A stretch of 64,000 nt of DNA from the NCBI RefSeq assembly GCF_025398335.1, contig NZ_JAODOO010000001.1, positions 62,001-126,000 of the forward strand. Direction: 5' to 3'. Made by a program: the position numbers and the translations under genes. Origin of the DNA: Clostridium sp. CX1 (GTDB taxonomy: Bacteria > Bacillota > Clostridia > Clostridiales > Clostridiaceae). Of this stretch, positions 1 to 64,000 are shown piece by piece; position 1 is the first letter of the stretch, and the number at the start of each line of letters is the position of its first letter. Below the pieces are notes generated by a model. That model was not told the origin of the DNA, did no database searches, and saw only the letters and a list, made by a program, of their open reading frames with translations.

Positions 1-92
1 AACTTTATATCCTTTATACTATTTCTTAGGATTTCTTTAAGTTCTAATGAATTTTCATTAATACTACTAATAGAATCTTTTTCCTTTAACAT
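1..92 (-). CDS. N-terminal fragment of a minus-strand gene, product not recognisable
   Basis: An open frame runs off the left edge of the window on the minus strand. Translation from ATG at 92 begins MLKEKDSISSINENSLEL and stays open to base 1. The start at 92 is preferred over an in-frame ATG at 110 because a GAGG ribosome binding site lies just upstream of it. Only about 30 codons are visible and they carry no motif. The gene is divergent from the prenyltransferase gene at 243. Polyprenyl diphosphate synthase genes often sit beside menA-type genes, so that identity is a guess from context only. Confidence 0.4.
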   Translation of the reverse strand, partial: MLKEKDSISSINENSLELKEILRNSIKDIK

Positions 93-242
93 ACTCGTCC
101 TCTTTTCCATGTTGAATTTTACAAATGTAATAATTAAAAGAATGTTCATACTTATATGCAGTTAACTTTAATATACATTTACCTGTAACTAGTTTATTTT
201 CTTTTTTATAGACATAGACCATAATTTTATGGAGGGATTAGA

Positions 243-1115
243 ATGGTTAGACAGATTCTAAAAGAAGCGAGACCTGCCACACTAGTTGTAACGCTGTTAT
301 CAACTACCTTGGGAATAGCAGCAGCATATAGAGAAGGTTATATTGGCAGCAGCATTTTATGGGATAGTTGGAGAATATTTTTAGTAATTATAGCTGGGTT
401 TTTGCTTCAAGGCGGAACTAATTTAATAAATAACTTTTTTGAGGAAGAAAAAGATGGGAACATAGAAAAAACAGGAGATAATTTTCTATCCTATACCAAA
501 AAAGAGGAGAAGGTTGCAGCCTTTAAAGTTGGTATAGTATTTTTTATAATTACTGCTGTCATTGGACTATATCTAAGCTATTACTCTGGTTGGCAGCTTC
601 TCGTTATTGAAATCATAGGAATTTTTTCAGCCTATGCCTATGCAGGGGAACCCTTTAGTTATAAGAAGCTAGGTTTAGGAGCAGTGATGTCCTTTTTAAT
701 GATGGGACCTCTTATGGTATATGCCAGCTATTTTATTTTTACATCAGAATTTTCAATTACACCTATACTGTATTCCTGTGCCTTAGGATTATTTATACCA
801 GCGATTTTGCTAGCAAATGAACTTAGAGATTACGAAGAGGATAAAAGTAGGGGAGTAGGTACTCTTACTGTTCGTATAGGCTTTAAAAGGGGAAAAATAC
901 TGTACCTTTCTTTAATATGTTTTGCTTATATAAACACATTCTTGTTAACTATTGTTAAGATTTTGCCTTGGTATTCGGTGGTGATTTTATCAACGATACC
1001 TTTATTAAAAGAAATAAGAAAGCATATGTATAGTAATAGAAGGCTTCTTATACCTACAACTGCAAAGCTATATCTTATATTTGGATTACAATTTTTAATT
1101 AGCTTAGTTATATAA
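243..1115 (+). CDS. menA: UbiA-family prenyltransferase, MenA-type (1,4-dihydroxy-2-naphthoate polyprenyltransferase-like)
   Basis: A 290-residue integral membrane protein with about eight hydrophobic helices. UbiA/MenA enzymes attach a polyprenyl tail to an aromatic ring in the membrane to form demethylmenaquinone or a related quinone. The second aspartate motif is clear (NELRDYEEDKSRGVGTLTVR, near residues 190-210). The first motif reads NLINNFFEEEKD where the family usually has an ND-D arrangement, so Asn and Glu replace two Asp. A GGAGGG ribosome binding site precedes the ATG. It is the first gene of a colinear cluster with cydABDC and an NDH-2 gene, so it probably makes or modifies the quinone that links them. 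The fold is confident; the exact substrate is inferred. Confidence 0.8.
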   Translation: MVRQILKEARPATLVVTLLSTTLGIAAAYREGYIGSSILWDSWRIFLVIIAGFLLQGGTNLINNFFEEEKDGNIEKTGDNFLSYTKKEEKVAAFKVGIVFFIITAVIGLYLSYYSGWQLLVIEIIGIFSAYAYAGEPFSYKKLGLGAVMSFLMMGPLMVYASYFIFTSEFSITPILYSCALGLFIPAILLANELRDYEEDKSRGVGTLTVRIGFKRGKILYLSLICFAYINTFLLTIVKILPWYSVVILSTIPLLKEIRKHMYSNRRLLIPTTAKLYLIFGLQFLISLVI

Positions 1116-1252
1116 AAGCAGATTTTATACAGCCATAGAATACTAAAGGGAATTTAAAAATTCTTTTAGCAAAAAGTAGTCAATTATTTAACGATACTGC
1201 ATAGAATAATTAATAGGAATTGTTATTTAATAATTATTTAGGAGGATATTTC

Positions 1253-2644
1253 ATGGGAGAGGTTTTGACCTTAGCAAGATGGCAGTTTGCTATAACAACT
1301 ATTTATCACTTCTTTTTTGTACCTTTAACAATAGGTTTATCCTTTTTAATTGCAGTAATGGAATCACTATATGTAAAAACAGGCGATGAAAAATACAAGC
1401 ACATGGTTAAGTTTTGGGGTAAGTTGTTTCTTATAAATTTTGCTATGGGAGTTGTCACAGGATTGGTTCAAGAATTTCAATTTGGAATGAACTGGTCTAA
1501 TTACTCCAGATATGTAGGAGATATTTTCGGAGTACCTTTGGCAATAGAAGCATTACTGGCATTCTTTTTAGAATCAACTTTTCTGGGAATATGGATTTTT
1601 GGATGGGAAAAGGTTTCTAAAAGGATACACCTTCTTTCTATTTGGATTGTTTCTTTTGCCACTGCTCTTTCTGCCTTTTGGATTTTAACCGCTAACTCCT
1701 TTATGCATGAACCTGTTGGCTATGTAGTTAAAAATGGAAGAGCAGAAATGACTAGTTTTATGGAAATTATACAAAACCCTCATCTTTGGGTCCAGTTTCC
1801 TCACACAATCTTTGCTTCTTTAGCTACAGCATCCTTTTTTATACTAGGTATTAGTGCTTATCATGTATTAAAGAAAAATAACAATGCCTGGGTTAAATCT
1901 TCGCTGAAGATAGGAATTATAGCTTCCTTGATTTCAACAATTTTTGTAGCTGGTATGGGGGACATTCAGGGAAAATACTTAGTTAAGCATCTGCCAATGA
2001 AAATGGCAGCAGCAGAAGCGTTATGGGAATCTAAGGATCCTGCACCGCTAGCAGTAGTGGCGGTAATTGATGAAAAAAATAAGAAGAATTCCTTTGAAAT
2101 AGCTGTGCCTAAGTTATTGAGTTTTATGAGCTATAACAGTTTTTCAGGAAAGGTAGAAGGAATAAATGACATACAGACAAGATATGAAAAAGAATACGGA
2201 CCAGGGAACTATATTCCACCAGTGACTATATCCTTTTACAGCTTTAGGCTAATGGTAGGTGCTGGTATGGTTATGCTTATACTTTCAGTGGCAGCCTTGT
2301 ACTGCTATTTTAAAAAGAAAATATTTGAAAGTACTAAATTACTTAAGCTGTTAATGTTTGCAATTGCTCTGCCTTATATCGCCAATACCACTGGCTGGAT
2401 TTTAACAGAGATTAGTCGTACTCCTTGGATTGTCTTTGGATTATTAAAGCTAGAGGAGGCAGTGTCACCTACAGTATCTGCATCCTATGTTTTAACCTCC
2501 TTAATATCCTTTGCCGTGGTATATTCGGTTTTAATACTTGTAGATATATTCCTAATGGTGAAGTTTGCAAAGAAATCCCCTGTGAAAAAGGGACCTGTAA
2601 ATTACGAGATAAAAGGAAATAAGGGGGGCTCATTATGGATTTAG
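1253..2644 (+). CDS. cydA: Cytochrome bd ubiquinol/menaquinol oxidase subunit I
   Basis: Subunit I of the membrane cytochrome bd oxidase, which oxidises quinol and reduces O2 to water using haems b558, b595 and d. The ATG at 1253 is chosen over a TTG at 1220 because AGGAGG lies just before it, giving 463 residues. His19 (haem b595/d ligand) and Glu99 and Glu107 fall exactly as in the family, in the block GDIFGVPLAIEALLAFFLES. His184 in QFPHTIFAS matches the haem b558 ligand. The length and a short loop between the conserved blocks indicate the short-Q-loop form typical of Firmicutes. Its stop overlaps the cydB start by 10 bases, so the two are translationally coupled. A weak inverted repeat (TTGTTA/TAATAA, 1220-1233) could be a redox-regulator site, but this is speculative. 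Confidence 0.97.
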   Translation: MGEVLTLARWQFAITTIYHFFFVPLTIGLSFLIAVMESLYVKTGDEKYKHMVKFWGKLFLINFAMGVVTGLVQEFQFGMNWSNYSRYVGDIFGVPLAIEALLAFFLESTFLGIWIFGWEKVSKRIHLLSIWIVSFATALSAFWILTANSFMHEPVGYVVKNGRAEMTSFMEIIQNPHLWVQFPHTIFASLATASFFILGISAYHVLKKNNNAWVKSSLKIGIIASLISTIFVAGMGDIQGKYLVKHLPMKMAAAEALWESKDPAPLAVVAVIDEKNKKNSFEIAVPKLLSFMSYNSFSGKVEGINDIQTRYEKEYGPGNYIPPVTISFYSFRLMVGAGMVMLILSVAALYCYFKKKIFESTKLLKLLMFAIALPYIANTTGWILTEISRTPWIVFGLLKLEEAVSPTVSASYVLTSLISFAVVYSVLILVDIFLMVKFAKKSPVKKGPVNYEIKGNKGGSLWI

Positions 2645-3639
2645 CAGTAGTATGGTTTTTACTAGTTTCCATTCTCTTTATAGGCTTTTTCTTTCTAGAA
2701 GGCTTTGACTTTGGTGTAGGAATACTGTTACCATTCCTTGGTAAAGGCGACAGAGAAAGAAGAATTATTATTAACAGCATAGGGCCTTTTTGGGATGGTA
2801 ATGAAGTTTGGCTCATAACTGCTGGAGGAGCAATTTTCGCAGCTTTTCCAATCTGGTATTCCACCATGTTCAGCGGTTTCTATCTTGCACTTTTACTAGT
2901 TCTTTTGGCTCTTATACTTAGGGGAGTTGCCTTTGAGTTTAGAGGGAAGCATGAAAACAAAATGTGGAGAGGCACCTGGGATAAAATAATATGTGGAAGC
3001 AGCTTTCTTTTAGCTACACTTTGGGGAGTAGCATTAGCAAACCTTATTAAAGGTGTTCCTATAGATAAAAGTATGAATTATGTAGGAGGTTTTTTTGATT
3101 TAATATCCCTTTATACTTTGACGGCAGGTGTGACAACACTTTTAGTATTTATCTTTCATGGCGCAGTCTTTCTATCTTTAAAAACTACAGGAGATATAGA
3201 AAAAAGAGCCTTAAAAACTGCTAGTACCTTTGGAATAGGTGGAGCAGTTGCAGGTTTATTACTGATACTGGAAAGTTTCCTAGAAACAGATATTTTTAAA
3301 AGCAGTTCTGCATTAGCTGCTGCTATAGCTGCCTTTCTTCTTCTGCTGTTATCCTATTTTTTTATCAAAAGAGGGAAGTCGGGGATTGCGATGATAAGTA
3401 ATGGACTTTCCATTGCACTGGGGATAGGATCACTGTTCCTAGGATTATTCCCAAGAGTTATGGTTTCTAGCATAAAGCCAGAATACAGCTTAACTATATT
3501 TAATGCAGCTTCAAGTGCAAATACTCTTTCTCTTATGACAAAGGTTGCATTGATTTTTATTCCTTTTATACTGGCCTATCAAATCTGGACCTACTGGATA
3601 TTTAGAAAAAGAGTTAGTGATGAGGATTTAGAGTACTAG
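2635..3639 (+). CDS. cydB: Cytochrome bd oxidase subunit II
   Basis: A 334-residue polytopic membrane subunit that pairs with CydA. The N-terminal signature is present: FFFLEGFDFGVGILLPFLG, then GPFWDGNEVWLITAGGA and a long hydrophobic stretch with LILRGVAFEFRGK. These are the conserved CydB blocks. The ATG lies inside the last codons of cydA, with a purine-rich AAGGGGGG upstream as ribosome binding site. The cydD gene follows after a 29-base gap, with its own GAGGAG. The length matches the family. Confidence 0.97.
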   Translation: MDLAVVWFLLVSILFIGFFFLEGFDFGVGILLPFLGKGDRERRIIINSIGPFWDGNEVWLITAGGAIFAAFPIWYSTMFSGFYLALLLVLLALILRGVAFEFRGKHENKMWRGTWDKIICGSSFLLATLWGVALANLIKGVPIDKSMNYVGGFFDLISLYTLTAGVTTLLVFIFHGAVFLSLKTTGDIEKRALKTASTFGIGGAVAGLLLILESFLETDIFKSSSALAAAIAAFLLLLLSYFFIKRGKSGIAMISNGLSIALGIGSLFLGLFPRVMVSSIKPEYSLTIFNAASSANTLSLMTKVALIFIPFILAYQIWTYWIFRKRVSDEDLEY

Positions 3640-3668
3640 ATAAAAACAATATAGAGGAGCAGGTTTTT

Positions 3669-5393
3669 ATGATAAACAAGAGATTACTAAAGGAAGCTCT
3701 AAGCAAGAGATCATATATTCCAACTGCTGTAGTTTATGGAGTACTTAATTCCTTATTTATTATACTTACCGCTTTATTTATGGCACTGCTGGTAGACGGA
3801 ATATTTATAAAAAAAAGCAATTTAAAGGATATGAAAATATATATACTGCTATTCTTAATAAATGCTGTAGTAAAATTTTTTTTCAATCTTTTTATAGAAA
3901 AGCATATAAAGAACTGTGCTGAGGATATAAAAGAACAGCTTAGAAGAAAGGCTTTTAATTTAATCCTTTCTTCTAACCCCTATAGGATTAAAAATATAGA
4001 TACAGGAAGAATCATTAACTTGCTTACAGAGGGCTTTCAAAGTATTACTTCCTATTACTCTCAGTATATACCTCAAATTTTTTCAGCCTTTCTAATTCCA
4101 GCACTAATTTGTATCTTTACAGCAGTGGCAGATAAGTTGTCTGCTTTAATAATGATTATAACCTATCCTATTATACCTTTGTTTATGGTGCTTATAGGGT
4201 ATAAAACAGAGGAATTAAACAATAATCAATGGAATAAGTTGAATACATTAAGTTCACATTTTTTAGATGTACTTCAAGGTTTAAGTACCTTAAAGCTTTT
4301 TGGAAGGAGTAAGATTCAGGAAGAAAAGGTATATGAAATAAGTGAGGACTATAGAAAAGGTACAATGGAGGTTTTAAAGGTAACCTTTCTTTCATCTTTA
4401 GTTTTAGAACTCACCTCTACTATAAGTATTGCAGTTTTAGCAGTTAATCTTGGCTTAAGACTTGTATACAGCAAAATAGATTTTCTACAGGCCTTTTTTA
4501 TACTTATAATAGCTCCGGATTTTTATCTTCCTCTTCGACAGTTAGGTCTAAAATTTCATTCCTCCTTAAATGGTAAGATAGCTGTAGAAAAATTAGAGGG
4601 GCTGGAAAAAGAACTGGAGGAAAGAGAGGATAAATGTAGGAAAGTAGAACTAGAAAAAGATAAATTTACTGTGGAAGTCAAAAATCTAAGCTTTACCCAC
4701 CGAAATAGAGAAGCTTTAAATAACATAAGCTTTAAAATTAATTCAAAGGAAAAAGTAGCTATTGTTGGCGAAAGCGGCAGTGGGAAAAGTACTTTGATTA
4801 ATATTTTAAGTGGTTTTTTAAAGGTTAATGATGGAACTGTTTTTATAAATGGCATAGATATTAACTTAATAAACAGAGAGAGTTACTTAAGAAACATTGC
4901 ATTGGTACCTCAATTTCCTCATATTTTTGATAAGAGTATTAAAGATAATATTCTTTTATCAAATAGGGAGACTGATCTTAAAGAATTTTATAACATATGT
5001 AGAACTACGAAGGTAGAAGAATTTGCAGTAAAGTATAAGGATAGATATGATACAGCAGTTGGGGAAGGAGAAAGAGTAATCATTAGCGGCGGTGAAAGAC
5101 AGAGGATTGCAGCAGCCAGGGCAGTACTTAAGAACACTCCCTTTATCATACTAGATGAACCTACCTCTGCCTTGGACCCAGAAACAGAAGAGATTATTCC
5201 AGAACTTTTAAAGGGGTATTTAAAGGATAAAACCCTGTTAATTGCAGCTCATAGGCTAAATACAATAAAAGCAGCAGATAAAATTTTAGTTCTTCAAGAG
5301 GGGTATTTGGTGGAATCAGGCAGTCATGAGGAACTGATGGCAAAGAGGGGAAGGTACTTTGAATTTTGGAGGAAGAGCTATGAGGATTTTTAA
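3669..5393 (+). CDS. cydD: Heterodimeric ABC exporter CydD, cytochrome bd biogenesis
   Basis: A 574-residue half-transporter: six N-terminal membrane helices, then an ATPase domain. Walker A GESGSGKST is at about residue 367, followed by the signature ISGGERQR, Walker B FIILDEPTSALD and a switch histidine in AAHRLNTI. CydDC exports cysteine and glutathione (a haem-linked role is also described) and is required to assemble cytochrome bd. It lies directly after cydB and overlaps the cydC start, which gives the cydABDC order common in Firmicutes. Without context it could only be called an ABCB-type exporter; the operon makes CydD likely. Confidence 0.9.
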   Translation: MINKRLLKEALSKRSYIPTAVVYGVLNSLFIILTALFMALLVDGIFIKKSNLKDMKIYILLFLINAVVKFFFNLFIEKHIKNCAEDIKEQLRRKAFNLILSSNPYRIKNIDTGRIINLLTEGFQSITSYYSQYIPQIFSAFLIPALICIFTAVADKLSALIMIITYPIIPLFMVLIGYKTEELNNNQWNKLNTLSSHFLDVLQGLSTLKLFGRSKIQEEKVYEISEDYRKGTMEVLKVTFLSSLVLELTSTISIAVLAVNLGLRLVYSKIDFLQAFFILIIAPDFYLPLRQLGLKFHSSLNGKIAVEKLEGLEKELEEREDKCRKVELEKDKFTVEVKNLSFTHRNREALNNISFKINSKEKVAIVGESGSGKSTLINILSGFLKVNDGTVFINGIDINLINRESYLRNIALVPQFPHIFDKSIKDNILLSNRETDLKEFYNICRTTKVEEFAVKYKDRYDTAVGEGERVIISGGERQRIAAARAVLKNTPFIILDEPTSALDPETEEIIPELLKGYLKDKTLLIAAHRLNTIKAADKILVLQEGYLVESGSHEELMAKRGRYFEFWRKSYEDF

Positions 5394-7170
5394 CTTAATA
5401 AACTACCTTATGAAGAAGCATATTTTCTTTGTTATTTTTTCAATATTTATGGGAGTTCTAACTATTATAAGCAATGTAGGCATGCTTTCGACTTCCTCCA
5501 TACTAATCTCAAGGGCTGCCCTTCATCCTGAGGTATTGGATCTAATGGTTCTTATAGTAGCAGTAAGGTTTTTTGGAATATCAAGAGGTGTTTTTAGATA
5601 TTTAGAAAGATTTTTTTCCCATGATACTACCTTTAGAGTGCTAAGTTCTACAAGAAGATGGGTTTATAAAAACTTTAATGATAATTATTCAGAAAGTCAT
5701 GAAGGATATAAGACTGGAGACATATATACAAAAATTGTAAAGGACGTAGATGTGTTGAAGGAGTTTTACTTAAGGGGTATATATCCATTATTTATAGCTA
5801 TTTTAACAGGCCTAGTGACAGTAGTAGTTCTTTCTTATTTTAGCATACCTCTTTCTATATACTATATCTTATTTTATATAGGCTGCGGTTTTATACTTCC
5901 CTTAGCGTTATTTTTTCTAAGCAGAAGATTAATACAGAAGGAGAGTCAATTGAAGGAAGAACTAAACTTAATTTTACTAGACTTTTTAAAGGGAGTGGTG
6001 GAGGCATCTATCTATTCTCTGAAAGAGGAATTTAATGACAAAGTAAACTATCTTATGGATAAGCTTTCGGAAATAGAAAAAAAGAAGAATTTTATTAATG
6101 CAGTAGGAGATAACCTTTATTCTTTAGCTTTAAGCTTACTAGTGGTTTTATCTTTAGTTATAACCGCACCTTTAATAGTAGAGGGAAGGCTAGAAGGTAT
6201 ATACTATGCAATGGTTCCTCTTTCAATTATGGCTTCCTTTGAAGCACTGATTCCCATGACTAATGTACTTTATAAGTTTAAAGAAGCAGATAACTCTGGA
6301 AAAAACATATTGTCCATAATTGGTATAGAGAACAAAAGAGGCAATAATAGAGAAAATTTAAATTTCAGCAACAATGTAATAGGCAAACTTACATCACAGT
6401 CATCGTTAAGCATAGACTACAGCAATAATATCATAAGCAATTGTAATCTTAGTGTTAATAACTTAAGTATATATAACAGTTCTAAAAAGTTTCTAATTAG
6501 AGATTTATCCTTTAATCTTCCCTATGGAAAAAAGATAGCAATAGTTGGAACCAGTGGCTCAGGAAAAAGTACAGTACTAAGGGCTTTGTTAGGTTTTGTT
6601 AACTTTCATAGAGGAGATATAAAAATAGGAGGTAGGTCTTATAGTCAATTAGATAAGGAAGAAATAAGAAAGCTTTTTACTTATGTAGAGCAAAATCCAT
6701 ATATTTTTAACACTACAATTAGAGAAAATCTTCTTATAGCAAAGGATAAGGCAGAGGATGCAGAAATAATGGAGATACTTAGAAAATGCCAAATAGATAC
6801 TTTAATTAAGGAACTACCAGATAAGCTAGATACAATAACAGGTCAGTATGGTTTCAAAATTTCTGGTGGAGAAAAACAGAGGCTTTTAATTGGAAGGGCA
6901 TTATTGAAGGACAGCAAGATAGTCCTATTAGATGAACCTACTGCAAGCTTAGATACTAAACTTGAAAAGAAGGTTGTGGATTTTCTTCATAGCAGTATAA
7001 AAGATAAGAGTTGTATATGGGTAACCCATAGACTTATAAGTATGGATAGGATGGATGAAATTTTAGTTCTTAACCAAGGAGAAGTGGTAGAGAGAGGTAC
7101 CCATAAGGAACTGCTAGCCTTAAAAGGCAGGTATTATAAGTTGTGGAGCTTACAAAGGGCTGAAGCCTAA
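5380..7170 (+). CDS. cydC: Heterodimeric ABC exporter CydC, cytochrome bd biogenesis
   Basis: Partner half-transporter of CydD, with an N-terminal six-helix membrane domain and a C-terminal ATPase. Walker A GTSGSGKST, signature ISGGEKQR and Walker B IVLLDEPTASLD are all present. The ATG at 5380 has GGAGGA six bases upstream and is preferred over an upstream TTG at 5359, giving 596 residues. The start overlaps the end of cydD by 14 bases. A linker of roughly 50 residues rich in Asn and Ser separates the membrane domain from the ATPase; this is longer than usual. The next gene, the NDH-2 dehydrogenase, begins 86 bases downstream on the same strand. Confidence 0.9.
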   Translation: MRIFNLINYLMKKHIFFVIFSIFMGVLTIISNVGMLSTSSILISRAALHPEVLDLMVLIVAVRFFGISRGVFRYLERFFSHDTTFRVLSSTRRWVYKNFNDNYSESHEGYKTGDIYTKIVKDVDVLKEFYLRGIYPLFIAILTGLVTVVVLSYFSIPLSIYYILFYIGCGFILPLALFFLSRRLIQKESQLKEELNLILLDFLKGVVEASIYSLKEEFNDKVNYLMDKLSEIEKKKNFINAVGDNLYSLALSLLVVLSLVITAPLIVEGRLEGIYYAMVPLSIMASFEALIPMTNVLYKFKEADNSGKNILSIIGIENKRGNNRENLNFSNNVIGKLTSQSSLSIDYSNNIISNCNLSVNNLSIYNSSKKFLIRDLSFNLPYGKKIAIVGTSGSGKSTVLRALLGFVNFHRGDIKIGGRSYSQLDKEEIRKLFTYVEQNPYIFNTTIRENLLIAKDKAEDAEIMEILRKCQIDTLIKELPDKLDTITGQYGFKISGGEKQRLLIGRALLKDSKIVLLDEPTASLDTKLEKKVVDFLHSSIKDKSCIWVTHRLISMDRMDEILVLNQGEVVERGTHKELLALKGRYYKLWSLQRAEA

Positions 7171-7255
7171 TTACTGAATTTATCTATCTCGTATATGACA
7201 TAAGGTAGGAACTTCTTGGGATATATCTAAATATGGGAAATAAGGAGGGGTTAGT

Positions 7256-8401
7256 ATGAAGATATTTATAGTTGGAGGCGGCTTTGCAGGAATAAATGCT
7301 GCAAAAGTTCTTTCAAAAAAGCTTTCCAATGAACATGAAATATATTTGATAGACAAGAAAGATTATACTACTATGCTCCCAAACCTCCCAGAGGTTGCAA
7401 GTGGAAGACTTGAAAGTAGAGATGTTACAGAAAAAATAAGTAATTTAATACCATCTACTGTGAAGTTTATAAAGGAAGAAATATTAGAAATAAATTTAGA
7501 TAAAAAAATAATCAAGACTACAGTTAACGAGTATAGTTATGATCATATGTTGTTAGCAGCAGGCTCTACAACCAATCTGTTTGGTTTTGATCAGAATCTG
7601 GATAAAGTAAATGTATTAGATTCTTTAGAGGCTGCAGAGGATATTAAGGCTAAATTCTCTAAGTATTTAGAGGAAAGAGATAAAGGCACTTTAGTAGTAT
7701 CTGGTGCAGGATTTACAGGAATGGAGCTTGCCTGCAATCTCTATGACCTAAGTAAAAGAAAAAATAAGAATTTAGAAGTTATTTTTGTGGAAAGAGCTAA
7801 CAGAATTTTGCCTATGTTGTCAGAAAAACTATGTGCACATGTGATAGAAAAATTAAATAGCTTAAATTTTAAGATATACACTGATAATCAAATTACAATC
7901 TTTGACGGAAATAATATAACTTTAAAAAACGATGAGATTATAAAAGATACTTTTTTCTGTTGGTGCAGTGGAGTTAAGTCTTCTGTAAAACCTGTTGGAA
8001 AGTATTTATCACTTCCAGATGGAAGAATTATAGTTGATGAATTTTTATCTATTCCAGAATACCCAGAAGTTTATGCTGTAGGAGATGCAGCAGCAATGAA
8101 GGATAAAAATAATAATTTTCTTAGAAGGGCAGTTACCTTTGCGCAGATGTCTGGAAAGCATGGAGGAAAAAACATTGCTGCAGTAATAAATAAGGAAGAG
8201 AGAAAGAGCTTTAAACCTATAGATTTAGGTTGGATAATACCTATTTATATTTCCAGTATAGGAGCGGTATTTGGAAAGGAAATGAAGGGACGGAAGGGAA
8301 TATTTATGCACTATATTCTCTGTGGTATAAAGAATTATAACTTTAGAAATTTCTGGACAGCACTAAAGGCTGCCTTTAAATATCCCTTTGCAAAGCCTTA
8401 A
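7256..8401 (+). CDS. ndh: Type II NADH dehydrogenase (NDH-2), FAD-dependent
   Basis: A 381-residue two-dinucleotide-binding flavoprotein that oxidises NADH and passes electrons to quinone without pumping protons. The FAD-binding fold starts at residue 3 (IVGGGFAGINAAK), the NADH-binding fold is SGAGFTGMELA near residue 150, and the second FAD motif is VYAVGDAAA near residue 275. The C-terminus is hydrophobic and basic, as expected for peripheral membrane attachment. AAGGAGGGG precedes the ATG. It lies at the end of the menA-cydABDC cluster. With the prenyltransferase and bd oxidase it would form a complete short NADH-to-oxygen chain. A different flavin disulfide reductase is possible but less likely here. 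Confidence 0.85.
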   Translation: MKIFIVGGGFAGINAAKVLSKKLSNEHEIYLIDKKDYTTMLPNLPEVASGRLESRDVTEKISNLIPSTVKFIKEEILEINLDKKIIKTTVNEYSYDHMLLAAGSTTNLFGFDQNLDKVNVLDSLEAAEDIKAKFSKYLEERDKGTLVVSGAGFTGMELACNLYDLSKRKNKNLEVIFVERANRILPMLSEKLCAHVIEKLNSLNFKIYTDNQITIFDGNNITLKNDEIIKDTFFCWCSGVKSSVKPVGKYLSLPDGRIIVDEFLSIPEYPEVYAVGDAAAMKDKNNNFLRRAVTFAQMSGKHGGKNIAAVINKEERKSFKPIDLGWIIPIYISSIGAVFGKEMKGRKGIFMHYILCGIKNYNFRNFWTALKAAFKYPFAKP

Positions 8402-8409
8402 GATTTATA

Positions 8410-8445
8410 CGCCTCAGAGATAATAAATCTCCGAGGCTCTTTCTA
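8410..8445. terminator. Rho-independent terminator at the end of the cyd/ndh cluster
   Basis: The stem GCCTC-GAGAT pairs with ATCTC-GAGGC (one internal mismatch) around a loop of about five bases, followed by a T-rich stretch on the plus strand. It lies 10 bases after the ndh stop and just beyond the stop of the convergent 46-codon gene, so it may serve both. Confidence 0.8.
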
Positions 8446-8586
8446 TTATTGCAACTTATTTCTCTTATTACTACCTTTATTCATTTTACCGCTGGCAGCA
8501 TCCAAGGCAGCAAAGGTGCCGCTATCTCCCATATTGTCCATTTGTTCATTTATCTTTAAATTCTTAGTTAACTTTCTTTTTCTCAT
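8446..8586 (-). CDS. Small basic protein of 46 residues, unknown function
   Basis: The minus strand encodes a 46-residue protein starting MRKRKLTKNLKINEQMD and ending KGSNKRNKLQ. A perfectly placed AAAGGAGA ribosome binding site lies 7-8 bases before the ATG, and the stop abuts a terminator-like hairpin. These features argue for a real gene. It has basic ends and a central neutral stretch with Gly, Ala and Ser (DSGTFAALDAASG). No family was recognised. The size and basic composition would fit a small spore or nucleic-acid-associated protein, but that is inference. Confidence 0.65.
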   Translation of the reverse strand: MRKRKLTKNLKINEQMDNMGDSGTFAALDAASGKMNKGSNKRNKLQ

Positions 8587-8926
8587 CTAGATATCTCCTT
8601 TCCACTTTTAAAATATATTTAATTCTTAGTCATATCCGGTATTTAAGGAAAACTAGCTTTTGTATTTATAAGAAAGTACAAGTATAGCATTTGCATATTA
8701 ATAAGCATTATGTGCGGTGTTTTTTGCGATAGGTTGAAAATAAAACCATATGAAAGTAGCACCGATATTTCTACCGGTGCTTATACAATAAGGGGGACTT
8801 AATGTATCCTATTTCCTCTAAGTTATATAACTTAGGACAGTTATTATTATATAAGATAATTGTGTAGTAAATATTTAATTTTTAAGAACTTTTTGTTAAT
8901 AATTGGTTTTTTATAACAAATTTTTA
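8587..8926. other. 340-base intergenic stretch with two dyads and a possible short peptide
   Basis: No conventional gene is present. It contains a hairpin (AGCACCG/CGGTGCT, 8758-8781), a perfect 18-bp palindrome (CTAAGTTATATAACTTAG, 8818-8835) and a 21-codon frame described separately. The remainder is AT-rich with no recognised motif. Confidence 0.6.
8802..8867 (+). CDS. Possible 21-residue peptide
   Basis: A short frame begins at ATG 8802 after a strong AGGGGGA five bases upstream. It encodes MYPISSKLYNLGQLLLYK followed by IIV and a stop. The peptide is amphipathic to hydrophobic in its second half. The frame contains the perfect palindrome at 8818-8835. A hairpin lies 20 bases upstream of its ribosome binding site. 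It could be a leader peptide, a small membrane peptide or chance; nothing downstream on this strand is an obvious target, because the next gene is on the minus strand. Confidence 0.3.
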   Translation: MYPISSKLYNLGQLLLYKIIV

Positions 8927-10144
8927 TTAAATTTTAGAATTACCTACTACATAGTCTTTAACCTTATTGTAAGCATATTGGATTGCAGAGTCCAAGTTAT
9001 TATTATTCTTTCCGCCACCTTGAGCAGAAAAATCATTTCCGCCACCTTTTCCATCAACTAAGGTAATAGCATCCTTTAGCAGGGAGTTCATGCTGAGAAT
9101 CTTCAAATCCTTAGAACAACTAAAGTGCAGGTTAGATTTATCTCCTGACTTTACTGCAAATAAAACTACAACATTAGGGAAAGCTGTTAACTTAGATGCC
9201 AATAAGGTAGCGTGTTTTAGGTCAATATTATCATATATAGACTTTACAATCCTTATATTATTTATGCTCTCACAGGAGTTCAGTATATTTTGTACTTCAT
9301 ATTCAGCAATCTCGGCTTTCAGCTTGCCATTCTCGGAAAGAGCCTTATTTAGGTTTTCCTTAAAGTTTTTCACCTCATTTAAAAGAGCAGCCTCATTGCA
9401 GGATAAAATGCTGGACATCTTTTCTATCCATTCATATCTTATAAAATAGTCTGAAATAGTCCGTGAACCAGATATAAATTCAATTCTAGTGCCAGTTCCT
9501 TTTTTTGTCCACTTTATAATCTTGATAGCCTGAAGCTCTATTGTAGAATTAGGATAAATTCCATAACAGGGAGTTATGAGGACATCTTCAATTCTAATAA
9601 GTCTGATTTTCTCATTTGATTTAATAGAGGATTTTTTGCCTAATAATTTTTTTAGTTCAGCATTTGTTGGATACAGGGTCTCTACAGGGATGCTATTTAA
9701 AATTATCTCATTAGCTCTTTTTTCAACATCTCTAATTTGGGCATCTTCTATAGATTTATCTATATCTATGTAGGAACTGCTTTCTCCAAGGTTAACAGAG
9801 GTAACGTTTATGTTAAGCAATTCAGAAAAGCAGGCAGAGATTATATGCTGCGCAAGGTGCTGCTGCATATAATCAAATCTTCTCTTCCAGTCTATGCTGC
9901 ATTTCACTCTGTGAATTTTTAAAGGTTTTATATTTGTTACGTGATATACTTTATCATCTTTCTCATAAACATAGGTTATGGGTGAAGAATTTATAAAGCC
10001 TATATCATAGGGCTGTTCTCCACCATCTGGGTAAAAGCAGCTTTTATCTAATTCTATATGATAACTATTATCCTTTTCAATCACATTAACTATTTCTGCT
10101 GTAAAGTCCTTTTGATAAGGATTTTCATAATAAAGTTTTTCCAA
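8927..10144 (-). CDS. Alanyl-tRNA editing-like protein (AlaX-type) with DHHA1 domain
   Basis: A 405-residue protein resembling the free-standing AlaRS editing domain, which hydrolyses mischarged Ser- or Gly-tRNA(Ala), followed by a coiled linker and a C-terminal DHHA1 domain. The first zinc motif is intact (HLAQH, within YMQQHLAQHIIS near residue 95). The second is altered: the family has C-x-x-x-H but here it is CYGIYPNST, with Tyr in place of His. The DHHA1 glycine-rich end is present (VDGKGGGNDFSAQGGG). Helical linker residues lie around 245-285. It is a single gene with no operon partner. The changed metal site may mean altered or lost hydrolytic activity. Confidence 0.8.
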   Translation of the reverse strand: MEKLYYENPYQKDFTAEIVNVIEKDNSYHIELDKSCFYPDGGEQPYDIGFINSSPITYVYEKDDKVYHVTNIKPLKIHRVKCSIDWKRRFDYMQQHLAQHIISACFSELLNINVTSVNLGESSSYIDIDKSIEDAQIRDVEKRANEIILNSIPVETLYPTNAELKKLLGKKSSIKSNEKIRLIRIEDVLITPCYGIYPNSTIELQAIKIIKWTKKGTGTRIEFISGSRTISDYFIRYEWIEKMSSILSCNEAALLNEVKNFKENLNKALSENGKLKAEIAEYEVQNILNSCESINNIRIVKSIYDNIDLKHATLLASKLTAFPNVVVLFAVKSGDKSNLHFSCSKDLKILSMNSLLKDAITLVDGKGGGNDFSAQGGGKNNNNLDSAIQYAYNKVKDYVVGNSKI

Positions 10145-10232
10145 GTTAAAACATCTCCTTTAAGGCTAATACCTTGCCATTAAATATAGGGTTGATACAT
10201 AACTTATATTCTAACATAAAACTATAAAAAAT

Positions 10233-10262
10233 TTGACATATTTATTTGCAAAATGATATACT
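10233..10262 (+). promoter_or_regulatory. Vegetative promoter of the thi transporter operon
   Basis: A TTGACA -35 box (10233-10238) and a TATACT -10 box (10257-10262) are separated by 18 bases. They lie about 30 bases upstream of the TPP aptamer, as expected for the sigma-A promoter that drives the riboswitch RNA. Confidence 0.8.
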
Positions 10263-10287
10263 GAAAACAGTAAAGGTTCACAATAGT

Positions 10288-10384
10288 ATAAAATAGGGGA
10301 GGCAATAACATTGTCTGAGAGGAAACTTAAAGTTTCGACCCTTATAACCTGAATTGGGTAATGCCAACGGAGGGAACATAGTGG
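10288..10384 (+). ncRNA. TPP riboswitch (THI element)
   Basis: The conserved thiamine pyrophosphate aptamer segments occur in order: GGGGAGGC at about 10296, CTGAGAGGAAA at about 10315, GACCCTTATAACCTGAA at 10337-10353, GGGTAATGCCAACGGAGGGA at about 10357-10376. This matches the THI-box core. It is followed by an intrinsic terminator and then a thiXYZ-type transporter, so TPP binding is expected to cause premature termination. The aptamer is recognised with high confidence; the switching mechanism is inferred from the layout. Confidence 0.95.
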
Positions 10385-10405
10385 AAATTTATTTTTGGTT
10401 AAATT

Positions 10406-10442
10406 GCCCTTTTCCAATTCAGGAAAAGGGCTTTATATTTTT
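10406..10442 (+). terminator. Riboswitch-controlled terminator
   Basis: The stem GCCCTTTTCC pairs with GGAAAAGGGC around a six-base loop (AATTCA) and is followed by CTTTATATTTTTG. It sits 22 bases after the TPP aptamer and 91 bases before the permease start. This is the usual place for the expression platform of a transcription-terminating TPP riboswitch. Confidence 0.85.
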
Positions 10443-10532
10443 GCTTTAAACAAGCCTAATATTTAAGCTATAAAAACATAAAACTAATAGAAATAATGTT
10501 TAATTAAAAACTAACTATAGGATGTGCATTAA

Positions 10533-11303
10533 GTGAAAAAATATGACAAATCAGTAAATAGAACTATTTCCATTGTTTTTCAGGTGCTTTTAATATTATT
10601 ATGGCAGTTAGTAGTGGATAAGGGGGGAGTTCCTAAATATATACTTCCCTCTCCAAAGGATATTATAGATACCCTATTTCAAACACTGCCGGCTTTAAAA
10701 CCTCATATTTATGCTACATTACAGGAGGCCCTTTTAGGTTTTTTACTCTCTGTAATATTGGCAATAATACTTTCTGTGCTTATGGATAACGTAAAAGTAA
10801 TAAAAAGTTGCATCTATCCTATATTGGTAGTTTCTCAAACCATACCAACTATAGCCTTGGCACCAATATTCATAATATGGTTTGGTTTTGGAATGCTTCC
10901 AAAGGTTATTGTAGTTATAATGGTATGCTTTTTTCCTATTGTTATAAGCCTCGTAGACGGACTGGAGGCTGCAGATAAAGATATGCTAAACCTTATGAAT
11001 ACAATGGGGGCTTCAAGGCTTCAGCAGTTTATCTATGTTAAGTTTCCGAATAGCCTAGGTGCTTTTTTCTCCGGTCTTAGAATAGCTGCAACCTACAGCA
11101 TAATGGGAGCGGTAATTGGTGAATGGCTTGGAGGGGAGAGAGGTCTAGGAATTTTTATGGTAAGAGCAAAGAATGCCTATGCTTTAGATAAAATATTTGC
11201 AGCTATAGTTGTAATAATAATATTAAGTATGGCATTGTTTGGGTTTATGTATATACTTCAATATGTTTTTATGCCATGGCAGAGAAAAATTAAAGATAAA
11301 TAA
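10533..11303 (+). CDS. thiX: ABC transporter permease for a thiamine precursor (ThiX-type)
   Basis: A 256-residue inner-membrane permease of the binding-protein-dependent family with about six helices. The cytoplasmic EAA loop is visible as [20 protein letters not shown], with [15 protein letters not shown] after it. The start is a GTG at 10533 with only a weak AGGA upstream, which is unusual. The permease is the first gene after the TPP riboswitch and is followed after two bases by the binding-protein gene's leader region. It resembles SsuC/ThiX permeases; the riboswitch and the NMT1-type binding protein point to the pyrimidine-moiety thiamine precursor. Confidence 0.85.
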
Positions 11304-11320
11304 AGATGGAGGATATTAAT

Positions 11321-12343
11321 ATGAAAAGAAAAAAGTTTTTAGCACTTTTAGCATCAACTCTTTTAACTGCCTCAATATTTGCAGGCTGTGCTCAAGGCAA
11401 TAAGACACCACAGAGCAGTACTGGTGAGAATAAGGAATTAACTAAAGTAAAGGTAATACTTGACTGGACACCTAATACAAATCATACCGGTTTATATGTG
11501 GCAAAGGATAAAGGTTACTATAAAGAAGAAGGATTAGATGTTGAAATAATTCAACCTTCTGAGGGAACAGTAGGAAATCTAATAGCTGCAGGAAAGGGAG
11601 ACTTTGGTGTTTCTTATCAGGAAGACTTAACCTATGCTAGAACTTCAGATAATCCACTTCCTATAAAGGCTATAGCTGCTATTATTCAGCACAATACTTC
11701 AGGTTTAGCAGCTCCAAAGGATAAAAATATAAAAACTGTAAAAGACTTTGAAGGAAAAACCTATGGTGGTTGGGGATCTCCTTCAGAAAATGCTGTGCTT
11801 CAGGCAGTTATGCAAAAGGAAGGTGCTGACTTTAGTAAGCTTAAAATAGTAAACATGGGTGAGCAGGATTTCTTTGCTGCTACTAAAGGTAATGTAGATT
11901 TTGCATGGATATATGAAGGCTGGGCAGGAGTAGATGCTAAATTAAAGAATATACCTATCGACTACATAGAATTAAGAAAGTTAAATTCTGATTTAGACTA
12001 CTATACTCCTATTTTAATAGCTAATGAAGATACTTTAAAGAATAAATCAGACTTAGTTAAAAAGTTTATGAAGGCTACTTCAAAGGGATATGAATTCTCA
12101 ATGGAAAAACCAGAAGAAGCAGCAGAGGTATTGCTTAAAAATGCACCAGAATTAGATAAAGCTCTTGTAGTTGAAAGTCAAAAATACTTAAAGAATAAGT
12201 ATAAAGAAGATGCTTCAAGATGGGGAGAAATGAAGGCATCTGTTTGGAACAACTATACAAAGTTTCTTCTTAATAATAAGTTAATAAACAAGGATATGAA
12301 GGCGGAAGAGGCATTTACAAATGAATTCCTTCCAGCTAAATAA
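11321..12343 (+). CDS. thiY: Substrate-binding lipoprotein for a thiamine pyrimidine precursor (ThiY-type)
   Basis: Extracellular solute-binding lipoprotein of the NMT1/THI5-like family, 340 residues. The ATG at 11321 (after GGAGG) is preferred over an ATG at 11306. The signal peptide ends in the lipobox FAGC, with the acylated Cys at residue 23. The mature protein opens with [20 protein letters not shown], the hallmark of NMT1-like pyrimidine-binding proteins. ThiY proteins bind formylaminopyrimidine, a thiamine breakdown product used for salvage. The gene lies between the permease and the ATPase, under the same riboswitch. No YlmB-like deformylase is in the window. Confidence 0.9.
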
Positions 12344-12363
12344 TCCTAAAGGAGTAGACTGGA

Positions 12364-13092
12364 TTGAATAATTACAATGGTAAGAAAAAACTTGTGCTTA
12401 AAAATATTTCCAAATCCTTTCAAGGGGACAGTATACTTAAAGATATAAGTCTTAAGGTAGAAGAAGGAGAATTTGTAACTCTCTTAGGACCAAGTGGAAG
12501 CGGAAAAAGCACTATACTTAATATAATATCTGGAATACTAGAGCCTGACGCTGGAGAAGCAAAGGTATTAGGACAAATAAGCTATATGCATCAAAAGGAT
12601 TTATTACTTCCTTGGAAAAAGGTAATAGATAATGTGGCTTTACCTTTATATATAAAAGGAAAGAGCAAGGCAGAGGGAAGGAATAAGGTTAAAAATTATT
12701 TTGAACCCTACGGATTAAAAGGATATGAATTTAAATATCCTTTTCAGCTGTCTGGAGGCATGAGACAGAGAGCTGCCTTTTTAAGAACCTATATGACCTC
12801 CAGTGATATTATGCTTTTGGATGAACCCTTTGGAGCATTAGATGCCATTACAAGAAGTAAGATGCAAAACTGGCTGCTAAAGGTAATTAAGGATTTAAGC
12901 ACTACTATATTATTTATTACTCATGATATAGAAGAGGCTATTTATCTTTCCAACAGAATATATGTGCTGTCAGATAAGCCCGCTTATATTAAAGGAGAAA
13001 TATTAGTGGATCTGCCGAAGAATAGAACAAAGGAATTAATAACCTCAGAAAAATTTGTGGCTATAAAGAAACAGGTATTAGAGTTGTTATAG
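12364..13092 (+). CDS. thiZ: ABC transporter ATPase for a thiamine precursor (ThiZ-type)
   Basis: A 242-residue nitrate/taurine-family ABC ATPase. Walker A GPSGSGKST is at about residue 44, signature LSGGMRQRAA, Walker B IMLLDEPFGALD and the switch histidine in ITHDIEEA. The most likely start is TTG at 12364, about nine bases after AAAGGAG; no in-frame ATG offers an alternative near it. It is 20 bases after thiY and ends the operon at a strong terminator. It energises uptake by ThiX and ThiY. Confidence 0.88.
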   Translation: MNNYNGKKKLVLKNISKSFQGDSILKDISLKVEEGEFVTLLGPSGSGKSTILNIISGILEPDAGEAKVLGQISYMHQKDLLLPWKKVIDNVALPLYIKGKSKAEGRNKVKNYFEPYGLKGYEFKYPFQLSGGMRQRAAFLRTYMTSSDIMLLDEPFGALDAITRSKMQNWLLKVIKDLSTTILFITHDIEEAIYLSNRIYVLSDKPAYIKGEILVDLPKNRTKELITSEKFVAIKKQVLELL

Positions 13093-13099
13093 AAAAAGT

Positions 13100-13143
13100 A
13101 GAGGGAAGTAAGCACCAAGGGGTGGTTTACTTCCCTCTTTTAT
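13100..13143 (+). terminator. Strong Rho-independent terminator after thiXYZ
   Basis: A 12-bp perfect stem, AGAGGGAAGTAA pairing with TTACTTCCCTCT (13127-13138), with an inner CACC/GGTG pairing in the loop, followed by TTTTTATAG. Confidence 0.92.
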
Positions 13144-13152
13144 AGCTAAGAT

Positions 13153-13707
13153 TTAACCCTTGAGGATGTTTACCAAAGCAAGCAGCATGAACATTAGTCC
13201 TCCTATAAGGTCTGCTTTCCTCTTTAGTATAAGTCCAAGCTTTCTACCAACGAGAATTCCAACAAAGGCTGTAATAAAGAAGGTTGCTCCAAATATTATT
13301 AAAACTTCAGCAATGTTAGCATTGAAAAGACTAAAGCTTACTCCAGCAGCAAGCTCATCTACACTAACTAGTACTGCAAGAAGAGGGAAAAACTTACTGT
13401 TTAACTCCTTGGCTTCATAGTCAGCTTCTTTTCTTTCCTTAATATACTGAAATATCATCCTTAATCCAATGAATAGCAACAATCCAATGGCAAACATTTC
13501 ACTAAATTCTGCTATATAACCTTTAAATTTATCTCCTAAAAACCATCCAAAGGCTGCTACCGCTGTTTGAACAGTTCCAAAATACAAACCTATAACAAAA
13601 GCACTTTTTAGTTTTTGCTTTTTCGTTAGAATACCGCCAGTAAAAGAAATTGTAAAGGCATCAATAGATAGACCAAGTGCCGCGAGGAATATTACTAATA
13701 TACTCAT
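13153..13707 (-). CDS. mntP: Manganese efflux pump MntP
   Basis: A 184-residue, six-helix membrane protein with the internal pseudo-repeat of the MntP (DUF204) family. The conserved acidic motifs are LGLSIDAFTISFTGG near the N-terminus and LVSVDELAAGVSFSL near residue 115, which provide the metal-coordinating Asp residues. GGAGGGAG lies just before the ATG. MntP exports excess Mn(II). The family is often controlled by a yybP-ykoY riboswitch, but none was seen upstream. Convergent with thiZ and divergent from the DUF2278 gene. The second motif has DE where DA is more usual. Confidence 0.85.
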   Translation of the reverse strand: MSILVIFLAALGLSIDAFTISFTGGILTKKQKLKSAFVIGLYFGTVQTAVAAFGWFLGDKFKGYIAEFSEMFAIGLLLFIGLRMIFQYIKERKEADYEAKELNSKFFPLLAVLVSVDELAAGVSFSLFNANIAEVLIIFGATFFITAFVGILVGRKLGLILKRKADLIGGLMFMLLALVNILKG

Positions 13708-13922
13708 AAATCTCCCTCCACTTTATTAATCCTAGGTAAATATCAATTTTTTGCAAAAAGCTTGTCCTTTGTTTGCTTTATAGTATGTGTAGTAAGCTGA
13801 AATGTTACATTGACCATTTCCATATTAATATTAATTTTTTCAAAAATATTACAGGTTTAGGTAGTTTATCTTATGTGAAAGCTAGATACACAGGTAATAT
13901 AAATTGAGAAGGAGGGCTGAAT

Positions 13923-14705
13923 ATGGCTATTCCAATATATGTTCTTTGCAAAGCAAAGGGAAGCTCAATTAGCGATATAGGAAGTGAAATTCCAAAGAGA
14001 GAAGGACACCAAGTACTGGAAGGAAACATTCATTGCCAATATGAAAAAATAGGTGGAGTATTTCACTATCATTTTAAAATAGATGGTGAGAATTTATATA
14101 TGGGAGAAGAGAGCTTATATTTTAAAGACAGAAAAGTTGAAATACAAATTAATGTTAGATCCCATGAAGGAAGAAAAACTCCTAAATTAGAATATCTATT
14201 CATAGATAACCTTAAAATAAAGGATGAAGAAAAGTTTTCTTTAAAGAAATTGGAGCAATTAGACTATGGGATAAAGTTATTAAACTGTGGAGAAGAAAAC
14301 AAGAAAGAAGGCATGGCATTAGACTATATTAGAAGTAATTTATTTAACATAGGGGAATTTAAGTCTGTTCCTACAACTATTGATTTAAATGAGGAGCTGC
14401 ACAAATACATTATGGATGCCAAGGAGGAGGACGCTGATTTATATATCTTTGGAGATCTTTATCCAATGGAATGTAGGACAGATTTTACCTTAGAAGAAAA
14501 GTTTAACCTATTAAGAGAAAAAGGGCCAAAGGGAATACATGATATTCATATGAACCAAGGAAATTGCGATGAAGAAAAGTGGAAAAAAGATGAGGGAATA
14601 TATCAAGATGGAGGAATCTTTATTCATTTTAAAGATGACAGTTGGTCAGCAATTTTTATGAAGTTTGAAAGTCAGAAGATTACAGCTGAATTAGTAGAAC
14701 AGTAA
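13923..14705 (+). CDS. DUF2278 (YukJ-like) family protein
   Basis: A 260-residue soluble protein with no signal peptide or membrane segment. The family signature is visible towards the C-terminus: GPKGIHDIHMNQGN, then DGGIFIHF and SAIFMKFESQKI. These match DUF2278/YukJ proteins, which are found singly or in accessory regions and have no settled function. AGGAGGGC precedes the ATG at 13923. The protein is acidic and rich in charged residues. It is monocistronic: MntP is divergent upstream and the 3D-domain gene converges downstream. Confidence 0.7.
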   Translation: MAIPIYVLCKAKGSSISDIGSEIPKREGHQVLEGNIHCQYEKIGGVFHYHFKIDGENLYMGEESLYFKDRKVEIQINVRSHEGRKTPKLEYLFIDNLKIKDEEKFSLKKLEQLDYGIKLLNCGEENKKEGMALDYIRSNLFNIGEFKSVPTTIDLNEELHKYIMDAKEEDADLYIFGDLYPMECRTDFTLEEKFNLLREKGPKGIHDIHMNQGNCDEEKWKKDEGIYQDGGIFIHFKDDSWSAIFMKFESQKITAELVEQ

Positions 14706-14727
14706 GGGATTTAATTGAAATCCCTTA
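14703..14727. terminator. Hairpin between convergent genes
   Basis: A 10-bp stem, TAAGGGATTT pairing with AAATCCCTTA, overlaps the stop of the DUF2278 gene and lies nine bases from the end of the convergent 3D-domain gene. There is no clear T-run, so terminator activity is only probable. Confidence 0.5.
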
Positions 14728-14735
14728 CATTAGCT

Positions 14736-15350
14736 TTAGTTAGCTATGTAACCTTTTACCTTAACTATTCCCATATTAATTACCCTTGTTTTATAATCAG
14801 CAATACTTTCTCCAGCTTTCCGAGGCACATAAACATCTAGTCTATGTATAGTATTAAAGTTATCGCCGCCTCTATCTTCAACAGTTAAGGTTCCAAATTC
14901 TTCGGTGTAGATTCTTGTACCTAGGGGAAGTACATTGTTAGCAACGGTGCCTGGTGTAAGCTTTTTGCCGCTGCAGTTTATACCTTCATGGCCTCCATTT
15001 TCCTCTGGTAAGCTAGTATAGAAGGTTAGATTAATATCAATAGTGTTACTAATGTTACCTCCTCTAGAAGGTTGTTTATTGTTTGGTGATGTACTTAAGG
15101 TTGCTTGTCTATCTTCTTTAGTATGATTTTTAACTTGTTTTTCTTCAGAAATATTTTTGTTTACTGAGCTGTTAGATTTTTTTTCAGTGTCTTTATTTGT
15201 TGTACTACTAGTATTTAGGTTATTATCAGCATGTGCAGAGTTTTTTGAATATAATCGTTGTGATTTTACATAACCATAGGAATATTGGAAACTCAATAAG
15301 CCAATAAAGAAGATTAATGTGATTATAAACTCTTTGCTTTTTATACTCAT
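14736..15350 (-). CDS. Membrane-anchored 3D-domain cell-wall protein
   Basis: A 204-residue exported protein. An N-terminal hydrophobic helix (about residues 6-24) is followed by a long Ser/Thr/Asn/Lys-rich linker, then a C-terminal 3D domain, named for its three aspartates. The domain shows TFYTSLPEENGG at its start, then LGTRIYTEEFGTLTVEDRGG and HRLDVYVPR. This is the double-psi beta-barrel also found in lytic transglycosylases and YuiC/YabE, so a role in peptidoglycan cleavage is likely. The ATG at 15350 is chosen because the GGAAAGG site is correctly spaced for it but abuts the ATG at 15359. Monocistronic. Confidence 0.75.
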   Translation of the reverse strand: MSIKSKEFIITLIFFIGLLSFQYSYGYVKSQRLYSKNSAHADNNLNTSSTTNKDTEKKSNSSVNKNISEEKQVKNHTKEDRQATLSTSPNNKQPSRGGNISNTIDINLTFYTSLPEENGGHEGINCSGKKLTPGTVANNVLPLGTRIYTEEFGTLTVEDRGGDNFNTIHRLDVYVPRKAGESIADYKTRVINMGIVKVKGYIAN

Positions 15351-15513
15351 TGTAATCATCCTTTCCGCAAAACGTCTCAGTCTATTATTATGACCAATTA
15401 TTTTAAAATATAACTACAATGAAATAAAAGGTGAAAAAATTACCGGACTATATAGCTTAGTAATGGTTAATATAATATTAGATACTATACTAATTATTAT
15501 GGAGGATAAGAAT

Positions 15514-15738
15514 ATGCAAACAAAAAGCCACATAGATAAAGAAAAACTAGCCAATATAAACATAGGCCAAACTTTTGAATACAGTGCTATTGCCAGTGAT
15601 GATTTTCCTGTAAGTAATCATGGGGAAGATGGAATGGTATTTAAAAGTGAAGTAGAAAGTGGAATGTATAATAACATCGAAATTGCTGACACTAGCGCTC
15701 CTCATGTAAAATATAGAAAAATATCAAATGAAGTTTAG
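15514..15738 (+). CDS. Small acidic protein of 74 residues, unknown function
   Basis: The ATG at 15514 follows TATGGAGGATAAGAAT with a good ribosome binding site; a longer frame from 15463 lacks one. The predicted 74-residue protein has no signal or membrane segment. It begins MQTKSHIDKEKLANI and contains many Asp, Glu, Asn and Ser residues. No family was recognised. It is a single gene, divergent from the 3D-domain gene and closed by its own terminator, which supports it being real. Confidence 0.6.
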   Translation: MQTKSHIDKEKLANINIGQTFEYSAIASDDFPVSNHGEDGMVFKSEVESGMYNNIEIADTSAPHVKYRKISNEV

Positions 15739-15747
15739 TTAAAAGAT

Positions 15748-15790
15748 AAAAGCCCCCGCTTTAGTAAATAGGCGAGGACTTTTTATATTT
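15748..15790. terminator. Terminator between convergent genes
   Basis: AAAAGCCCCCGC pairs imperfectly (two mismatches) with GCGAGGACTTTT, followed by TATATTTTT. It is placed to end the 74-residue gene and, on the other strand, the aspartate decarboxylase gene. Confidence 0.75.
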
Positions 15791-15799
15791 TTAAATTAA

Positions 15800-17431
15800 T
15801 TACTTCTTAGAGGCTTCCCAGCTTGATACGTAATTTTGCAGTGTATGATGAAGGGCTTCTCCGATTCTAGAGTAGGACTCATCACTAAGATTTGCCAGAG
15901 ATATTCTAATAGACCATTCTGGACCAAAAAATCCTCCGCCGCTTAATAGTACAATAGAAGACTCTTCTGCTAAACGCAGTAGTATATCTATCGGTTCGTA
16001 GTTTTCCTGAAGAAACTTTGCAAATTCCTCTCCATAGTAGTGGCAAGCCCATTCTAGTAAATCAAATTCTGTATAGTAGGCTGCATCATAAGGGTCCTTT
16101 CTAAGATCTAGGCCAAGGCCATCAAAGAGTAACTTTTGACGACGACGACAGATGTCAATAGTTAACTGCTTATAGCTATTGCCTTTGTCCAGGAGGGCAA
16201 AGACTGAGAAAAATGCCATTTGTACCTGCTGCGGTGTTGATAGTCCAGCAGTATGGTTTAAAGCCACTTGACGGCTATCTGCTACAATTCTGTCTATGAA
16301 GGGAATATCTTCTGGATTAGTAGAAAGTGCCTCATATCTTTTCATAACGTCTTCTTTTTTATCTTCAGGCAGCTCTTTTATTAATTTATCAAATATATTC
16401 TGTTCATAAAGGGCAATAGTACCTAAACGCCAGCCTGTTACACCAAAATATTTTGAAAAGGAATAAACTCCAATTGAATTATAAGGTAAATCAGCTACTA
16501 TGGAACGGAAGTTGTCAACAAAGGTTCCATATACATCATCAGAAATAATCATTATATTAGGGTTATATTCTTTAACAATTTCTGTTAAGCGCTTTACTGA
16601 CTCCGGTCTTATTGCCACTGAAGGTGGATTACTAGGATTGACAACAAATAAGGCTTTCACCGTTGGATCACTTAACTTCATAAGCTCTTCCTCAGGATAC
16701 TGCCATGTGTGGGTACCATCCTTTGTCATTTCAGTAGCTCTAATCTTAATTACTTCAAAATTGTATCTTGGCAGCAGTGGAATTTCTAAATAAGGAGTAA
16801 AAATTGGAGTCATAAGGGCTATCTTATCCTTGTTTCCTAATAATTCGTTAGCTATTAAAGAATCAAATATATAACACATTGCTGCAGTGGCACCTTCTAC
16901 TGCAAATATATTGAATTTCCCCACTGGAGGCTTGTTGTAACACATTTCCTGAACTAAGTAATCATGAACTACCTTTTCTATATGTACCAGCATTCTATCT
17001 GGTACTGGGTAGTTATCTCCGATAATTCCATCTGCTAATTCATGTACCCAGGAGTCTGGATCAAAGCCCTTATTGGATATTCCATAATTAATTATTTTTT
17101 CTAGAAGTTCTATACCAGGCTCACCATGATGTTTCTCCAGGTAAGTCTTTAGACGGTCTGCAATACCTTTTTTCTGAGGCATCCCTGCAAGATCATTTTC
17201 ATTCCAGGTTATACGGCTTTCTTCTACAGCAAATTGACCAAAGGCGAAGAAGGCCTCACGAGGTGATGCAGCTATCCAGTTTGGATTTCCTCTTCCTGCA
17301 TCTAGCAGTGCATGAGCGCTTTTTTCCTTCTGGCCCTTTGCTAAGCTAATTAATTTATCTTTAAGTTCAAAAGGACTTATTTTACCATAAATTTTTTCTA
17401 TTTCTATTCGTTGAACATTAGGATTATCCAT
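15800..17431 (-). CDS. aspD: Aspartate 4-decarboxylase (bifunctional aspartate aminotransferase)
   Basis: A 543-residue PLP enzyme of the aminotransferase class I/II fold, about 130 residues longer than ordinary aspartate aminotransferases, as expected for aspartate beta-decarboxylase. It converts aspartate to alanine and CO2. The N-terminal block ALLDAGRGNPNWIAASPREA and the PLP-lysine block YSFSKYFGVTGWRLGT are typical; FVVNPSNPPS precedes the cofactor-binding Asp. The usual partner, the aspartate:alanine antiporter AspT, is absent from the window. The ATG at 17431 has no good ribosome binding site; a GAGGAGAG site 47 bases upstream instead serves a four-codon frame (see findings). Monocistronic. 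Confidence 0.88.
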   Translation of the reverse strand: MDNPNVQRIEIEKIYGKISPFELKDKLISLAKGQKEKSAHALLDAGRGNPNWIAASPREAFFAFGQFAVEESRITWNENDLAGMPQKKGIADRLKTYLEKHHGEPGIELLEKIINYGISNKGFDPDSWVHELADGIIGDNYPVPDRMLVHIEKVVHDYLVQEMCYNKPPVGKFNIFAVEGATAAMCYIFDSLIANELLGNKDKIALMTPIFTPYLEIPLLPRYNFEVIKIRATEMTKDGTHTWQYPEEELMKLSDPTVKALFVVNPSNPPSVAIRPESVKRLTEIVKEYNPNIMIISDDVYGTFVDNFRSIVADLPYNSIGVYSFSKYFGVTGWRLGTIALYEQNIFDKLIKELPEDKKEDVMKRYEALSTNPEDIPFIDRIVADSRQVALNHTAGLSTPQQVQMAFFSVFALLDKGNSYKQLTIDICRRRQKLLFDGLGLDLRKDPYDAAYYTEFDLLEWACHYYGEEFAKFLQENYEPIDILLRLAEESSIVLLSGGGFFGPEWSIRISLANLSDESYSRIGEALHHTLQNYVSSWEASKK

Positions 17432-17651
17432 AGAAACATATTATTGGCTATGAAAAATCGTACTAAAACATAACCATACTCTCCTCTCTAGTTAAATTTT
17501 TCAATATTACGATTTTAAATAAAAAGTATTTCTATTTTTCTTTTATGAAGTTATGTTGTTCAAAACTTTTTCATAGTATTCCTTTTACTAAGGAACGAAA
17601 GTCATTCTTATTTCATAATGTATAAAGGTACTAATTTTTAGGAGATTTAAG

Positions 17652-18278
17652 ATGATGTATTGCAACAACTGTCCTTATTGGAGAAATTATTATTATAAAG
17701 AAAACTTACAACAAGAGGATTATAGGGAAAAAAATACAGATTGTTCCGGGGAGTGTGGCTATAGAAACGCTGTAAGAGCAGAATTATTAAATTCACCGGT
17801 TTTTTTAAATGGTGTAAATGTTAGCAGCAATCAATTTCCAGCTCTTAATTTTAAACCTTATGGTTCAGTATACTCTTATATTTATATACCAGCAGTTCAA
17901 TTATCAAAGGCAGGGGCTGTAGTTAGATGGGCTGGGTATACACAGGGTTTGACTATAAACTTCCCTAATAGTGGCAATAATGAGGCTATGCAGAGAGATA
18001 TAGATTTTTTAAGAGAAGAAAGTTCAACTCAAAAGGATTATGAAGCTACTTATCAAAGTTTTCCCAATAAGTCTGTTTTAAAGGTTACTAGGGTTACAGC
18101 AAGTTCTATACAGTTTGAAGAAAAACCTTTGATTTCAACTGGAAATTATGTTGGCAGATATACAGTAGGACAAAGCTATCCATTTTTTGAAGACGCAGAT
18201 ATGGGAGGAAAGAGGTATATTATCATAAAAGATAACTTTGGGGTATGGCATGTTTTCATGTATACCGTAAGAATATAG
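17652..18278 (+). CDS. Cys-rich N-terminus plus copper-amine-oxidase-type stalk domain, unknown function
   Basis: A 208-residue protein without a signal peptide. The first 40 residues hold five Cys and many Tyr (CNNCPYWRNYYYK; CSGECGY). A region like the copper amine oxidase N-terminal stalk domain follows: PVFLNGVNVSS, then YIYIPAVQLSKAGAVVRW. The C-terminal half is not recognised. AGGAG lies 8 bases before the ATGATG start. Such stalk domains occur in cell-surface and spore-surface proteins of Clostridia. The Tyr/Cys-rich head would suit cross-linking in a coat, which is inference supported only by the neighbouring CotF operon. Confidence 0.5.
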   Translation: MMYCNNCPYWRNYYYKENLQQEDYREKNTDCSGECGYRNAVRAELLNSPVFLNGVNVSSNQFPALNFKPYGSVYSYIYIPAVQLSKAGAVVRWAGYTQGLTINFPNSGNNEAMQRDIDFLREESSTQKDYEATYQSFPNKSVLKVTRVTASSIQFEEKPLISTGNYVGRYTVGQSYPFFEDADMGGKRYIIIKDNFGVWHVFMYTVRI

Positions 18279-18296
18279 TTATACTAGTAAAATTAT

Positions 18297-18330
18297 AAAA
18301 TGGCGCAGAGTATATATCTGTGCCATTTTA
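18297..18330. terminator. Bidirectional terminator
   Basis: A long stem, AAAATGGCGCAGA pairing with TCTGTGCCATTTT (one G-T/mismatch position), with T-rich flanks on both strands. It lies between the stalk-domain gene and the end of the convergent CotF operon. Confidence 0.88.
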
Positions 18331-18404
18331 TAATGTGCTATTCTGACTCTTGAAGAAGAGTATAATCCCTAAGTAGGGCTTTGTAATAGAAGGAGGACTA
18401 TTTA

Positions 18405-18704
18405 TTATTTTCCTGCAAGGTTTAAGGCTGTTTCAGTAGTTTGCATATCTACCTTAAATTGTTCTTGTAAATTATAGGCATGATAATAACCTTTTCTCAT
18501 CATATAACTTGAAATTACTTCATGAGTGGTTATAGCATCGTTAAGCTGTCTTCTTAATGTGGATCTTATTTCTGGAGATGTTGTTTCTGTAAGAGCTATT
18601 GAATAGTTTCTGACAGCACTTTTAGCAGAGACTAAAAAATCTGTAGCTATAACCTGATCACTTAACTTATCCATTCCAGTAAGAGTTTCTATTAATGCGT
18701 TCAT
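18405..18704 (-). CDS. CotF-family spore coat protein
   Basis: A 99-residue, mostly helical protein of the coat F family. Recognisable blocks are DFLVSAKSAVRNYSIALTE, then SPEIRSTLRRQLNDA and a C-terminal SYMMRKGYYHAYNLQEQF, typical of CotF-like proteins that resemble ferritin-like four-helix bundles. It is the last gene of a five-gene minus-strand operon and follows the 75-residue partner by 25 bases. It is clearly paralogous to the gene at 20149-20511, sharing the AVRN-I/C-SIALTE and YH-NLQ/EQF patterns. Expected to be made in the mother cell; no sigma-E or sigma-K promoter could be assigned. Confidence 0.85.
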   Translation of the reverse strand: MNALIETLTGMDKLSDQVIATDFLVSAKSAVRNYSIALTETTSPEIRSTLRRQLNDAITTHEVISSYMMRKGYYHAYNLQEQFKVDMQTTETALNLAGK

Positions 18705-18729
18705 AACTTCACCTTCTTTCTACATTAGC

Positions 18730-18957
18730 TTAAGATTTTGTATTTTCTGAAACAGCAATACTTGATTGTTCTAGAAGACCTTTTAATTCTCTTATATGTT
18801 GTTCGCCTGTAGTAACATCCTGTTGTAAAATTGACTTTAATTCATTATCAGAAACTAAGGGTGACATAGTAACTGATTTTGTAAGGGAAAGATTTTTAAG
18901 GGTTAACAATTCATGCAGCTGCATAGTTTCACTTGGTGCAAAGCCTTTTTGATCCAT
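18730..18957 (-). CDS. Small CotF-associated protein, paralogue of 20565-20774
   Basis: A 75-residue helical protein with the N-terminal pattern PSETMQLHELLTLKN and a C-terminal helix EQHIRELKGLLEQSS. It closely parallels the protein at 20565-20774 (PNETMQVHEMLNLK and IKDLQNLLE). Both sit directly upstream of a CotF-family gene. The pattern resembles the N-terminal half of longer spore coat proteins of this family, so the two adjacent genes may supply two halves of one bundle. A GGAGG site precedes the ATG. It follows the alcohol dehydrogenase gene by 36 bases. Confidence 0.7.
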   Translation of the reverse strand: MDQKGFAPSETMQLHELLTLKNLSLTKSVTMSPLVSDNELKSILQQDVTTGEQHIRELKGLLEQSSIAVSENTKS

Positions 18958-18993
18958 ATTTTATCCTCCTTAGTTAAATTTAAATAGGGTTTT

Positions 18994-20130
18994 TTATGGT
19001 TTAAGAACAACTTTTATGCAATCTTCAGTTTTTGTATCAAAAACCTCATAGCCATGAGGTGCTTCATCCAGTGGCAGTCTGTGGGTAATAATATCACTTG
19101 GATCAACCTTTCCTTCGGAAAGTAATTTATAAAGGGTTGGCATATAAGGAATTACCGGTGCCTGACCTGTTCTTATATTGATGTTGCGATTCATTATATC
19201 ACCAAAAGGAAAGGCATTATATCTGCCGCCATAAACTCCTGTTACTTGTATCATTCCGCCTTTTTTAACTGCTTGAGTAGCCATAACGAAAGCACCTAGT
19301 GCTCCACTTTGAAGTTTTAAACCGGAGCCTACAAATTCCATTGGTGTCATTTTCCCATCCATTCCTACGCAGTCTATAACAATATCCGCTCCACCATGGG
19401 TAATTTCTTTTAAATATTCACCAGTATTTTGATGTTGTTCAAAGTTAACTATTTCAACTTTATTATGTTTTTTAGCATGCTGCAGACGGTAATCTATGTA
19501 ATCCACAGCAATAACTCTTTCGGCACCGTGAAGCCAAGCAAATTTTTGAGCTAAAAGTCCTATAGGTCCACAGCCTAGAATAATAACTGTACTTCCCTTT
19601 TTCACACCAGCATTTTCTACACTCCAGTAAGCAGTTGCCATAGCATCTGACATTAACAGCAGCTTTTCATCCTCTACCTCACAATCATCAGGGATGCGGA
19701 AAGGAGTAAAGTTTCCATAAGGCACTCTCATATACTCCGCTTGGCCTCCAGGGTATCCGCCAAAGGTTTCTGTATATCCAAAAAATCCTCCAGCCTCACC
19801 ATTGGGATTGGAGTTATCACACATACAGGTTAAATCGTGTTTACAAAAAAAGCATTCTCCACAGCTTACATTAAAGGGTACGATTACTCTGTCACCTTTT
19901 TTAAGTTTATCAACGGCTGGGCCAACTTCTTCAACAATGCCCATAGGTTCATGTCCTATAATATAGTCAGGATGGATATTGGGAATCATATCATGAATAA
20001 GATGTAAGTCGGAGCCGCATATTGCTGTACTTGTAATCTTCACGATGATGTCATCAGGTTTTTGAATTTTAGGTGCTTGCACCTCTTTAACTTTCACATT
20101 TTTTATTCCTTGAAATGTTACAGCCTTCAT
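18994..20130 (-). CDS. Zinc-dependent alcohol dehydrogenase (formaldehyde-dehydrogenase-like)
   Basis: A 378-residue medium-chain dehydrogenase. The catalytic zinc site has Cys in STAICGSDLHLIHD and His-Glu in IIGHEPMG. The structural zinc loop CGECFFCKHDLTCMC is intact. The NAD(P)-binding Rossmann motif is GCGPIGLLAQ. The insertion and overall length fit the glutathione-independent formaldehyde dehydrogenase-like subgroup. GGAGGTAAATTAT precedes the ATG. It lies in the middle of a coat-protein operon, 18 bases after one CotF gene and 36 bases before the next pair. Similar dehydrogenases are found beside coat genes in other Clostridia. Its spore role and substrate are unknown. Confidence 0.88.
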   Translation of the reverse strand: MKAVTFQGIKNVKVKEVQAPKIQKPDDIIVKITSTAICGSDLHLIHDMIPNIHPDYIIGHEPMGIVEEVGPAVDKLKKGDRVIVPFNVSCGECFFCKHDLTCMCDNSNPNGEAGGFFGYTETFGGYPGGQAEYMRVPYGNFTPFRIPDDCEVEDEKLLLMSDAMATAYWSVENAGVKKGSTVIILGCGPIGLLAQKFAWLHGAERVIAVDYIDYRLQHAKKHNKVEIVNFEQHQNTGEYLKEITHGGADIVIDCVGMDGKMTPMEFVGSGLKLQSGALGAFVMATQAVKKGGMIQVTGVYGGRYNAFPFGDIMNRNINIRTGQAPVIPYMPTLYKLLSEGKVDPSDIITHRLPLDEAPHGYEVFDTKTEDCIKVVLKP

Positions 20131-20148
20131 TATAATTTACCTCCTAAG

Positions 20149-20511
20149 TTATTTTTCCGGAGTTGCAAAGGTACCAAGTCTACTTGTATCCCCTGGAAAT
20201 AGGTTTAAACTGGCAATTTGACTTGCGGTTTGTGATGATTCAATATCCATTTGAAATTGTTTTTCTAGATTAACAGGATGAAACCACCCTTTTTCTATCA
20301 TAAGGTTGGATAGCTCCTCGTGGAGGTTGAGGGCAGTATCTAGTTGGGTGCGTAAAACCGCTTTCACTTCTGGAGTAGCAGATTCCGTTAGTGCTATTGC
20401 ACAATTCCTTACCCCATTTTTCACATTTAATAAAAAAGCTAAGGACATAGTCGCATCAACAAGCTTAGGCATTCCTTCAGCATTTCGTAGTTCTAAATAG
20501 TCATTAATCAT
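20149..20511 (-). CDS. CotF-family spore coat protein
   Basis: A 120-residue helical protein of the coat F family: SLAFLLNVKNGVRNCAIALT, then PEVKAVLRTQLDTALNLHEE and MIEKGWFHPVNLEKQFQMD. It is the longer paralogue of the gene at 18405-18704, with an extra C-terminal tail (LFPGDTSRLGTFATPEK). GAGGTAAAATAG precedes the ATG. It is the second gene of the operon, 53 bases after the 69-residue partner and 18 bases before the dehydrogenase. Confidence 0.85.
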   Translation of the reverse strand: MINDYLELRNAEGMPKLVDATMSLAFLLNVKNGVRNCAIALTESATPEVKAVLRTQLDTALNLHEELSNLMIEKGWFHPVNLEKQFQMDIESSQTASQIASLNLFPGDTSRLGTFATPEK

Positions 20512-20564
20512 CTATTTTACCTCCTGATATTACCCATACTGAGCTTAGTAACTACCATCTGCTC

Positions 20565-20774
20565 CTATCTTAACTTAGGAGCTTTTTCTAGTAGATTTTG
20601 TAAGTCCTTTATGGCTGTAATAGATTGTTGTACATCTTTTTCTAATAACCCTTTAAGCTCTTGGTCAAATACTACACCTTCCATCATTTTAGATGTGGTC
20701 ATACAAACAGTTTTCAAATTTAACATTTCATGAACCTGCATGGTTTCATTTGGAGCTAAATTTCCATTTTCCAT
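20565..20774 (-). CDS. Small CotF-associated protein, first gene of the coat operon
   Basis: A 69-residue helical protein, MENGNLAPNETMQVHEM onwards, paralogous to the protein at 18730-18957. A strong AGGAGGTGAG lies before the ATG. It heads the five-gene operon: this gene, CotF, dehydrogenase, second small protein, second CotF. No function is assigned beyond its place beside CotF-family genes. Confidence 0.7.
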   Translation of the reverse strand: MENGNLAPNETMQVHEMLNLKTVCMTTSKMMEGVVFDQELKGLLEKDVQQSITAIKDLQNLLEKAPKLR

Positions 20775-20886
20775 AGACTCACCTCCTTTTGCCTTATCTA
20801 ATGTATTTTTTCACTTGTAATGTTGGAATATACAATAAAATTTGAAGGTGTTAGTTTATAGATTAATAAAAAAGTGAAATTTAATT

Positions 20887-20920
20887 AAAAGGACACAGAT
20901 GTTATGAACTGTGCCCTTTT
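20887..20920 (-). terminator. Terminator after the L,D-transpeptidase gene
   Basis: On the minus strand AAAAGGGCACAG pairs with CTGTGTCCTTTT (one mismatch), followed by an AT-rich tail. It lies 34 bases beyond the transpeptidase stop and upstream of the coat operon. Confidence 0.8.
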
Positions 20921-20953
20921 AACTAAGAAGCTGCAGGAAATTTTATAGACTTG

Positions 20954-21334
20954 TTAAATAATTTTAACTGGTGTACCAATAGAGACTAGATTAAAAAGCT
21001 CAATAACATTAGCGTTAAGAAGACGGATACATCCATTAGAAACAGCTTTACCAATAGAGGAAGGGTTATTAGTACCATGAATACCGTAACCTCGAGCACT
21101 TAAGCCTAACCATCTTGCACCAAAGGGGCCTCCAGGGTTAACTGCTTTATTTATTATTGTGAAATTTCCCTTTGGGGTAGGGGTGGAAGGTTTACCCACA
21201 GCTACAACATAGCTTTTAAAAACCTTACCATCTTTATAAAGAGTAAGCCTACGAGCAGCTACATTAATGGTAATAGAATAGCTAGGTCTAGGAGCACGAA
21301 ATTGACAGGGAAATAAGAAATTAGAGAGAAACAT
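20954..21334 (-). CDS. Small L,D-transpeptidase (YkuD domain)
   Basis: A 126-residue protein that is almost only a YkuD catalytic domain. It starts YSITINVAARRLTLYKDGK and contains GNFTIINKAVNPGG, the catalytic His in GIHGTNNPSSIG, and the nucleophile Cys with Arg in SNGCIRLLN. It would form 3-3 cross-links in peptidoglycan. There is no clear signal peptide or LysM domain. This is unusual for a vegetative wall enzyme and would fit a spore-compartment enzyme. GGAGGT precedes the ATG. Monocistronic, between the coat operon and the beta-helix lipoprotein gene. Confidence 0.88.
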   Translation of the reverse strand: MFLSNFLFPCQFRAPRPSYSITINVAARRLTLYKDGKVFKSYVVAVGKPSTPTPKGNFTIINKAVNPGGPFGARWLGLSARGYGIHGTNNPSSIGKAVSNGCIRLLNANVIELFNLVSIGTPVKII

Positions 21335-21417
21335 AGTAACCTCCAGGTAGTATATTGTTTTTATTATATTATGATAAGGTAACGAATTTGGTTATTGTTC
21401 AATAATGTCTCCAGTTA

Positions 21418-21450
21418 TTTAAGGTTTGTTTAAGGTTTAATTAATAAAAT
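21418..21450 (+). promoter_or_regulatory. Tandem-repeat operator and -10 box of the beta-helix lipoprotein gene
   Basis: Two direct 11-bp repeats, TTTAAGGTTTG (21418-21428) and TTTAAGGTTTA (21429-21439), are followed after five bases by a TAAAAT -10 box (21445-21450). The repeats sit where a -35 would be, and no TTGACA is present. This is the classical layout for activation by an OmpR-type response regulator. The same 22 bases, spacing and -10 recur upstream of the VTC gene. Confidence 0.8.
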
Positions 21451-21502
21451 AAATACATGAACTTAGTTTTAAGATAAATGAACTAAAAAGGAGATTTACA
21501 TT

Positions 21503-23518
21503 ATGAATAGAAGATCAATTTACTATAAATTAGTTACTGCACTTGTGTGTACCACATTTTTGTATGCCTGCAGTCCTAATACTTCAACAAAAACTACCAC
21601 TGGAACTGAGGCGGCTACACAGACTAAAGCAAGTATTATTGGTGACAAGGCTATAAAAACTGTTATAGGTGGAGTGGTTACCTACGATAAAGATGACTAC
21701 TACAGTGACTGGAAAAAGGAAAATCCAAACTACATTGAATTAAAGGGAACTACTGCTAATTTAAAGGGTTCTGGTGCTGAGGTAAAAGACGGTAAAGTTA
21801 CTATAACTTCAGCAGGAGTGTATGCAATTAGTGGCAAATTGGATAATGGCCAGATTATTGTAGATGTTAAGGATAAGGGAACTGTTAAAGTTGTTTTAAA
21901 TGGTGCAGAAATAAAGAATTCTAATAATGCACCTATTTACGTAAAAAATGCAGGAAAAACAATTATTTCTCTACAGGAAGGTACAGAGAACTCAATAATA
22001 GATGGAGAAAAATATGTTTTAGCGGATGCTTCAACAGATGAGCCTAGTGCAGCAATCTTTAGTAAAGATAACCTTGTTATAAACGGAAAGGGTAAACTAA
22101 CTGTTAAGGGAAACTATAAGGATGGAATTACTAGTAAAGATGATTTAAAGATTACGGGAGGAAATATTCTAATTACCGCAGTTGATGACGGTTTAGTAGG
22201 ACGTGACATATTAGCGGTTAAAGAAGGTAGTATAACTATTGAATCTGGTGGAGATGCAGTGAAATCTACAAATGATACAGATAATACTAAAGGAATCGTA
22301 GCTATTGACAATGGAGTCTTTAATTTAAAAGCTGAAAAGGATGGAATACAGGCAGAAACAGCAGTGCTTATCGCAGATGGTTCCTTTAATATTACCACTG
22401 GCGGAGGAAGTGCAGTGGGCACTAAAAAAGCGGAAGAGGGCATGAAAGGACCAATGGACAATAAGGACAAAAATACCGCTGAGGCTAATACTGAAACAGA
22501 AACAGAAAGTAAAAAAGCAATAAAAGCGTCTAGTGATATAGGAATCGCTGGAGGCACCTTTAGTATAGATTCTGCTGATGATTCTATACACAGCAATAAC
22601 AACGCTATTATAGAAGGCGGTAACTTTACAATTACTTCTGGTGACGATGGAATTCATGCTGATACAACTTTAGGTATAAAAGGTGGAAAAATAAATATTA
22701 CAAAGAGTTATGAAGGCATAGAAGCTTCTATAGTAACAATTTCAGAAGGTGAAATATATGTTACTTCCAGCGATGACGGTATAAATGCTGGTGGAGGTGC
22801 CGATGGATCATCAACAAATGGCCGTCCTGGACAGAATAATTTTAGTTCTTCAGGAAACAACAAGCTTAATATAAATGGTGGATATGTTGTAGTTAATTCT
22901 ACTGGTGATGGGTTAGATGCCAATGGATCAATATATATGACAAAAGGTACAGTAGTTGTAAGTGGTCCAACCTCTAATGGCAATGGTGCCTTAGATTACG
23001 ATGAAACTTTTGAAATGACTGGCGGCTTACTTGTATCTTCCGGAAGTTCTGGAATGGCACAAGGACCTTCTGATACATCAACTCAGTACTCAATAGTAAT
23101 GAATTATCCACAGACACAATTAGCAGGAACTATTGTAAACTTACAGGATAGTACAGGAAAAACCTTGGCAACCTTTGCACCTGTAAAGGATTATCAAACT
23201 GTAGTTATTAGCTCACCAGAACTTAAAAAGGGTGGAACATATACACTGTATTCAGGGGGAAAGTCAACTGGAGCTGAAAAGGGAGGGCTTTATACTGATG
23301 GAAAATATGAGAATGGAACAAAAGTCGTAGAGTTTACTATTTCAAACTCAGTAACATGGCTCAACGAATCTGGCGTAACAACTGCTAAAAGTTTCAACCC
23401 AGGAGGTGGACATGGAGGTCAAGGAGGTCCAAGAGGACAGCGTCCATCAGGAATGCAAGGTGAAAATCCAGCGGGGGCTCAAGATCAAGTACCTCCTGCA
23501 GAGCAAAGCGAGCAATAG
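21503..23518 (+). CDS. Large beta-helix carbohydrate-binding-like lipoprotein (Cthe_2159 type)
   Basis: A 671-residue exported lipoprotein with lipobox LYAC (acylated Cys at residue 23). The body is made of repeated beta-strand turns with recurring DDGI/GDGI/DDSIH patterns (DGITSKDDLKITGG, SDDGINAGGG), as in the calcium-binding, polygalacturonate-binding beta-helix family known from Cthe_2159. The C-terminus (last 40 residues) is Gly/Gln/Pro-rich and probably disordered. AAAGGAG precedes the ATG. It is convergent with the sensor kinase operon and carries the same tandem-repeat operator as the VTC operon. It probably binds an acidic surface polymer; the ligand is unknown. Confidence 0.75.
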   Translation: MNRRSIYYKLVTALVCTTFLYACSPNTSTKTTTGTEAATQTKASIIGDKAIKTVIGGVVTYDKDDYYSDWKKENPNYIELKGTTANLKGSGAEVKDGKVTITSAGVYAISGKLDNGQIIVDVKDKGTVKVVLNGAEIKNSNNAPIYVKNAGKTIISLQEGTENSIIDGEKYVLADASTDEPSAAIFSKDNLVINGKGKLTVKGNYKDGITSKDDLKITGGNILITAVDDGLVGRDILAVKEGSITIESGGDAVKSTNDTDNTKGIVAIDNGVFNLKAEKDGIQAETAVLIADGSFNITTGGGSAVGTKKAEEGMKGPMDNKDKNTAEANTETETESKKAIKASSDIGIAGGTFSIDSADDSIHSNNNAIIEGGNFTITSGDDGIHADTTLGIKGGKINITKSYEGIEASIVTISEGEIYVTSSDDGINAGGGADGSSTNGRPGQNNFSSSGNNKLNINGGYVVVNSTGDGLDANGSIYMTKGTVVVSGPTSNGNGALDYDETFEMTGGLLVSSGSSGMAQGPSDTSTQYSIVMNYPQTQLAGTIVNLQDSTGKTLATFAPVKDYQTVVISSPELKKGGTYTLYSGGKSTGAEKGGLYTDGKYENGTKVVEFTISNSVTWLNESGVTTAKSFNPGGGHGGQGGPRGQRPSGMQGENPAGAQDQVPPAEQSEQ

Positions 23519-23573
23519 AGTGATTAAAACTAAACTATAATAATTAAAGTTCTTTACTTCTAGGAATTTATTT

Positions 23574-23624
23574 AAAAGGAGCTACTCATAGTGATTAAAA
23601 AATTGCTATGAGCAGCTCCTTTTA
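23574..23624. terminator. Bidirectional terminator between lipoprotein and sensor kinase genes
   Basis: AAAAGGAGCTACTCATAG pairs with CTATGAGCAGCTCCTTTT across a loop of about 14 bases. Both strands have T-rich ends. It lies between two convergent genes. Confidence 0.9.
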
Positions 23625-23677
23625 AAGTTTATTTAGAGAAAGCAGGCTGTGAAGCAGCCAACTTTCCATATTAGTTT

Positions 23678-24943
23678 TTATTTTAGTAAAGTATTCTCCA
23701 CAGGAGGAAGTTCAACTGTGAAGACTGTATCTTCATTTATATTACTTTTAACGGATATTTTACCCTTATGCTGTTCTACTATAGCTCTTGCTATAGACAG
23801 TCCTAATCCATAGCCTCCACTATTCTTGGAGCGAGACTTATCAACCCGGTAAAATCGGTCAAAAACCTTGTCTAGATGATCTTTAGATATTCCTTTGCCA
23901 GTATTGCATACTGTAAGCACTGCTTTAGTATTATGTTTTTTAAATGAAAGGGAAATTTTCCCCTGAGGGTTTGTATATTTTAAAGCATTATCCAACAATA
24001 TCATTACAACCTGTTTAATTTGTTCGCTATTTCCATAGGCTATAATATCAGGTTCAATATCATAATCAAGCAAAATATTATTCTCAAAAATAGAAGCTTC
24101 CATTGTTAAAACAATATTCTCTATAGCCTCACTTAAATCAAAATTAGTAAAAATTAGTTTTATATCTGAGTGGTCTACTTGGGCAAGGTATAACAAATCA
24201 TTAGTTAGTTTGGTCATTCTCCCCACCTCAGATTTTATTAAATAAATCCACTTAGATTGATTTTTTATGGTATCTTCATCATTTGATAAAAGTACTTCAG
24301 CATTGGTATTTATAACAGATAAAGGTGTCTTTAATTCATGTGAGGCATCTGCAATAAACTGTTTCTGCCTATCAAAGGTTTCTTTAATAGGTTTTATAGA
24401 TTTATTGGCGAAGAATCTACTTATAAAGAAAATTGCCACAAGCATAACTAAAGCTACAGTTGAAAAAGTGTAAATTAAATTTGTTAGATATGCGTACCTT
24501 GAAGTTATATCCAGAAATACTATTCTGTACCCAGAGCTATCTGGAAGCTTTTGAAGGATAAATTCCCAGTAAGTATCTTCAAGCTTAAACCTGCCGTTAT
24601 TTGAACCTTTGGATAAGGCTGTATCTTTTACTGTTTTATAAAATTTTTCATCCATATCAAATATAGAAAAGTAATTTGTTAAATTTTTATTATTATCAAT
24701 TGTTACTATGAAGGATATGGATCTTTCTACAGGAGGTTTTTCGTTATTATTATACAGATCAGGATCTATCGGATGATTTTTAGGCTTACGATTAAAATCT
24801 GACAACCTGTTCAGTTCCATATTTATATCATTGCGAACATTTTTGTAGGTGATTAAATATATACTTGTAAAAGAAAGTATCATCATAATTGAGATAATAA
24901 CTAAATTCAAGATTAAAAATCTATTTCTAAGTTTTTTAAACAT
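23678..24943 (-). CDS. Membrane sensor histidine kinase
   Basis: A 421-residue HisKA-type kinase. TM1 spans about residues 9-33, an extracytoplasmic sensor region about 34-153, and TM2 about 154-176. The phospho-acceptor is His202 in FIADASHELKTPLSVI. The ATPase domain has the N box LLDNALKYT, then FDRFYRVDKSRSK and GGYGLGLSIA. The region between TM2 and the H box is short, so a full HAMP domain is doubtful. The sensor domain is rich in Asp, Asn, Lys and Pro and matches no named family that I recognise. It lies 31 bases after the response regulator gene. Confidence 0.93.
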   Translation of the reverse strand: MFKKLRNRFLILNLVIISIMMILSFTSIYLITYKNVRNDINMELNRLSDFNRKPKNHPIDPDLYNNNEKPPVERSISFIVTIDNNKNLTNYFSIFDMDEKFYKTVKDTALSKGSNNGRFKLEDTYWEFILQKLPDSSGYRIVFLDITSRYAYLTNLIYTFSTVALVMLVAIFFISRFFANKSIKPIKETFDRQKQFIADASHELKTPLSVINTNAEVLLSNDEDTIKNQSKWIYLIKSEVGRMTKLTNDLLYLAQVDHSDIKLIFTNFDLSEAIENIVLTMEASIFENNILLDYDIEPDIIAYGNSEQIKQVVMILLDNALKYTNPQGKISLSFKKHNTKAVLTVCNTGKGISKDHLDKVFDRFYRVDKSRSKNSGGYGLGLSIARAIVEQHKGKISVKSNINEDTVFTVELPPVENTLLK

Positions 24944-24974
24944 AATGAACTCCTTAATTGAATATGGTTTATAT

Positions 24975-25649
24975 TTAGTTTGATTCTAAAATATATCCAA
25001 CTCCTCTAACTGTATTAATAGTGGTCTTAGATTTTAGATAAGTTAGTTTTTTCCTTAAAAATGAGATATAAACTTCTACGTGATTATGTTCCACTTCAGA
25101 GTCGAAGCCCCACAGTTTTTCAATTATTAATTCCTTGGGGGAAACTAAGTTTTTTCTCGTAATAAGCAGCTCTAGAAGCTGAGCTTCCTTCAATATTAGT
25201 TTAATCTCTTTACTGTCCTTAGTTAGCTTTAAAGTAGAGGTGTTTAACTGTAAGTCACCAAATTTTAAGGTGTTGTCCTGTTGTACCTCGCCTTTTCTTC
25301 TCGATATAGCTCTGATTCTAGCAAGAAGTTCTTCGCTTGCAAAAGGCTTTGCTAAATAATCGTCAGCGCCACTATCAAGTCCTACCACCTTATCGCTTAT
25401 TTCTCCTCTTGCAGTTAAAAGTATAACAGGAGTAGAAATTTCTTCTTTCCTAATATTTTTAAGAATACTTATACCATCCATTTTAGGAAGCATTATATCT
25501 AGTATTATTAAATCATAGATGCCGCTTAGGGCGTTATCCAGACCACTCTCACCATCGTTAACGGCGTCAACAGTATAATTATTTTTCCTTAATATTTGTG
25601 CTAAAGCCTCGGCTAAAGGAAGTTCATCTTCTACTATTAAGATTCTCAT
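24975..25649 (-). CDS. OmpR-family response regulator
   Basis: A 224-residue two-domain regulator. The receiver has the acidic pair Glu7-Asp8 (IVEDE), phospho-acceptor Asp51 (LILDIMLPKMDG), Thr in LLTARG and Lys in YLAKPF. The C-terminal winged helix ends in VEVYISFLRKKL and TVRGVGYILE. It pairs with the sensor kinase downstream. A degenerate copy of the tandem repeat found before the lipoprotein and VTC genes lies before its own start, so it probably controls all three units including itself. OmpR-type proteins bind as head-to-tail dimers to such 11-bp repeats. Confidence 0.95.
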   Translation of the reverse strand: MRILIVEDELPLAEALAQILRKNNYTVDAVNDGESGLDNALSGIYDLIILDIMLPKMDGISILKNIRKEEISTPVILLTARGEISDKVVGLDSGADDYLAKPFASEELLARIRAISRRKGEVQQDNTLKFGDLQLNTSTLKLTKDSKEIKLILKEAQLLELLITRKNLVSPKELIIEKLWGFDSEVEHNHVEVYISFLRKKLTYLKSKTTINTVRGVGYILESN

Positions 25650-25684
25650 TATATTTCCCTCTTTTCTCTTAGATATATCTATTT

Positions 25685-25718
25685 ATTATATCATAAGAAA
25701 CCTTTAATAAAGCTTAAA
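25685..25718 (-). promoter_or_regulatory. Degenerate tandem-repeat operator and -10 box of the response regulator operon
   Basis: Read on the minus strand, TTTAAGCTTTA (25718-25708) and TTAAAGGTTTC (25707-25697) match the two-repeat operator at 18 of 22 positions. After six bases a TATAAT -10 box follows (25690-25685). This suggests autoregulation of the kinase/regulator operon, with a weaker site and a better -10 than the two target promoters. Confidence 0.6.
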
Positions 25719-25754
25719 TACAATCTGTCTAAATCATTAGCACAGTTAAAAATA

Positions 25755-25787
25755 TTTAAGGTTTGTTTAAGGTTTATTTTATAAAAT
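25755..25787 (+). promoter_or_regulatory. Tandem-repeat operator and -10 box of the VTC/DUF4956 operon
   Basis: TTTAAGGTTTG (25755-25765) and TTTAAGGTTTA (25766-25776) are identical to the repeats at 21418-21439. A TAAAAT -10 box (25782-25787) follows at the same five-base distance. It lies in the divergent region between the response regulator and the VTC gene. Confidence 0.8.
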
Positions 25788-25886
25788 AAGCTCATAAGGA
25801 AGGGATATTAAGATTAAAGAATTTTAGTTCTTAAAATAAAGTCACAACAGTAAAAGTTGATAAATCTAGGGGAAAGGAGAATAAAA

Positions 25887-26684
25887 ATGGCTATAGAGGT
25901 TTTTAACAGAAGTGAATGTAAGTTTTTAATTGAAGAGGACATATATGAAGAATTAAATACAAAGCTTTTAAAACATATGGATATGGATGATCACAATAAG
26001 GAAGCTGATTTTTATACGATAAGCAATATTTACTACGATACGGAGGACGATTATTTAATTAGAAACTCCTTATCAAAACCTAAGTATAAAGAAAAGATTC
26101 GCCTTAGATCCTATGGAGTTCCTAATATAGATGACAAAGTATATTTAGAAATTAAGAAAAAGTTTAATGGCATTGGCAATAAGAGAAGAACTTCCCTTAA
26201 ATTAAATGAGGCTTATGAATTTTTAAGTACAGGTGAAAAACCGGAGCTTAAAAGTTATATGAATAAACAAGTCATTAATGAACTACAGTACAGCTTAAAG
26301 CTCTATAACGTTGAACCGAAGCTGTATCTAGCCTATGACAGAAAAGCGATGTTTGGAAGAGATAATAGAGAAGTAAGAATAACCTTTGACACAAATATTC
26401 GGACAAGAAGATATGATTTGAGGCTTGAAGCAGGAAATTATGGAGAGCCTCTCTTAGAAAAAGGAAAGATGCTTATGGAGGTTAAGGTAGAAAAGAATAT
26501 TCCACTTTGGCTGGCTAAGCTTCTATCAGAATATAAAATTTACAAGACAAGCTTTTCAAAGTATGGTAATGAATATAAAAAAATGATTATGAATAATAAA
26601 AGATTGAAGGGAGAAATGAATAAATGCTCGACTCAGTATTCAGCTCAATATCAAATGCAGCAGCTAGCACACCAATTGCTTTAA
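25887..26684 (+). CDS. VTC-domain polyphosphate polymerase-like protein
   Basis: A 265-residue soluble protein of the VTC family, the tunnel-fold domain that makes polyphosphate from ATP in yeast Vtc4. The basic and acidic tunnel residues are visible: FNRSECKF, YYDTEDDYLI, KEKIRLRSYG, VYLEIKKKFNG with NKRR, ITFDTNIRTRR, LMEVKVEK and TSFSKYGNEY. The ATG at 25887 follows GGAAAGGAG; an upstream TTG at 25857 has no such site. Its last 61 bases overlap the DUF4956 membrane gene. Bacterial VTC proteins commonly pair with DUF4956 and with CotH or beta-helix surface proteins. No polymerase activity is shown by sequence alone. Confidence 0.85.
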   Translation: MAIEVFNRSECKFLIEEDIYEELNTKLLKHMDMDDHNKEADFYTISNIYYDTEDDYLIRNSLSKPKYKEKIRLRSYGVPNIDDKVYLEIKKKFNGIGNKRRTSLKLNEAYEFLSTGEKPELKSYMNKQVINELQYSLKLYNVEPKLYLAYDRKAMFGRDNREVRITFDTNIRTRRYDLRLEAGNYGEPLLEKGKMLMEVKVEKNIPLWLAKLLSEYKIYKTSFSKYGNEYKKMIMNNKRLKGEMNKCSTQYSAQYQMQQLAHQLL

Positions 26685-27319
26685 CAGATTCAGTTTTAAC
26701 TATCCTTATATCTTTCATATTAGGGGCAGTTATTAGTATTACCTATATGAAGACCTCAAGTAAAGGCGTATACTCACAAAACTTTTCTTTAACACTTGTG
26801 ATAATTCCAACGGTAATAGCTATCATAGTACTTTTAATAGGGAATAACATTGCTAGAGCTTTTAGTTTAGCTGGGGCCTTTTCAATAATTAAATTTAGAA
26901 GTGCACCTGGAGATCCAAAGGATATTGCTTTTGTACTATTTACTATGGCAGCAGGTCTTGCTTGTGGTGTAGGGGCTTATAGTTATGCCGGGATGTTCAC
27001 AGCTTTTCTTTGTGTGCTAATGTATATTCTTAGCATTATAAACTTTGGAGCAAAAAAACTTTCCAATAAACTTTTAAAGATTACAATACCAGAAGATTTA
27101 GATTATGAAGGTGCTTTCGAGGATATATTTGGCACCTATACAACTAGCCACCAATTAATAAAAGTAAAAACTATGGATCTAGGCAGTCTGTTTCAGCTTA
27201 TTTTCACTGTGACAATGAATAATAAAAAGAGTGAGAAGGAGTTTATAGATGCCTTAAGATGCAGGAACGGAAATTTAAATATTACTTTGTCTATGAGTGA
27301 AGATATATCCTATGGTTAG
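26624..27319 (+). CDS. DUF4956 membrane protein
   Basis: A 231-residue protein with four or five N-terminal membrane helices (about residues 15-145) and a cytoplasmic C-terminal domain of about 85 residues. The family core is FSLAGAFSIIKFRSAPGDPK followed by DIAFVLFTMAAGLACG. An AAGGGAG site lies inside the VTC coding sequence about 10 bases before the ATG. The 61-base overlap makes coupled translation likely. DUF4956 proteins almost always accompany VTC-domain genes, so the pair may act as a membrane complex that makes or moves a phosphate polymer. Function unproven. Confidence 0.85.
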   Translation: MLDSVFSSISNAAASTPIALTDSVLTILISFILGAVISITYMKTSSKGVYSQNFSLTLVIIPTVIAIIVLLIGNNIARAFSLAGAFSIIKFRSAPGDPKDIAFVLFTMAAGLACGVGAYSYAGMFTAFLCVLMYILSIINFGAKKLSNKLLKITIPEDLDYEGAFEDIFGTYTTSHQLIKVKTMDLGSLFQLIFTVTMNNKKSEKEFIDALRCRNGNLNITLSMSEDISYG

Positions 27320-27329
27320 AATGGTAAAC

Positions 27330-27378
27330 AACTGCCTGTAAGTAGCTTAATTGGCTGCTTACAGGCAGTTATATTTTT
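27330..27378 (+). terminator. Terminator after the VTC/DUF4956 operon
   Basis: AACTGCCTGTAAG pairs with CTTACAGGCAGTT (extended by GC/GC with one mismatch) around a short loop, followed by ATATTTTTA. Confidence 0.92.
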
Positions 27379-27482
27379 AACATTCTCCGGCGTTATCTAT
27401 TTATTTAGAGATAAATGTAAGAAAGAAGGCATAACTAACAGATAATGAGAGATAATATTAGCATAAAGGCATTTATAGTGGT

Positions 27483-27585
27483 ATTTCGACGGTATTTTTC
27501 AATATACACGGTATAGCTACCGTTGCTTTAAAGGGCATTGGTACTATACAATGTCTCTCGTAAGATAATACAGGGGGAAAAACAT
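27483..27585 (+). promoter_or_regulatory. Structured leader of the KimA-like transporter gene
   Basis: The leader contains a direct repeat of ACGGTAT, a hairpin ACGGTA-TAGC-TACCGT (27508-27523) and a second hairpin GGCATTG/CAATGTC (27533-27554). It does not show the conserved blocks of the ydaO c-di-AMP riboswitch that often precedes this transporter family. A structured regulatory leader is possible but not proven. Confidence 0.4.
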
Positions 27586-29451
27586 ATGCTTAAAAAATTC
27601 TTAGATATTTTACTTGGAGAACCTCTAGCCAATGAGGAAGGTAAAAACGAAAAATACAATATTCCTTTTGGACTGGCAATTATGGCTAGTGATGCAATAT
27701 CATCTGTGGCTTATGCAGCCCAGGAAATTCTTTTTGTTTTAATAGTTCTAGGTGCCGCTGCTTATCAATGGTTAACATGGACTTCTTTCATGATTATAGG
27801 GTTGTTGGTAATATTGACAATTTCCTATATTCAAATTATTAGAGCTTATCCTCAAGGAGGAGGAGCCTACAAGGTAGCAAAGGAAAATATAGGTACTAAG
27901 GCTGGTTTATCTGCCGGTGCAGGCCTGACAATTAGTTACATACTTACTGTTGCAGTTAGTGCTAGTGCTGGTGCAGATGCTATTGTCTCTGCCTTCAGCG
28001 GTTTAACAGAGTATAAGGTTACCTTTGTAGTAGTCATAATTATAGTTTTGACTATTTTAAACCTAAGAGGCATAAGTGAATCTTCAAAAATCTTTGCTAT
28101 ACCTACTTATATTTTTATTTTTAGCATGATTTTTATGATTCTTTATGGATTGTTTAAGTATTTTGTACTAAACATCCATCCAGAGCCTATGTATGCTATT
28201 CCTGCAAAGACTGTAGAAGGTGTATCGATATTTCTTATTTTAAGAGCTTTTTCTTCAGGTTGTTCTGCTTTAACTGGAGTAGAGGCAGTAAGTAATTCAG
28301 TGCCTAATTTTCAGGAACCTAGTCAAAAAAATGCAAAGACTGTTATGATATTATTAGCGGCTTTAATACTTTTTATATTCGGTGGTACTTCAATACTGGC
28401 TATATTTTATACAGCTGTACCTATTGCAAATGGTCCTACAGTTGTTTCACAAATTGCCTTTGGTGTTTTCAATAATGGAATAATGTACTACATAATACAG
28501 TTTAGTACGGCTATAATTTTACTGATGGCATGTAATACAGCCTATACAGGCTTCCCTATGCTAATGTACATAGTTGGAAAAGATGGATTTGCTCCTAGAC
28601 AATTTACTATTAGAGGTAAAAGACTTAGTTTTTCCTTTGGAATTACTGCTTTATCCTTTATAGCTTGTGTTCTAGTTATTATATTTGATGCAGACACTCA
28701 TAGGTTAATTCCTTTATATGCTATTGGCGTATTTATATCCTTTACTTTAGGCCAGTTTGGTATGGTAAACCATTGGAGGAAAGAAAGAGGCAAAGGATGG
28801 GTAAAACGTGCTATTATCAATGGTTTTGGTGCTTTGGTCACTTTATTAACAACAATAATAATTTTAGTTGAAAAATTTAGCGAAGGTGCCTTTATAGTTG
28901 CAATCTTAATTCCAATTATAATTTTAATTCAGATAAAAATTAAGACTCACTATGATAGAGTTGCTTGCCGTTTAAGTATTAGTCAGTTAAATCTAAAGAA
29001 GATAGATTTAAGAGTAAAATATACTCATATTGTGATAGTTCCAATTGCCAGCTTAAATAAGGCAACTATAGGAGCACTCCAATATGCTCAAAGCATAAGT
29101 GAAAATGTTGTTGCTCTTAATATCTCAACGGATATGGAAGCAATGGAGAAGTTAAAACAAAGATGGAGCGAATTAGATACAGATATCCTGCTTGTTGCAA
29201 AATATTCACCTTTTAGAGCGGTAGTTACTCCTCTACTAGAGTATATTGCACAAATTGCAGATGCAGCAGGTGAAACTGAAAAAATAACAGTAATTGTACC
29301 AGAATTTGTTACCCATGAACACTTTGGTGAGGTTTTACATAACCATACAAGTTTCTTTATAAGAGAAACCTTACTAAGAAGCAATAATATAATCGTGTCT
29401 ACTTATCCTTACCATCTAGTAGATGAAGATATTTGTGAACCAAACAATTAG
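27586..29451 (+). CDS. kimA: APC-family potassium transporter, KimA-like
   Basis: A 621-residue membrane protein with about 12 helices and a cytoplasmic C-terminal domain of about 150 residues. Conserved blocks match the KimA (YdaO) family: LAIMASDAISSVAYAAQEIL, AYPQGGGAYKVAKENIG, AFSSGCSALTGVEAVSNSVP and CNTAYTGFPMLMYIVGKDG. KimA is a high-affinity K+/H+ symporter inhibited by c-di-AMP through its C-terminal domain. The ATG at 27586 follows CAGGGGGAAA; the upstream frame from 27538 lacks a site. Monocistronic. The family also includes amino-acid permeases, so the K+ assignment is by similarity. Confidence 0.8.
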   Translation: MLKKFLDILLGEPLANEEGKNEKYNIPFGLAIMASDAISSVAYAAQEILFVLIVLGAAAYQWLTWTSFMIIGLLVILTISYIQIIRAYPQGGGAYKVAKENIGTKAGLSAGAGLTISYILTVAVSASAGADAIVSAFSGLTEYKVTFVVVIIIVLTILNLRGISESSKIFAIPTYIFIFSMIFMILYGLFKYFVLNIHPEPMYAIPAKTVEGVSIFLILRAFSSGCSALTGVEAVSNSVPNFQEPSQKNAKTVMILLAALILFIFGGTSILAIFYTAVPIANGPTVVSQIAFGVFNNGIMYYIIQFSTAIILLMACNTAYTGFPMLMYIVGKDGFAPRQFTIRGKRLSFSFGITALSFIACVLVIIFDADTHRLIPLYAIGVFISFTLGQFGMVNHWRKERGKGWVKRAIINGFGALVTLLTTIIILVEKFSEGAFIVAILIPIIILIQIKIKTHYDRVACRLSISQLNLKKIDLRVKYTHIVIVPIASLNKATIGALQYAQSISENVVALNISTDMEAMEKLKQRWSELDTDILLVAKYSPFRAVVTPLLEYIAQIADAAGETEKITVIVPEFVTHEHFGEVLHNHTSFFIRETLLRSNNIIVSTYPYHLVDEDICEPNN

Positions 29452-29482
29452 TTTATTTACTATGTAAATGCTACAAATATTA

Positions 29483-29516
29483 AGCAACCCTTGAAACTAA
29501 AAGGGTTGCTCTTTTA
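29483..29516 (+). terminator. Terminator after the KimA-like gene
   Basis: AGCAACCCTT (29483-29492) pairs with AAGGGTTGCT (29501-29510) around an eight-base loop, followed by CTTTTAAC. Confidence 0.9.
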
Positions 29517-29745
29517 ACGTCAAAAATCTTAAAAGATATTAGAAATCATATCAAAGGCTTCTTTAAACATATCATTAGTTTAAATTGTTCCTTTAAACTC
29601 CATTATAAAGGAAATATCACACAGAATACATAATGAAGTATAACCATTTGTAGATAACTTGAATACTTTAATAATAATTATTTTTAAATTGGATATACTA
29701 CTTATTACCCCTTACTTTTAATAGAATTTTATTATAGCAACAAAT

Positions 29746-29787
29746 AGTGCTACACTTTTTTATATGGTGTAGCACTTGTTAGTTTTT
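29746..29787. terminator. Terminator-like hairpin in a non-coding stretch
   Basis: AGTGCTACAC pairs perfectly with GTGTAGCACT (29767-29776) around an 11-base T-rich loop, with AGTTTTTC downstream. No gene lies directly before it on either strand, so it may be the relic or end of an unrecognised transcript. Confidence 0.55.
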
Positions 29788-29803
29788 CAATATAGGAATA
29801 AAA

Positions 29804-29833
29804 TTTATCTATTGTAAATTTACAATAGATAAA
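29804..29833. repeat. Perfect 30-bp palindrome
   Basis: The half TTTATCTATTGTAAA is followed directly by its exact reverse complement with no spacer. It lies in non-coding DNA between the KimA-like gene and a minus-strand unknown gene. It could be a regulator binding site or cruciform-prone relic; it has no terminator T-run. Confidence 0.75.
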
Positions 29834-29956
29834 CATAATCTTTGTGATGCGACGTAAAAACACCCCAAAATTCAATTCTAAATAATACAGTATTCTGATA
29901 AATTATTCGTTTTTTTATTTATATTACGTTAAATAAACGACAAATGTAACCTAACA

Positions 29957-30607
29957 CTATTTACTTTCTGATGATACTAGCTGAATACTATACTGCGCTT
30001 TGAAATCTTCATCAAATCTATTTATTTCTGAAGATACTAATACCCATTTCTCTCTATTTATAATCTCATTCTTATCTAGCGAACCAGTATTACTAACACT
30101 CTCAAGACTTCCGTTCAGTATTTTTTGAATCCCTTGATAATATTTAAAAACTAAGTCTATCTTTTCATTTTCTTTATCGTAATTTATGTTATCTTTATCC
30201 TTATATGTTTGTCTCAGATAATGAAAATAAGAGTCTAAAATAATCCCAAAAGAGGATTGCTCTTGATATATTTGTGCTAGATTCCCTATCTTCCACTGGT
30301 AATCATGAACTGATAAACCTATATACCATTGTTCACTTCTTATTATTGAATTTAAATACGTAAGTTCTGCAACATCACTGTCGGAGATTCTCTTATAAGT
30401 CCTTACAGTGTCTAGTTTCTTTATTGCCTCATTAGTTCGTGATTGAAGATTTTCTAACCTATAATAACAATTTCTATTAAAAGCATACTTCGCATTCTCA
30501 AATTTATTATAGAGCATTCCTGCAGCTATCACGGACACTCCTATAAATAACAAGATTATACCTCTAATAATTGTTGTATTGTCCATCTTTCGCTTCAATT
30601 TATCCAC
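29957..30607 (-). CDS. Single-pass membrane protein, unknown function
   Basis: A 216-residue protein with one hydrophobic helix (about residues 14-32, IRGIILLFIGVSVIAAGML) and a mostly helical, charged C-terminal part of about 180 residues presumed extracytoplasmic. It is rich in Tyr, Asn, Asp and Lys. No family was recognised. The start is uncertain: GTG at 30607 lies too close to GAAGGG, an in-frame TTG at 30598 is better spaced, and ATG at 30586 has a weak site. It stands alone between two non-coding stretches of more than 400 bases, which suggests accessory DNA. Confidence 0.55.
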   Translation of the reverse strand: MDKLKRKMDNTTIIRGIILLFIGVSVIAAGMLYNKFENAKYAFNRNCYYRLENLQSRTNEAIKKLDTVRTYKRISDSDVAELTYLNSIIRSEQWYIGLSVHDYQWKIGNLAQIYQEQSSFGIILDSYFHYLRQTYKDKDNINYDKENEKIDLVFKYYQGIQKILNGSLESVSNTGSLDKNEIINREKWVLVSSEINRFDEDFKAQYSIQLVSSESK

Positions 30608-31067
30608 TACCCTTCGTTAAAGTATAATGTGATATACAATACGGAGCTAAATCTGAGATATTTAATTCATACAATTATAATTTAGCTTATCAGAATTATA
30701 ACATATATTCATATAATTACCTGTAAAATTTATATAAAAATATAAGTAATTCTGATTTTTAACACCATATTATTCATTTATCAAAGAACATAATTTGTAC
30801 TTCCAGATTCATTAATTACTTCGCTTTTATTTCATATTGCACATTAATCGTAAATTTTTGATATATGAACAATCGTAATAACGTATGTGAAATTACATGA
30901 AGTAAACTTTTTATATTATTACTGCACAGAGAAAATTTATTACTCAATGTTATAGAATATATTTAAAGTTTCGATAATTATAAATCGTGATTATTTTTTA
31001 AACATGATTGAAAATTCAAACAGCTAATGTTAATATTTAGATAGTGTAGTCATTATTTAAAATAGAA
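30608..31067. other. 460-base AT-rich non-coding stretch
   Basis: No convincing gene, RNA or repeat was found. It consists of AT-rich sequence upstream of the unknown minus-strand gene, up to the gene remnant at 31068. It may represent decayed DNA. Confidence 0.5.
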
Positions 31068-31145
31068 GGATACGCCTTAATAGATGACAAAACTGTAATA
31101 CTTGTACTAGGTGCAGGAAAAAAGGCTGCAAAAGCCATTGACTAA
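31068..31145 (+). pseudogene. C-terminal remnant of an NfnB/GltD-like flavoprotein
   Basis: Translation in this frame gives GYALIDDKTVILVLGAGKK, then AAKAID and a TAA stop. It resembles the extreme C-terminus of NADPH-dependent glutamate synthase beta-subunit-like proteins (NfnB, SudA, GltD), which end with a TVILAMGAGKKAAKAIDEYL-type sequence. No start or upstream domain is present: preceding DNA is AT-rich and non-coding. The stop is directly followed by ATG TTA GAG AAA in the same frame, which leads into the DUF3841 gene region. It is probably a fragment left by deletion. Confidence 0.55.
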
Positions 31146-31169
31146 ATGTTAGAGAAAGAAGGAGGACCA

Positions 31170-31730
31170 ATGGATAATAAAATAAGGGTGTGGACCAGAC
31201 AAGATGAAAAGATTCTTAATGTATTAGAAAAGGACGGAAGACATATAGCCAAAAGAGAATATATCGAACAAAAAATGGAGGATTGTTCTAAAGTATATCT
31301 TGATGTATACACATGGTATACAGAAAAAGCTAAAGATATAGTAGCCAAACCATCTGACGTACAATATCCAATTTGGGTTTCATTAAGTAGTGATAATATG
31401 CTTCAACCGGTTTCAGGTACAGTTATACTAGAGCTTTTGATTGACAGGGATTTACTAATAGTAGTTGATCTAGAAAAGTGGGGGAGAGTAGTTAACTACT
31501 GGTATGTACCTTTAACTTTAAAAGATGAAGAAGATTATGATAAAAAACTTAAAAATTATGGAATAACCAACAACTCCAATGTGTATTTAAGTAACTTTTA
31601 CCCTCATCTAAAAAAAGAAGTAATTAAAAGTTGGGACAGGCTTTTTGATAATTCATATTCGTTATCAGATTTAAACGTGGGAACTATTTGGGAGGTAAAA
31701 AAGGAATGGATACAAAAGATAATAAAATAA
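31170..31730 (+). CDS. DUF3841 family protein (first of a tandem pair)
   Basis: A 186-residue soluble protein. The ATG at 31170 follows AAGGAGGA; an ATG at 31146 lacks a site. The family pattern is visible: an N-terminal IRVWTRQDEKILNVLEKDG, AKREYIEQKM, AKPSDVQYPIWVSLS near residue 65, and a C-terminal SWDRLFD with TIWEVKKEWI. DUF3841 proteins have no established function. Its last 25 bases overlap the next gene, a divergent paralogue, so the two are coupled. Confidence 0.75.
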   Translation: MDNKIRVWTRQDEKILNVLEKDGRHIAKREYIEQKMEDCSKVYLDVYTWYTEKAKDIVAKPSDVQYPIWVSLSSDNMLQPVSGTVILELLIDRDLLIVVDLEKWGRVVNYWYVPLTLKDEEDYDKKLKNYGITNNSNVYLSNFYPHLKKEVIKSWDRLFDNSYSLSDLNVGTIWEVKKEWIQKIIK

Positions 31731-32311
31731 GACTTTACACATCACAAAGCTTTGAGGTAGTTAAACTTTTGAAGGAGCAAAATGTATGTTATGTCAAAAA
31801 AGAATACATTGAAAAAAAGTATCAAGAGGTTTCCGGTATATTTATGGAGGCATATAATTGGTACATAAGCAGAGCGCAGAATATTGTAAGAAAGCCTGAA
31901 TGTGCAAAGTATCCATATTGGGCATTTACTAAAGCTGAATATGCCGGTTTGTATCCGGGATGCTATCTGCTTACTATGGAAATACCTATTGATGAAGTGA
32001 TTTTTTTTAAAGTTGAAGATTGGAACAAAGTTTTAAACCTGAAATATTTGGATGTTAGCGAAGAAGATGAGAAAAACCATAAAGATATGTTGGCAAAACA
32101 GAATATCTCCATTGAGTCCGATATATTTACCAAGCCTTTTTATCCATATTTGAAATCAAAAGTAAAGAAAAGCTGGGATAATTTATTTAAATATAATGAG
32201 TTAATAAAATCAGGAGTTATGCAGAAATCAGTTTTACAAACAAGCCTATGGGAGCTAAGGAAAGAGTGGATTGTTGATATCAAGGGTGCTACGAAAGATA
32301 TTTGTATATAA
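31706..32311 (+). CDS. DUF3841 family protein (second of a tandem pair)
   Basis: A 201-residue paralogue of the preceding gene: IRLYTSQSFEVVKLLKEQN, VKKEYIEKKYQE, RKPECAKYPYWAF, SWDNLFKYN and SLWELRKEWI. The ATG at 31706 is preferred over a TTG at 31688 because GGGAGG is better spaced for it. The conserved frame of the pair (IxxYT/WT, YPxW, SWDxLF, W-E-x-x-K/R-E-W-I) argues for duplication followed by divergence. No enzymatic motif is visible. Confidence 0.75.
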   Translation: MDTKDNKIRLYTSQSFEVVKLLKEQNVCYVKKEYIEKKYQEVSGIFMEAYNWYISRAQNIVRKPECAKYPYWAFTKAEYAGLYPGCYLLTMEIPIDEVIFFKVEDWNKVLNLKYLDVSEEDEKNHKDMLAKQNISIESDIFTKPFYPYLKSKVKKSWDNLFKYNELIKSGVMQKSVLQTSLWELRKEWIVDIKGATKDICI

Positions 32312-32404
32312 ATATTATTGGTTTAAGAGTAAACGGAAAAAGTTACCAAGTTGTTTAAAACAAAGAAATTACGTTAAATAAGAATGACGCTTATCAATAT
32401 ATAA

Positions 32405-32868
32405 CTATTCTAATACAAAACGACTGTATGCAATACTTTTTCCTGTGCTTGTTTTAAAATTTTGTTCAATACAGGTCTTTATTTCCTGCTGCTGCTTATG
32501 TATATCCATAACTGTTAAATTCTCTAATAAATCTGCTTCCCATTGTATTTGAAAATCAATTCCATCAATTTTGGAAGGGGTATGATGGTTACCTATTATA
32601 AAGCATATCCTATCTTTTTTAATATATCTCTTGCTACTGCTGGTCCTTCTTTTTCTTGATAAATACCATCTATTGAGCCATACTTCTTCTGTGCTTCAAC
32701 TGCACCAATATCATGTAGTATTGCAACAATAGTGATTAATTCTTTTTCAATATTTTCGCCTTTCATTATATCCTCTGCATTTTGTAACACTTTGAGAGTA
32801 TGGTCTACTCCGAAAGGAAGTTCCTTAAAAACTTCTTTCATTTCTTCAATAATTTTCTCTTTAAACAT
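32405..32868 (-). pseudogene. Frameshifted HD-domain phosphohydrolase
   Basis: The intact part (32868-32596) encodes 90 residues of an HD-domain protein, with GVDHTLKVL and VAILHDIGAVEA, ending abruptly at KKIGYAL and a stop. A second frame directly continues the family: ICFIIGNHHTPSKIDG, then FQIQWEADLLENLTVMDIHK, down to a stop at 32405. The missing stretch after KKIG and the frame change point to a short deletion at about 32590-32600. The break separates the first HD ligands from the last His and Asp (GNHH, WEADLLEN), so the protein is probably inactive. GGAGGTAA precedes the original ATG. Confidence 0.8.
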
Positions 32869-32940
32869 AAATTACCTCCATAACTTTTACTGCACAATAA
32901 CTTACTATTTTTAGTTAAAGTAATTATATCATAAATTCAG

Positions 32941-33354
32941 TCATTTTGTAGTATTTTCCACTGCTGCTACTGCTTCAAGTTCTACCAATTGATTTATATA
33001 TCCTAATACTGTAACTCCAGATAAGGTACTTGGAACATCATGATTACCAAACTCTTTTCTTATTGTTTCCCATACGGTTACTAAATCTGAACGATTTGCC
33101 GATGCAACGAGTACTCTGGTGTATACTACATCTTCTAATGAAGCATTACACTCCTTAAGTGCTTCTTTCAAATTATTTACACAAAATTTTGCCTGAAGCT
33201 CATAATTATTTAAATGGGGGACTTCTCCGTCTTTATTAATTGGACATGCTCCCGCTAAAAACAGCAAGTCCATTCCTGAAGGTATACGTCCAGCATAAGC
33301 ATAATCTACTGGAGCTAAATTTGCAGAATGAATTAATGATATTTTTTTATTCAT
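32941..33354 (-). CDS. RidA (YjgF/YER057c) family protein lacking the catalytic Arg
   Basis: A 137-residue single-domain protein of the RidA family, which includes enamine/imine deaminases. The fold signatures are LLFLAGACPINKDGEV, QAKFCVNNLKEALKECN, VVYTRVLVAS and the C-terminal LVELEAVAAV. In RidA the active-site Arg lies in a PARS-type motif; here the aligned residues are PSTL, so Thr replaces Arg. A hydrolytic deaminase role is therefore doubtful, and it may belong to another Rid subgroup. No strong ribosome binding site is visible before the ATG. It lies near the broken HD gene in the accessory region. Confidence 0.8.
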   Translation of the reverse strand: MNKKISLIHSANLAPVDYAYAGRIPSGMDLLFLAGACPINKDGEVPHLNNYELQAKFCVNNLKEALKECNASLEDVVYTRVLVASANRSDLVTVWETIRKEFGNHDVPSTLSGVTVLGYINQLVELEAVAAVENTTK

Positions 33355-33505
33355 TTTTTATCTTTAGTGAGAGAGTGTATTATAAGTACCAAACCCTCAC
33401 TAAAACTCACTTCCTTTCGGTTTATATTTTTTTCTGTGTAAACATGTTGATAGTTCGTCATAAAAGAAGATTGCGTCTTAATAAAGAATTGCTACATTTT
33501 ATTTA

Positions 33506-34063
33506 TCAATACCGATTAATCCACTCTTCTTTTAAAATTGCATAGACTATATCGTCTGCCCATTCATTATCAAACCAAAAGCTTTTTTTGAAATGTGCCT
33601 CTTTTCTCATTCTAATTCTTTCAAGCAATGCTACGGATTTTATATTTCTAGGATCAACTGAAGCAATAATTCTATGTTTTTGTAAATTACAAAATAAGAA
33701 GTTTATTACACTATTAATAGCTTCAGTAGCATACCCTTTAGATTGATGCTCTATAGATAAGGTAAATCCTATTTCTACCTGTAAGTTATCTGGATCTATA
33801 AAATGAATCCCTATATCCCCAATTAACTCCTCAGTTTCCTTAACCAAAATTCCAAGCTGATACCAAGTATCTGGAACATTTGGTACTTTAGCAATTTTTT
33901 TATAAATAAATTCTTTGACTTCTTTGATTGTTTGTGGTCTCCAGCATTGAAATTTATATATTTGTGGATTAGAACGATATTTAAATATCGACTCTGCATC
34001 AGAAATTCTAATGCCTCTTAATACTAATCTTTCTGTTGAAATATTAATTTCACTATTATTCAT
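33506..34063 (-). CDS. GNAT-family N-acetyltransferase (RimJ/RimL type)
   Basis: A 185-residue acetyltransferase. The N-terminus ISTERLVLRGIRISDAESI is typical of the RimJ/RimL group. The acetyl-CoA-binding motif A is VEIGFTLSIEHQSKGYATEA (Q-S-K-G-Y-A), and the later VDPRNIKSVALLERIRMRKE is the conserved N-x-x-S-x-x-L-x-x-x-x-G-like region. CGGAGGAAAG precedes the ATG. It could modify a protein N-terminus, an antibiotic or a small molecule; the substrate cannot be told. Confidence 0.85.
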   Translation of the reverse strand: MNNSEINISTERLVLRGIRISDAESIFKYRSNPQIYKFQCWRPQTIKEVKEFIYKKIAKVPNVPDTWYQLGILVKETEELIGDIGIHFIDPDNLQVEIGFTLSIEHQSKGYATEAINSVINFLFCNLQKHRIIASVDPRNIKSVALLERIRMRKEAHFKKSFWFDNEWADDIVYAILKEEWINRY

Positions 34064-34310
34064 TGTCTTTCCTCCGAAAATATAATTTAGTTAACCTAAA
34101 TAGAACAACTCATTTCTAAACTTAAATTGTTGATAGCTATATGTATTGTTGTTGCGTATAAAATTACTATTTTTACTTAATTAATGATAATTATATCATA
34201 GTTACATGGTTCGATGTGGTTGCCTTTGAAATAAATGTAAGATTGTTTCGCTCTTTAACTCGCATTATTCAATTCTAAAAAACCATTGTTAAGATTTTTA
34301 CTTTTAATAG

Positions 34311-34691
34311 TTACGTCGCTTTATAATCACACTTTTGACATTGAGCAAGTGTATGTTGGTTGTCTTCAATATGATAAACACCAGACCATCTACAAATACT
34401 TTGCAAAATTGGAACTACAGACTGACCTTTCGAGGTCAATGAATACTCAACCTTTGGAGGTATTTCATCATAAGATTGTCTTTTTATGATTTCATCTATA
34501 ATCAATTCCTTTAATGTTGCAGCTAATACAGCATCTGTTATATTCGTCATTTCCTTTCGAAGGGAACTATATCTCAAGGTTTCTTTTTCAGCTAAAACGC
34601 AGATTATTCTTGATTTCCACTTACCACCAAAAACAGTTAATCCATACTCTAATGGACAACGAATATCTTTTTCTAATTTAGGCTTATACAT
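34311..34691 (-). CDS. HxlR-family winged-helix regulator
   Basis: A 126-residue MarR-like regulator of the HxlR family. It has the conserved N-terminal CPLEYGLTVFGGKWKSRII with Cys12, then LRYSSLRKEM and a C-terminal wing PPKVEYSLTSKGQSVVPIL. Extra Cys residues at the C-terminus (CQKCDYK) might bind metal or sense thiols. It is divergent from an ABM-like gene. An imperfect inverted repeat (GTTACT/AGTGAC, 34749-34772) lies in the shared promoter region and is a candidate operator. HxlR regulators often respond to aldehydes, quinones or thiol stress. Confidence 0.88.
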   Translation of the reverse strand: MYKPKLEKDIRCPLEYGLTVFGGKWKSRIICVLAEKETLRYSSLRKEMTNITDAVLAATLKELIIDEIIKRQSYDEIPPKVEYSLTSKGQSVVPILQSICRWSGVYHIEDNQHTLAQCQKCDYKAT

Positions 34692-34872
34692 TGACTTTAC
34701 TCCTTAATTTTTTAATCATAGTATATGACAATTCTTTATAAAATAAAAGTTACTATGAATTTTATTAGTGACTCATAAATTTGCTAATATATTCTGTTTT
34801 CCAAGTCATCTTGTTATAATTCATACAAGTTCATCAATAAGAGCTACTAATAATTATTCAGGAGGTATTATC

Positions 34873-35163
34873 ATGAAAGTAAATGCTTATTTGGAAATCA
34901 CAATGAAAATCGACAATAATAATCGTCAAGCTGCTGCAAAGGTCTACACAGACTACAGAGGACCTTTCCTTAAAACAATCAAAGGTGCTTTAACAAAAGA
35001 TCTTTTGATTCGTGATGAAGATGTTCAAGTTCTTCATGGTTTCGACAGCGTTGAAAATGCAAATGCTTACTTATCAAGTGAAATGTTCAAAAACGATGTA
35101 TTTGTGGGATTGCAACCTCTATGGAATGCAGACCCAGAAGTAAAAATTTATATCATAGCTTAA
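34873..35163 (+). CDS. Small ABM-like (ferredoxin-fold) protein, unknown function
   Basis: A 96-residue protein. The ATG at 34873 follows TTCAGGAGG; an upstream ATG at 34768 has no site. The alternating pattern (VNAYLEITMKID, GPFLKTIKGALTKDLLIRDE, VQVLHGFDSVENANAYL) resembles the dimeric antibiotic-biosynthesis-monooxygenase-like fold, though no catalytic residue is certain. It is divergent from the HxlR regulator, which probably controls it. Confidence 0.5.
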   Translation: MKVNAYLEITMKIDNNNRQAAAKVYTDYRGPFLKTIKGALTKDLLIRDEDVQVLHGFDSVENANAYLSSEMFKNDVFVGLQPLWNADPEVKIYIIA

Positions 35164-35169
35164 TAATTA

Positions 35170-35203
35170 AAAGCCATTCTATCATTGATAGCGTGGCTTT
35201 ATT
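35170..35203 (+). terminator. Terminator after the ABM-like gene
   Basis: AAAGCCA pairs with TGGCTTT, with an inner CTATC/GATAG pairing. It begins seven bases after the stop. Confidence 0.75.
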
Positions 35204-35338
35204 ACTAACCTCTGCTGCAAATTGCCATCTATTGAATTGTTTTTGCATTACGTCTTATAAGCTGGCATTTTATATTTGTCTATGGGTAGACTATTTATAT
35301 AATGCATGCTATATAAGTAGAAAGAGATGGTGTGTAAA

Positions 35339-35842
35339 ATGCATATACTACATTGTTTTACATGGATTTGTGCAGCTTATAAATGGGGCGACTGGCAAAA
35401 CTTTTGGCGTTATTATCCAACTATGCTGTTCTTTATCTTAGGTAATTTAATCCACAGTATAGTGTTTTATAACTTTAGTCAGTGGATTTATATTTCAACA
35501 TATCTACCACATAATTTAGTTAATATAATTGCGGCTTTTACAATTTTCCCTAGTACCGTACTATTATTTAATCCTTACTTTCCAAAACAGTTAAGCAAAA
35601 AAGTAATATATGTATTAAAATGGGCTTGCTTATATACCTTCATAGAATTATTCTTCTATTCTATCGGTTTAGTTGTTTATTTTAATGGCTGGAATCTTTG
35701 GTGGTCTGCTTTACATAACTTATATCAGTTTCCCCTTATTAGATTACACGATACAAATCCAGCACTTGCTTGGTTGTTTTCTGCTGTAATTTTTATAGTT
35801 ATAATATTTGTATTTAAGCCACCATTAAGCACTATAAAGTAA
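35339..35842 (+). CDS. CBO0543-type membrane protein
   Basis: A 167-residue membrane protein with four to five helices. It matches the small family of Bacillus and Clostridium proteins annotated from CBO0543: MHILHCFTWICAAYKWGDW, then YPTMLFFILGNLIHS, and a C-terminal RLHDTNPALAWLF. The start at 35339 is favoured over ATG 35327 because family members begin with this MHIL-type sequence. The ribosome binding site is weak for both. Function unknown. Confidence 0.65.
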   Translation: MHILHCFTWICAAYKWGDWQNFWRYYPTMLFFILGNLIHSIVFYNFSQWIYISTYLPHNLVNIIAAFTIFPSTVLLFNPYFPKQLSKKVIYVLKWACLYTFIELFFYSIGLVVYFNGWNLWWSALHNLYQFPLIRLHDTNPALAWLFSAVIFIVIIFVFKPPLSTIK

Positions 35843-36048
35843 CTCATGATATTTTAAATTAAAGGTTATTTCCTATAACCTTTAAAGCTTCTTTTGACAT
35901 TTCTAGTGATTCTACTTCTATTTGACGTGAAAAAATATTCAAATTATGCCATTACCAAAAGTGAAGTGAAATATATATTTATTGTGCAAATCCATAAAAT
36001 AGTTTTATACTCAATATCTAAAAAAGTAAGATTTTGAGCTAAAACTAG

Positions 36049-37488
<1,440 letters not shown>

Positions 37489-37527
37489 AAGAACATAAAA
37501 ATAAATTGTTAACTGTTACTAATTAAG

Positions 37528-37572
37528 TTACCCAGATACAATACCTATGTAAGTATTGCATCTGGGTAATTT
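37528..37572. terminator. Terminator between GH1 and SleL-like genes
   Basis: TTACCCAGATACAATAC pairs with GTATTGCATCTGGGTAA (one mismatch) around a seven-base loop. It lies between convergent genes and can serve both. Confidence 0.88.
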
Positions 37573-37590
37573 GTCACATTATAATATAGT

Positions 37591-38877
37591 TTATCGTTTT
37601 ACTACATCAAAATTTTCTTCTATAAGAAGCCAGTTTTGTGGGAAGGAAAGACCTAATTTCCAATAGCTAACTCCTCGCAAACCTAGTTCCTTTACAAGAT
37701 CAAATTTTGCTTGAATTGATCGAGCATCTTCAAACCATACTTTATGCTGTTTTCCTTGAGCATCGGTATAATCAAAATTAGGAGCTTGCGCTGTATAATC
37801 ATATTTAATTGGAACATTATTTTCTGCTGCTAACTGAATAGCTTGCTGAGGACTGACTGCTCTTGCAAATTGTCCTCCAGGTACAAAAGGAAGTGTCCAA
37901 TCGTATCCATATAAATTTTGCCCCATCATAATTTTAGAAGCAGGCATTTCAGTTAAAGCATATTCAATTACTTGTCTTACAGGACCTATTGGAGAAACAG
38001 GCATTGGTGGGCCGCCACTATATCCCCACTCATAAGTCATTAACACAACAAAGTCTGAAATTTGCCCATGAGCTTTATAATCGTGAGCTTCATACCAGCC
38101 ACCTGTTTGAGTGGCACTTGTTTTTGGTGCTAGAGCTGTAGACATCAGGAATCCTTCTGCAGACAGTCTTGCTTTTGCCTTTCTTAAGAAGTTGTTATAG
38201 TTTTCTCTTAATTCAGGTGGCAAGAACTCCATATCAAAATGTATATCTCTAAAATTATACTGTTTTGCTGTTGCAATGATATTATCAAGCAAGCGATTTT
38301 GTACTTCTGTGTTTGTCAGAACCACTCTTCCTAACTCTCTACTGAATTGTCCTTGTTCAAGATTAGTAACTACCATCATCAAGGTTGCATTATTAGCTCT
38401 GGCGATGGCAGGGAAGTTGTCTAATGGAGGAGCTTCTAGGGAACCATCTCTTTTAATTCTAAAACTAAAAGGTGCTAGATATGTCAAAAATGGTGCTGTG
38501 CTTCGAGCTGACTGCTGCAATGCAGGGGCAACTGTTCCACCTATTGGTTCAACATAGGCATTTATTTCTGCACTTTTTCTAGGGCGTGGAGGAATATACA
38601 ATCTAAATCCAACCTGAAGTGGTCTGGTAGGTGGAATTCCATTAATTTGTGCAAGTCTTTGATAGCTTATTCCAAATCTACGTGCAATACTGTACAAGCT
38701 ATCTCCCGGTTGAACCCAATAGTACATTCCAACTATAGGAATTACTAACGTTTGCCCAACTACTAATTGATTAGGATTTGGAACTTCATTGGAACCTACA
38801 ATTGCTGAAACTGTAGAATTATATATTCGGGCAATATCAAATATTGACTGTCCTGGTTGAACAACGTGAATCTGCAT
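37591..38877 (-). CDS. sleL: Spore cortex-lytic enzyme, LysM-LysM-GH18 (SleL/YaaH type)
   Basis: A 428-residue protein: two N-terminal LysM domains (about residues 2-47, HVVQPGQSIFDIARIYN, and 52-95, YWVQPGDSLYSIARRFG), then a glycoside hydrolase 18 domain. The catalytic acid lies in FRDIHFDMEFLPPE, and VVLMTYEWGYSGGPPMPVSP and GVSYWKLG are typical of the SleL/YaaH subgroup. These N-acetylglucosaminidases degrade cortex fragments during germination. It has no signal peptide, as is usual for these spore proteins. AGAAGGAGATATT precedes the ATG. It lies next to the ger operon on the same strand. Confidence 0.9.
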   Translation of the reverse strand: MQIHVVQPGQSIFDIARIYNSTVSAIVGSNEVPNPNQLVVGQTLVIPIVGMYYWVQPGDSLYSIARRFGISYQRLAQINGIPPTRPLQVGFRLYIPPRPRKSAEINAYVEPIGGTVAPALQQSARSTAPFLTYLAPFSFRIKRDGSLEAPPLDNFPAIARANNATLMMVVTNLEQGQFSRELGRVVLTNTEVQNRLLDNIIATAKQYNFRDIHFDMEFLPPELRENYNNFLRKAKARLSAEGFLMSTALAPKTSATQTGGWYEAHDYKAHGQISDFVVLMTYEWGYSGGPPMPVSPIGPVRQVIEYALTEMPASKIMMGQNLYGYDWTLPFVPGGQFARAVSPQQAIQLAAENNVPIKYDYTAQAPNFDYTDAQGKQHKVWFEDARSIQAKFDLVKELGLRGVSYWKLGLSFPQNWLLIEENFDVVKR

Positions 38878-38910
38878 AATATCTCCTTCTTATAAAAATT
38901 ATCCAATATC

Positions 38911-38918
38911 ATTATATG
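38911..38918 (-). promoter_or_regulatory. Possible sigma-E -10 element of the SleL-like gene
   Basis: On the minus strand CATATAAT lies 34 bases before the ATG. It matches seven of eight positions of a sigma-E type -10 (CATACAnT). The -35 region is not convincing, so the call is tentative. Confidence 0.3.
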
Positions 38919-39017
38919 AAGTAGAAGGAGAAGTGTACTAAAAAAATTTTATTAAATTATATTATAAAATACAGTAGGCAAAATTACTGAGCGGATTTTA
39001 ATGATTTTTTGTAAAGT

Positions 39018-40163
39018 TTATTGATTAGTTACAGCCCCATAAAAGTCAAAGTTAATCTTTGCTTCCACATTAAAGTATGCATATTTATATAAATCCTTCC
39101 ACTTAATAGATTTCCAGTACTTGTTCTCTTTTGTCCGTAATATTTCACCGAAGCCTACTGGATCTGATCCTACTTGAGAAAGATATTTTAAAAGTTTCAC
39201 ATAGTCTTTTTTTAGGAATTGACCAACTGCATCTTCTAATTTCTTTTTATCCTCAGGATTTGTCAAATCCAGCTCTCCAGAATATTCATTAAGATATCCC
39301 TTAAAGTCCAATTTTATATTTATGATTGTCTTATCTCCTTCAGTAGTTACCTGAATTTTTCTGTTTTTATTTTTCATTACTATAGCAGCTCCACTTTTTA
39401 TATCCTCCTGTTCTTTATAGGAGTATGGGCCTTGGTAAACATAGTTAATATCTTCTTTTACTCCTATTAAGCCATTGAGAAGTGCTGCATCCTTTATATC
39501 TATTTTTCCTACCATTTTATCACCACTAAATAAAGCGGCACCTGCCACTTGTATTTGTTCACTACTATAGCGAAGGAGAGGTGTTGTAGGATCAATTGTT
39601 TTTGAGCATGTTAGTATTGTGAAATGGGATACCCGGGTTTCAGGCACATATGAGTTTTTACGTGCACTTTCCAGTAAACCATTCACATAGAAGGTTGGTC
39701 TAGGTTTATTTTTAAAATTTTCACTGAGTTTCATTAGTTCGTAGGGGCTGCCTTCTACTACGATAACATTTGCCAGTAGGGGATTCTCTGGACTACGTAA
39801 GAACACTTCCAGAAAATTATTAATTCCCTTCATTGCCATACCCTCAGAAAAAAAGATTTGCTGTATCTTTCCACCTTCTATAGTTTTTCCAGAAACCTGA
39901 CGAGCTTTATCTCGTCCTTCTCTAAGAAGATTTATTTTTGTAGTAAGAATCTCAGTTTTTTCCTGAGACTCCTGTGCTTTAACAGTGGGTGATATCAAAG
40001 GGACGCTAGTAGTGTATTGGACTTCCCCCGCTTCATCAAGTTCTAATCCCAACTGAAGCATAAATCCTATCTTTTCATATATTTTTTGGTCCCAACACCC
40101 AGTTTGAAACACTGCTATACTTAACATAATCATTATAGTTATCAGTTTCTTAATAGGTTTCAT
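39018..40163 (-). CDS. Germinant receptor lipoprotein, Ger(x)C family
   Basis: A 381-residue lipoprotein. The signal peptide ends in QTGC with the acylated Cys at residue 23, followed at once by the WDQKIYEKIGFMLQLGLE pattern that opens GerC proteins. The body shows the known folds, including QISGKTIEGGKIQQIFFSEG-like sequence (here QVSGKTIEGGKIQQIFFSEG), and ends without a membrane segment. It overlaps the upstream permease gene by 14 bases and is the last gene of a gerA-gerB-gerC operon. The subunit anchors the receptor on the outer face of the spore inner membrane. Confidence 0.92.
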   Translation of the reverse strand: MKPIKKLITIMIMLSIAVFQTGCWDQKIYEKIGFMLQLGLELDEAGEVQYTTSVPLISPTVKAQESQEKTEILTTKINLLREGRDKARQVSGKTIEGGKIQQIFFSEGMAMKGINNFLEVFLRSPENPLLANVIVVEGSPYELMKLSENFKNKPRPTFYVNGLLESARKNSYVPETRVSHFTILTCSKTIDPTTPLLRYSSEQIQVAGAALFSGDKMVGKIDIKDAALLNGLIGVKEDINYVYQGPYSYKEQEDIKSGAAIVMKNKNRKIQVTTEGDKTIINIKLDFKGYLNEYSGELDLTNPEDKKKLEDAVGQFLKKDYVKLLKYLSQVGSDPVGFGEILRTKENKYWKSIKWKDLYKYAYFNVEAKINFDFYGAVTNQ

Positions 40164-41244
40164 GTGATTCTACCCCTTTTGTTCTGACAAATGAAAGACA
40201 GAAACATAGAACAAGAAATAAGTATACGCCTATGCCTGCCAGGCTAATAACCTGTCGAGCCATAAAGGCTTCATTAATATCTCTTGGTATTCTGCTCAGC
40301 AAAATCAGTACTACAAAAAAAATCAGTACATTACCTTTAGAATCTTTTATTTTGAATACCTTTCCTAGACTGTAGTAGGCTGCAAACATATAGGCCCTCA
40401 TTGAGCAGCCCATAACAATAAACCATGAGGCAATGAGATATAAATCTAGTCTTTCAAGTATGGGAGCATTATATACCCTACCTAAGTTAAATAGTGGAAT
40501 GGTTTGGATTTTTAAAAAGTTTTCACCAAACAGTGCTGTTGAAGTAACTACAATAATCAAAGAAAATAATGTTGTTAAACTAATAGCAATGATGTGCCAT
40601 TTTAGTAAATTTTTTTTATCATTAATTTCCGGAAATACAAAAGCCACTAACTCTAAACCGAGAAAAGTAAAAAAGCCTGTTTTTACACCGGATAATACTT
40701 TAAGTACCTCAGCTTCACCAATAGGGAGAAGAAAGGAAAACCTATACTGCTTAGTTAATATAAGAAGATATATAATGGATACCACGTAAGCCATAAGGGA
40801 TATGTATTTAAATCGCACTACATATTTGAGACCACACCATACCAGATAAATTGATGGCAGCATAACAAAGGGAACTATTATAAAAACTGGTGTTCGAGGG
40901 AGCAGCGTAAGCCTTAGAAAGACTGAAAAAATACGGGCACTTGCAGCAGCAGCCAGCAGCAAATAAACTATAAGAAGAGTATTAACAATGAACCCTATTA
41001 ATCTTCCAAAAATAAGCCTATTAATATCGTATATAGATCTATTACAATATCTTTTCAATAATAAGACTATTAATATCCCTAACATAACCGATATAATCCC
41101 AGCTATTAGTATTGAAATCCAGCCGTCGTGACCTACCATTCTTGCCATAATTGTAGGTAAGGTTATCATTCCCATACCAGTTTGGGCTATGAATGTTAAC
41201 AGAGCCATTTGCTTTGATGTTATGTTATGCTTACCCTTCATCAT
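40150..41244 (-). CDS. Germinant receptor permease, GerB family
   Basis: A 364-residue protein with ten hydrophobic helices of the spore germination permease (APC-like) family. The N-terminus ITSKQMALLTFIAQTGMGMI and the block KKLN-like GFFTFLGLELVAFVFPEIND (near residue 190) are typical. ATG at 41244 (or 41241) is chosen after AGGAG; a GTG at 41250 abuts the site. It overlaps gerA by 14 bases and gerC by 14 bases. GerB is thought to bind the germinant amino acid or sugar; the ligand cannot be read here. Confidence 0.92.
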   Translation of the reverse strand: MMKGKHNITSKQMALLTFIAQTGMGMITLPTIMARMVGHDGWISILIAGIISVMLGILIVLLLKRYCNRSIYDINRLIFGRLIGFIVNTLLIVYLLLAAAASARIFSVFLRLTLLPRTPVFIIVPFVMLPSIYLVWCGLKYVVRFKYISLMAYVVSIIYLLILTKQYRFSFLLPIGEAEVLKVLSGVKTGFFTFLGLELVAFVFPEINDKKNLLKWHIIAISLTTLFSLIIVVTSTALFGENFLKIQTIPLFNLGRVYNAPILERLDLYLIASWFIVMGCSMRAYMFAAYYSLGKVFKIKDSKGNVLIFFVVLILLSRIPRDINEAFMARQVISLAGIGVYLFLVLCFCLSFVRTKGVESHETY

Positions 41245-42685
41245 TTCCACTCCTGAATTTATTTTTAATTCTAGTCATATAAGGTCGTTTTTTCATTTTC
41301 TTCAAGGGCAATCTTAAGATACTATCCTTTAGACCATTTGTATCTAATGGGGAAAAAGGTTGAAAGTAAGGCTGACCTAGTGACTCTATTCTAGTCAAGT
41401 GGGCAAAGGTTAAAGCGGTAGATACTACGATTCCGATAATGCCAAAGACGGAGGCAGATATCATATAAACGAAACGTAAAATACGTATGGCCATTGCCAT
41501 GTCCTGTGAGGGCAAAACGTAGGATGCAATTGCTGTAGCCGCTACTATAATAATTAATAGGTTGCTTACTATACCTGCCTCTACTGCAGCTTGCCCAATG
41601 ATTAAACCGGCAACTACACTAATGGAAGTACCAATGTATGTGGGAAGACGAATTGCCGCTTCTCTTACCATTTCAATTGTAAACTCTAAAATCAGTGCCT
41701 CTACAATAGGAGGAAAGGGCACCCTTGCTCTAGATTCTGCTAAAGGTATAAGCAGATCTAAAGGGACAGCATAGTAGTGAAAAGAAGTTATAGAAATATA
41801 CATAGATGGTAATAAGATAGCGATAATAAGGGCTGCAATTCTAATTAGTCTTAAAAAGGAGCCATGAATCCAAAGTGTACTATAGTCATCCATTCCTTGA
41901 AAAAAAGCTATAAAATCCACCGGAGCAATAAGAACTCTAGGGGTGCCATCCTCTAATATTACTATTCTTCCTTCCAGGAGGGCTGCCGTAGTCTTATCCG
42001 GTCTTTCTGTAGAAAGAAACTGAGGAAATACAGAATTTGGATGGGCTGATATGCTTTGTTCAATGTAACCTACACTTGAAAGTCCATCTATATTTATTTT
42101 GCTTACTTTATCAAAAAGTCCATTTACAATATCCATGTTTGCTATACCTTCGATGTAAGCTATAACAACCATTTGTTGTGTTTGAACTCCTAAGGTTATA
42201 GTCTTAAATTTTAGTTTGTTATTTTTAATTTTTCTTCTTAGTATGGAGAGATTAGTATATATAGGTTCTACAAAACCCTCGTGAGAACCGCGGACATTCT
42301 TTTCTGTATCCGGCTCTTCAATGCTTCTTTTTTCAACGTCTGGAAGCATACATGCTACAGCAAAAGGAATCTGTTCGCAAACAAATACTGTGTTTCCATC
42401 CATAATACTCTCTATTACTTTAGTTGAATCGTAGAGAATAGTTGTTTCTCCGCAAGGTATATTATGAATATTAATTTCATTAGATAACTGTTGAAGACTC
42501 ATAGCAATTAGTGGACTAATGAAGTCACTTTGAACTGATGCATAATCAGTAAGTTGTTTAATATATAAAAAGAAAGCTTCATGCTGATTGTCGATATACA
42601 CTTTTTTCTGAATAATATCAGGACAATCAACCAGTGCGTCCCTTATAGATTGCATAGTAATACTATTAGGCGTTTTTGTATCCAT
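41231..42685 (-). CDS. Germinant receptor subunit A, GerA/SpoVAF family
   Basis: A 484-residue protein with a large N-terminal cytoplasmic domain and about five C-terminal membrane helices. Conserved blocks are RRKIKNNKLKFKTITLGVQT, then VIAYIEGIANMDIVN, EGRIVILEDGTPRVLIAP, a DDYSTLWIHGSFLRLIR region and the P-E-like FPPIVEALILEFTIEMVREA, ending RIKNKFRSGNDEG. The ATG at 42685 has GAGGTG eight bases upstream; GTG at 42694 overlaps that site. GerA oligomers have been described as the nutrient-gated channel. First gene of the ger operon. Confidence 0.93.
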   Translation of the reverse strand: MDTKTPNSITMQSIRDALVDCPDIIQKKVYIDNQHEAFFLYIKQLTDYASVQSDFISPLIAMSLQQLSNEINIHNIPCGETTILYDSTKVIESIMDGNTVFVCEQIPFAVACMLPDVEKRSIEEPDTEKNVRGSHEGFVEPIYTNLSILRRKIKNNKLKFKTITLGVQTQQMVVIAYIEGIANMDIVNGLFDKVSKINIDGLSSVGYIEQSISAHPNSVFPQFLSTERPDKTTAALLEGRIVILEDGTPRVLIAPVDFIAFFQGMDDYSTLWIHGSFLRLIRIAALIIAILLPSMYISITSFHYYAVPLDLLIPLAESRARVPFPPIVEALILEFTIEMVREAAIRLPTYIGTSISVVAGLIIGQAAVEAGIVSNLLIIIVAATAIASYVLPSQDMAMAIRILRFVYMISASVFGIIGIVVSTALTFAHLTRIESLGQPYFQPFSPLDTNGLKDSILRLPLKKMKKRPYMTRIKNKFRSGNDEG

Positions 42686-42854
42686 GAAAGTCACCTCATA
42701 TGGAATTATTCCCCGTTTCTTTATTAAAAATGCAGTAACTGTATTAGCATAAGTAATATAACCCTTAAATATAATTTTTTAACAGGGAAACTCTAGTCCA
42801 TAGGGAAGCTTCACATTAGGATATAAATCTATGATAGAGGAGGAGATTAGGATT

Positions 42855-43406
42855 ATGAAAAGTGAAAAGGAAAAAATGCTGGCAGGTGACTTTTATAATG
42901 CTGGAGATGAAGAATTGGTTAAAGAAAGAGATTTTGCAAGAGACTTAACCTTTCAATTTAACTACACAAAGCCAAGTGAAAAGGAGAGAAGGCAAGAGCT
43001 TTTAAAGCAGTTGATTGTAACTAAGGGTTCTTTTTATATTGAAGCACCTTTTAATTGTGACTATGGTTATAACATAGAAGTCGGTGAAAATTTCTATGCA
43101 AACTATGGCTGCACTATACTAGATGTGAATAAGGTTAAAATTGGAGATAACGTACTTTTAGCACCAAATGTTCAAATTTATACTGCTGCTCATCCTACTG
43201 ATCCAATGGAACGGCTTTCGGGCAAGGAATACGCCAAGCCTATTGCTATAGGAAACAATGTTTGGATTGGAGGAGGTTCAATAATATGCCCTGGAGTGAA
43301 AATTGGTGACAATGTAACAATTGGAGCAGGAAGTGTGGTAACTAAGGATATACCTGATAACGTAATTGCTGCAGGGAATCCATGCAGGGTTATTAGAAGC
43401 ATTTAG
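42855..43406 (+). CDS. maa: Maltose/galactoside O-acetyltransferase (left-handed beta-helix)
   Basis: A 183-residue hexapeptide-repeat acetyltransferase. The N-terminus MKSEKEKMLAGDFYNAGDEE is that of the Maa/LacA/NodL group. The catalytic His lies in IYTAAHPTDP and the hexapeptide turns follow in KPIAIGNNVWIGGGSIICPG and VKIGDNVTIGAGSVVTKDIP. ATG 42855 fits this N-terminus; an in-frame ATG at 42831 lies before the GAGGAGGAG site. It acetylates sugars such as maltose or glucose using acetyl-CoA. Monocistronic, divergent from the ger operon. Confidence 0.92.
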   Translation: MKSEKEKMLAGDFYNAGDEELVKERDFARDLTFQFNYTKPSEKERRQELLKQLIVTKGSFYIEAPFNCDYGYNIEVGENFYANYGCTILDVNKVKIGDNVLLAPNVQIYTAAHPTDPMERLSGKEYAKPIAIGNNVWIGGGSIICPGVKIGDNVTIGAGSVVTKDIPDNVIAAGNPCRVIRSI

Positions 43407-43518
43407 TGCTATGTAATGCTTATAGGTTAACTATTGAATTTTAGTGATGTATAAGGTCTATATCAAGGTTATAGTAAGCTGTAGTTTATTGATAATGCAA
43501 ATTACAGCTTATTTACTA

Positions 43519-43547
43519 TTGACATATACAGTTTAACGATATACAAT
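43519..43547 (+). promoter_or_regulatory. Promoter of the PadR/DUF2812 operon
   Basis: TTGACA (43519-43524) and TACAAT (43542-43547) are 17 bases apart. The double palindrome at 43550-43574 starts two bases downstream of the -10, where a repressor would block the start site. Confidence 0.8.
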
Positions 43548-43549
43548 AC

Positions 43550-43574
43550 AACTATATAGTTAAACTATATAGTT
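43550..43574. promoter_or_regulatory. Double-palindrome operator, probably for the PadR regulator
   Basis: Two copies of the perfect palindrome AACTATATAGTT lie at 43550-43561 and 43563-43574, one base apart (13-bp period). They are flanked by ATACAA on the left and TTGTAT on the right, giving an overall dyad. Position over the transcription start and next to padR suggests autorepression. Confidence 0.7.
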
Positions 43575-43603
43575 CGGTTGTATATAAGGAGATGGAGGAT
43601 AAA

Positions 43604-43915
43604 ATGAATCTAACAAAGTTTTTACCACTAACGGAAACTACCTTTTACATTATGTTAGCGTTGAAAGAGGCAGCACATGGGTATGCTGTAATGCAAAAAG
43701 TAGAAAGTTTGAGTGACGGTAAAGTTAGGATTGCTGCGGGAACTATGTACGGTGCCCTTGATAACCTTACAAAACAAAAGTTGATTGAATCAGTAAAATC
43801 AGAGGACTCTCGAAGAAAGGTTTACAAGCTTACAGATATGGGCAATGAGGTTTTACAGCTTGAGACAATGAGATTAAGGCACATTATTAAAATAGCAGAA
43901 GAATTTGGTTTTTAG
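43604..43915 (+). CDS. PadR-family transcriptional regulator
   Basis: A 103-residue winged-helix protein. PadR features are ETTFYIMLALKEAAHGYAVM, the recognition region VRIAAGTMYGALDNLTKQ and the wing SRRKVYKLTDMGNEVLQLE. The ATG at 43604 follows GGAGGATAAA; an ATG at 43592 would overlap that site. The DUF2812 gene begins 11 bases after the stop. PadR/DUF2812 pairs are common in Firmicutes; the regulator usually represses its own operon and responds to a small or membrane-active molecule. Confidence 0.9.
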   Translation: MNLTKFLPLTETTFYIMLALKEAAHGYAVMQKVESLSDGKVRIAAGTMYGALDNLTKQKLIESVKSEDSRRKVYKLTDMGNEVLQLETMRLRHIIKIAEEFGF

Positions 43916-43926
43916 GAGGGAAAAAA

Positions 43927-44541
43927 ATGAAACAGTTTAAGGTTTTTGCTGATTTTGAACAGGAAGAACAATACCTAAATGACATGGCGCAAAAAGGATT
44001 TGAATTTGTAAAACGTTCTTCTTTAGGACTATATCATTTTAAAAAATCTGATTCAAAGAATAGATGTTATAAGGTAGACTACCGTATTTTTAATAAAAAA
44101 TCAGATTTTTTGGACTATATTTCAATATTTGAAGACAGCGGCTGGAAACACATTTACGGAACACAGGGGTCTGGTCAGCAATACTTTTTAAAACTATCTA
44201 AGCAAGCTATATCCGATATATTTTCAGATGAAGAATCAAGAGCAGAGAGATATATTCGTTTACAAAAGAGATGTTTAACATGGGTAGGGTCCCTAGTTTT
44301 GGCAGTAGTTGTGGTATTGATAAGCGTTAAGTTTAATTTATCAGAGCTATTCTTTTTAACACCTGGTCTGTGGCAAAAGGAAGGAAACGAATTTTGGAGA
44401 GCTTTCTGGTTTGAGTTTCCATTTATGCTTATGAGAGTTTTACCAGTTGCCTTCTGCGCAATAGGTGCTATTTTATACGGGTATTGGGCAAGAAAAGCAA
44501 AGAAGTCCTATGAAAAATTTTTATCCTATAAAAAAAGCTAA
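43927..44541 (+). CDS. DUF2812 membrane protein
   Basis: A 204-residue protein. The N-terminal cytoplasmic domain has the DUF2812 pattern: FADFEQEEQYLNDMAQKGFE, YHFKKSD, YKVDYRIFNKKSDF and EDSGWKHIYGT-type sequence. Two C-terminal hydrophobic helices follow (about residues 115-135 and 160-185), then a basic tail. TTAGGAGGG precedes the ATG. It is co-transcribed with PadR. The function is not established; such pairs may act in envelope-stress adaptation. Confidence 0.85.
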   Translation: MKQFKVFADFEQEEQYLNDMAQKGFEFVKRSSLGLYHFKKSDSKNRCYKVDYRIFNKKSDFLDYISIFEDSGWKHIYGTQGSGQQYFLKLSKQAISDIFSDEESRAERYIRLQKRCLTWVGSLVLAVVVVLISVKFNLSELFFLTPGLWQKEGNEFWRAFWFEFPFMLMRVLPVAFCAIGAILYGYWARKAKKSYEKFLSYKKS

Positions 44542-44559
44542 ACTTAATTATTATACTTC

Positions 44560-44606
44560 AAAGGAGGATTAGAACTACCTGCTTAGTTAGCTCTAATCCT
44601 CCTTTA
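44560..44606. terminator. Bidirectional terminator
   Basis: AAAGGAGGATTAGA pairs perfectly with TCTAATCCTCCTTT across an 18-base loop. It lies between the DUF2812 gene and the convergent telA gene. Confidence 0.9.
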
Positions 44607-44656
44607 AAGTATCTCTAGTAGTTTTAGCCTTAAGCTATTATAGAGAAAATATGTTG

Positions 44657-45799
44657 TTATCTAAGCTTTAAAAGCTTATTCTTCAATTGTTCTTCAATAT
44701 TTTGCAATTCCACTTCAGCCTCTTTACGTTTTTGACGCCCCTCTGTTTGTATACGAAGCACTTCATCAAGAGTTGAAATCAATGATTCATTTGTCTTGCG
44801 AAGAGTATCGATATCCACGATTCCACGCTCAGACTCTTTAGCTGTTTCTATAGTTGACATTTTAAGAGTTTCCGCATTCTTACGGAGAAGTTCATTTGTC
44901 ATATTTGTTACTTCACGTTGAACTTTAGCTGCATTACTAGAGTGAGCAACTCCAAGAGCTAGCACAATTTGGCTCTTCCAAAGGGGGATGGTATTTACAA
45001 TGGTAGATTGTATTTTCTCAGACATCAAAGAATCATTATTTTGAACTAAGCGAATCTGAGGAGCCATTTGAAGGGAAATCATTCTAGTTAGCTCTAAATC
45101 ATGAACTTTTTTCTCAAAGCGGTTACAAAGGGCTACAAAATCATTTGTTGCCTGTGCATCCTCAGGAAGTCCACTAGCTTTTGCTCTTTCTACCAGTATA
45201 GGCAGTTCCTCTTTCTCCAATTTTGCAAGTTTTTTTCTTCCAGCTAAAATATACATGGAAAGCTCTTTAAAATATACCTTATTTATTTCATACATTTTAT
45301 CAAGCATAGCAATATCTTTTAAAAGCTGTATCTGATGCTTTTCAAGGGTGGTACAAATTTTGTTTATGTTTCCTTCAACCTTCTCATATTTTGCCTTCAT
45401 ATTAGAAAGCTTCTGTGAAGTTTTCTTAAAGAAGCCTAAAAAGCCCTTTTTCTCATCTCCAGCATCAAAGTTTTTTAGCTCAACTACTACATTAGAGAGA
45501 ATATCACCTATCTCACCTAATTCCTTAGTCCTTACATTATTTAAAGCAGTTTCGGAAAAGTCTGCAATTTTTTTCTGAGCACCTACTCCATATTGTAGAA
45601 TTGAATTGGAGCTAGTTATATCAATTTTGTTTACGAACTCATCAACCATCTTTTTTTCTTCTTCTGTTAAGTAACTATCATCAAGAACTTCTGATTCAGT
45701 ATTTTCTTCTTTTACCTTAATTGTAGGAACCTCATCTTGAAAAGGTTCAAAGGTTAAGCTTGGCACTATATCACTATTTTCTTTAAATCCCTTCTCCAT
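44657..45799 (-). CDS. telA: TelA-family toxic anion resistance protein
   Basis: A 380-residue soluble, strongly helical protein. TelA/KlaA signatures include SILQYGVGAQKKIADFSE, TALNNVRTKELGEIGDILS, IWKSQIVLALGVAHS-type sequence (here IPLWKSQIVLALGVAHSSNA) and a C-terminal coiled coil TLDEVLRIQTEGRQKRKEAE. ATG 45799 is preferred over TTG 45805; AAGGGG lies upstream. The gene follows xpaC by 27 bases. TelA proteins are linked to tellurite, antibiotic and cell-envelope stress resistance, but the mechanism is unsettled. Confidence 0.9.
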   Translation of the reverse strand: MEKGFKENSDIVPSLTFEPFQDEVPTIKVKEENTESEVLDDSYLTEEEKKMVDEFVNKIDITSSNSILQYGVGAQKKIADFSETALNNVRTKELGEIGDILSNVVVELKNFDAGDEKKGFLGFFKKTSQKLSNMKAKYEKVEGNINKICTTLEKHQIQLLKDIAMLDKMYEINKVYFKELSMYILAGRKKLAKLEKEELPILVERAKASGLPEDAQATNDFVALCNRFEKKVHDLELTRMISLQMAPQIRLVQNNDSLMSEKIQSTIVNTIPLWKSQIVLALGVAHSSNAAKVQREVTNMTNELLRKNAETLKMSTIETAKESERGIVDIDTLRKTNESLISTLDEVLRIQTEGRQKRKEAEVELQNIEEQLKNKLLKLR

Positions 45800-45826
45800 T
45801 TTCAAATTCCCCTTTCTCCTTTAATA

Positions 45827-47026
45827 TTATTTTTTAAAATCATTCTTAGTCAGCCCTTCTTGAGTAAACAAGGTTTCAAGTACAGAAATATCTGTAGAAA
45901 TATCTAAGGCCACTTCTCCAAATAAATCGTCTAAGAGCTTCTCAAAAGCCATATTTATAACATCTATGGATTTTTCAATTTCATTCTTTGCCTTCTTTAT
46001 ATTTTCTCCTTGAACGGGCTGATCATTTAGCTCCTTATATGCATTAACTAACTTTAAGGTTATAGGAAGGTAATGATTAGTGAATTTATTAACCTCCTGG
46101 AGCTTTTTAGGGTTATTCTCTACATAGTTAAATATCTGGCTTATAATATTTTGAAGTCTGTGTAATTTTAATCCGATTTCCTCTCTATTAATAGCATCAC
46201 TGGTATTTTTTATCTGTTCAATATAGTCCTTTCCCAGCTCCAGTGCATATCTCAATTCTCTTTTTTCAGGATTATTTGTTTCTTTCTTTAACTCCTCTTG
46301 TCTTCTTAGTTCTTCTTCATTACGATGCTTAAGAGCCTCTTGCGAATTTAAATAGTTCTCGTAAACTTCATCATTTAGCAGGAAGTATGCTTCTTTATCA
46401 TCAATATGTGCCTGTGGAAACATACCTAAATGAACCATATTTCTTAAATCCTTCACAACAAACTTAGGTTTCATTCTAACAGCAGAAGCTAATTTTTCTA
46501 TGGAACAATAACTTTGATTGTCTAAGGCTTTTACATACCCTTTAAAACGCTTTACTCTTTTTCTTAAACTTATACCTCTTAGGGCTGAGACTAAACTCAA
46601 TAGAAAAAAAGAAAAGATAATTCCTAAAGTAATAAAATTAGCTGTTGAAACTACAGTAAAGAAAGAGGTAAATATAGAATACATAGTTAACAAAGCTCCA
46701 AATACTCCGCAGCCTGCAAATCCCAATATCATATAGAGTATTCCAGATATGCTTCCAGCTGGTCTTTTAGGAATATACCTTTGGATTTTATTTTTATCCT
46801 TTGAATATATACTGGTAACAGTTTTATATTTATTGAGCGTTTTATTTTTAACTGTTTCATTAAAAAACTGTGAGTTATTCTTTAAATTCTTTTTCGCTTC
46901 ATTAAAAACACTCTCAGTTTTACTGTTTATATCCTCTTTTAATCCAGCAAAATCTATAGCGTTAAAGGCATTTTTTAATGTATCTCTAATTTGGTCCTCT
47001 AAATCAGAAAAATCTCTTTTTCTCAT
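45827..47026 (-). CDS. xpaC: XpaC-like membrane protein (5-bromo-4-chloroindolyl phosphate hydrolysis family)
   Basis: A 399-residue protein with an N-terminal helical region, two to three hydrophobic helices (about residues 100-165), a winged-helix-like domain (CSIEKLASAVRMKPKFVVKD and RNMVHLGMFPQAHIDD near 195-230), a charged coiled segment (EEELRRQEELKKE) and a helical C-terminus ending LFTQEGLTKNDF. This is the XpaC architecture. It is first in a two-gene operon with telA, an association seen across Firmicutes. GAGGAATTGTT precedes the ATG. The hydrolase name comes from an old screen and is probably misleading. Confidence 0.88.
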   Translation of the reverse strand: MRKRDFSDLEDQIRDTLKNAFNAIDFAGLKEDINSKTESVFNEAKKNLKNNSQFFNETVKNKTLNKYKTVTSIYSKDKNKIQRYIPKRPAGSISGILYMILGFAGCGVFGALLTMYSIFTSFFTVVSTANFITLGIIFSFFLLSLVSALRGISLRKRVKRFKGYVKALDNQSYCSIEKLASAVRMKPKFVVKDLRNMVHLGMFPQAHIDDKEAYFLLNDEVYENYLNSQEALKHRNEEELRRQEELKKETNNPEKRELRYALELGKDYIEQIKNTSDAINREEIGLKLHRLQNIISQIFNYVENNPKKLQEVNKFTNHYLPITLKLVNAYKELNDQPVQGENIKKAKNEIEKSIDVINMAFEKLLDDLFGEVALDISTDISVLETLFTQEGLTKNDFKK

Positions 47027-47271
47027 AACAATTCCTCCAAATTATTTTCTTATAGATTACTATAACTGTAATAATATTTTGGCTCTATTATATATCATTC
47101 TTTTATAAATTACAATTTGTAACAACTTCCTAGTGAGATTAATCCAAGTTAACTAACTTTAATTGATGATTTTACATACAACAGTAAAATAGGAAAAATG
47201 TTGCTAAGAATTGAAGGAAAATGCATAATTTTCTTGAATATATTCTATATAAAACTTTAAGGGGGAGAAAC

Positions 47272-49665
47272 ATGAAACAGGCAAAAAAAATTTTTTCACT
47301 ATTTTTAGTTATTATTATGATGACATTTTCCTTAACGATTCCAGCCAAAGCAGCAGACAGCTATGCTGAGGTAGCGGCAACTGTTGTAGAAGTACAAAAA
47401 TACGGTAATCTTACAATGGATATTAAACCTGAGGCATTATATAGTGCAGGCTACAAATTAGGTGATATTCTAAAAGTTACAGTAGGTGATAACGCACTTA
47501 AAATGCCATTTTGCACATCTTATAGTGATGTAGATACAGGAAGCCTGGTAGTACGTGATGACCAGGTAAATAAATCACTAATTGTGGCAATTAACATGGG
47601 CAATTTTTCTACCAAATATAATGTAAAAGTAGGGGATAAAGTAACATTCTCCTTATCAGAAAAGGAAGGATATCTTTCAGAGTATCAACTGCACCAGTTA
47701 AAACGTACCAATGTACGCTCTGACTATGCAACGGATTCTATATTTGCAAATTTCCGTAATATAACAACTACTAGAATTAAGCCAGCTGTTTTATACAGAA
47801 GCAGCAGTCCTGTAAATAATGAGTTAAAGCGTGCTGCTTATTCTGATGCACTAGCTAAGGCTGCAGGAGTAAAAACAGTGCTTAACTTAGCTGATTCAGA
47901 TGAAGAAATAAAAGGTTATTTTGCATCAAAGGATTTTAATTCTGACTATTATAAGTCACTATATGATGCAGGCAAAGTCAAAGCCTTAGATATGGACGTT
48001 GATATTGCAGGAGAAGACTTCGGAAAAAAATTAGCTGAAGGACTCCGTTTCCTAAGCAAAAATGAGGGTCCTTATCTCATTCACTGTACAGAAGGAAAAG
48101 ACAGAGCAGGCTTTGTAAGTGCACTTTTAGAGTCACTTATGGGTGCAAAGCTTGATGAAGTATCTGCAGATTATATGACTACTTACGAGAACTATTATAA
48201 AGTTAAAAAGGGCAGCGATCAGTATACATCAATAGCAAATAACAATATAGTTCAATCATTAACTACAGTTGTTTGCGGCTATAAAAAGGGCAGCGATATC
48301 TCAGCAGTTGACCTCTCAGCAGCTGCAGAAAAGTATCTAAAAAAATACGGTATGACTTCAAATGAGATTAAAGCTCTTAAGACAAAGCTTTCAGCTAATT
48401 CTATTTATAAAACTCCAAGTGCAGCAGGTTCAGTTACAGAGATAGAGAAATATGGACATGCATCAACTGATATTTTAATTAATGATTTCTATAAATTAGG
48501 CTTTAAAACAGGTGATATGGTAACAGTTATATTTGATAACGGTTTTGTAATGGAAGCACCATTTTTAGATGGTTACTATGTGGACAATGGAAAACCACTA
48601 GTGCGTGCATATCCAGGACAGACCAATATAGCAGTATGTATCAACTATGGAAAGCTCAATGAGGTAGCTAATGTAAAGGCTGGCAGTAAAGTAACAATTA
48701 TGCTTAGCCGTCCAGAGGGATATCTGGCTCAGTACCAGATTCGTAAGCTAGCACGTACTAATGAACGTAAGGATTATTCCTCCGATGAGGTATTTGCTAA
48801 CTTCCGTAACGTTACAATGGGTAATATTGCAAAAGGTGTACTTTATCGCAGCTCAAGTCCAATAAATAACGAACTTGGACGTGCTTCCTATGCGGACAAG
48901 CTTATTAAGGAAGCTAAAATAAATAGAGTTGTTAATCTTGCCGATTCAGCTGATAATATTAATAAATATCTTGAAGCAAAGGACTTTGCATCTCCATATT
49001 ATGCAAGCCTTTACAAGAATAATCAAGTATTACCTCTAAATATGGGACTTGCATATGAAAGCAGTGAGTTTAAAGCAAGCATAATTAAAGCTATGGTATT
49101 TATGTCAGAGAATAAAGGACCTTATCTTTTCCATTGCACAGAAGGTAAGGATCGTACAGGCTTTTACGGAGCACTAGTAGGGGCTTTAATGGGTGCATCA
49201 AAGGATGAGATTGTTGAAGATTACATGGAAAGCTATATTAATTATTATGGTGTTAAAAAAGACACAGACCAATACAAACTAATTTCTGAAGATGTACTTG
49301 CAATGCTTAAAGTTATTGCAGACAACTCTGATTTAGACAAAGCAGACCTTGCAGCAAGTGCAAAGAACTATCTTCTATCAGGGGGTATGACAGATAAACA
49401 GATTGAGACATTAAAGGCTAATCTTTCTACAGAAGTTGCAGCTTCAGAAGGAAACAAGAACAATGACACAAGCAATAACAGTAGCAAAGAAGATAATAAA
49501 GTGGTAACTTATACTGTGGTTAAGGGAGATACTTTATGGAGTATAGCTAAGAAAAATCTCGGAGACGGCAAACGTTATATAGAGATTCGTAAGCTTAATG
49601 AGAACGCAGTTAAAAATGATAACATAATTTATGTTGGACAGAAATTAGTCCTTCCAAATAAGTAA
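47272..49665 (+). CDS. Secreted protein with two SAM-hydrolase-C-like plus tyrosine-phosphatase units and a LysM domain
   Basis: A 797-residue exported protein. ATG 47272 follows AAGGGGGAGAAAC and a signal peptide (cleavage near AKA-ADS). Unit 1 has a beta-rich domain like the C-terminal part of SAM hydroxide adenosyltransferases (VVEVQKYGNLTMDI, SLIVAINMGNFSTKYNVKVG), then a phosphatase domain with FANFRNITT and the P-loop HCTEGKDRAG (Cys272). Unit 2 repeats the order: VTEIEKYGHASTDI, ANFRNVTMGNI, HCTEGKDRTG (Cys622), 350 residues apart. A Ser/Asn-rich linker and a LysM domain (VVKGDTLWSIAKKNLGDG) anchor it to the wall. Both C-x5-R loops look active. Substrate unknown. Confidence 0.8.
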   Translation: MKQAKKIFSLFLVIIMMTFSLTIPAKAADSYAEVAATVVEVQKYGNLTMDIKPEALYSAGYKLGDILKVTVGDNALKMPFCTSYSDVDTGSLVVRDDQVNKSLIVAINMGNFSTKYNVKVGDKVTFSLSEKEGYLSEYQLHQLKRTNVRSDYATDSIFANFRNITTTRIKPAVLYRSSSPVNNELKRAAYSDALAKAAGVKTVLNLADSDEEIKGYFASKDFNSDYYKSLYDAGKVKALDMDVDIAGEDFGKKLAEGLRFLSKNEGPYLIHCTEGKDRAGFVSALLESLMGAKLDEVSADYMTTYENYYKVKKGSDQYTSIANNNIVQSLTTVVCGYKKGSDISAVDLSAAAEKYLKKYGMTSNEIKALKTKLSANSIYKTPSAAGSVTEIEKYGHASTDILINDFYKLGFKTGDMVTVIFDNGFVMEAPFLDGYYVDNGKPLVRAYPGQTNIAVCINYGKLNEVANVKAGSKVTIMLSRPEGYLAQYQIRKLARTNERKDYSSDEVFANFRNVTMGNIAKGVLYRSSSPINNELGRASYADKLIKEAKINRVVNLADSADNINKYLEAKDFASPYYASLYKNNQVLPLNMGLAYESSEFKASIIKAMVFMSENKGPYLFHCTEGKDRTGFYGALVGALMGASKDEIVEDYMESYINYYGVKKDTDQYKLISEDVLAMLKVIADNSDLDKADLAASAKNYLLSGGMTDKQIETLKANLSTEVAASEGNKNNDTSNNSSKEDNKVVTYTVVKGDTLWSIAKKNLGDGKRYIEIRKLNENAVKNDNIIYVGQKLVLPNK

Positions 49666-49690
49666 AATTATTAAGAAAAACATAAAGATT

Positions 49691-49733
49691 ATAAAACAGG
49701 ACTTTGCATCATAGGCAAGGTCCTGTTTTATAA
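49691..49733 (+). terminator. Terminator after the tandem phosphatase gene
   Basis: ATAAAACAGGAC pairs with GTCCTGTTTTAT, with an inner TTGC/GCAA pairing. It begins 26 bases after the stop. Confidence 0.9.
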
Positions 49734-49787
49734 CAGTTATATTACATGAAATATTATCTATACAGCTATTAATTGGGGGGAATTAAT

Positions 49788-50168
49788 ATGAAAATAGAGG
49801 ATATAGCATTTAGTGCTCTTTTGGCAGTTGGGCTTATAACTCTAACATTTCGAGGCCTCATTAAGAAAAATTTAATAAAGCCAAGTAAAATTTCAAGGAT
49901 ATTTTATCAAGATGATGAAAGCTTTATTAATTATTGGGAAAAGGCACAAGAAAAAGGCATATTAAACTATATCATTAAAAAAATTATTTATATGACTATT
50001 ACCTTCGGTATAATGAACGGTATTAGTGTATTGTATAAAAAACAAGCGCAAACAGTAACATTGTTTGGATATTTGTTGATTTGCGTTATCGCAGGGGGAC
50101 TATATTACATATCTTGGGGTGACAACCAGAATAAGTACAATGAATTAAAGGAGAAAGAAGATAGGTAA
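49788..50168 (+). CDS. Small membrane protein, unknown function
   Basis: A 126-residue protein with three predicted hydrophobic helices (about residues 6-24, 65-83 and 90-108) and charged ends (C-terminus NKYNELKEKEDR). ATG 49788 follows TTGGGGGGAATTAAT. No family was recognised. It is alone between two terminators. Confidence 0.55.
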   Translation: MKIEDIAFSALLAVGLITLTFRGLIKKNLIKPSKISRIFYQDDESFINYWEKAQEKGILNYIIKKIIYMTITFGIMNGISVLYKKQAQTVTLFGYLLICVIAGGLYYISWGDNQNKYNELKEKEDR

Positions 50169-50329
50169 AGAATTTATAATTATCTAGTATCTAAAACTGA
50201 TAACAAAGTAATGTCTAGTTGCAATTTTAAAGATAATTTTATAAGTGAAAATAATGGATTCATATATATTATAAGAACAAAAATATGACATGTTTATATA
50301 GTGTATCAAAGGGATTAAAGCAACTTAAA

Positions 50330-50369
50330 ACTTATACCCCCTATGTTTTAAAGCATAGGGGGTATAAGT
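50330..50369. terminator. Bidirectional terminator
   Basis: A 16-bp perfect stem, ACTTATACCCCCTATG pairing with CATAGGGGGTATAAGT, around an eight-base loop. It lies between the small membrane protein gene and the convergent DUF975 gene. Confidence 0.92.
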
Positions 50370-50373
50370 GATT

Positions 50374-51129
50374 TTAGTATAAATTATTGTTATCTGAGAT
50401 CCATTCAGTTAATAATAAATCTTGACGGCTGCACAAGTCGTTTTTTAAAGCATCTTTTCTCAACACTAAATATAGCTCAGCGTTTGTAGCGTTCTGATAA
50501 GGCATTACGAAAAGTACGCCTATTCCTAGGGCTAATACACCTAGCAAGTACCATCCAATAAAGGATAAATCTAATATAAACATATTAAATTTATGGCCTT
50601 TAGTCATCTCATTACTTAGAGCAATGGCTTCTCGAGCTCCAATGTTTGGATTGTCAGCAAGAATATAGGGTACCATTCTGTAGGCATAGGATTTAATGAT
50701 TCCAGGTATGATTAATAGCAGAGTCCAAAGGAAGATAAAAACCTTAGTTAAAAACATTGTCTTAACTATACCCATATAATTTTGCCTATTAAATCCAAAA
50801 CTAAAGCATTTTTTATTATCCTTATATTCAGCAGACTTAACAAAATACCTTTGGCCGCCTACTTCTAAACTATAACCAATAAAAATACGAAGAGCTATTG
50901 TTACTGCAAGGATAATTAGTATAATTGATATAAATTCCCAAAGCATAAAGCCGCTATTATGGAAGTTTGAATAAATAGAGTCACTAGAGTTTGTAGAGTG
51001 AGAACCACTTCCGCCTCCCCAATTGTTACCTCCTGCTAGGGCAACGACTATACTAACTCCAAATGCACCTAAGTAGGATTTTCTTAAAACTGCCTTAGCT
51101 TTATCTTTTAATTCTTTTCTAGACCACAT
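50374..51129 (-). CDS. DUF975 family membrane protein
   Basis: A 251-residue protein with about five hydrophobic segments. The N-terminus MWSRKELKDKAKAVLRKSY and the block FLWTLLLIIPGIIKSYAYRM, followed by MVPYILADNPNIGAREAIAL and SNEMTKGHKFNMFILDLSFI, are the DUF975 signature. A Gly/Ser/Asn-rich extracellular loop (GGNNWGGGSGSHSTNS) lies between the first two helices. The family has no known function. Monocistronic. Confidence 0.85.
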   Translation of the reverse strand: MWSRKELKDKAKAVLRKSYLGAFGVSIVVALAGGNNWGGGSGSHSTNSSDSIYSNFHNSGFMLWEFISIILIILAVTIALRIFIGYSLEVGGQRYFVKSAEYKDNKKCFSFGFNRQNYMGIVKTMFLTKVFIFLWTLLLIIPGIIKSYAYRMVPYILADNPNIGAREAIALSNEMTKGHKFNMFILDLSFIGWYLLGVLALGIGVLFVMPYQNATNAELYLVLRKDALKNDLCSRQDLLLTEWISDNNNLY

Positions 51130-51490
51130 AAAATCTATCTCCTATCTAAATTATTAATCTACTTCAAAAATCATGCTGTAAAACTTATTGAATTAAGAAG
51201 TTGTTATGAATATATAATAGGTTATTTAATACTATATATCAAGTTGCTCAAATGCACATATTTGTCCTTAGTAATTAATTATACCTTTCAAACAAAGATA
51301 GCCTTTCTGCTGCATTTAATTGCTTGTTTTTTCTCATGATTTTTAAGTTAAATGAAACTATTAGCATATTAAATAAATATGCTATTTACCACAAAAGCAT
51401 CACTAATTTTTAAAATGGGCTGTATTAATTGTAGTATCACTATTTACAGTGTATAATATATGTAAAACATGTAAAAAAGAGGAGATGAAA
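51130..51490. other. 360-base divergent intergenic region
   Basis: No gene was seen. It holds an inverted repeat, TAGCATATT/AATATGCTA (51362-51384, five-base loop), and the promoter of the CWB2 gene (51429-51457). The remainder is AT-rich without recognised motifs. Confidence 0.6.
51429..51457 (+). promoter_or_regulatory. Promoter of the CWB2 cell-wall protein gene
   Basis: TTGTAG (51429-51434) and a perfect TATAAT (51452-51457) are separated by 17 bases, 34 bases before the chosen start codon. Confidence 0.65.
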
Positions 51491-53029
51491 ATGGGTATTA
51501 AAAAATATGTTTTTAGTTTATTTATCATGGCATTAGCATTTTTTTCAATGAATCCAGTTACTGTATTTGCGGATTCGCCAGTAACATCTACTGACTTTTA
51601 TAGGGCTTATACTGATATTAGTATTGTAAAAACAGCTAAAGAAAAGGGAGCTGTAGACCAAGAAATAGCTAATTATTTACACTCAAGTAAAAATCCTATT
51701 GATGTTAAAGCAGCAGTTATTAATGCATTAGGTTGGGACTTAGAAGGTAAAAATAATGCAGAAAACTATGTTAAGTTAACTTATTCAAATAGTATAGACA
51801 AACTAGATATAGAGTTGCTGTCTGGAGATGAAATTTTCTGTATAAGCTATATGATGGCTTTAGATGATTATTTTCATGTTGATAAGGCCTTGTCATTAAT
51901 GGAGAAAGCTTATGAAAAAAATAATACTAGTTTCACAATTGCAATAGTTAGAAGTATTATAAAAGGACAAGCTATTACTAGTGAGGATTGGGGAAGGATT
52001 TGGACTAATACAGCAAGTGTTTTAGATGATAAAACCCTTGTAAAAGATATGAGACAAGAAGCAATAGATATTATTGTAGAATATATGAAATTATATGAAA
52101 AGTATCCAGTAGGTACTACCATTACAACTAATAGAATGTGGGGAGCTGATAGATACGATACATCAGCAAAAATATGTGAAAAAGGTTGGACTCAAAGTGA
52201 TTATGTAGTAATAGCTTCAGGAGAAGACTTTCCTGACTCCTTAGGCGCAGCACCATTAGCCAAAAAGTACAATGCACCAATATTGCTAAATACTCGAGAT
52301 AGTTTATTACCACAGGTATCATCACAGATAGATAGATTAAAAGCTAAATATGCCATACTGGTAGGTGGACAAGGATCACTGTCTTTAAAGGTAGAAGCTG
52401 CTATAAGAACTAAAGGATTAGATATTGTTAGATTATCTGGTCCAACTAGATATGATACATCTATAAGCATAGCAAATAGAGTAGGTAACAATGGTGAGAT
52501 TATTATAACAACTGGAACTGATTTTAGCGATGGGTTAAGTGCAGCACCTATGGCTGCTAAAGCAGGAATACCAATTATACTAGTGCCAAAGGATACTGTA
52601 CCAGATGCTGTTAAAAATTATTTGGCTAATAATAAAATAACTAAAACAATAGTATTAGGAGATACAGATGTAATTAGTGATAATGTAGCTAATCAATTCC
52701 CAGCAGTGGAAAGAATAACAGGTAAAAACAAATTTGAGAGAAATATTAATATCATAAATAAATTTTCAAGTGATATTAGCTTCAGTAAAGTTTGTATAGC
52801 ATCTGGAGATAACTTTCCAGACGCCTTATCTGGAACAGCATACTGTGCTTTAAATTCAGAACCAATAATCTTACTGTCTAACGAAGGAGTTCCACCTGTA
52901 ACAAGTTCATTTGTTGCGTCTAAATCAGGAATTGTAATTGAGATAGATGTTTTAGGAGGAGATGCTTCTGTAGAAGATTCTATGGTAAGTAGCACGGTGT
53001 ATCAGCTTACAAACAGTACAAAGAATTAA
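51491..53029 (+). CDS. Cell-wall-binding repeat 2 (CWB2) surface protein
   Basis: A 512-residue exported protein. ATG 51491 follows AAGAGGAGATGAAA; the signal peptide ends near FADS. The N-terminal half (about residues 29-210) is a helical domain that I do not recognise. The C-terminal half has three CWB2 repeats, with the marks WGADRYDTSAKICE, VVIASGEDFPDSLGAAPLA, LSGPTRYDTSISIAN, TTGTDFSDGLSAAPMA and ASGDNFPDALSGTAYCA. Three repeats form a trimeric module that attaches to secondary wall polymers in Clostridium. A promoter and a terminator frame it as a single gene. Confidence 0.92.
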   Translation: MGIKKYVFSLFIMALAFFSMNPVTVFADSPVTSTDFYRAYTDISIVKTAKEKGAVDQEIANYLHSSKNPIDVKAAVINALGWDLEGKNNAENYVKLTYSNSIDKLDIELLSGDEIFCISYMMALDDYFHVDKALSLMEKAYEKNNTSFTIAIVRSIIKGQAITSEDWGRIWTNTASVLDDKTLVKDMRQEAIDIIVEYMKLYEKYPVGTTITTNRMWGADRYDTSAKICEKGWTQSDYVVIASGEDFPDSLGAAPLAKKYNAPILLNTRDSLLPQVSSQIDRLKAKYAILVGGQGSLSLKVEAAIRTKGLDIVRLSGPTRYDTSISIANRVGNNGEIIITTGTDFSDGLSAAPMAAKAGIPIILVPKDTVPDAVKNYLANNKITKTIVLGDTDVISDNVANQFPAVERITGKNKFERNINIINKFSSDISFSKVCIASGDNFPDALSGTAYCALNSEPIILLSNEGVPPVTSSFVASKSGIVIEIDVLGGDASVEDSMVSSTVYQLTNSTKN

Positions 53030-53047
53030 GATGAAAAATTGATGTAA

Positions 53048-53078
53048 AAAGCCATAACCCATTCAGGTTACGGCTTTC
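53048..53078. terminator. Terminator between CWB2 and diguanylate cyclase genes
   Basis: AAAGCC-TAACC pairs with GGTTA-GGCTTT (one internal mismatch) around a six-base loop. The genes converge here. Confidence 0.85.
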
Positions 53079-53111
53079 CGCTCAACTATTCCTTAGAATA
53101 TAGACTGTCCC

Positions 53112-53927
53112 TTATCTAAAATTACTAACTAAATGTAGTTTTTTAGACCTCTTGCTAGTGTACATTTTACTGTCGGCTTCTCGAATAAGTTCTTCAATAT
53201 CCCAGCAATTTTTGATGCTGCATTCTGAAAAACCAATACTTACATTTATCTTATAGCTTTTTAAACTATGTTTATTATAGTTTGATATAGCAGCTTCTAA
53301 CCGATTTTTTATACCCTGCATATCTTTCATACAGGCTCCTGGAAGTGCAACCAAGAATTCATCTCCCCCATATCTGCATATTATATCCTTTCTAGCTAAG
53401 GAATCTCTTATTACAGTTGCTGCAGATCTAAGAAGATCATCTCCTTCAATATGCCCAAAGGTATCGTTTATCACTTTCAAACCATCAATATCTATAAATG
53501 CAATGAGCATTGAATCTTTAACTGTTGATATTTGATCCGCCTGTTCCTTTATAAGCGCTAATCCTCTTCTTCTGGTATAGAGGCCTGTAAGTTCATCAGT
53601 ATTAGCGTATCCCTCCAGCTTACTATTTTTATGTTCATTAAAAATAAGCTCCCTGCAGAGGATTTCTAGCTCTTGCTTTAAAACTGTATTTCTAGCTTTC
53701 AAATTTGTTATCTTGCTTATATATCTTATTTCTATATTACTTATTACAAAGTATAGAAGAGAAGCAGATAGAATAACATAAAAATATCCTCTATATCGAT
53801 CAAAATTCAACATTCCTTGGATATCATTGGAAAGCTGACCTAAGGCCTTATTGGATAATACTAACAACACTAAACTAATTGCTGTATATGCTAGGGTAAT
53901 CTTTAATGCATTTTGTTTTTTCTTCAT
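53112..53927 (-). CDS. Membrane diguanylate cyclase (GGDEF)
   Basis: A 271-residue protein with two N-terminal hydrophobic helices (about residues 8-28 and 47-65), a coiled segment, and a GGDEF domain starting at TDELTGLYTRRRGLALI. The active-site loop is CRYGGDEFLVALPG, with IAFIDIDGLKVINDTFGH before it, so catalytic residues are intact. No clear RxxD inhibition site is seen. ATG 53927 follows GAGGTGCAGCC; the longer frame from 54011 lacks a site. It makes c-di-GMP, presumably in response to a membrane or redox signal. No EAL protein is in the window. Confidence 0.92.
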   Translation of the reverse strand: MKKKQNALKITLAYTAISLVLLVLSNKALGQLSNDIQGMLNFDRYRGYFYVILSASLLYFVISNIEIRYISKITNLKARNTVLKQELEILCRELIFNEHKNSKLEGYANTDELTGLYTRRRGLALIKEQADQISTVKDSMLIAFIDIDGLKVINDTFGHIEGDDLLRSAATVIRDSLARKDIICRYGGDEFLVALPGACMKDMQGIKNRLEAAISNYNKHSLKSYKINVSIGFSECSIKNCWDIEELIREADSKMYTSKRSKKLHLVSNFR

Positions 53928-54125
53928 TGGCTGCACCTCATTGATTTTAGTTTTATATATTAAATTCTCTCTTTTAAATACCTGTGCTAACAAAGTATTA
54001 TACGTAAGCAAATAGTATTTTAAGGGGGAATTTATAAAATAATCTATGTTTATGAAATATTATTATGATTGTGGTATATTATTGTTTATACTATACGAAA
54101 AAATATTAACGAAGGATGTGGAAAG

Positions 54126-55115
54126 ATGAGCAAGGGAGCAATTTTACTTAGCAACATTACAGTTAAAGGATTTACTTTTGAAAACAGGTATGCCTGTGCA
54201 CCTTTTGATATAGCAATGGCAACGGAGGATGGGTTGATTACGGAGGAACTATTATCAATTTATGAGCAGCGTAAGGGTCCATCTCTTATAGTGGTTGAAC
54301 AGGCAGCTGTAGCCCCTGCCGGACAGTACAGGGAGAGGCTCATATATGTGGATAGAGATGAGTGTATCGAAGGTTTGACAAAACTTGCAGATGTTATACA
54401 TAAGAACAATCAGGTTGGGGTAGTTCAGATAAACCATGCAGGAAGTGCTGCTGATACTAATCTCACCAAAATGGAAGCTGTTGCTCCATCCGCTGTAGTA
54501 AATCCTGCCTTCAAACGTACAATGCCAAGGGCTTTGACTATTGATGAAATCCATGAAATAAAAGAGGATTTTGTAAGGGCTGCCATCAGGGTTAAAAAAG
54601 CAGGTTTTGATGGTGTAGAAATACACAATTGTCATGGATTTTTATTGACTCAATTCTTGTCACCGATAACAAATTTAAGAACTGATGAATACGGTGGAAG
54701 TCTGGAGAATAGAAGCCGTCTTCTTTTAGAAATAACAACAGAGGTGAGGAAGGCTGTAGGTGAGGACTTTTTATTACTAGTACGTCTTGGACTGGATGAC
54801 CTTCTTCCTGGAGGTCTAACTCTCGAAGAAGGCTGTCTGGTAGCAGAAAAGCTTGTTGAAGCAGGAATAGATATTCTTGATACATCCTCAGGTATGCTTC
54901 CACCGCTTGTGTTAAAAGGCCCGGCAATGTTAAGAGACATGATTAAAACTGTAAAATCAACAGTGACAGTTCCTGTTATCGGTGCCGGCAGCTTGGAAGA
55001 TATTGAAATAGCAGCGGATATGGTTGAAAAGGGAGAGGTTGACTTTATAGCTCTTGGAAGACCTATATTAAATCAGCCAAACTTTGTGGAAAGTTTATTG
55101 GAAAAGATTAAATAG
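54126..55115 (+). CDS. NADH:flavin oxidoreductase, Old Yellow Enzyme family
   Basis: A 329-residue FMN-binding TIM barrel, the single-domain length. Typical blocks are ENRYACAPFDIAMATEDG, VGVVQINHAGSAADTN, AGFDGVEIHNCHGFLLTQFL, DEYGGSLENRSRLLLEI and PVIGAGSLEDIEIAADM. The His pair in IHNCHGF binds substrate. ATG 54126 follows GGATGTGGAAAG; a longer frame from 54069 has no site. It lacks the iron-sulfur and second flavin domains of 2,4-dienoyl-CoA reductase. The substrate is an activated alkene or similar, not identifiable. Monocistronic. Confidence 0.9.
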   Translation: MSKGAILLSNITVKGFTFENRYACAPFDIAMATEDGLITEELLSIYEQRKGPSLIVVEQAAVAPAGQYRERLIYVDRDECIEGLTKLADVIHKNNQVGVVQINHAGSAADTNLTKMEAVAPSAVVNPAFKRTMPRALTIDEIHEIKEDFVRAAIRVKKAGFDGVEIHNCHGFLLTQFLSPITNLRTDEYGGSLENRSRLLLEITTEVRKAVGEDFLLLVRLGLDDLLPGGLTLEEGCLVAEKLVEAGIDILDTSSGMLPPLVLKGPAMLRDMIKTVKSTVTVPVIGAGSLEDIEIAADMVEKGEVDFIALGRPILNQPNFVESLLEKIK

Positions 55116-55196
55116 AAAGAAAAAGTACCTATGTTATAATACCTTTAGACTTTATACAAGTATTAAAAACGGTTAACCATTTACCAAGGAGAAATT

Positions 55197-58187
55197 ATGA
55201 AACCCTACAGTATATTAAATAACGTAATATTTTTAGATATAGAAACCACTGATATGGAGAATAAAATTATAAAAATTTGTGCTGTTAAAATAAAAAATAA
55301 TATTGCTACAGAATTCAGCACCTTAGTTAATCCAAATAGGTTGGTGTCACTAAGTATTTCTCAACTTTTGAGAGGAATTACTCAAAAAGAACTAGATAGT
55401 GCTCCTCAGTTAAAAGAAGGGATAAGAAAGCTAGTATTTTTTATTGAAGATTTTCCAGTAGTTTATCATACTGAAATCTTTGAAGAAAATATGCTCAAAG
55501 TGGATAATGAATTTTTAGATTTAATAGAGCTTTTTGCCATTCTTTTTCCTGAGCTCACAGAGTTTAATCTTCAGTATCTATTAAAGAAATTTATTAATAA
55601 TTATAAAGAGGAAGATTGCAGAAGTCTTAGTTATGCTGAAGACATAATAATGATGGTAAATTATGCAATAAGCAGTTTTTATTATGAAAATCGCTATTCA
55701 CTGCCTATGACCATTACAGAGCTGGAAAGGTGGAATTGGTATAAGCATCTTACAAAGGCAAATATGAAAGATGTAAAGTCCTTCATAGAAAGTAAACCTA
55801 TTGAACCAGAAAATAGGTTTACTGAACCCTATCCCGTTTTTGCCCTTAAAGACTATGAAAAACTTTTTGAGCATGAGGAAATTTGGAGAAGAAAGGGAAG
55901 AAGCTACAGCTTGAGACCACAGCAAAGGGATGCTTCAAAATTTATAAGAGAAGGATTAGAAAAGGGCAAAATAACAATAATGGAAGCACCAACAGGACTA
56001 GGAAAGAGTATGGCTTATTTACTTCCCGCTTCCATATATACATATCTTAAAGAAGAGAAAGTTATTATATCTACTAATACAAAGGGATTACAAAATCAGC
56101 TGGTGGAGAAGGATATTCCTAATCTTTTAGAGTCATTAAATCTGAAAAGAGATGTAAGCTGTACTCTAATAAAAGGAAAGAGCAATTATCTCTGCTTTGA
56201 AAGGTTTGGAGATATAGAATATCCCAATGATATGCAAACTCTTATTGGTTATGTCTATTTAAAAAGGCTCATGGTAGAAAGAGGTATTGGAGATGCAGAA
56301 GAAATAAACCCTCTTATAAGAGAAAGGTTTAATTTAGATTTCTTGATAAATCAATGCAATTGCGATTCAGAACTTTGCGAAGTGGGCGTTTGTAAATATA
56401 AAGACCTATGCTATTATGCATCAAAGGTTGAGGCACTAAAGGAGGCACAGCTTATTGTTGTAAATCATTCCTTATTATTAAAGTGGCCCTATAAAAGCTT
56501 TGCTCCTCTTGAAAATATTGTGGTGGACGAAGCTCATAATCTAACTCAGGAAGTCTACGATGCCTTTGAAAGCACTCTTCTTTCCAATGACTTTGAGAGA
56601 AGTCTAAAAGAGATATATAACAGTGCAGAAAAAAGCGGGTACCTATATTATTTATCAAGAAGAACTAAAAAGGATACATTACCTTTAAGTGAAGTAGAGT
56701 CGTGGATAGAACAGTGCATAAATCAAACTGTTAACATTAAAGCTGCCTTTGAAAACTATATAACCAATAGTGGTATAAGTAAGGATTACAATATCAAGGA
56801 ACATTTAAATAAAAGCAATCCTAACATATCAGGTATAGTAAAATACTTAGAGTATCTTAAAGAGAACTTAGGCAGTTTAAACATAAATTTAGAAAAGGCA
56901 GTTTCTGTTTTAAAGGATATATCTAATCTTGAAAAGGATAAACGTCTTAAGATATTGATAGAAAAGGTAGAAGTTATAAATAGCTATAGTAAACTTTTAG
57001 AGGATGTAATAGTTCAAAGTGAAGAAGGTTATTGTTTTTACTTTGAAGTAGATAAACATTTTAAGTGGTGGAAGATATCCAGTATCCCGTTAGATGTATC
57101 CGGTGCTTTTTATGAAAAAGTTCTAAGCGGCGCTAAGAGCTGTGTTTTTATATCCGCAACTTTAAGTACAGATAAGGGCTACAATAGTTTAAAAAACACA
57201 TTAGGAATAAATATTGTAAAGTCTCAAAATAAAGAGATAGTAGAAGTTGCCCCTATAGAACCTGTCTTTGATTATAAAGGCAAGAGTGCAATCTATGCTA
57301 TAGAGAATATTGATCCTAATAATACAGATACTTTTTCAGAGGAAATGAAAAAGTTTGTTATAGAGCTTTTAGCAAATGTTGACGGTAATATTATTATTCT
57401 TTTTACAAGCAGAAAAAGGCTTGAGAGCTTTAAAAGAGAGGCCTCAGATAACTTAAAGGCTTTAGGAGTAAGTGTTGTAGAGGGAAAAAAAGATATAGAA
57501 AAGCTGAGATCCAGAGAGGAAAGATATATTCTCCTAGGATCAAAAGGATATTTTGAAGGAATAGATATTCCTGGGGACAGTATGTCAACAGTGATTTTAG
57601 ATAAAGTGCCTAATATCAATAGTAAGGAGCCCTTTTATAAGTCTTTAATAGAAAATCAAATTGGAAGAGGTAAAAACTATTGGCAGGCTTATGCAAAGGT
57701 GAATTTTCCTATTGTATCTATAGACCTAAAACAGATTTACGGAAGAATCATAAGAACTGAATATGATTATGGTGTTCTGTTTATTATGAGTAAATTTGAC
57801 AACAATAACTCTACAGTGAAAAAACTTGAAGATCAGCTTCATGGAGTTCCTATTATAAGAAAAGATGGGGATGAAATCTTTAAAGATTTAAAAATGAGAC
57901 TGATAAGGTGGAAACAAATAAACCTTTATAAGATAATGAAGGAAGTTAAGAATTTTTTAAAGAAAGCTATTTCAGAGAAAAAGATGCTTCATAACAACAT
58001 GACACTTAAGGAAATTGAGGAGTTTATAAATGAGTTTATGTCCTTAGAGTATAGCAAAAGAAATTTGAAATATGATGTAAATATTTATTTGGTCAATGGA
58101 GTAAATATTTGTATTAATGGTGAGGCGTTAAAATTGAATACAGCAAATAAGATTAAAATAACTGAGTATTTTAAAGATATTATTTAA
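55197..58187 (+). CDS. dinG: DinG-family helicase fused to a degenerate DEDDh exonuclease domain
   Basis: A 996-residue protein. Residues 1-165 are an exonuclease-like domain: motif I FLDIETTD is present, but the motif II region reads VVYHTEIFEENML and the motif III region CRSLSYAED, where His and Asp are expected. The helicase part has Walker A APTGLGKSMAYLL, an iron-sulfur cysteine cluster (YLCFERFG; then CDSELCEVGVCKYKDLC), the DEAH box VVDEAHNL and motif VI QIYGRIIRTE. AAGGAGAAATT precedes the ATG. XPD-like DinG helicases unwind forked DNA and R-loops in repair. The helicase looks intact and the nuclease probably not. Confidence 0.9.
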   Translation: MKPYSILNNVIFLDIETTDMENKIIKICAVKIKNNIATEFSTLVNPNRLVSLSISQLLRGITQKELDSAPQLKEGIRKLVFFIEDFPVVYHTEIFEENMLKVDNEFLDLIELFAILFPELTEFNLQYLLKKFINNYKEEDCRSLSYAEDIIMMVNYAISSFYYENRYSLPMTITELERWNWYKHLTKANMKDVKSFIESKPIEPENRFTEPYPVFALKDYEKLFEHEEIWRRKGRSYSLRPQQRDASKFIREGLEKGKITIMEAPTGLGKSMAYLLPASIYTYLKEEKVIISTNTKGLQNQLVEKDIPNLLESLNLKRDVSCTLIKGKSNYLCFERFGDIEYPNDMQTLIGYVYLKRLMVERGIGDAEEINPLIRERFNLDFLINQCNCDSELCEVGVCKYKDLCYYASKVEALKEAQLIVVNHSLLLKWPYKSFAPLENIVVDEAHNLTQEVYDAFESTLLSNDFERSLKEIYNSAEKSGYLYYLSRRTKKDTLPLSEVESWIEQCINQTVNIKAAFENYITNSGISKDYNIKEHLNKSNPNISGIVKYLEYLKENLGSLNINLEKAVSVLKDISNLEKDKRLKILIEKVEVINSYSKLLEDVIVQSEEGYCFYFEVDKHFKWWKISSIPLDVSGAFYEKVLSGAKSCVFISATLSTDKGYNSLKNTLGINIVKSQNKEIVEVAPIEPVFDYKGKSAIYAIENIDPNNTDTFSEEMKKFVIELLANVDGNIIILFTSRKRLESFKREASDNLKALGVSVVEGKKDIEKLRSREERYILLGSKGYFEGIDIPGDSMSTVILDKVPNINSKEPFYKSLIENQIGRGKNYWQAYAKVNFPIVSIDLKQIYGRIIRTEYDYGVLFIMSKFDNNNSTVKKLEDQLHGVPIIRKDGDEIFKDLKMRLIRWKQINLYKIMKEVKNFLKKAISEKKMLHNNMTLKEIEEFINEFMSLEYSKRNLKYDVNIYLVNGVNICINGEALKLNTANKIKITEYFKDII

Positions 58188-58612
58188 GGTTGGATTTTAG
58201 AGAGAGGGAGAACGATAACCTTCTCTTTTTATTTTCAAGTATCTACTTAGGGCAATACTATAGGAAAGGTAAACTTATATAAGGCTGTGAACTTTAAGGG
58301 ATTTATTTACTAGTTATACAGTATAATTAATATTAAAACCGGTTATAGAAAACTATGATTAATAAAAAATACAAAGTACAATTGCTAAGTTATGGATATA
58401 TACATTGACAAAGAAAATTTCAAATATATAATAGTTACTATAGGGGTATACGCATGTGAATTATAAAATACCAAAGAAAATCATAGTATACTAAAGACTA
58501 TAACTGTGACTGTTGTAGTCGTTTTCAAGGTAGCTGTACTAAAAATATATAATTTAGCTTCTTAGGTTAAATTAATAAAGACTGAAAATTTATATAAAAA
58601 GGAGAAATAATT
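58188..58612. other. 425-base intergenic region
   Basis: No gene was seen. It begins with a probable dinG terminator (58205-58235) and contains a hairpin GACTATAAC/GTTGTAGTC (58496-58520). Otherwise it is AT-rich; the promoter of the ornithine cyclodeaminase-like gene is presumably here but was not assigned. Confidence 0.55.
58205..58235 (+). terminator. Probable terminator after dinG
   Basis: GGGAGAA pairs with TTCTCTT (including G-T pairs) around an eight-base loop and runs into TTTTTATTTT. Confidence 0.55.
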
Positions 58613-59602
58613 ATGTTATTGTTATCAAAAGAGGATATTAAAAAAGTATTTTCAATGAAAGATGCAATTAAAGCTGACAAAGATGCTTTTCGCATTTTTA
58701 CAGAGGGGAAAAGTGTTGTGCCACTTCGTACTCAAATTCCTGCACCAAAGCATGATGGTACATTCTTATTCATGCCAGCATATGTATCAGAGTTAGATTG
58801 TGCATCATTAAAGGTTGTTAATATTTTTCCTAAAAATATTGATAAAGGACTTTCATCAGCACCAGCACAGGTATTGTTAGTAGATGGTACAAATGGATTT
58901 GTAACTGCAATTTTAGATGGAACATATGTTACTCAACTTAGAACAGGAGCTGCATCAGGGGCTGCCTTTGATATATTAGCAAGAAAAGATGCAAGAAAAG
59001 GCGCGTTAATTGGAACAGGTGGACAGGCGGCTGCACAGTTAGAGGCTATGATTGTTGCCCGTGATCTTGAAGAAGTGAGAGTATATAGTTCGAACCTTGA
59101 AAGAGCAAAGGCTTTTGCAGCAAAGATGCAAGAGGAGTTAAAGGATTATGGAGTAAAAATTATAGCAGCAGAAAGTTCTGACGAAGCAATTGAAGATGCT
59201 GACTTGATTGTTACAGTTACTTCTTCCTCCAAGCCTGTATTTGATGGAAGTAAAGTGAAAAAAGGTGCAACAGTTAGTTGTGTTGGCGCTTATCAGCATC
59301 ACATGCAGGAAATGGACCCTGTTATTTTAACAAGAGCAAGCAAGATTTACTTTGATTCTGAAGAAGCTGTTTTATCAGAGGCAGGGGATATCTTGATTCC
59401 CCTTGAAGATGGAACTATTACAAAAGATGATTTCACAGGTGATTTAGGAGAAGTTATACTTGGAACTGTAGTGGGAAGAGAAAATGATGATGAAATTATT
59501 GTATTTAAAACTGTAGGAATCGGAATACAAGATCTGATAACTGCAAAGTATATTTATGAAAAAGCAGTAGAACAAGGTATTGGAACTAAATGGAGTGAAT
59601 AA
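58613..59602 (+). CDS. Ornithine cyclodeaminase/mu-crystallin family protein
   Basis: A 329-residue NAD(P)-binding protein. Family blocks are SMKDAIKADKDAFRIFTEGK, LMVLVD-like QVLLVDGTNGFVTAILDGTY, TQLRTGAASGAAFDILARKD, the Rossmann motif LIGTGGQAAAQLEAM and GEVILGTVVGREND near the end. AAAAAGGAGAAATAATT precedes the ATG. Members include ornithine cyclodeaminase, alanine dehydrogenase and ketimine reductases; the residues seen do not decide among them. A TrmB-type regulator follows on the same strand. Confidence 0.85.
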   Translation: MLLLSKEDIKKVFSMKDAIKADKDAFRIFTEGKSVVPLRTQIPAPKHDGTFLFMPAYVSELDCASLKVVNIFPKNIDKGLSSAPAQVLLVDGTNGFVTAILDGTYVTQLRTGAASGAAFDILARKDARKGALIGTGGQAAAQLEAMIVARDLEEVRVYSSNLERAKAFAAKMQEELKDYGVKIIAAESSDEAIEDADLIVTVTSSSKPVFDGSKVKKGATVSCVGAYQHHMQEMDPVILTRASKIYFDSEEAVLSEAGDILIPLEDGTITKDDFTGDLGEVILGTVVGRENDDEIIVFKTVGIGIQDLITAKYIYEKAVEQGIGTKWSE

Positions 59603-59741
59603 GATAAAAAATTAGTCTTGAGTCAGTTTCTTCTTGTAATATTGAAAGAGTATTTCTATGTCTGAAGTGTTATGGTAGCATATTGTGTTAATATATTGAG
59701 AGTAGCGTAAATATATAAGAAGGTCAGGGAAGGATATAAGT

Positions 59742-60542
59742 ATGGTAGATAATGAAATTATTTTATTAAATAAAATTGGCTTAACTGATGCAGAGGCAAA
59801 GGTATATCTAGCATTACTTCGACATGGAAGTACCTCCGGTTATGAAGCAAGCAAGTTATCATCAGTAGCGAGGTCTAAAATCTATAATATACTAGAATCA
59901 TTAGTTTCAAAGGGATTTATTCTTTATACAGAGCAGGAAAACAATAATAGATATGCAGCAGTTCCAATAGATGAAATCTCGCAAAGAGTAAAACATGAAA
60001 CGGAAGAGGTATTGGAGGATCTTACAGAACGATTAAAAGAATATCCTGCAAAAACTGATTTAGATTACATATGGCATATCCGTCAAAATTCTAATGTGTT
60101 TGCAAAATGTAGAGAGATTATTAAAAAGACGAAGAGTGAACTATTGATGCAGATATGGGAAGAAGATTTACCAAATTTGCTAAAGGATATACAAGAGTTA
60201 GAAGAACAAGATGTTAGAATGGGGATTGTTTACTTCAGTAACAATGAAAATTCCGAGGTTCCGTTAAAGAAATACTGCAGACATGGATTAGTAGATGAAA
60301 AGCGCAAAGAAATGGGGGGCAGGTGGATTACACTTGTTTCAGACATGAAAGAGGTTGTCTTTGGGCAAATTCTAAGTGACAGCATGGCGGAAGTTATTTG
60401 GACAGAAAGTAAACCTATGATAGCACTTGCTGCTGAATGTGTAAGACATGATATGTATTTTTACAAAAGCGCTGGTATTTTCCAGGAAGTAATGCAGAGA
60501 GAACTAGGTAAGGACTATGGAAAAATCCGGGATATTTTTTAG
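59742..60542 (+). CDS. TrmB-family transcriptional regulator
   Basis: A 266-residue protein with an N-terminal winged helix (LNKIGLTDAEAKVYLALLRH, VARSKIYNILESLVSKGF) of the TrmB family and a C-terminal effector domain with a phospholipase-D-like fold in which the catalytic HKD motif is absent (TLVSDMKEVVFGQILSDS). GGAAGGATATAAGT precedes the ATG. It lies 139 bases after the cyclodeaminase-like gene on the same strand and probably controls it. TrmB effectors are usually sugars; an amino-acid-like effector is possible here. Confidence 0.85.
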   Translation: MVDNEIILLNKIGLTDAEAKVYLALLRHGSTSGYEASKLSSVARSKIYNILESLVSKGFILYTEQENNNRYAAVPIDEISQRVKHETEEVLEDLTERLKEYPAKTDLDYIWHIRQNSNVFAKCREIIKKTKSELLMQIWEEDLPNLLKDIQELEEQDVRMGIVYFSNNENSEVPLKKYCRHGLVDEKRKEMGGRWITLVSDMKEVVFGQILSDSMAEVIWTESKPMIALAAECVRHDMYFYKSAGIFQEVMQRELGKDYGKIRDIF

Positions 60543-60577
60543 CTAGGGTAGATAAAAGCAAGGATAATAAGATTAAG

Positions 60578-60620
60578 CAATCCATTGAAAGTATTGATTT
60601 TTAATACCTTCAATGGATTG
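60578..60620. terminator. Bidirectional terminator
   Basis: CAATCCATTGAA-GTATT pairs with AATAC-TTCAATGGATTG around a seven-base loop. It lies after the TrmB gene and before the end of the convergent malY remnant. Confidence 0.9.
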
Positions 60621-60660
60621 TTAGTATCAAAGTTAAAGAGAATCCATAAACCTAGTATAA

Positions 60661-60921
60661 TTATTGTAGAGTATCAACAGCTGCTTTTAATCTTAGCAAT
60701 GCTTGTTCAACTATTGTTCTAGGACAGGCAATATTCATTCTTACATGATCTTTACTTTCTTCCCCATACCATAATCCTAAACCTAATTTAGCTTCATTAG
60801 TCATAAAGTTTTTTAATTGGTCAGCGGTCATTCCAAGGTCTTTACAATCTATCCAAATTAAATAAGTAGCTTCTGGAATATTAGGTTTAATTTTAGGTAT
60901 ATTTTCTTTACAATTTTAATA
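60661..60921 (-). pseudogene. C-terminal remnant of a MalY/PatB-type aminotransferase
   Basis: The minus strand, in a frame different from the upstream gene, encodes CKENIPKIKPNIPEATYLIW, then IDCKDLGMTADQLKNF, LGLGLWYGEES and VRMNIACPRTIVEQALLRL, ending at a stop at 60661. This is the C-terminal 85 residues or so of the MalY/PatB (cystathionine beta-lyase-like) family, including the conserved Arg of NIACPR. The rest of the gene, with the PLP lysine, is missing. At its 5' end it joins directly to the truncated activator gene at about 60921, which indicates one deletion removed the middle of both genes. Confidence 0.85.
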
Positions 60922-61652
60922 ATTCTTTCAGCACTGCTATTAATTGCAAAGACAACACCATCAGGATTAATACCAATTATGCCTTCATCAATTGTTCTTA
61001 ATAAAATATCAAATTGGCTTTCAAGTTTGTTTGTCTTGCCAGCTAGCTTTTCCAGGCTGTAGGTGTTTGTTGCAATTCTTTCAGAGTAGCGGATAAACTT
61101 TTCATCTTTAAGCAAAAATTCAAGGTTAAGTTTTAATACTATTTCTATTATAGTACTAACATCAAAAATTCTATCACCAATATCTATTAGTTTATTAATA
61201 TTTTCAGGAGCAAACCTTGATTCACCTGGTGTAACTGCTAACTTAAGATTTGGAATTTTACTCATTCCAGGGTACACAGGGACAAATTCCACATGATTTA
61301 CACCTAATTGCCCAATCAAAGAAATAGTATCAATACACATATCTACACTAGAGTTGATAAGCATACATTTTGTTCCCCTAGGAATTGACTTAATTTTACT
61401 AAGGGCTGATTTAGATAAGGTCAGATTAGGAATTACTACTTCACTTTCAACTGAAAGGTTATTTTTTATTGCCTTATAAATTGAATAAGTTGAAACAATA
61501 ATAATATCTCCAGTTATCCCTTGGTTAGTTGTATGCTTTTCAACTGAGAATAACTTAGTTTCAATTAAATCCCCAAATAATTCTTTTAACTGTCCTGAAT
61601 AAAACTCTGCAGCCAATTCCATAAATGTTACAATCGCAACTGTCTTGGCCAT
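60858..61652 (-). pseudogene. Truncated sigma-54 activator: PrpR-N sensor plus partial PAS domain
   Basis: The open frame of 264 residues has an N-terminal PrpR-like sensor domain (about residues 1-190; IVTFMELAAEFYSGQLKELF, AVTPGESRFAPENINKLIDI) and the beginning of a PAS domain (ILLRTIDEGIIGINPDG, VVFAINSSAERII). After residue 244 or so the PAS domain breaks off and the frame continues into out-of-frame malY sequence (KKIYLKLNLIFQKLLI) to a chance stop. The AAA+ and Fis domains of a sigma-54-dependent regulator are absent. The native part spans about 60921-61652. The start has only a weak ribosome binding site. Confidence 0.8.
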
Positions 61653-61688
61653 AAATCTACCTGCCAGGGTATTTATAAAAATTACTCA

Positions 61689-62018
61689 TTATCCTAATTT
61701 GTCACCTTTTTTAACAGGTTGTTGAGGTTGTATCAACACCACTCCTTGTGCAGCGTAAACTCCTAAGACTAGCACCTCTGACATGAAATCAGCAATTTGT
61801 CTTGGCAGAAAGTTTACCACTCCTAAAACTTGCTTACCTACAAGTTCTTCTTTACTGTAACAGTCAGTAATCTGAGCACTGGATTTTTTTATGCCAATTT
61901 CATTACCAAAATCAACCCATAATTTATAAGCAGGTTTTTTCGCTTTTTCAAAAAACTCCACTTTAGTAATTTCTCCAACTCTGATATCTAATTTCATAAA
62001 ATCTTCAAAAGTAGCCAT
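61689..62018 (-). CDS. csaA: CsaA-type tRNA-binding protein
   Basis: A 109-residue single OB-fold protein. FEDFMKLDIRVGEITKVEFF, YKLWVDFGNEIGIKKSSAQI, LVGKQVLGVVNFLPRQIADF and VLVLGVYAAQGVVLIQP are the blocks of the CsaA/EMAP-II-like family. CsaA dimers bind tRNA and have chaperone-like activity linked to protein export. TTTAGGAGGAATTTATT precedes the ATG. It lies just upstream of the truncated activator on the same strand. Confidence 0.92.
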   Translation of the reverse strand: MATFEDFMKLDIRVGEITKVEFFEKAKKPAYKLWVDFGNEIGIKKSSAQITDCYSKEELVGKQVLGVVNFLPRQIADFMSEVLVLGVYAAQGVVLIQPQQPVKKGDKLG

Positions 62019-62276
62019 AATAAATTCCTCCTAAAAATGTTATTAAAATGTAATAGATCATAATCACCTATTTGTCTAATTATATATCAAGTAAATGAAA
62101 AGTTACAAATATTTAGCATAAACTGTCTCTCTAACTCTAAAGCCTTTTACTTTTATATGGAAATGAGATGTATATTACATAATTCTTGCCTAATTAATGA
62201 CTTACTATTAAAATAATAATAATATAGGCTATTGTATAATAGTAACGTAATATATCTTAAGGAGGGATACCTTATT

Positions 62277-62741
62277 ATGAATAATATACTGACACAAGAA
62301 AATATGAATAAATTAAAAGAAGAATTAGAATATAGAATGACAGTAAAAAGAGCGGAAATAGCAAAGGAGAAATTAGTGGCTGCTGCACATGGGGATAGGT
62401 CGGAAAATGCAGAGTATAAAGAAGCTTGTGCAAACTACAGAGAAAATGATAACAGAATCCAATATTTATTGACTATGATTTCAACTGCAACTGTAATAGA
62501 CGATAAAAGTTTAGATAAATCAGTACTTGGGGTTAACAGTAAGTTTATTGCTAAATTTATAGAGGATGAATACGAAGAAACTATGTCATTAGTAACCACT
62601 ATCGATGCAGATCCAGAAAATATGCTTATAAGTGTAGAATCAGATTTAGGTAAAGCATTGATGGGGAAAAAGGCTGGGGATATAGTTGAAGTTAATGCTC
62701 CAAGTGAAAATTATACAGTAGAAATATTAAAGATACTATAA
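62277..62741 (+). CDS. GreA/GreB-family transcript cleavage factor
   Basis: A 154-residue protein with an N-terminal coiled-coil hairpin and a C-terminal FKBP-like domain. The hairpin tip reads AAAHGDRSENAEYKEAC, the GreA signature with the acidic tip residues (Asp, Glu). The C-terminal part has DLGKALMGKKAGDIVEVNAP. ATG 62277 follows AAGGAGGGATACC; an upstream ATG at 62232 has no site. It would rescue backtracked RNA polymerase. It is probably a second, accessory Gre factor, since the gene lies outside the usual lysS context. Confidence 0.88.
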   Translation: MNNILTQENMNKLKEELEYRMTVKRAEIAKEKLVAAAHGDRSENAEYKEACANYRENDNRIQYLLTMISTATVIDDKSLDKSVLGVNSKFIAKFIEDEYEETMSLVTTIDADPENMLISVESDLGKALMGKKAGDIVEVNAPSENYTVEILKIL

Positions 62742-62856
62742 GGGCTTGCAAAACTCTAAGTGAGTCCTCCATTTACAAAATTGAGGTTGACATATATAAA
62801 ATAGTTTTAGACAAAATAATATATAATCATTAAAAGGGTGAAAGGAAGTTATTATT

Positions 62857-63510
62857 ATGAATGTTGTTGTTAAAGAGTCAAATATTTACGAAGATTTACA
62901 CCAGTTTAGTTCCTATGTTCCACCTATAGACCTTACATTTCACCAGTATCTGTTATTAGCCGATGAGCCTATATTAGTTCATACAGGTAGCATGGAGCAG
63001 ACAGAGGTTCTTATACCGCAGTTAAAAGAGATTCTTAATGGAAGAACATTAAAATATATTTTTGTTTCTCACTTTGAATCAGATGAATGCGGAGGTCTAT
63101 CCCTAATATTAAAGCATTTTCCTGAGGTAAAACCAATCTGTTCTGAGGTTACAGCAAGACAATTAAGTGGATTTGGAATAGCAAAGGATGTACTAGTTAA
63201 AAAGCCAGGAGAGAAGCTAATTTCCAGTGACTATGAGCTTGAGTTCATTAACTATCCATCTGAAATGCACCTGTGGGAAGGGTTATTATTAATAGAAAAC
63301 AAAAGGGGAATATTCTTTAGCAGTGATTTAGTATTTGGCTTTGGAGAATCCCATAATACAGTAATAGAAGGTAATTGGAAAGTAGAAATAGACAGTATTA
63401 CTCCGCAGCAGGTGTCAGACTCTGAAGCAAGAGCAAAACTGCAGCAAACTTTGATGCAGTTAAATCCTAAATTTGTGGCTACCGGTCACGGTCCGTGTCT
63501 TAAATTTTAA
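62857..63510 (+). CDS. Metallo-beta-lactamase-fold protein of the diiron (flavodiiron-like) group
   Basis: A 217-residue stand-alone MBL-fold protein. The metal motif is SHFESDECGG (H-x-E-x-D-E), the pattern of flavodiiron and ODP-type diiron proteins rather than the zinc HxHxDH. Other ligands fit SEMHLWEG (His), FFSSDLVFG (Asp) and ATGHGPCL (His). There is no flavodoxin domain. AAGGAAGT precedes the ATG. ODP-like proteins bind O2 or sense oxygen; a reductase partner is not encoded nearby. Confidence 0.82.
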   Translation: MNVVVKESNIYEDLHQFSSYVPPIDLTFHQYLLLADEPILVHTGSMEQTEVLIPQLKEILNGRTLKYIFVSHFESDECGGLSLILKHFPEVKPICSEVTARQLSGFGIAKDVLVKKPGEKLISSDYELEFINYPSEMHLWEGLLLIENKRGIFFSSDLVFGFGESHNTVIEGNWKVEIDSITPQQVSDSEARAKLQQTLMQLNPKFVATGHGPCLKF

Positions 63511-63545
63511 CAATATAGGTAGTTGTAACTAATAATTCAGTTGCG

Positions 63546-63592
63546 AAAAAGCTGTACTATAGCATAATGCTAAATTACAGTTTTTTTATTAT
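63546..63592 (+). terminator. Terminator after the MBL-fold gene
   Basis: CTGTA pairs with TACAG and an inner TAGCA pairs with TGCTA; the stem runs into TTTTTTTATT. Confidence 0.75.
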
Positions 63593-63789
63593 AATCAGTC
63601 TTTTAGGCATTTTTTTGTAGTAAATCCAAGAAATTAATCCACTTTAATTATAATTTAAAATTTAATGTAGTTTCCCTAATAATAATTTTAATATTTATAT
63701 ATTTATTTTAAATAAAATGTTAAAATATAAAAGGTATTTTAAAGATAAAATTTTGCATATTAACAATAATTAAAGGGATGATATTTATT

Positions 63790-64000
63790 ATGAGGAAAAA
63801 AAGAAACAAACATATGAGTGATAAGAAAAAGATTATAGTAGGATTAAGTGCTTTAGCTTTTATGTATCTAGCAGCAACAATATTTTTTGCTAATCATTTT
63901 TTCTTTCGTTCACAAATTAATGGCATTGATGTTTCGCTTAAAACTACAAAACAAGCGGAGGAAAAAATAATATCAGTTATTTCTAAATATTCGTTGGAAA
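63790..64000 (+). CDS. L,D-transpeptidase with peptidoglycan-binding domain, N-terminal part
   Basis: An open frame starts at ATG 63790 after AAAGGGATGATATTTATT and runs off the right edge. It encodes a basic cytoplasmic tail (MRKKRNKHMSDKKK), one membrane helix (about residues 15-35), then FFFRSQINGIDVSLKTTKQA, typical of the YkuD proteins with a repeated peptidoglycan-binding domain such as the Ldt enzymes of Clostridioides. The catalytic domain lies outside the window. Confidence 0.7.
   Translation, partial: MRKKRNKHMSDKKKIIVGLSALAFMYLAATIFFANHFFFRSQINGIDVSLKTTKQAEEKIISVISKYSLE

Follow-up and report, generated by a model that had tools for sequence, protein, structure and literature searches.

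The closest described system is CiaRH of Streptococcus, whose promoters, including those of the csRNAs, follow a simple rule: an operator of the form TTTAAG-N5-TTTAAG, with the -10 box ten bases past the last TTTAAG (PMC3091779). The accessible part of that report places relatives of CiaH in streptococci only. A CiaR-like regulator with TTTAAG-N5-TTTAAG sites has nevertheless been described outside the streptococci, in the BAS0540-BAS0541 system of Bacillus anthracis. Phosphorylated BAS0540 shifts such sites in vitro, its own promoter included, and the streptococcal motif predicts a regulon of 23 genes (PMC4938410). One target there is an efflux membrane-fusion subunit, and the seven predicted genes tabulated in the portion of that paper available to us include no VTC, DUF4956 or Cthe_2159 gene. 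CarR of Fusobacterium was set aside as a relative, as the available text gives its 17-bp AT-rich motif without letters (PMC12186487).

The genes of interest here belong to a different body of work. In Gram-positive bacteria, VTC-DUF4956 pairs adjoin genes for CotH and surface polymers. Genes for CotH, a polyphosphate polymerase (which we take to be VTC), DUF4956 and DUF4832 lie beside pel clusters in streptococci and clostridia, tying the polymerase and DUF4956 to surface polysaccharide (PMC7112168), and the NELoc-2 cluster of Clostridium perfringens, whose genes are mostly predicted to be membrane or cell-wall associated, contains both VTC genes and CotH (PMC2879425). In the accessible text of these sources, the first gives no regulator or operator for the genes, while the second is a gene catalogue that gives no such regulation. 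Likewise, in the accessible portions of the open-licence literature on the operator, DUF4956, and VTC with CotH, we found no description of the regulation considered below, and nothing on the product or timing of VTC-DUF4956 pairs. With a candidate regulator and its precise operator, one could switch this module on and off and list its partners genome by genome.

We analyzed a window, meaning the whole stretch of DNA under study, of 64,000 nucleotides from Clostridium sp. CX1 (contig NZ_JAODOO010000001.1), and all coordinates are positions in it. The operator-promoters were located by direct reading together with pattern searches. The features are as follows:

21418..21450, plus strand: operator-promoter 1, with TTTAAG at 21418-21423 and 21429-21434 and a -10 box TAAAAT at 21445-21450
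21503..23518, plus strand: Cthe_2159-type beta-helix protein, 671 aa (Pfam PF14262, E 2.7e-101; PDB 4peu, E 1.7e-38)
23678..24943, minus strand: sensor histidine kinase, 421 aa (HisKA and HATPase_c)
24975..25649, minus strand: OmpR/PhoB-type response regulator, 224 aa (Response_reg and Trans_reg_C), with recognition helix HVEVYISFLRKKL at residues 190-202
25685..25718, minus strand: operator-promoter 3, weaker and putatively autoregulatory, TTTAAG-N5-TTAAAG-N11-TATAAT
25755..25787, plus strand: operator-promoter 2, kept upstream of VTC, with TTTAAG at 25755-25760 and 25766-25771 and a -10 box TAAAAT at 25782-25787
25887..26684, plus strand: VTC-domain protein, 265 aa (Pfam PF09359, E 7.7e-55)
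26624..27319, plus strand: DUF4956 protein, 231 aa (Pfam PF16316, E 5.4e-14), overlapping the VTC gene
27330..27370, plus strand: intrinsic-terminator-like hairpin after the VTC-DUF4956 unit, a stem of 18 pairs with a T-rich tail behind it

The initial annotation had reported two identical tandem repeats with a TAAAAT box, and on direct reading the letters agree: positions 21418-21450 are TTTAAG GTTTG TTTAAG GTTTAATTAA TAAAAT, and positions 25755-25787 are TTTAAG GTTTG TTTAAG GTTTATTTTA TAAAAT. Both therefore share the form TTTAAG-N5-TTTAAG-N10-TAAAAT, one upstream of the gene for the beta-helix lipoprotein, the other upstream of the VTC-DUF4956 operon. The copy described before the divergent response regulator gene, matching 18 of 22 bases and followed by TATAAT, reads TTTAAG CTTTA TTAAAG GTTTCTTATGA TATAAT on the minus strand (25718-25685). 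Its second half-site is thus TTAAAG, and its -10 box lies 11 bases past the last half-site, one base further off than the 10 bases seen at 21445 and 25782. The suggestion that the repeat takes the place of a -35 box also held, in that hexamers at spacings of 15-19 from the -10 box match TTGACA at only 0-1 of 6 positions at both exact promoters. These two promoters are absent from the output of a general promoter scan, which is what replacement of the -35 box would lead one to expect.

The N-terminus of the beta-helix protein carries a lipobox-like LYAC (judged by eye). The VTC-domain protein weakly matches yeast Vtc4 (3g3q) over residues 6-176 (E 1e-4), and its polyphosphate-forming activity is putative. 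The hairpin that follows the operon is one of five terminator-like sites found in 6.7 kb, where 2.9 were expected. The response regulator has the domains of the OmpR/PhoB family, a PF00072 receiver (E 5.8e-31) and a PF00486 winged helix (E 1.1e-18), while its best NCBIfam match, RppA, scores 208.7, below the cut-off of 250, and that name was rejected.

We found that both exact copies follow the streptococcal rule in letters and in -10 spacing, with the third copy differing in its second half. The exact copies also have the same letters as the sites shifted by phosphorylated BAS0540. The recognition helix of the adjacent regulator is similar to that of CiaR, but not the same: HVEVYISFLRKKL does not match the streptococcal pattern VVEVY(V/I)SK(V/I)RKKL, sharing VEVY, S and RKKL and being identical to the S. 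pneumoniae CiaR helix at 9 of 13 residues, with four differing. The system further differs from streptococcal CiaRH in its targets, which here are VTC-DUF4956 and the beta-helix lipoprotein. To place this helix among others of the same cell, we compared the 24 matches to the regulator in this genome at E 1e-20, itself included. It alone has a CiaR-like helix, the next best of these OmpR-type paralogues reaching 6 of 13.

We surveyed 206 Clostridiaceae genomes, calling the regulator at E 1e-68. The operator is conserved, with 144 matches at one mismatch or fewer vs 2 for the reversed pattern, and so is its distance to the -10 box: 46 of 52 family-wide exact matches with a gap of 3-11 share the gap seen in the window, compared with 1 for the reversed control. 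Regulator and exact site occur together. With related genomes counted as independent, 35 genomes have both, 4 the site only, 20 the regulator only and 147 neither, so that the regulator is present in 35 of 39 genomes with an exact site vs 20 of 167 others. Looser matching blurs this pattern, with 31 genomes having a site at one mismatch or fewer without a regulator at the E 1e-68 threshold; four genomes with the regulator have no site even at one mismatch. A related VTC gene is present in 15 genomes; the operator is found in all 12 that have the regulator and in none of the 3 without it. The regulator of Clostridium magnum is 92% identical to the one studied here. Of 55 orthologues found, 30 were read, and 23 of these are preceded by an autoregulatory-type site (at least 14 of 16 positions). 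Six of the 30 lack an operator within 260 bases on the strand of the regulator, and in three of those six (L213, L216 and L217), whose helix is the right one, neither strand has one.

In one clade, both partners differ: the helix has VEAY for VEVY, and the operators have TTTCAG for TTTAAG, one of them mixed. For all 10 regulators of that clade, the helix is VEAY and one or both half-sites read TTTCAG. The exceptions are L262, in which VEVY accompanies TTTCAG; L314, which is mixed; and G555, a VEVY genome with one TTTCAG pair. These cases do not establish that the fourth operator base is dictated by helix residue 193 alone: the VEAY helices form one clade and hence a single independent contrast, and L262, L314 and G555 depart from such a rule. 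The clade nonetheless offers a natural example of a paired change in recognition helix and operator.

The initial annotation proposed that these repeats are bound by the OmpR-type regulator encoded here, and the CiaR rule, the unique helix, the co-occurrence and the helix and operator change in one clade all favor that proposal. We therefore read the locus, at a probability of roughly 0.82, as encoding a two-component system of the CiaR type, which switches on a surface gene module and also regulates itself. According to this model, the sensor kinase (23678-24943) would read an envelope signal and phosphorylate the regulator, two molecules of which would bind in head-to-tail orientation, one to each TTTAAG half-site, with roughly a helical turn between them. 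Standing where a -35 box usually lies, the regulator could then recruit RNA polymerase to the -10 box ten bases downstream, and so activate the gene for the beta-helix lipoprotein as well as the VTC-DUF4956 operon, while the weaker operator at its own divergent promoter would allow autoregulation. The targets probably build or anchor a cell-surface polymer.

Alternatively, a different OmpR-family regulator in this cell, such as a PhoP-, WalR- or ResD-like protein, may be the one that uses the operators, the adjacent regulator being coincidental. OmpR-family regulators commonly have head-to-tail hexamers that repeat every 11 bases, the genome offers 23 other candidates, and four genomes have exact sites with no close orthologue. 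However, the helices of those 23 are unlike CiaR's, the sites track the adjacent regulator both in the 206 genomes and in the 15 with VTC, and the operator letter differs in the very clade where the adjacent regulator's helix differs; we consider this alternative unlikely. It is a little less likely still that the adjacent regulator represses through the repeats, with phosphorylation shutting the surface genes off. Direction is unreadable from sequence, but the repeats fill the -35 region at both target promoters, neither of which has a -35 box of its own, and the fixed -10 distance is like that of CiaR-activated promoters (PMC3091779, as far as its accessible text goes).

One point against the CiaR-type reading is how far the site extends past such targets. 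Across the family, 78 of the 137 sites read precede something other than a gene for VTC, Cthe_2159 or the regulator. The family-wide list of sites also features the efflux membrane-fusion class targeted by BAS0540 (PMC4938410, accessible part), and the operator also stands before VTC in two Paenibacillus loci. The initial annotation had placed the site before three surface-polymer units; in the family many other genes are preceded as well, and the system is thus wider than had been supposed. We lean toward a broader view in which a CiaR-type operator code has spread through Bacillota well beyond streptococci, tied to a surface module of VTC-DUF4956 (with Cthe_2159, CotH and glycosyltransferase) and rewritten once, by a Val-to-Ala helix change with TTTAAG becoming TTTCAG at that clade's detected targets. 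On such a view the CiaR operator rule, described in streptococci, would hold for clostridia and Paenibacillus too, and, if the view is true, the operator code gives a direct handle on the module's product and its controlling signal.

Within the present genome the operator is rare. At three mismatches or fewer, the window holds 3 matches, where 100 shuffles averaged 0.13 and none had more than 1, and the whole genome (4,238,163 bases, 71 contigs) holds 11, vs 1 for the reversed pattern. That the repeats arose by chance, or through common descent of AT-rich promoter DNA, and have no regulatory meaning is hardly credible, even for an AT-rich motif in a large search space, against these shuffles, the reversed-pattern control in the family and the persistence of the operator before VTC in Paenibacillus. 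The search for the repeat at its 11-bp period, proposed in advance with many unrelated copies as the adverse outcome, showed no exact copies other than the two in the window, the regulator copy having two mismatches. The 8 matches outside the window have two mismatches (one match) or three (the rest); none has a TANNNT box at a gap of 9-11, three have one at a gap of 8, and two (L006 and L011) span or overlap a long open reading frame. A second genome pattern, requiring only TTAAG-N6-TTAAG plus a TANNNT box, returned 8 rows, in which one place appears twice, vs 3 reversed. Of the places it yields, the 5 that lie outside the window have little in common apart from the letters the pattern demands. 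They are indistinguishable from chance, and a wider regulon in this genome, sought with the two patterns, was rejected. One looser-pattern match outside the window, L031, is intergenic and lies shortly before an open reading frame.

From 21418 to 27370, the window carries a beta-helix lipoprotein gene, a histidine kinase/response regulator pair on the opposite strand that is convergent to it, and a VTC-DUF4956 operon, VTC being a polyphosphate-polymerase-type domain. The operator copies and regulatory genes lie as follows:

21418-21450 (+): exact operator copy, before the beta-helix lipoprotein gene
23678-24943 (-): histidine kinase gene
24975-25649 (-): OmpR/PhoB-type response regulator gene
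25685-25718 (-): weaker operator copy, before the regulator gene
25755-25787 (+): exact operator copy, before the VTC-DUF4956 operon

Direct reading showed that the block TTTAAGGTTTGTTTAAGGTTT is identical at both plus-strand promoters, each with TAAAAT exactly ten bases past the last TTTAAG, and that the divergent regulator promoter has TTTAAG-N5-TTAAAG with TATAAT eleven bases further. The repeat letters and positions in the initial annotation were borne out by this reading, and the tandem-repeat operator it placed before three transcription units is real: the window holds three matches with up to three mismatches, against 0.13 expected. We found no -35 box at the two exact promoters (0-1 of 6 positions matching at spacings of 15-19). 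Given the fixed -10 distance and the missing -35 box, we favor activation: the kinase would sense an envelope state, the regulator would be phosphorylated, and two regulator subunits would occupy the tandem half-sites and recruit polymerase, replacing the -35 box. The weaker operator at the regulator's own promoter would suit feedback that requires more regulator. A small YkuD-type L,D-transpeptidase gene (20954-21334, -) is divergent from the lipoprotein gene and shares its upstream region. Past DUF4956 (compared stretch, 27319-27538) come a hairpin resembling a terminator and then a gene of amino-acid-permease type.

In Streptococcus, the OmpR-family regulator CiaR binds TTTAAG-N5-TTTAAG, and in the promoter search of that work the -10 box was set ten bases downstream of the final TTTAAG (PMC3091779, in excerpt), the same layout as in the window. 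The recognition helix of CiaR is VVEVYVSKVRKKL (PMC3091779), and that of the window regulator, HVEVYISFLRKKL, is identical to it at 9 of 13 residues; an own-genome regulator search (E 1e-20) returned 24 matches including the window regulator, and the 23 other paralogues share at most 6 of 13. Phosphorylated BAS0540, a CiaR-like regulator of Bacillus anthracis, shifts TTTAAG-N5-TTTAAG DNA, including its own promoter (PMC4938410, in excerpt). Given these precedents, neither this type of operator nor its recognition by regulators like CiaR is new; what is new is the operator's location and the genes predicted to stand under its control. Judged from its sequence, the window system is one that works like CiaR, although we do not class it as CiaRH itself, since its helix differs from the streptococcal one and our comparison covers regulator and operator.

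Across the 4.24-Mb genome, we found 11 operator matches with up to three mismatches, against 1 with the reversed pattern, and only two were exact. The eight matches beyond the window all lack a -10-like box at a gap of 9-11. A looser pattern with an obligatory -10 box returned 8 rows, compared with 3 in the reversed control, and resemblance to the TTTAAGGTTTGTTTAAGGTTT block was confined to the two window promoters. A similar tandem repeat, ATTAAGGTTTTGTTAAGG, lies at position 2458 of L057, the locus of another OmpR-type regulator in this genome, and may be that paralogue's own operator.

We then compared operator and regulator across 206 Clostridiaceae genomes. With up to one mismatch, TTTAAGNTTNNTTTAAGNTT-N7-TANAAT gave 144 matches in 82 genomes and the reversed pattern 2 (sums over a per-genome table); when the gap was freed to 3-11, 46 of 52 exact matches fell at 7, the window spacing (reversed control, 1). 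A regulator orthologue (E 1e-68) occurs in 55 genomes. Exact site and regulator occur together in 35 genomes, site only in 4, regulator only in 20, and neither in 147 (Fisher, 6e-21, ignoring relatedness of the genomes); for sites with up to one mismatch the counts are 51, 31, 4 and 120, relatedness again being ignored. Two site-only genomes (G132, G161) encode a 52-53% relative of the regulator with differing helices, NIEVYFSYLRKKL and VVWVYISYLRKKL, and in the other two (G041, G043) the best regulator match is only 45% identical. The suggestion that the encoded regulator uses these repeats is well supported by comparison, through the shared CiaR operator and spacing rule, the CiaR-like helix, this co-occurrence, and the matched helix and operator change described below for one clade.

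Scanning named genomes with the VTC protein, we obtained 15 loci. In 10 the strict operator lies some 80 bases upstream of VTC, and a relaxed scan added two Paenibacillus loci, which match it at 15 and 14 of 16 positions. When these 15 genomes were searched for the regulator, it turned up in exactly those 12. The other three (L023, L024, L025) have no regulator at E 1e-60 and no operator, with best same-strand scores of 10, 12 and 11 of 16. In L018 and L019 the regulator is on a different contig, and the operator before VTC is nonetheless kept.

Autoregulation was read in 30 of the 55 orthologues (L036, L190-L218). An operator matching at least 14 of 16 positions lies on the regulator strand within 260 bases upstream in 23, one has 13 of 16, and six have none there; in two of these six (L214, L218) the opposite strand carries a good operator. 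In L190 (C. magnum, judging by its coordinates), with no operator seen on the regulator strand, an extra gene separates the regulator from the divergent VTC operator, which is intact. This gene, in the region L012 5755-7920 (also C. magnum) and likewise in L027, is a 415-aa ORF that by eye looks like a transposon-associated TnpB-type gene. In L204 (G138) the regulator gene is interrupted by in-frame stops (3 TAA) and the operator of VTC remains exact, which may reflect a recent loss of the regulator.

With six exceptions, the surroundings of the 144 sites were read; 140 were listed, and removal of three repeats by sequence (one of them a sequence recurring in another genome) left 137. Of these, 39 precede VTC, 10 the regulator and 6 a Cthe_2159 gene, 4 lie within a long ORF, and 78 precede another or no recognized gene; the 42 exact sites divide into 25 VTC, 3 Cthe_2159, 1 within an ORF and 13 other. 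Part of the 1-mismatch sites will be chance. The other downstream proteins formed 33 clusters, and a Pfam scan of one representative from each of 20 identified a family-2 glycosyltransferase with a GtrA domain, CotH, phosphodiester glycosidase, a BspA-type leucine-rich repeat protein, PpiC foldase, HlyD and FtsX/MacB efflux parts, a P-type ATPase, a 4Fe-4S/FMN-binding protein, ApbE, DUF4405, a metallo-beta-lactamase fold, a beta-lactamase-family protein, an ABC_trans_CmpB protein, a RelA/SpoT domain, a FlxA-like protein, a chemotaxis receptor and DUF2680 (borderline), as well as a beta-helix match under its cut-off; one representative had no match. Many of these look like envelope or exported functions, and others do not.

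The beta-helix protein of the window bears a lipobox and is related to PDB 4peu, and in streptococci and clostridia VTC-DUF4956-type pairs adjoin pel polysaccharide genes (PMC7112168, in excerpt). Together, the lipobox protein and a pair of this pel-linked kind indicate a cell-surface role for the targets, and a role in a surface polymer is plausible. A glycosyltransferase-like gene, so labeled by likeness to the L092 cluster, lies directly 3' of DUF4956 in L012 (9458-10483), L014 and L015 and is absent there in the window. Elsewhere among the clostridia, the operator stands before genes for 4Fe-4S/FMN-binding (L099, L132, L169, L172), ApbE (L163) and DUF4405 (L075, L088, L121) proteins, hinting at a regulon branch for flavin or electron transfer; L169, L163 and L121 were the scanned representatives.

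Beyond the family, 41 of 398 genomes in a phylum sample, our own counted, have a regulator relative at E 1e-58. Six sampled genomes of family f33, probably Paenibacillus-like from resemblance to L021 and L022, have relatives at 70-73% identity; five keep the opposite-strand operator at 15/16 (TTTAAG-N5-TTAAAG or TTTAAG-N5-TTCAAG) and the sixth, L257, does not.

Four genomes (G586, G602, G423, G500) have the helix NVEAYISFLRKK(F/L). A search of 15 genomes in which each hexamer could have A or C as its fourth base gave 25 matches against 2 with the reversed pattern. All 15 matches in these four genomes were TTTCAG-TTTCAG; the other 10 comprised 6 TTTAAG pairs, 2 mixed and 2 TTTCAG pairs (G555 and G261, one each). 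Extending the search to the order of G602 brought regulators with the VEAY helix variant to 10 genomes, each of which has at least one TTTCAG half-site (one is mixed). Among 50 non-VEAY regulators whose site scores 13/16 or better, 46 lack C at the fourth hexamer base; the exceptions are L262 (TTTCAG), L314 (mixed), and L214 and L218, where the C stems from a poor sense-strand match. Since the VEAY rows form one clade on the tree, the helix/operator change counts as one contrast, not ten, and the TTTCAG pair in G555 slightly lowers the odds of our boldest reading, in which a CiaR-type operator code extends through Bacillota well past the streptococci, is tied to the VTC-DUF4956 surface module and was rewritten once in this clade. 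The clade with this helix and TTTCAG-N5-TTTCAG operators comprises L268-L270 and L306-L313. Sites in the four genomes precede, among others, the regulator, VTC-DUF4956 pairs, and also a glycosyltransferase-like gene and a DUF4405-protein-like gene (the latter two judged by eye). All four have two divergent operators nearly back to back.
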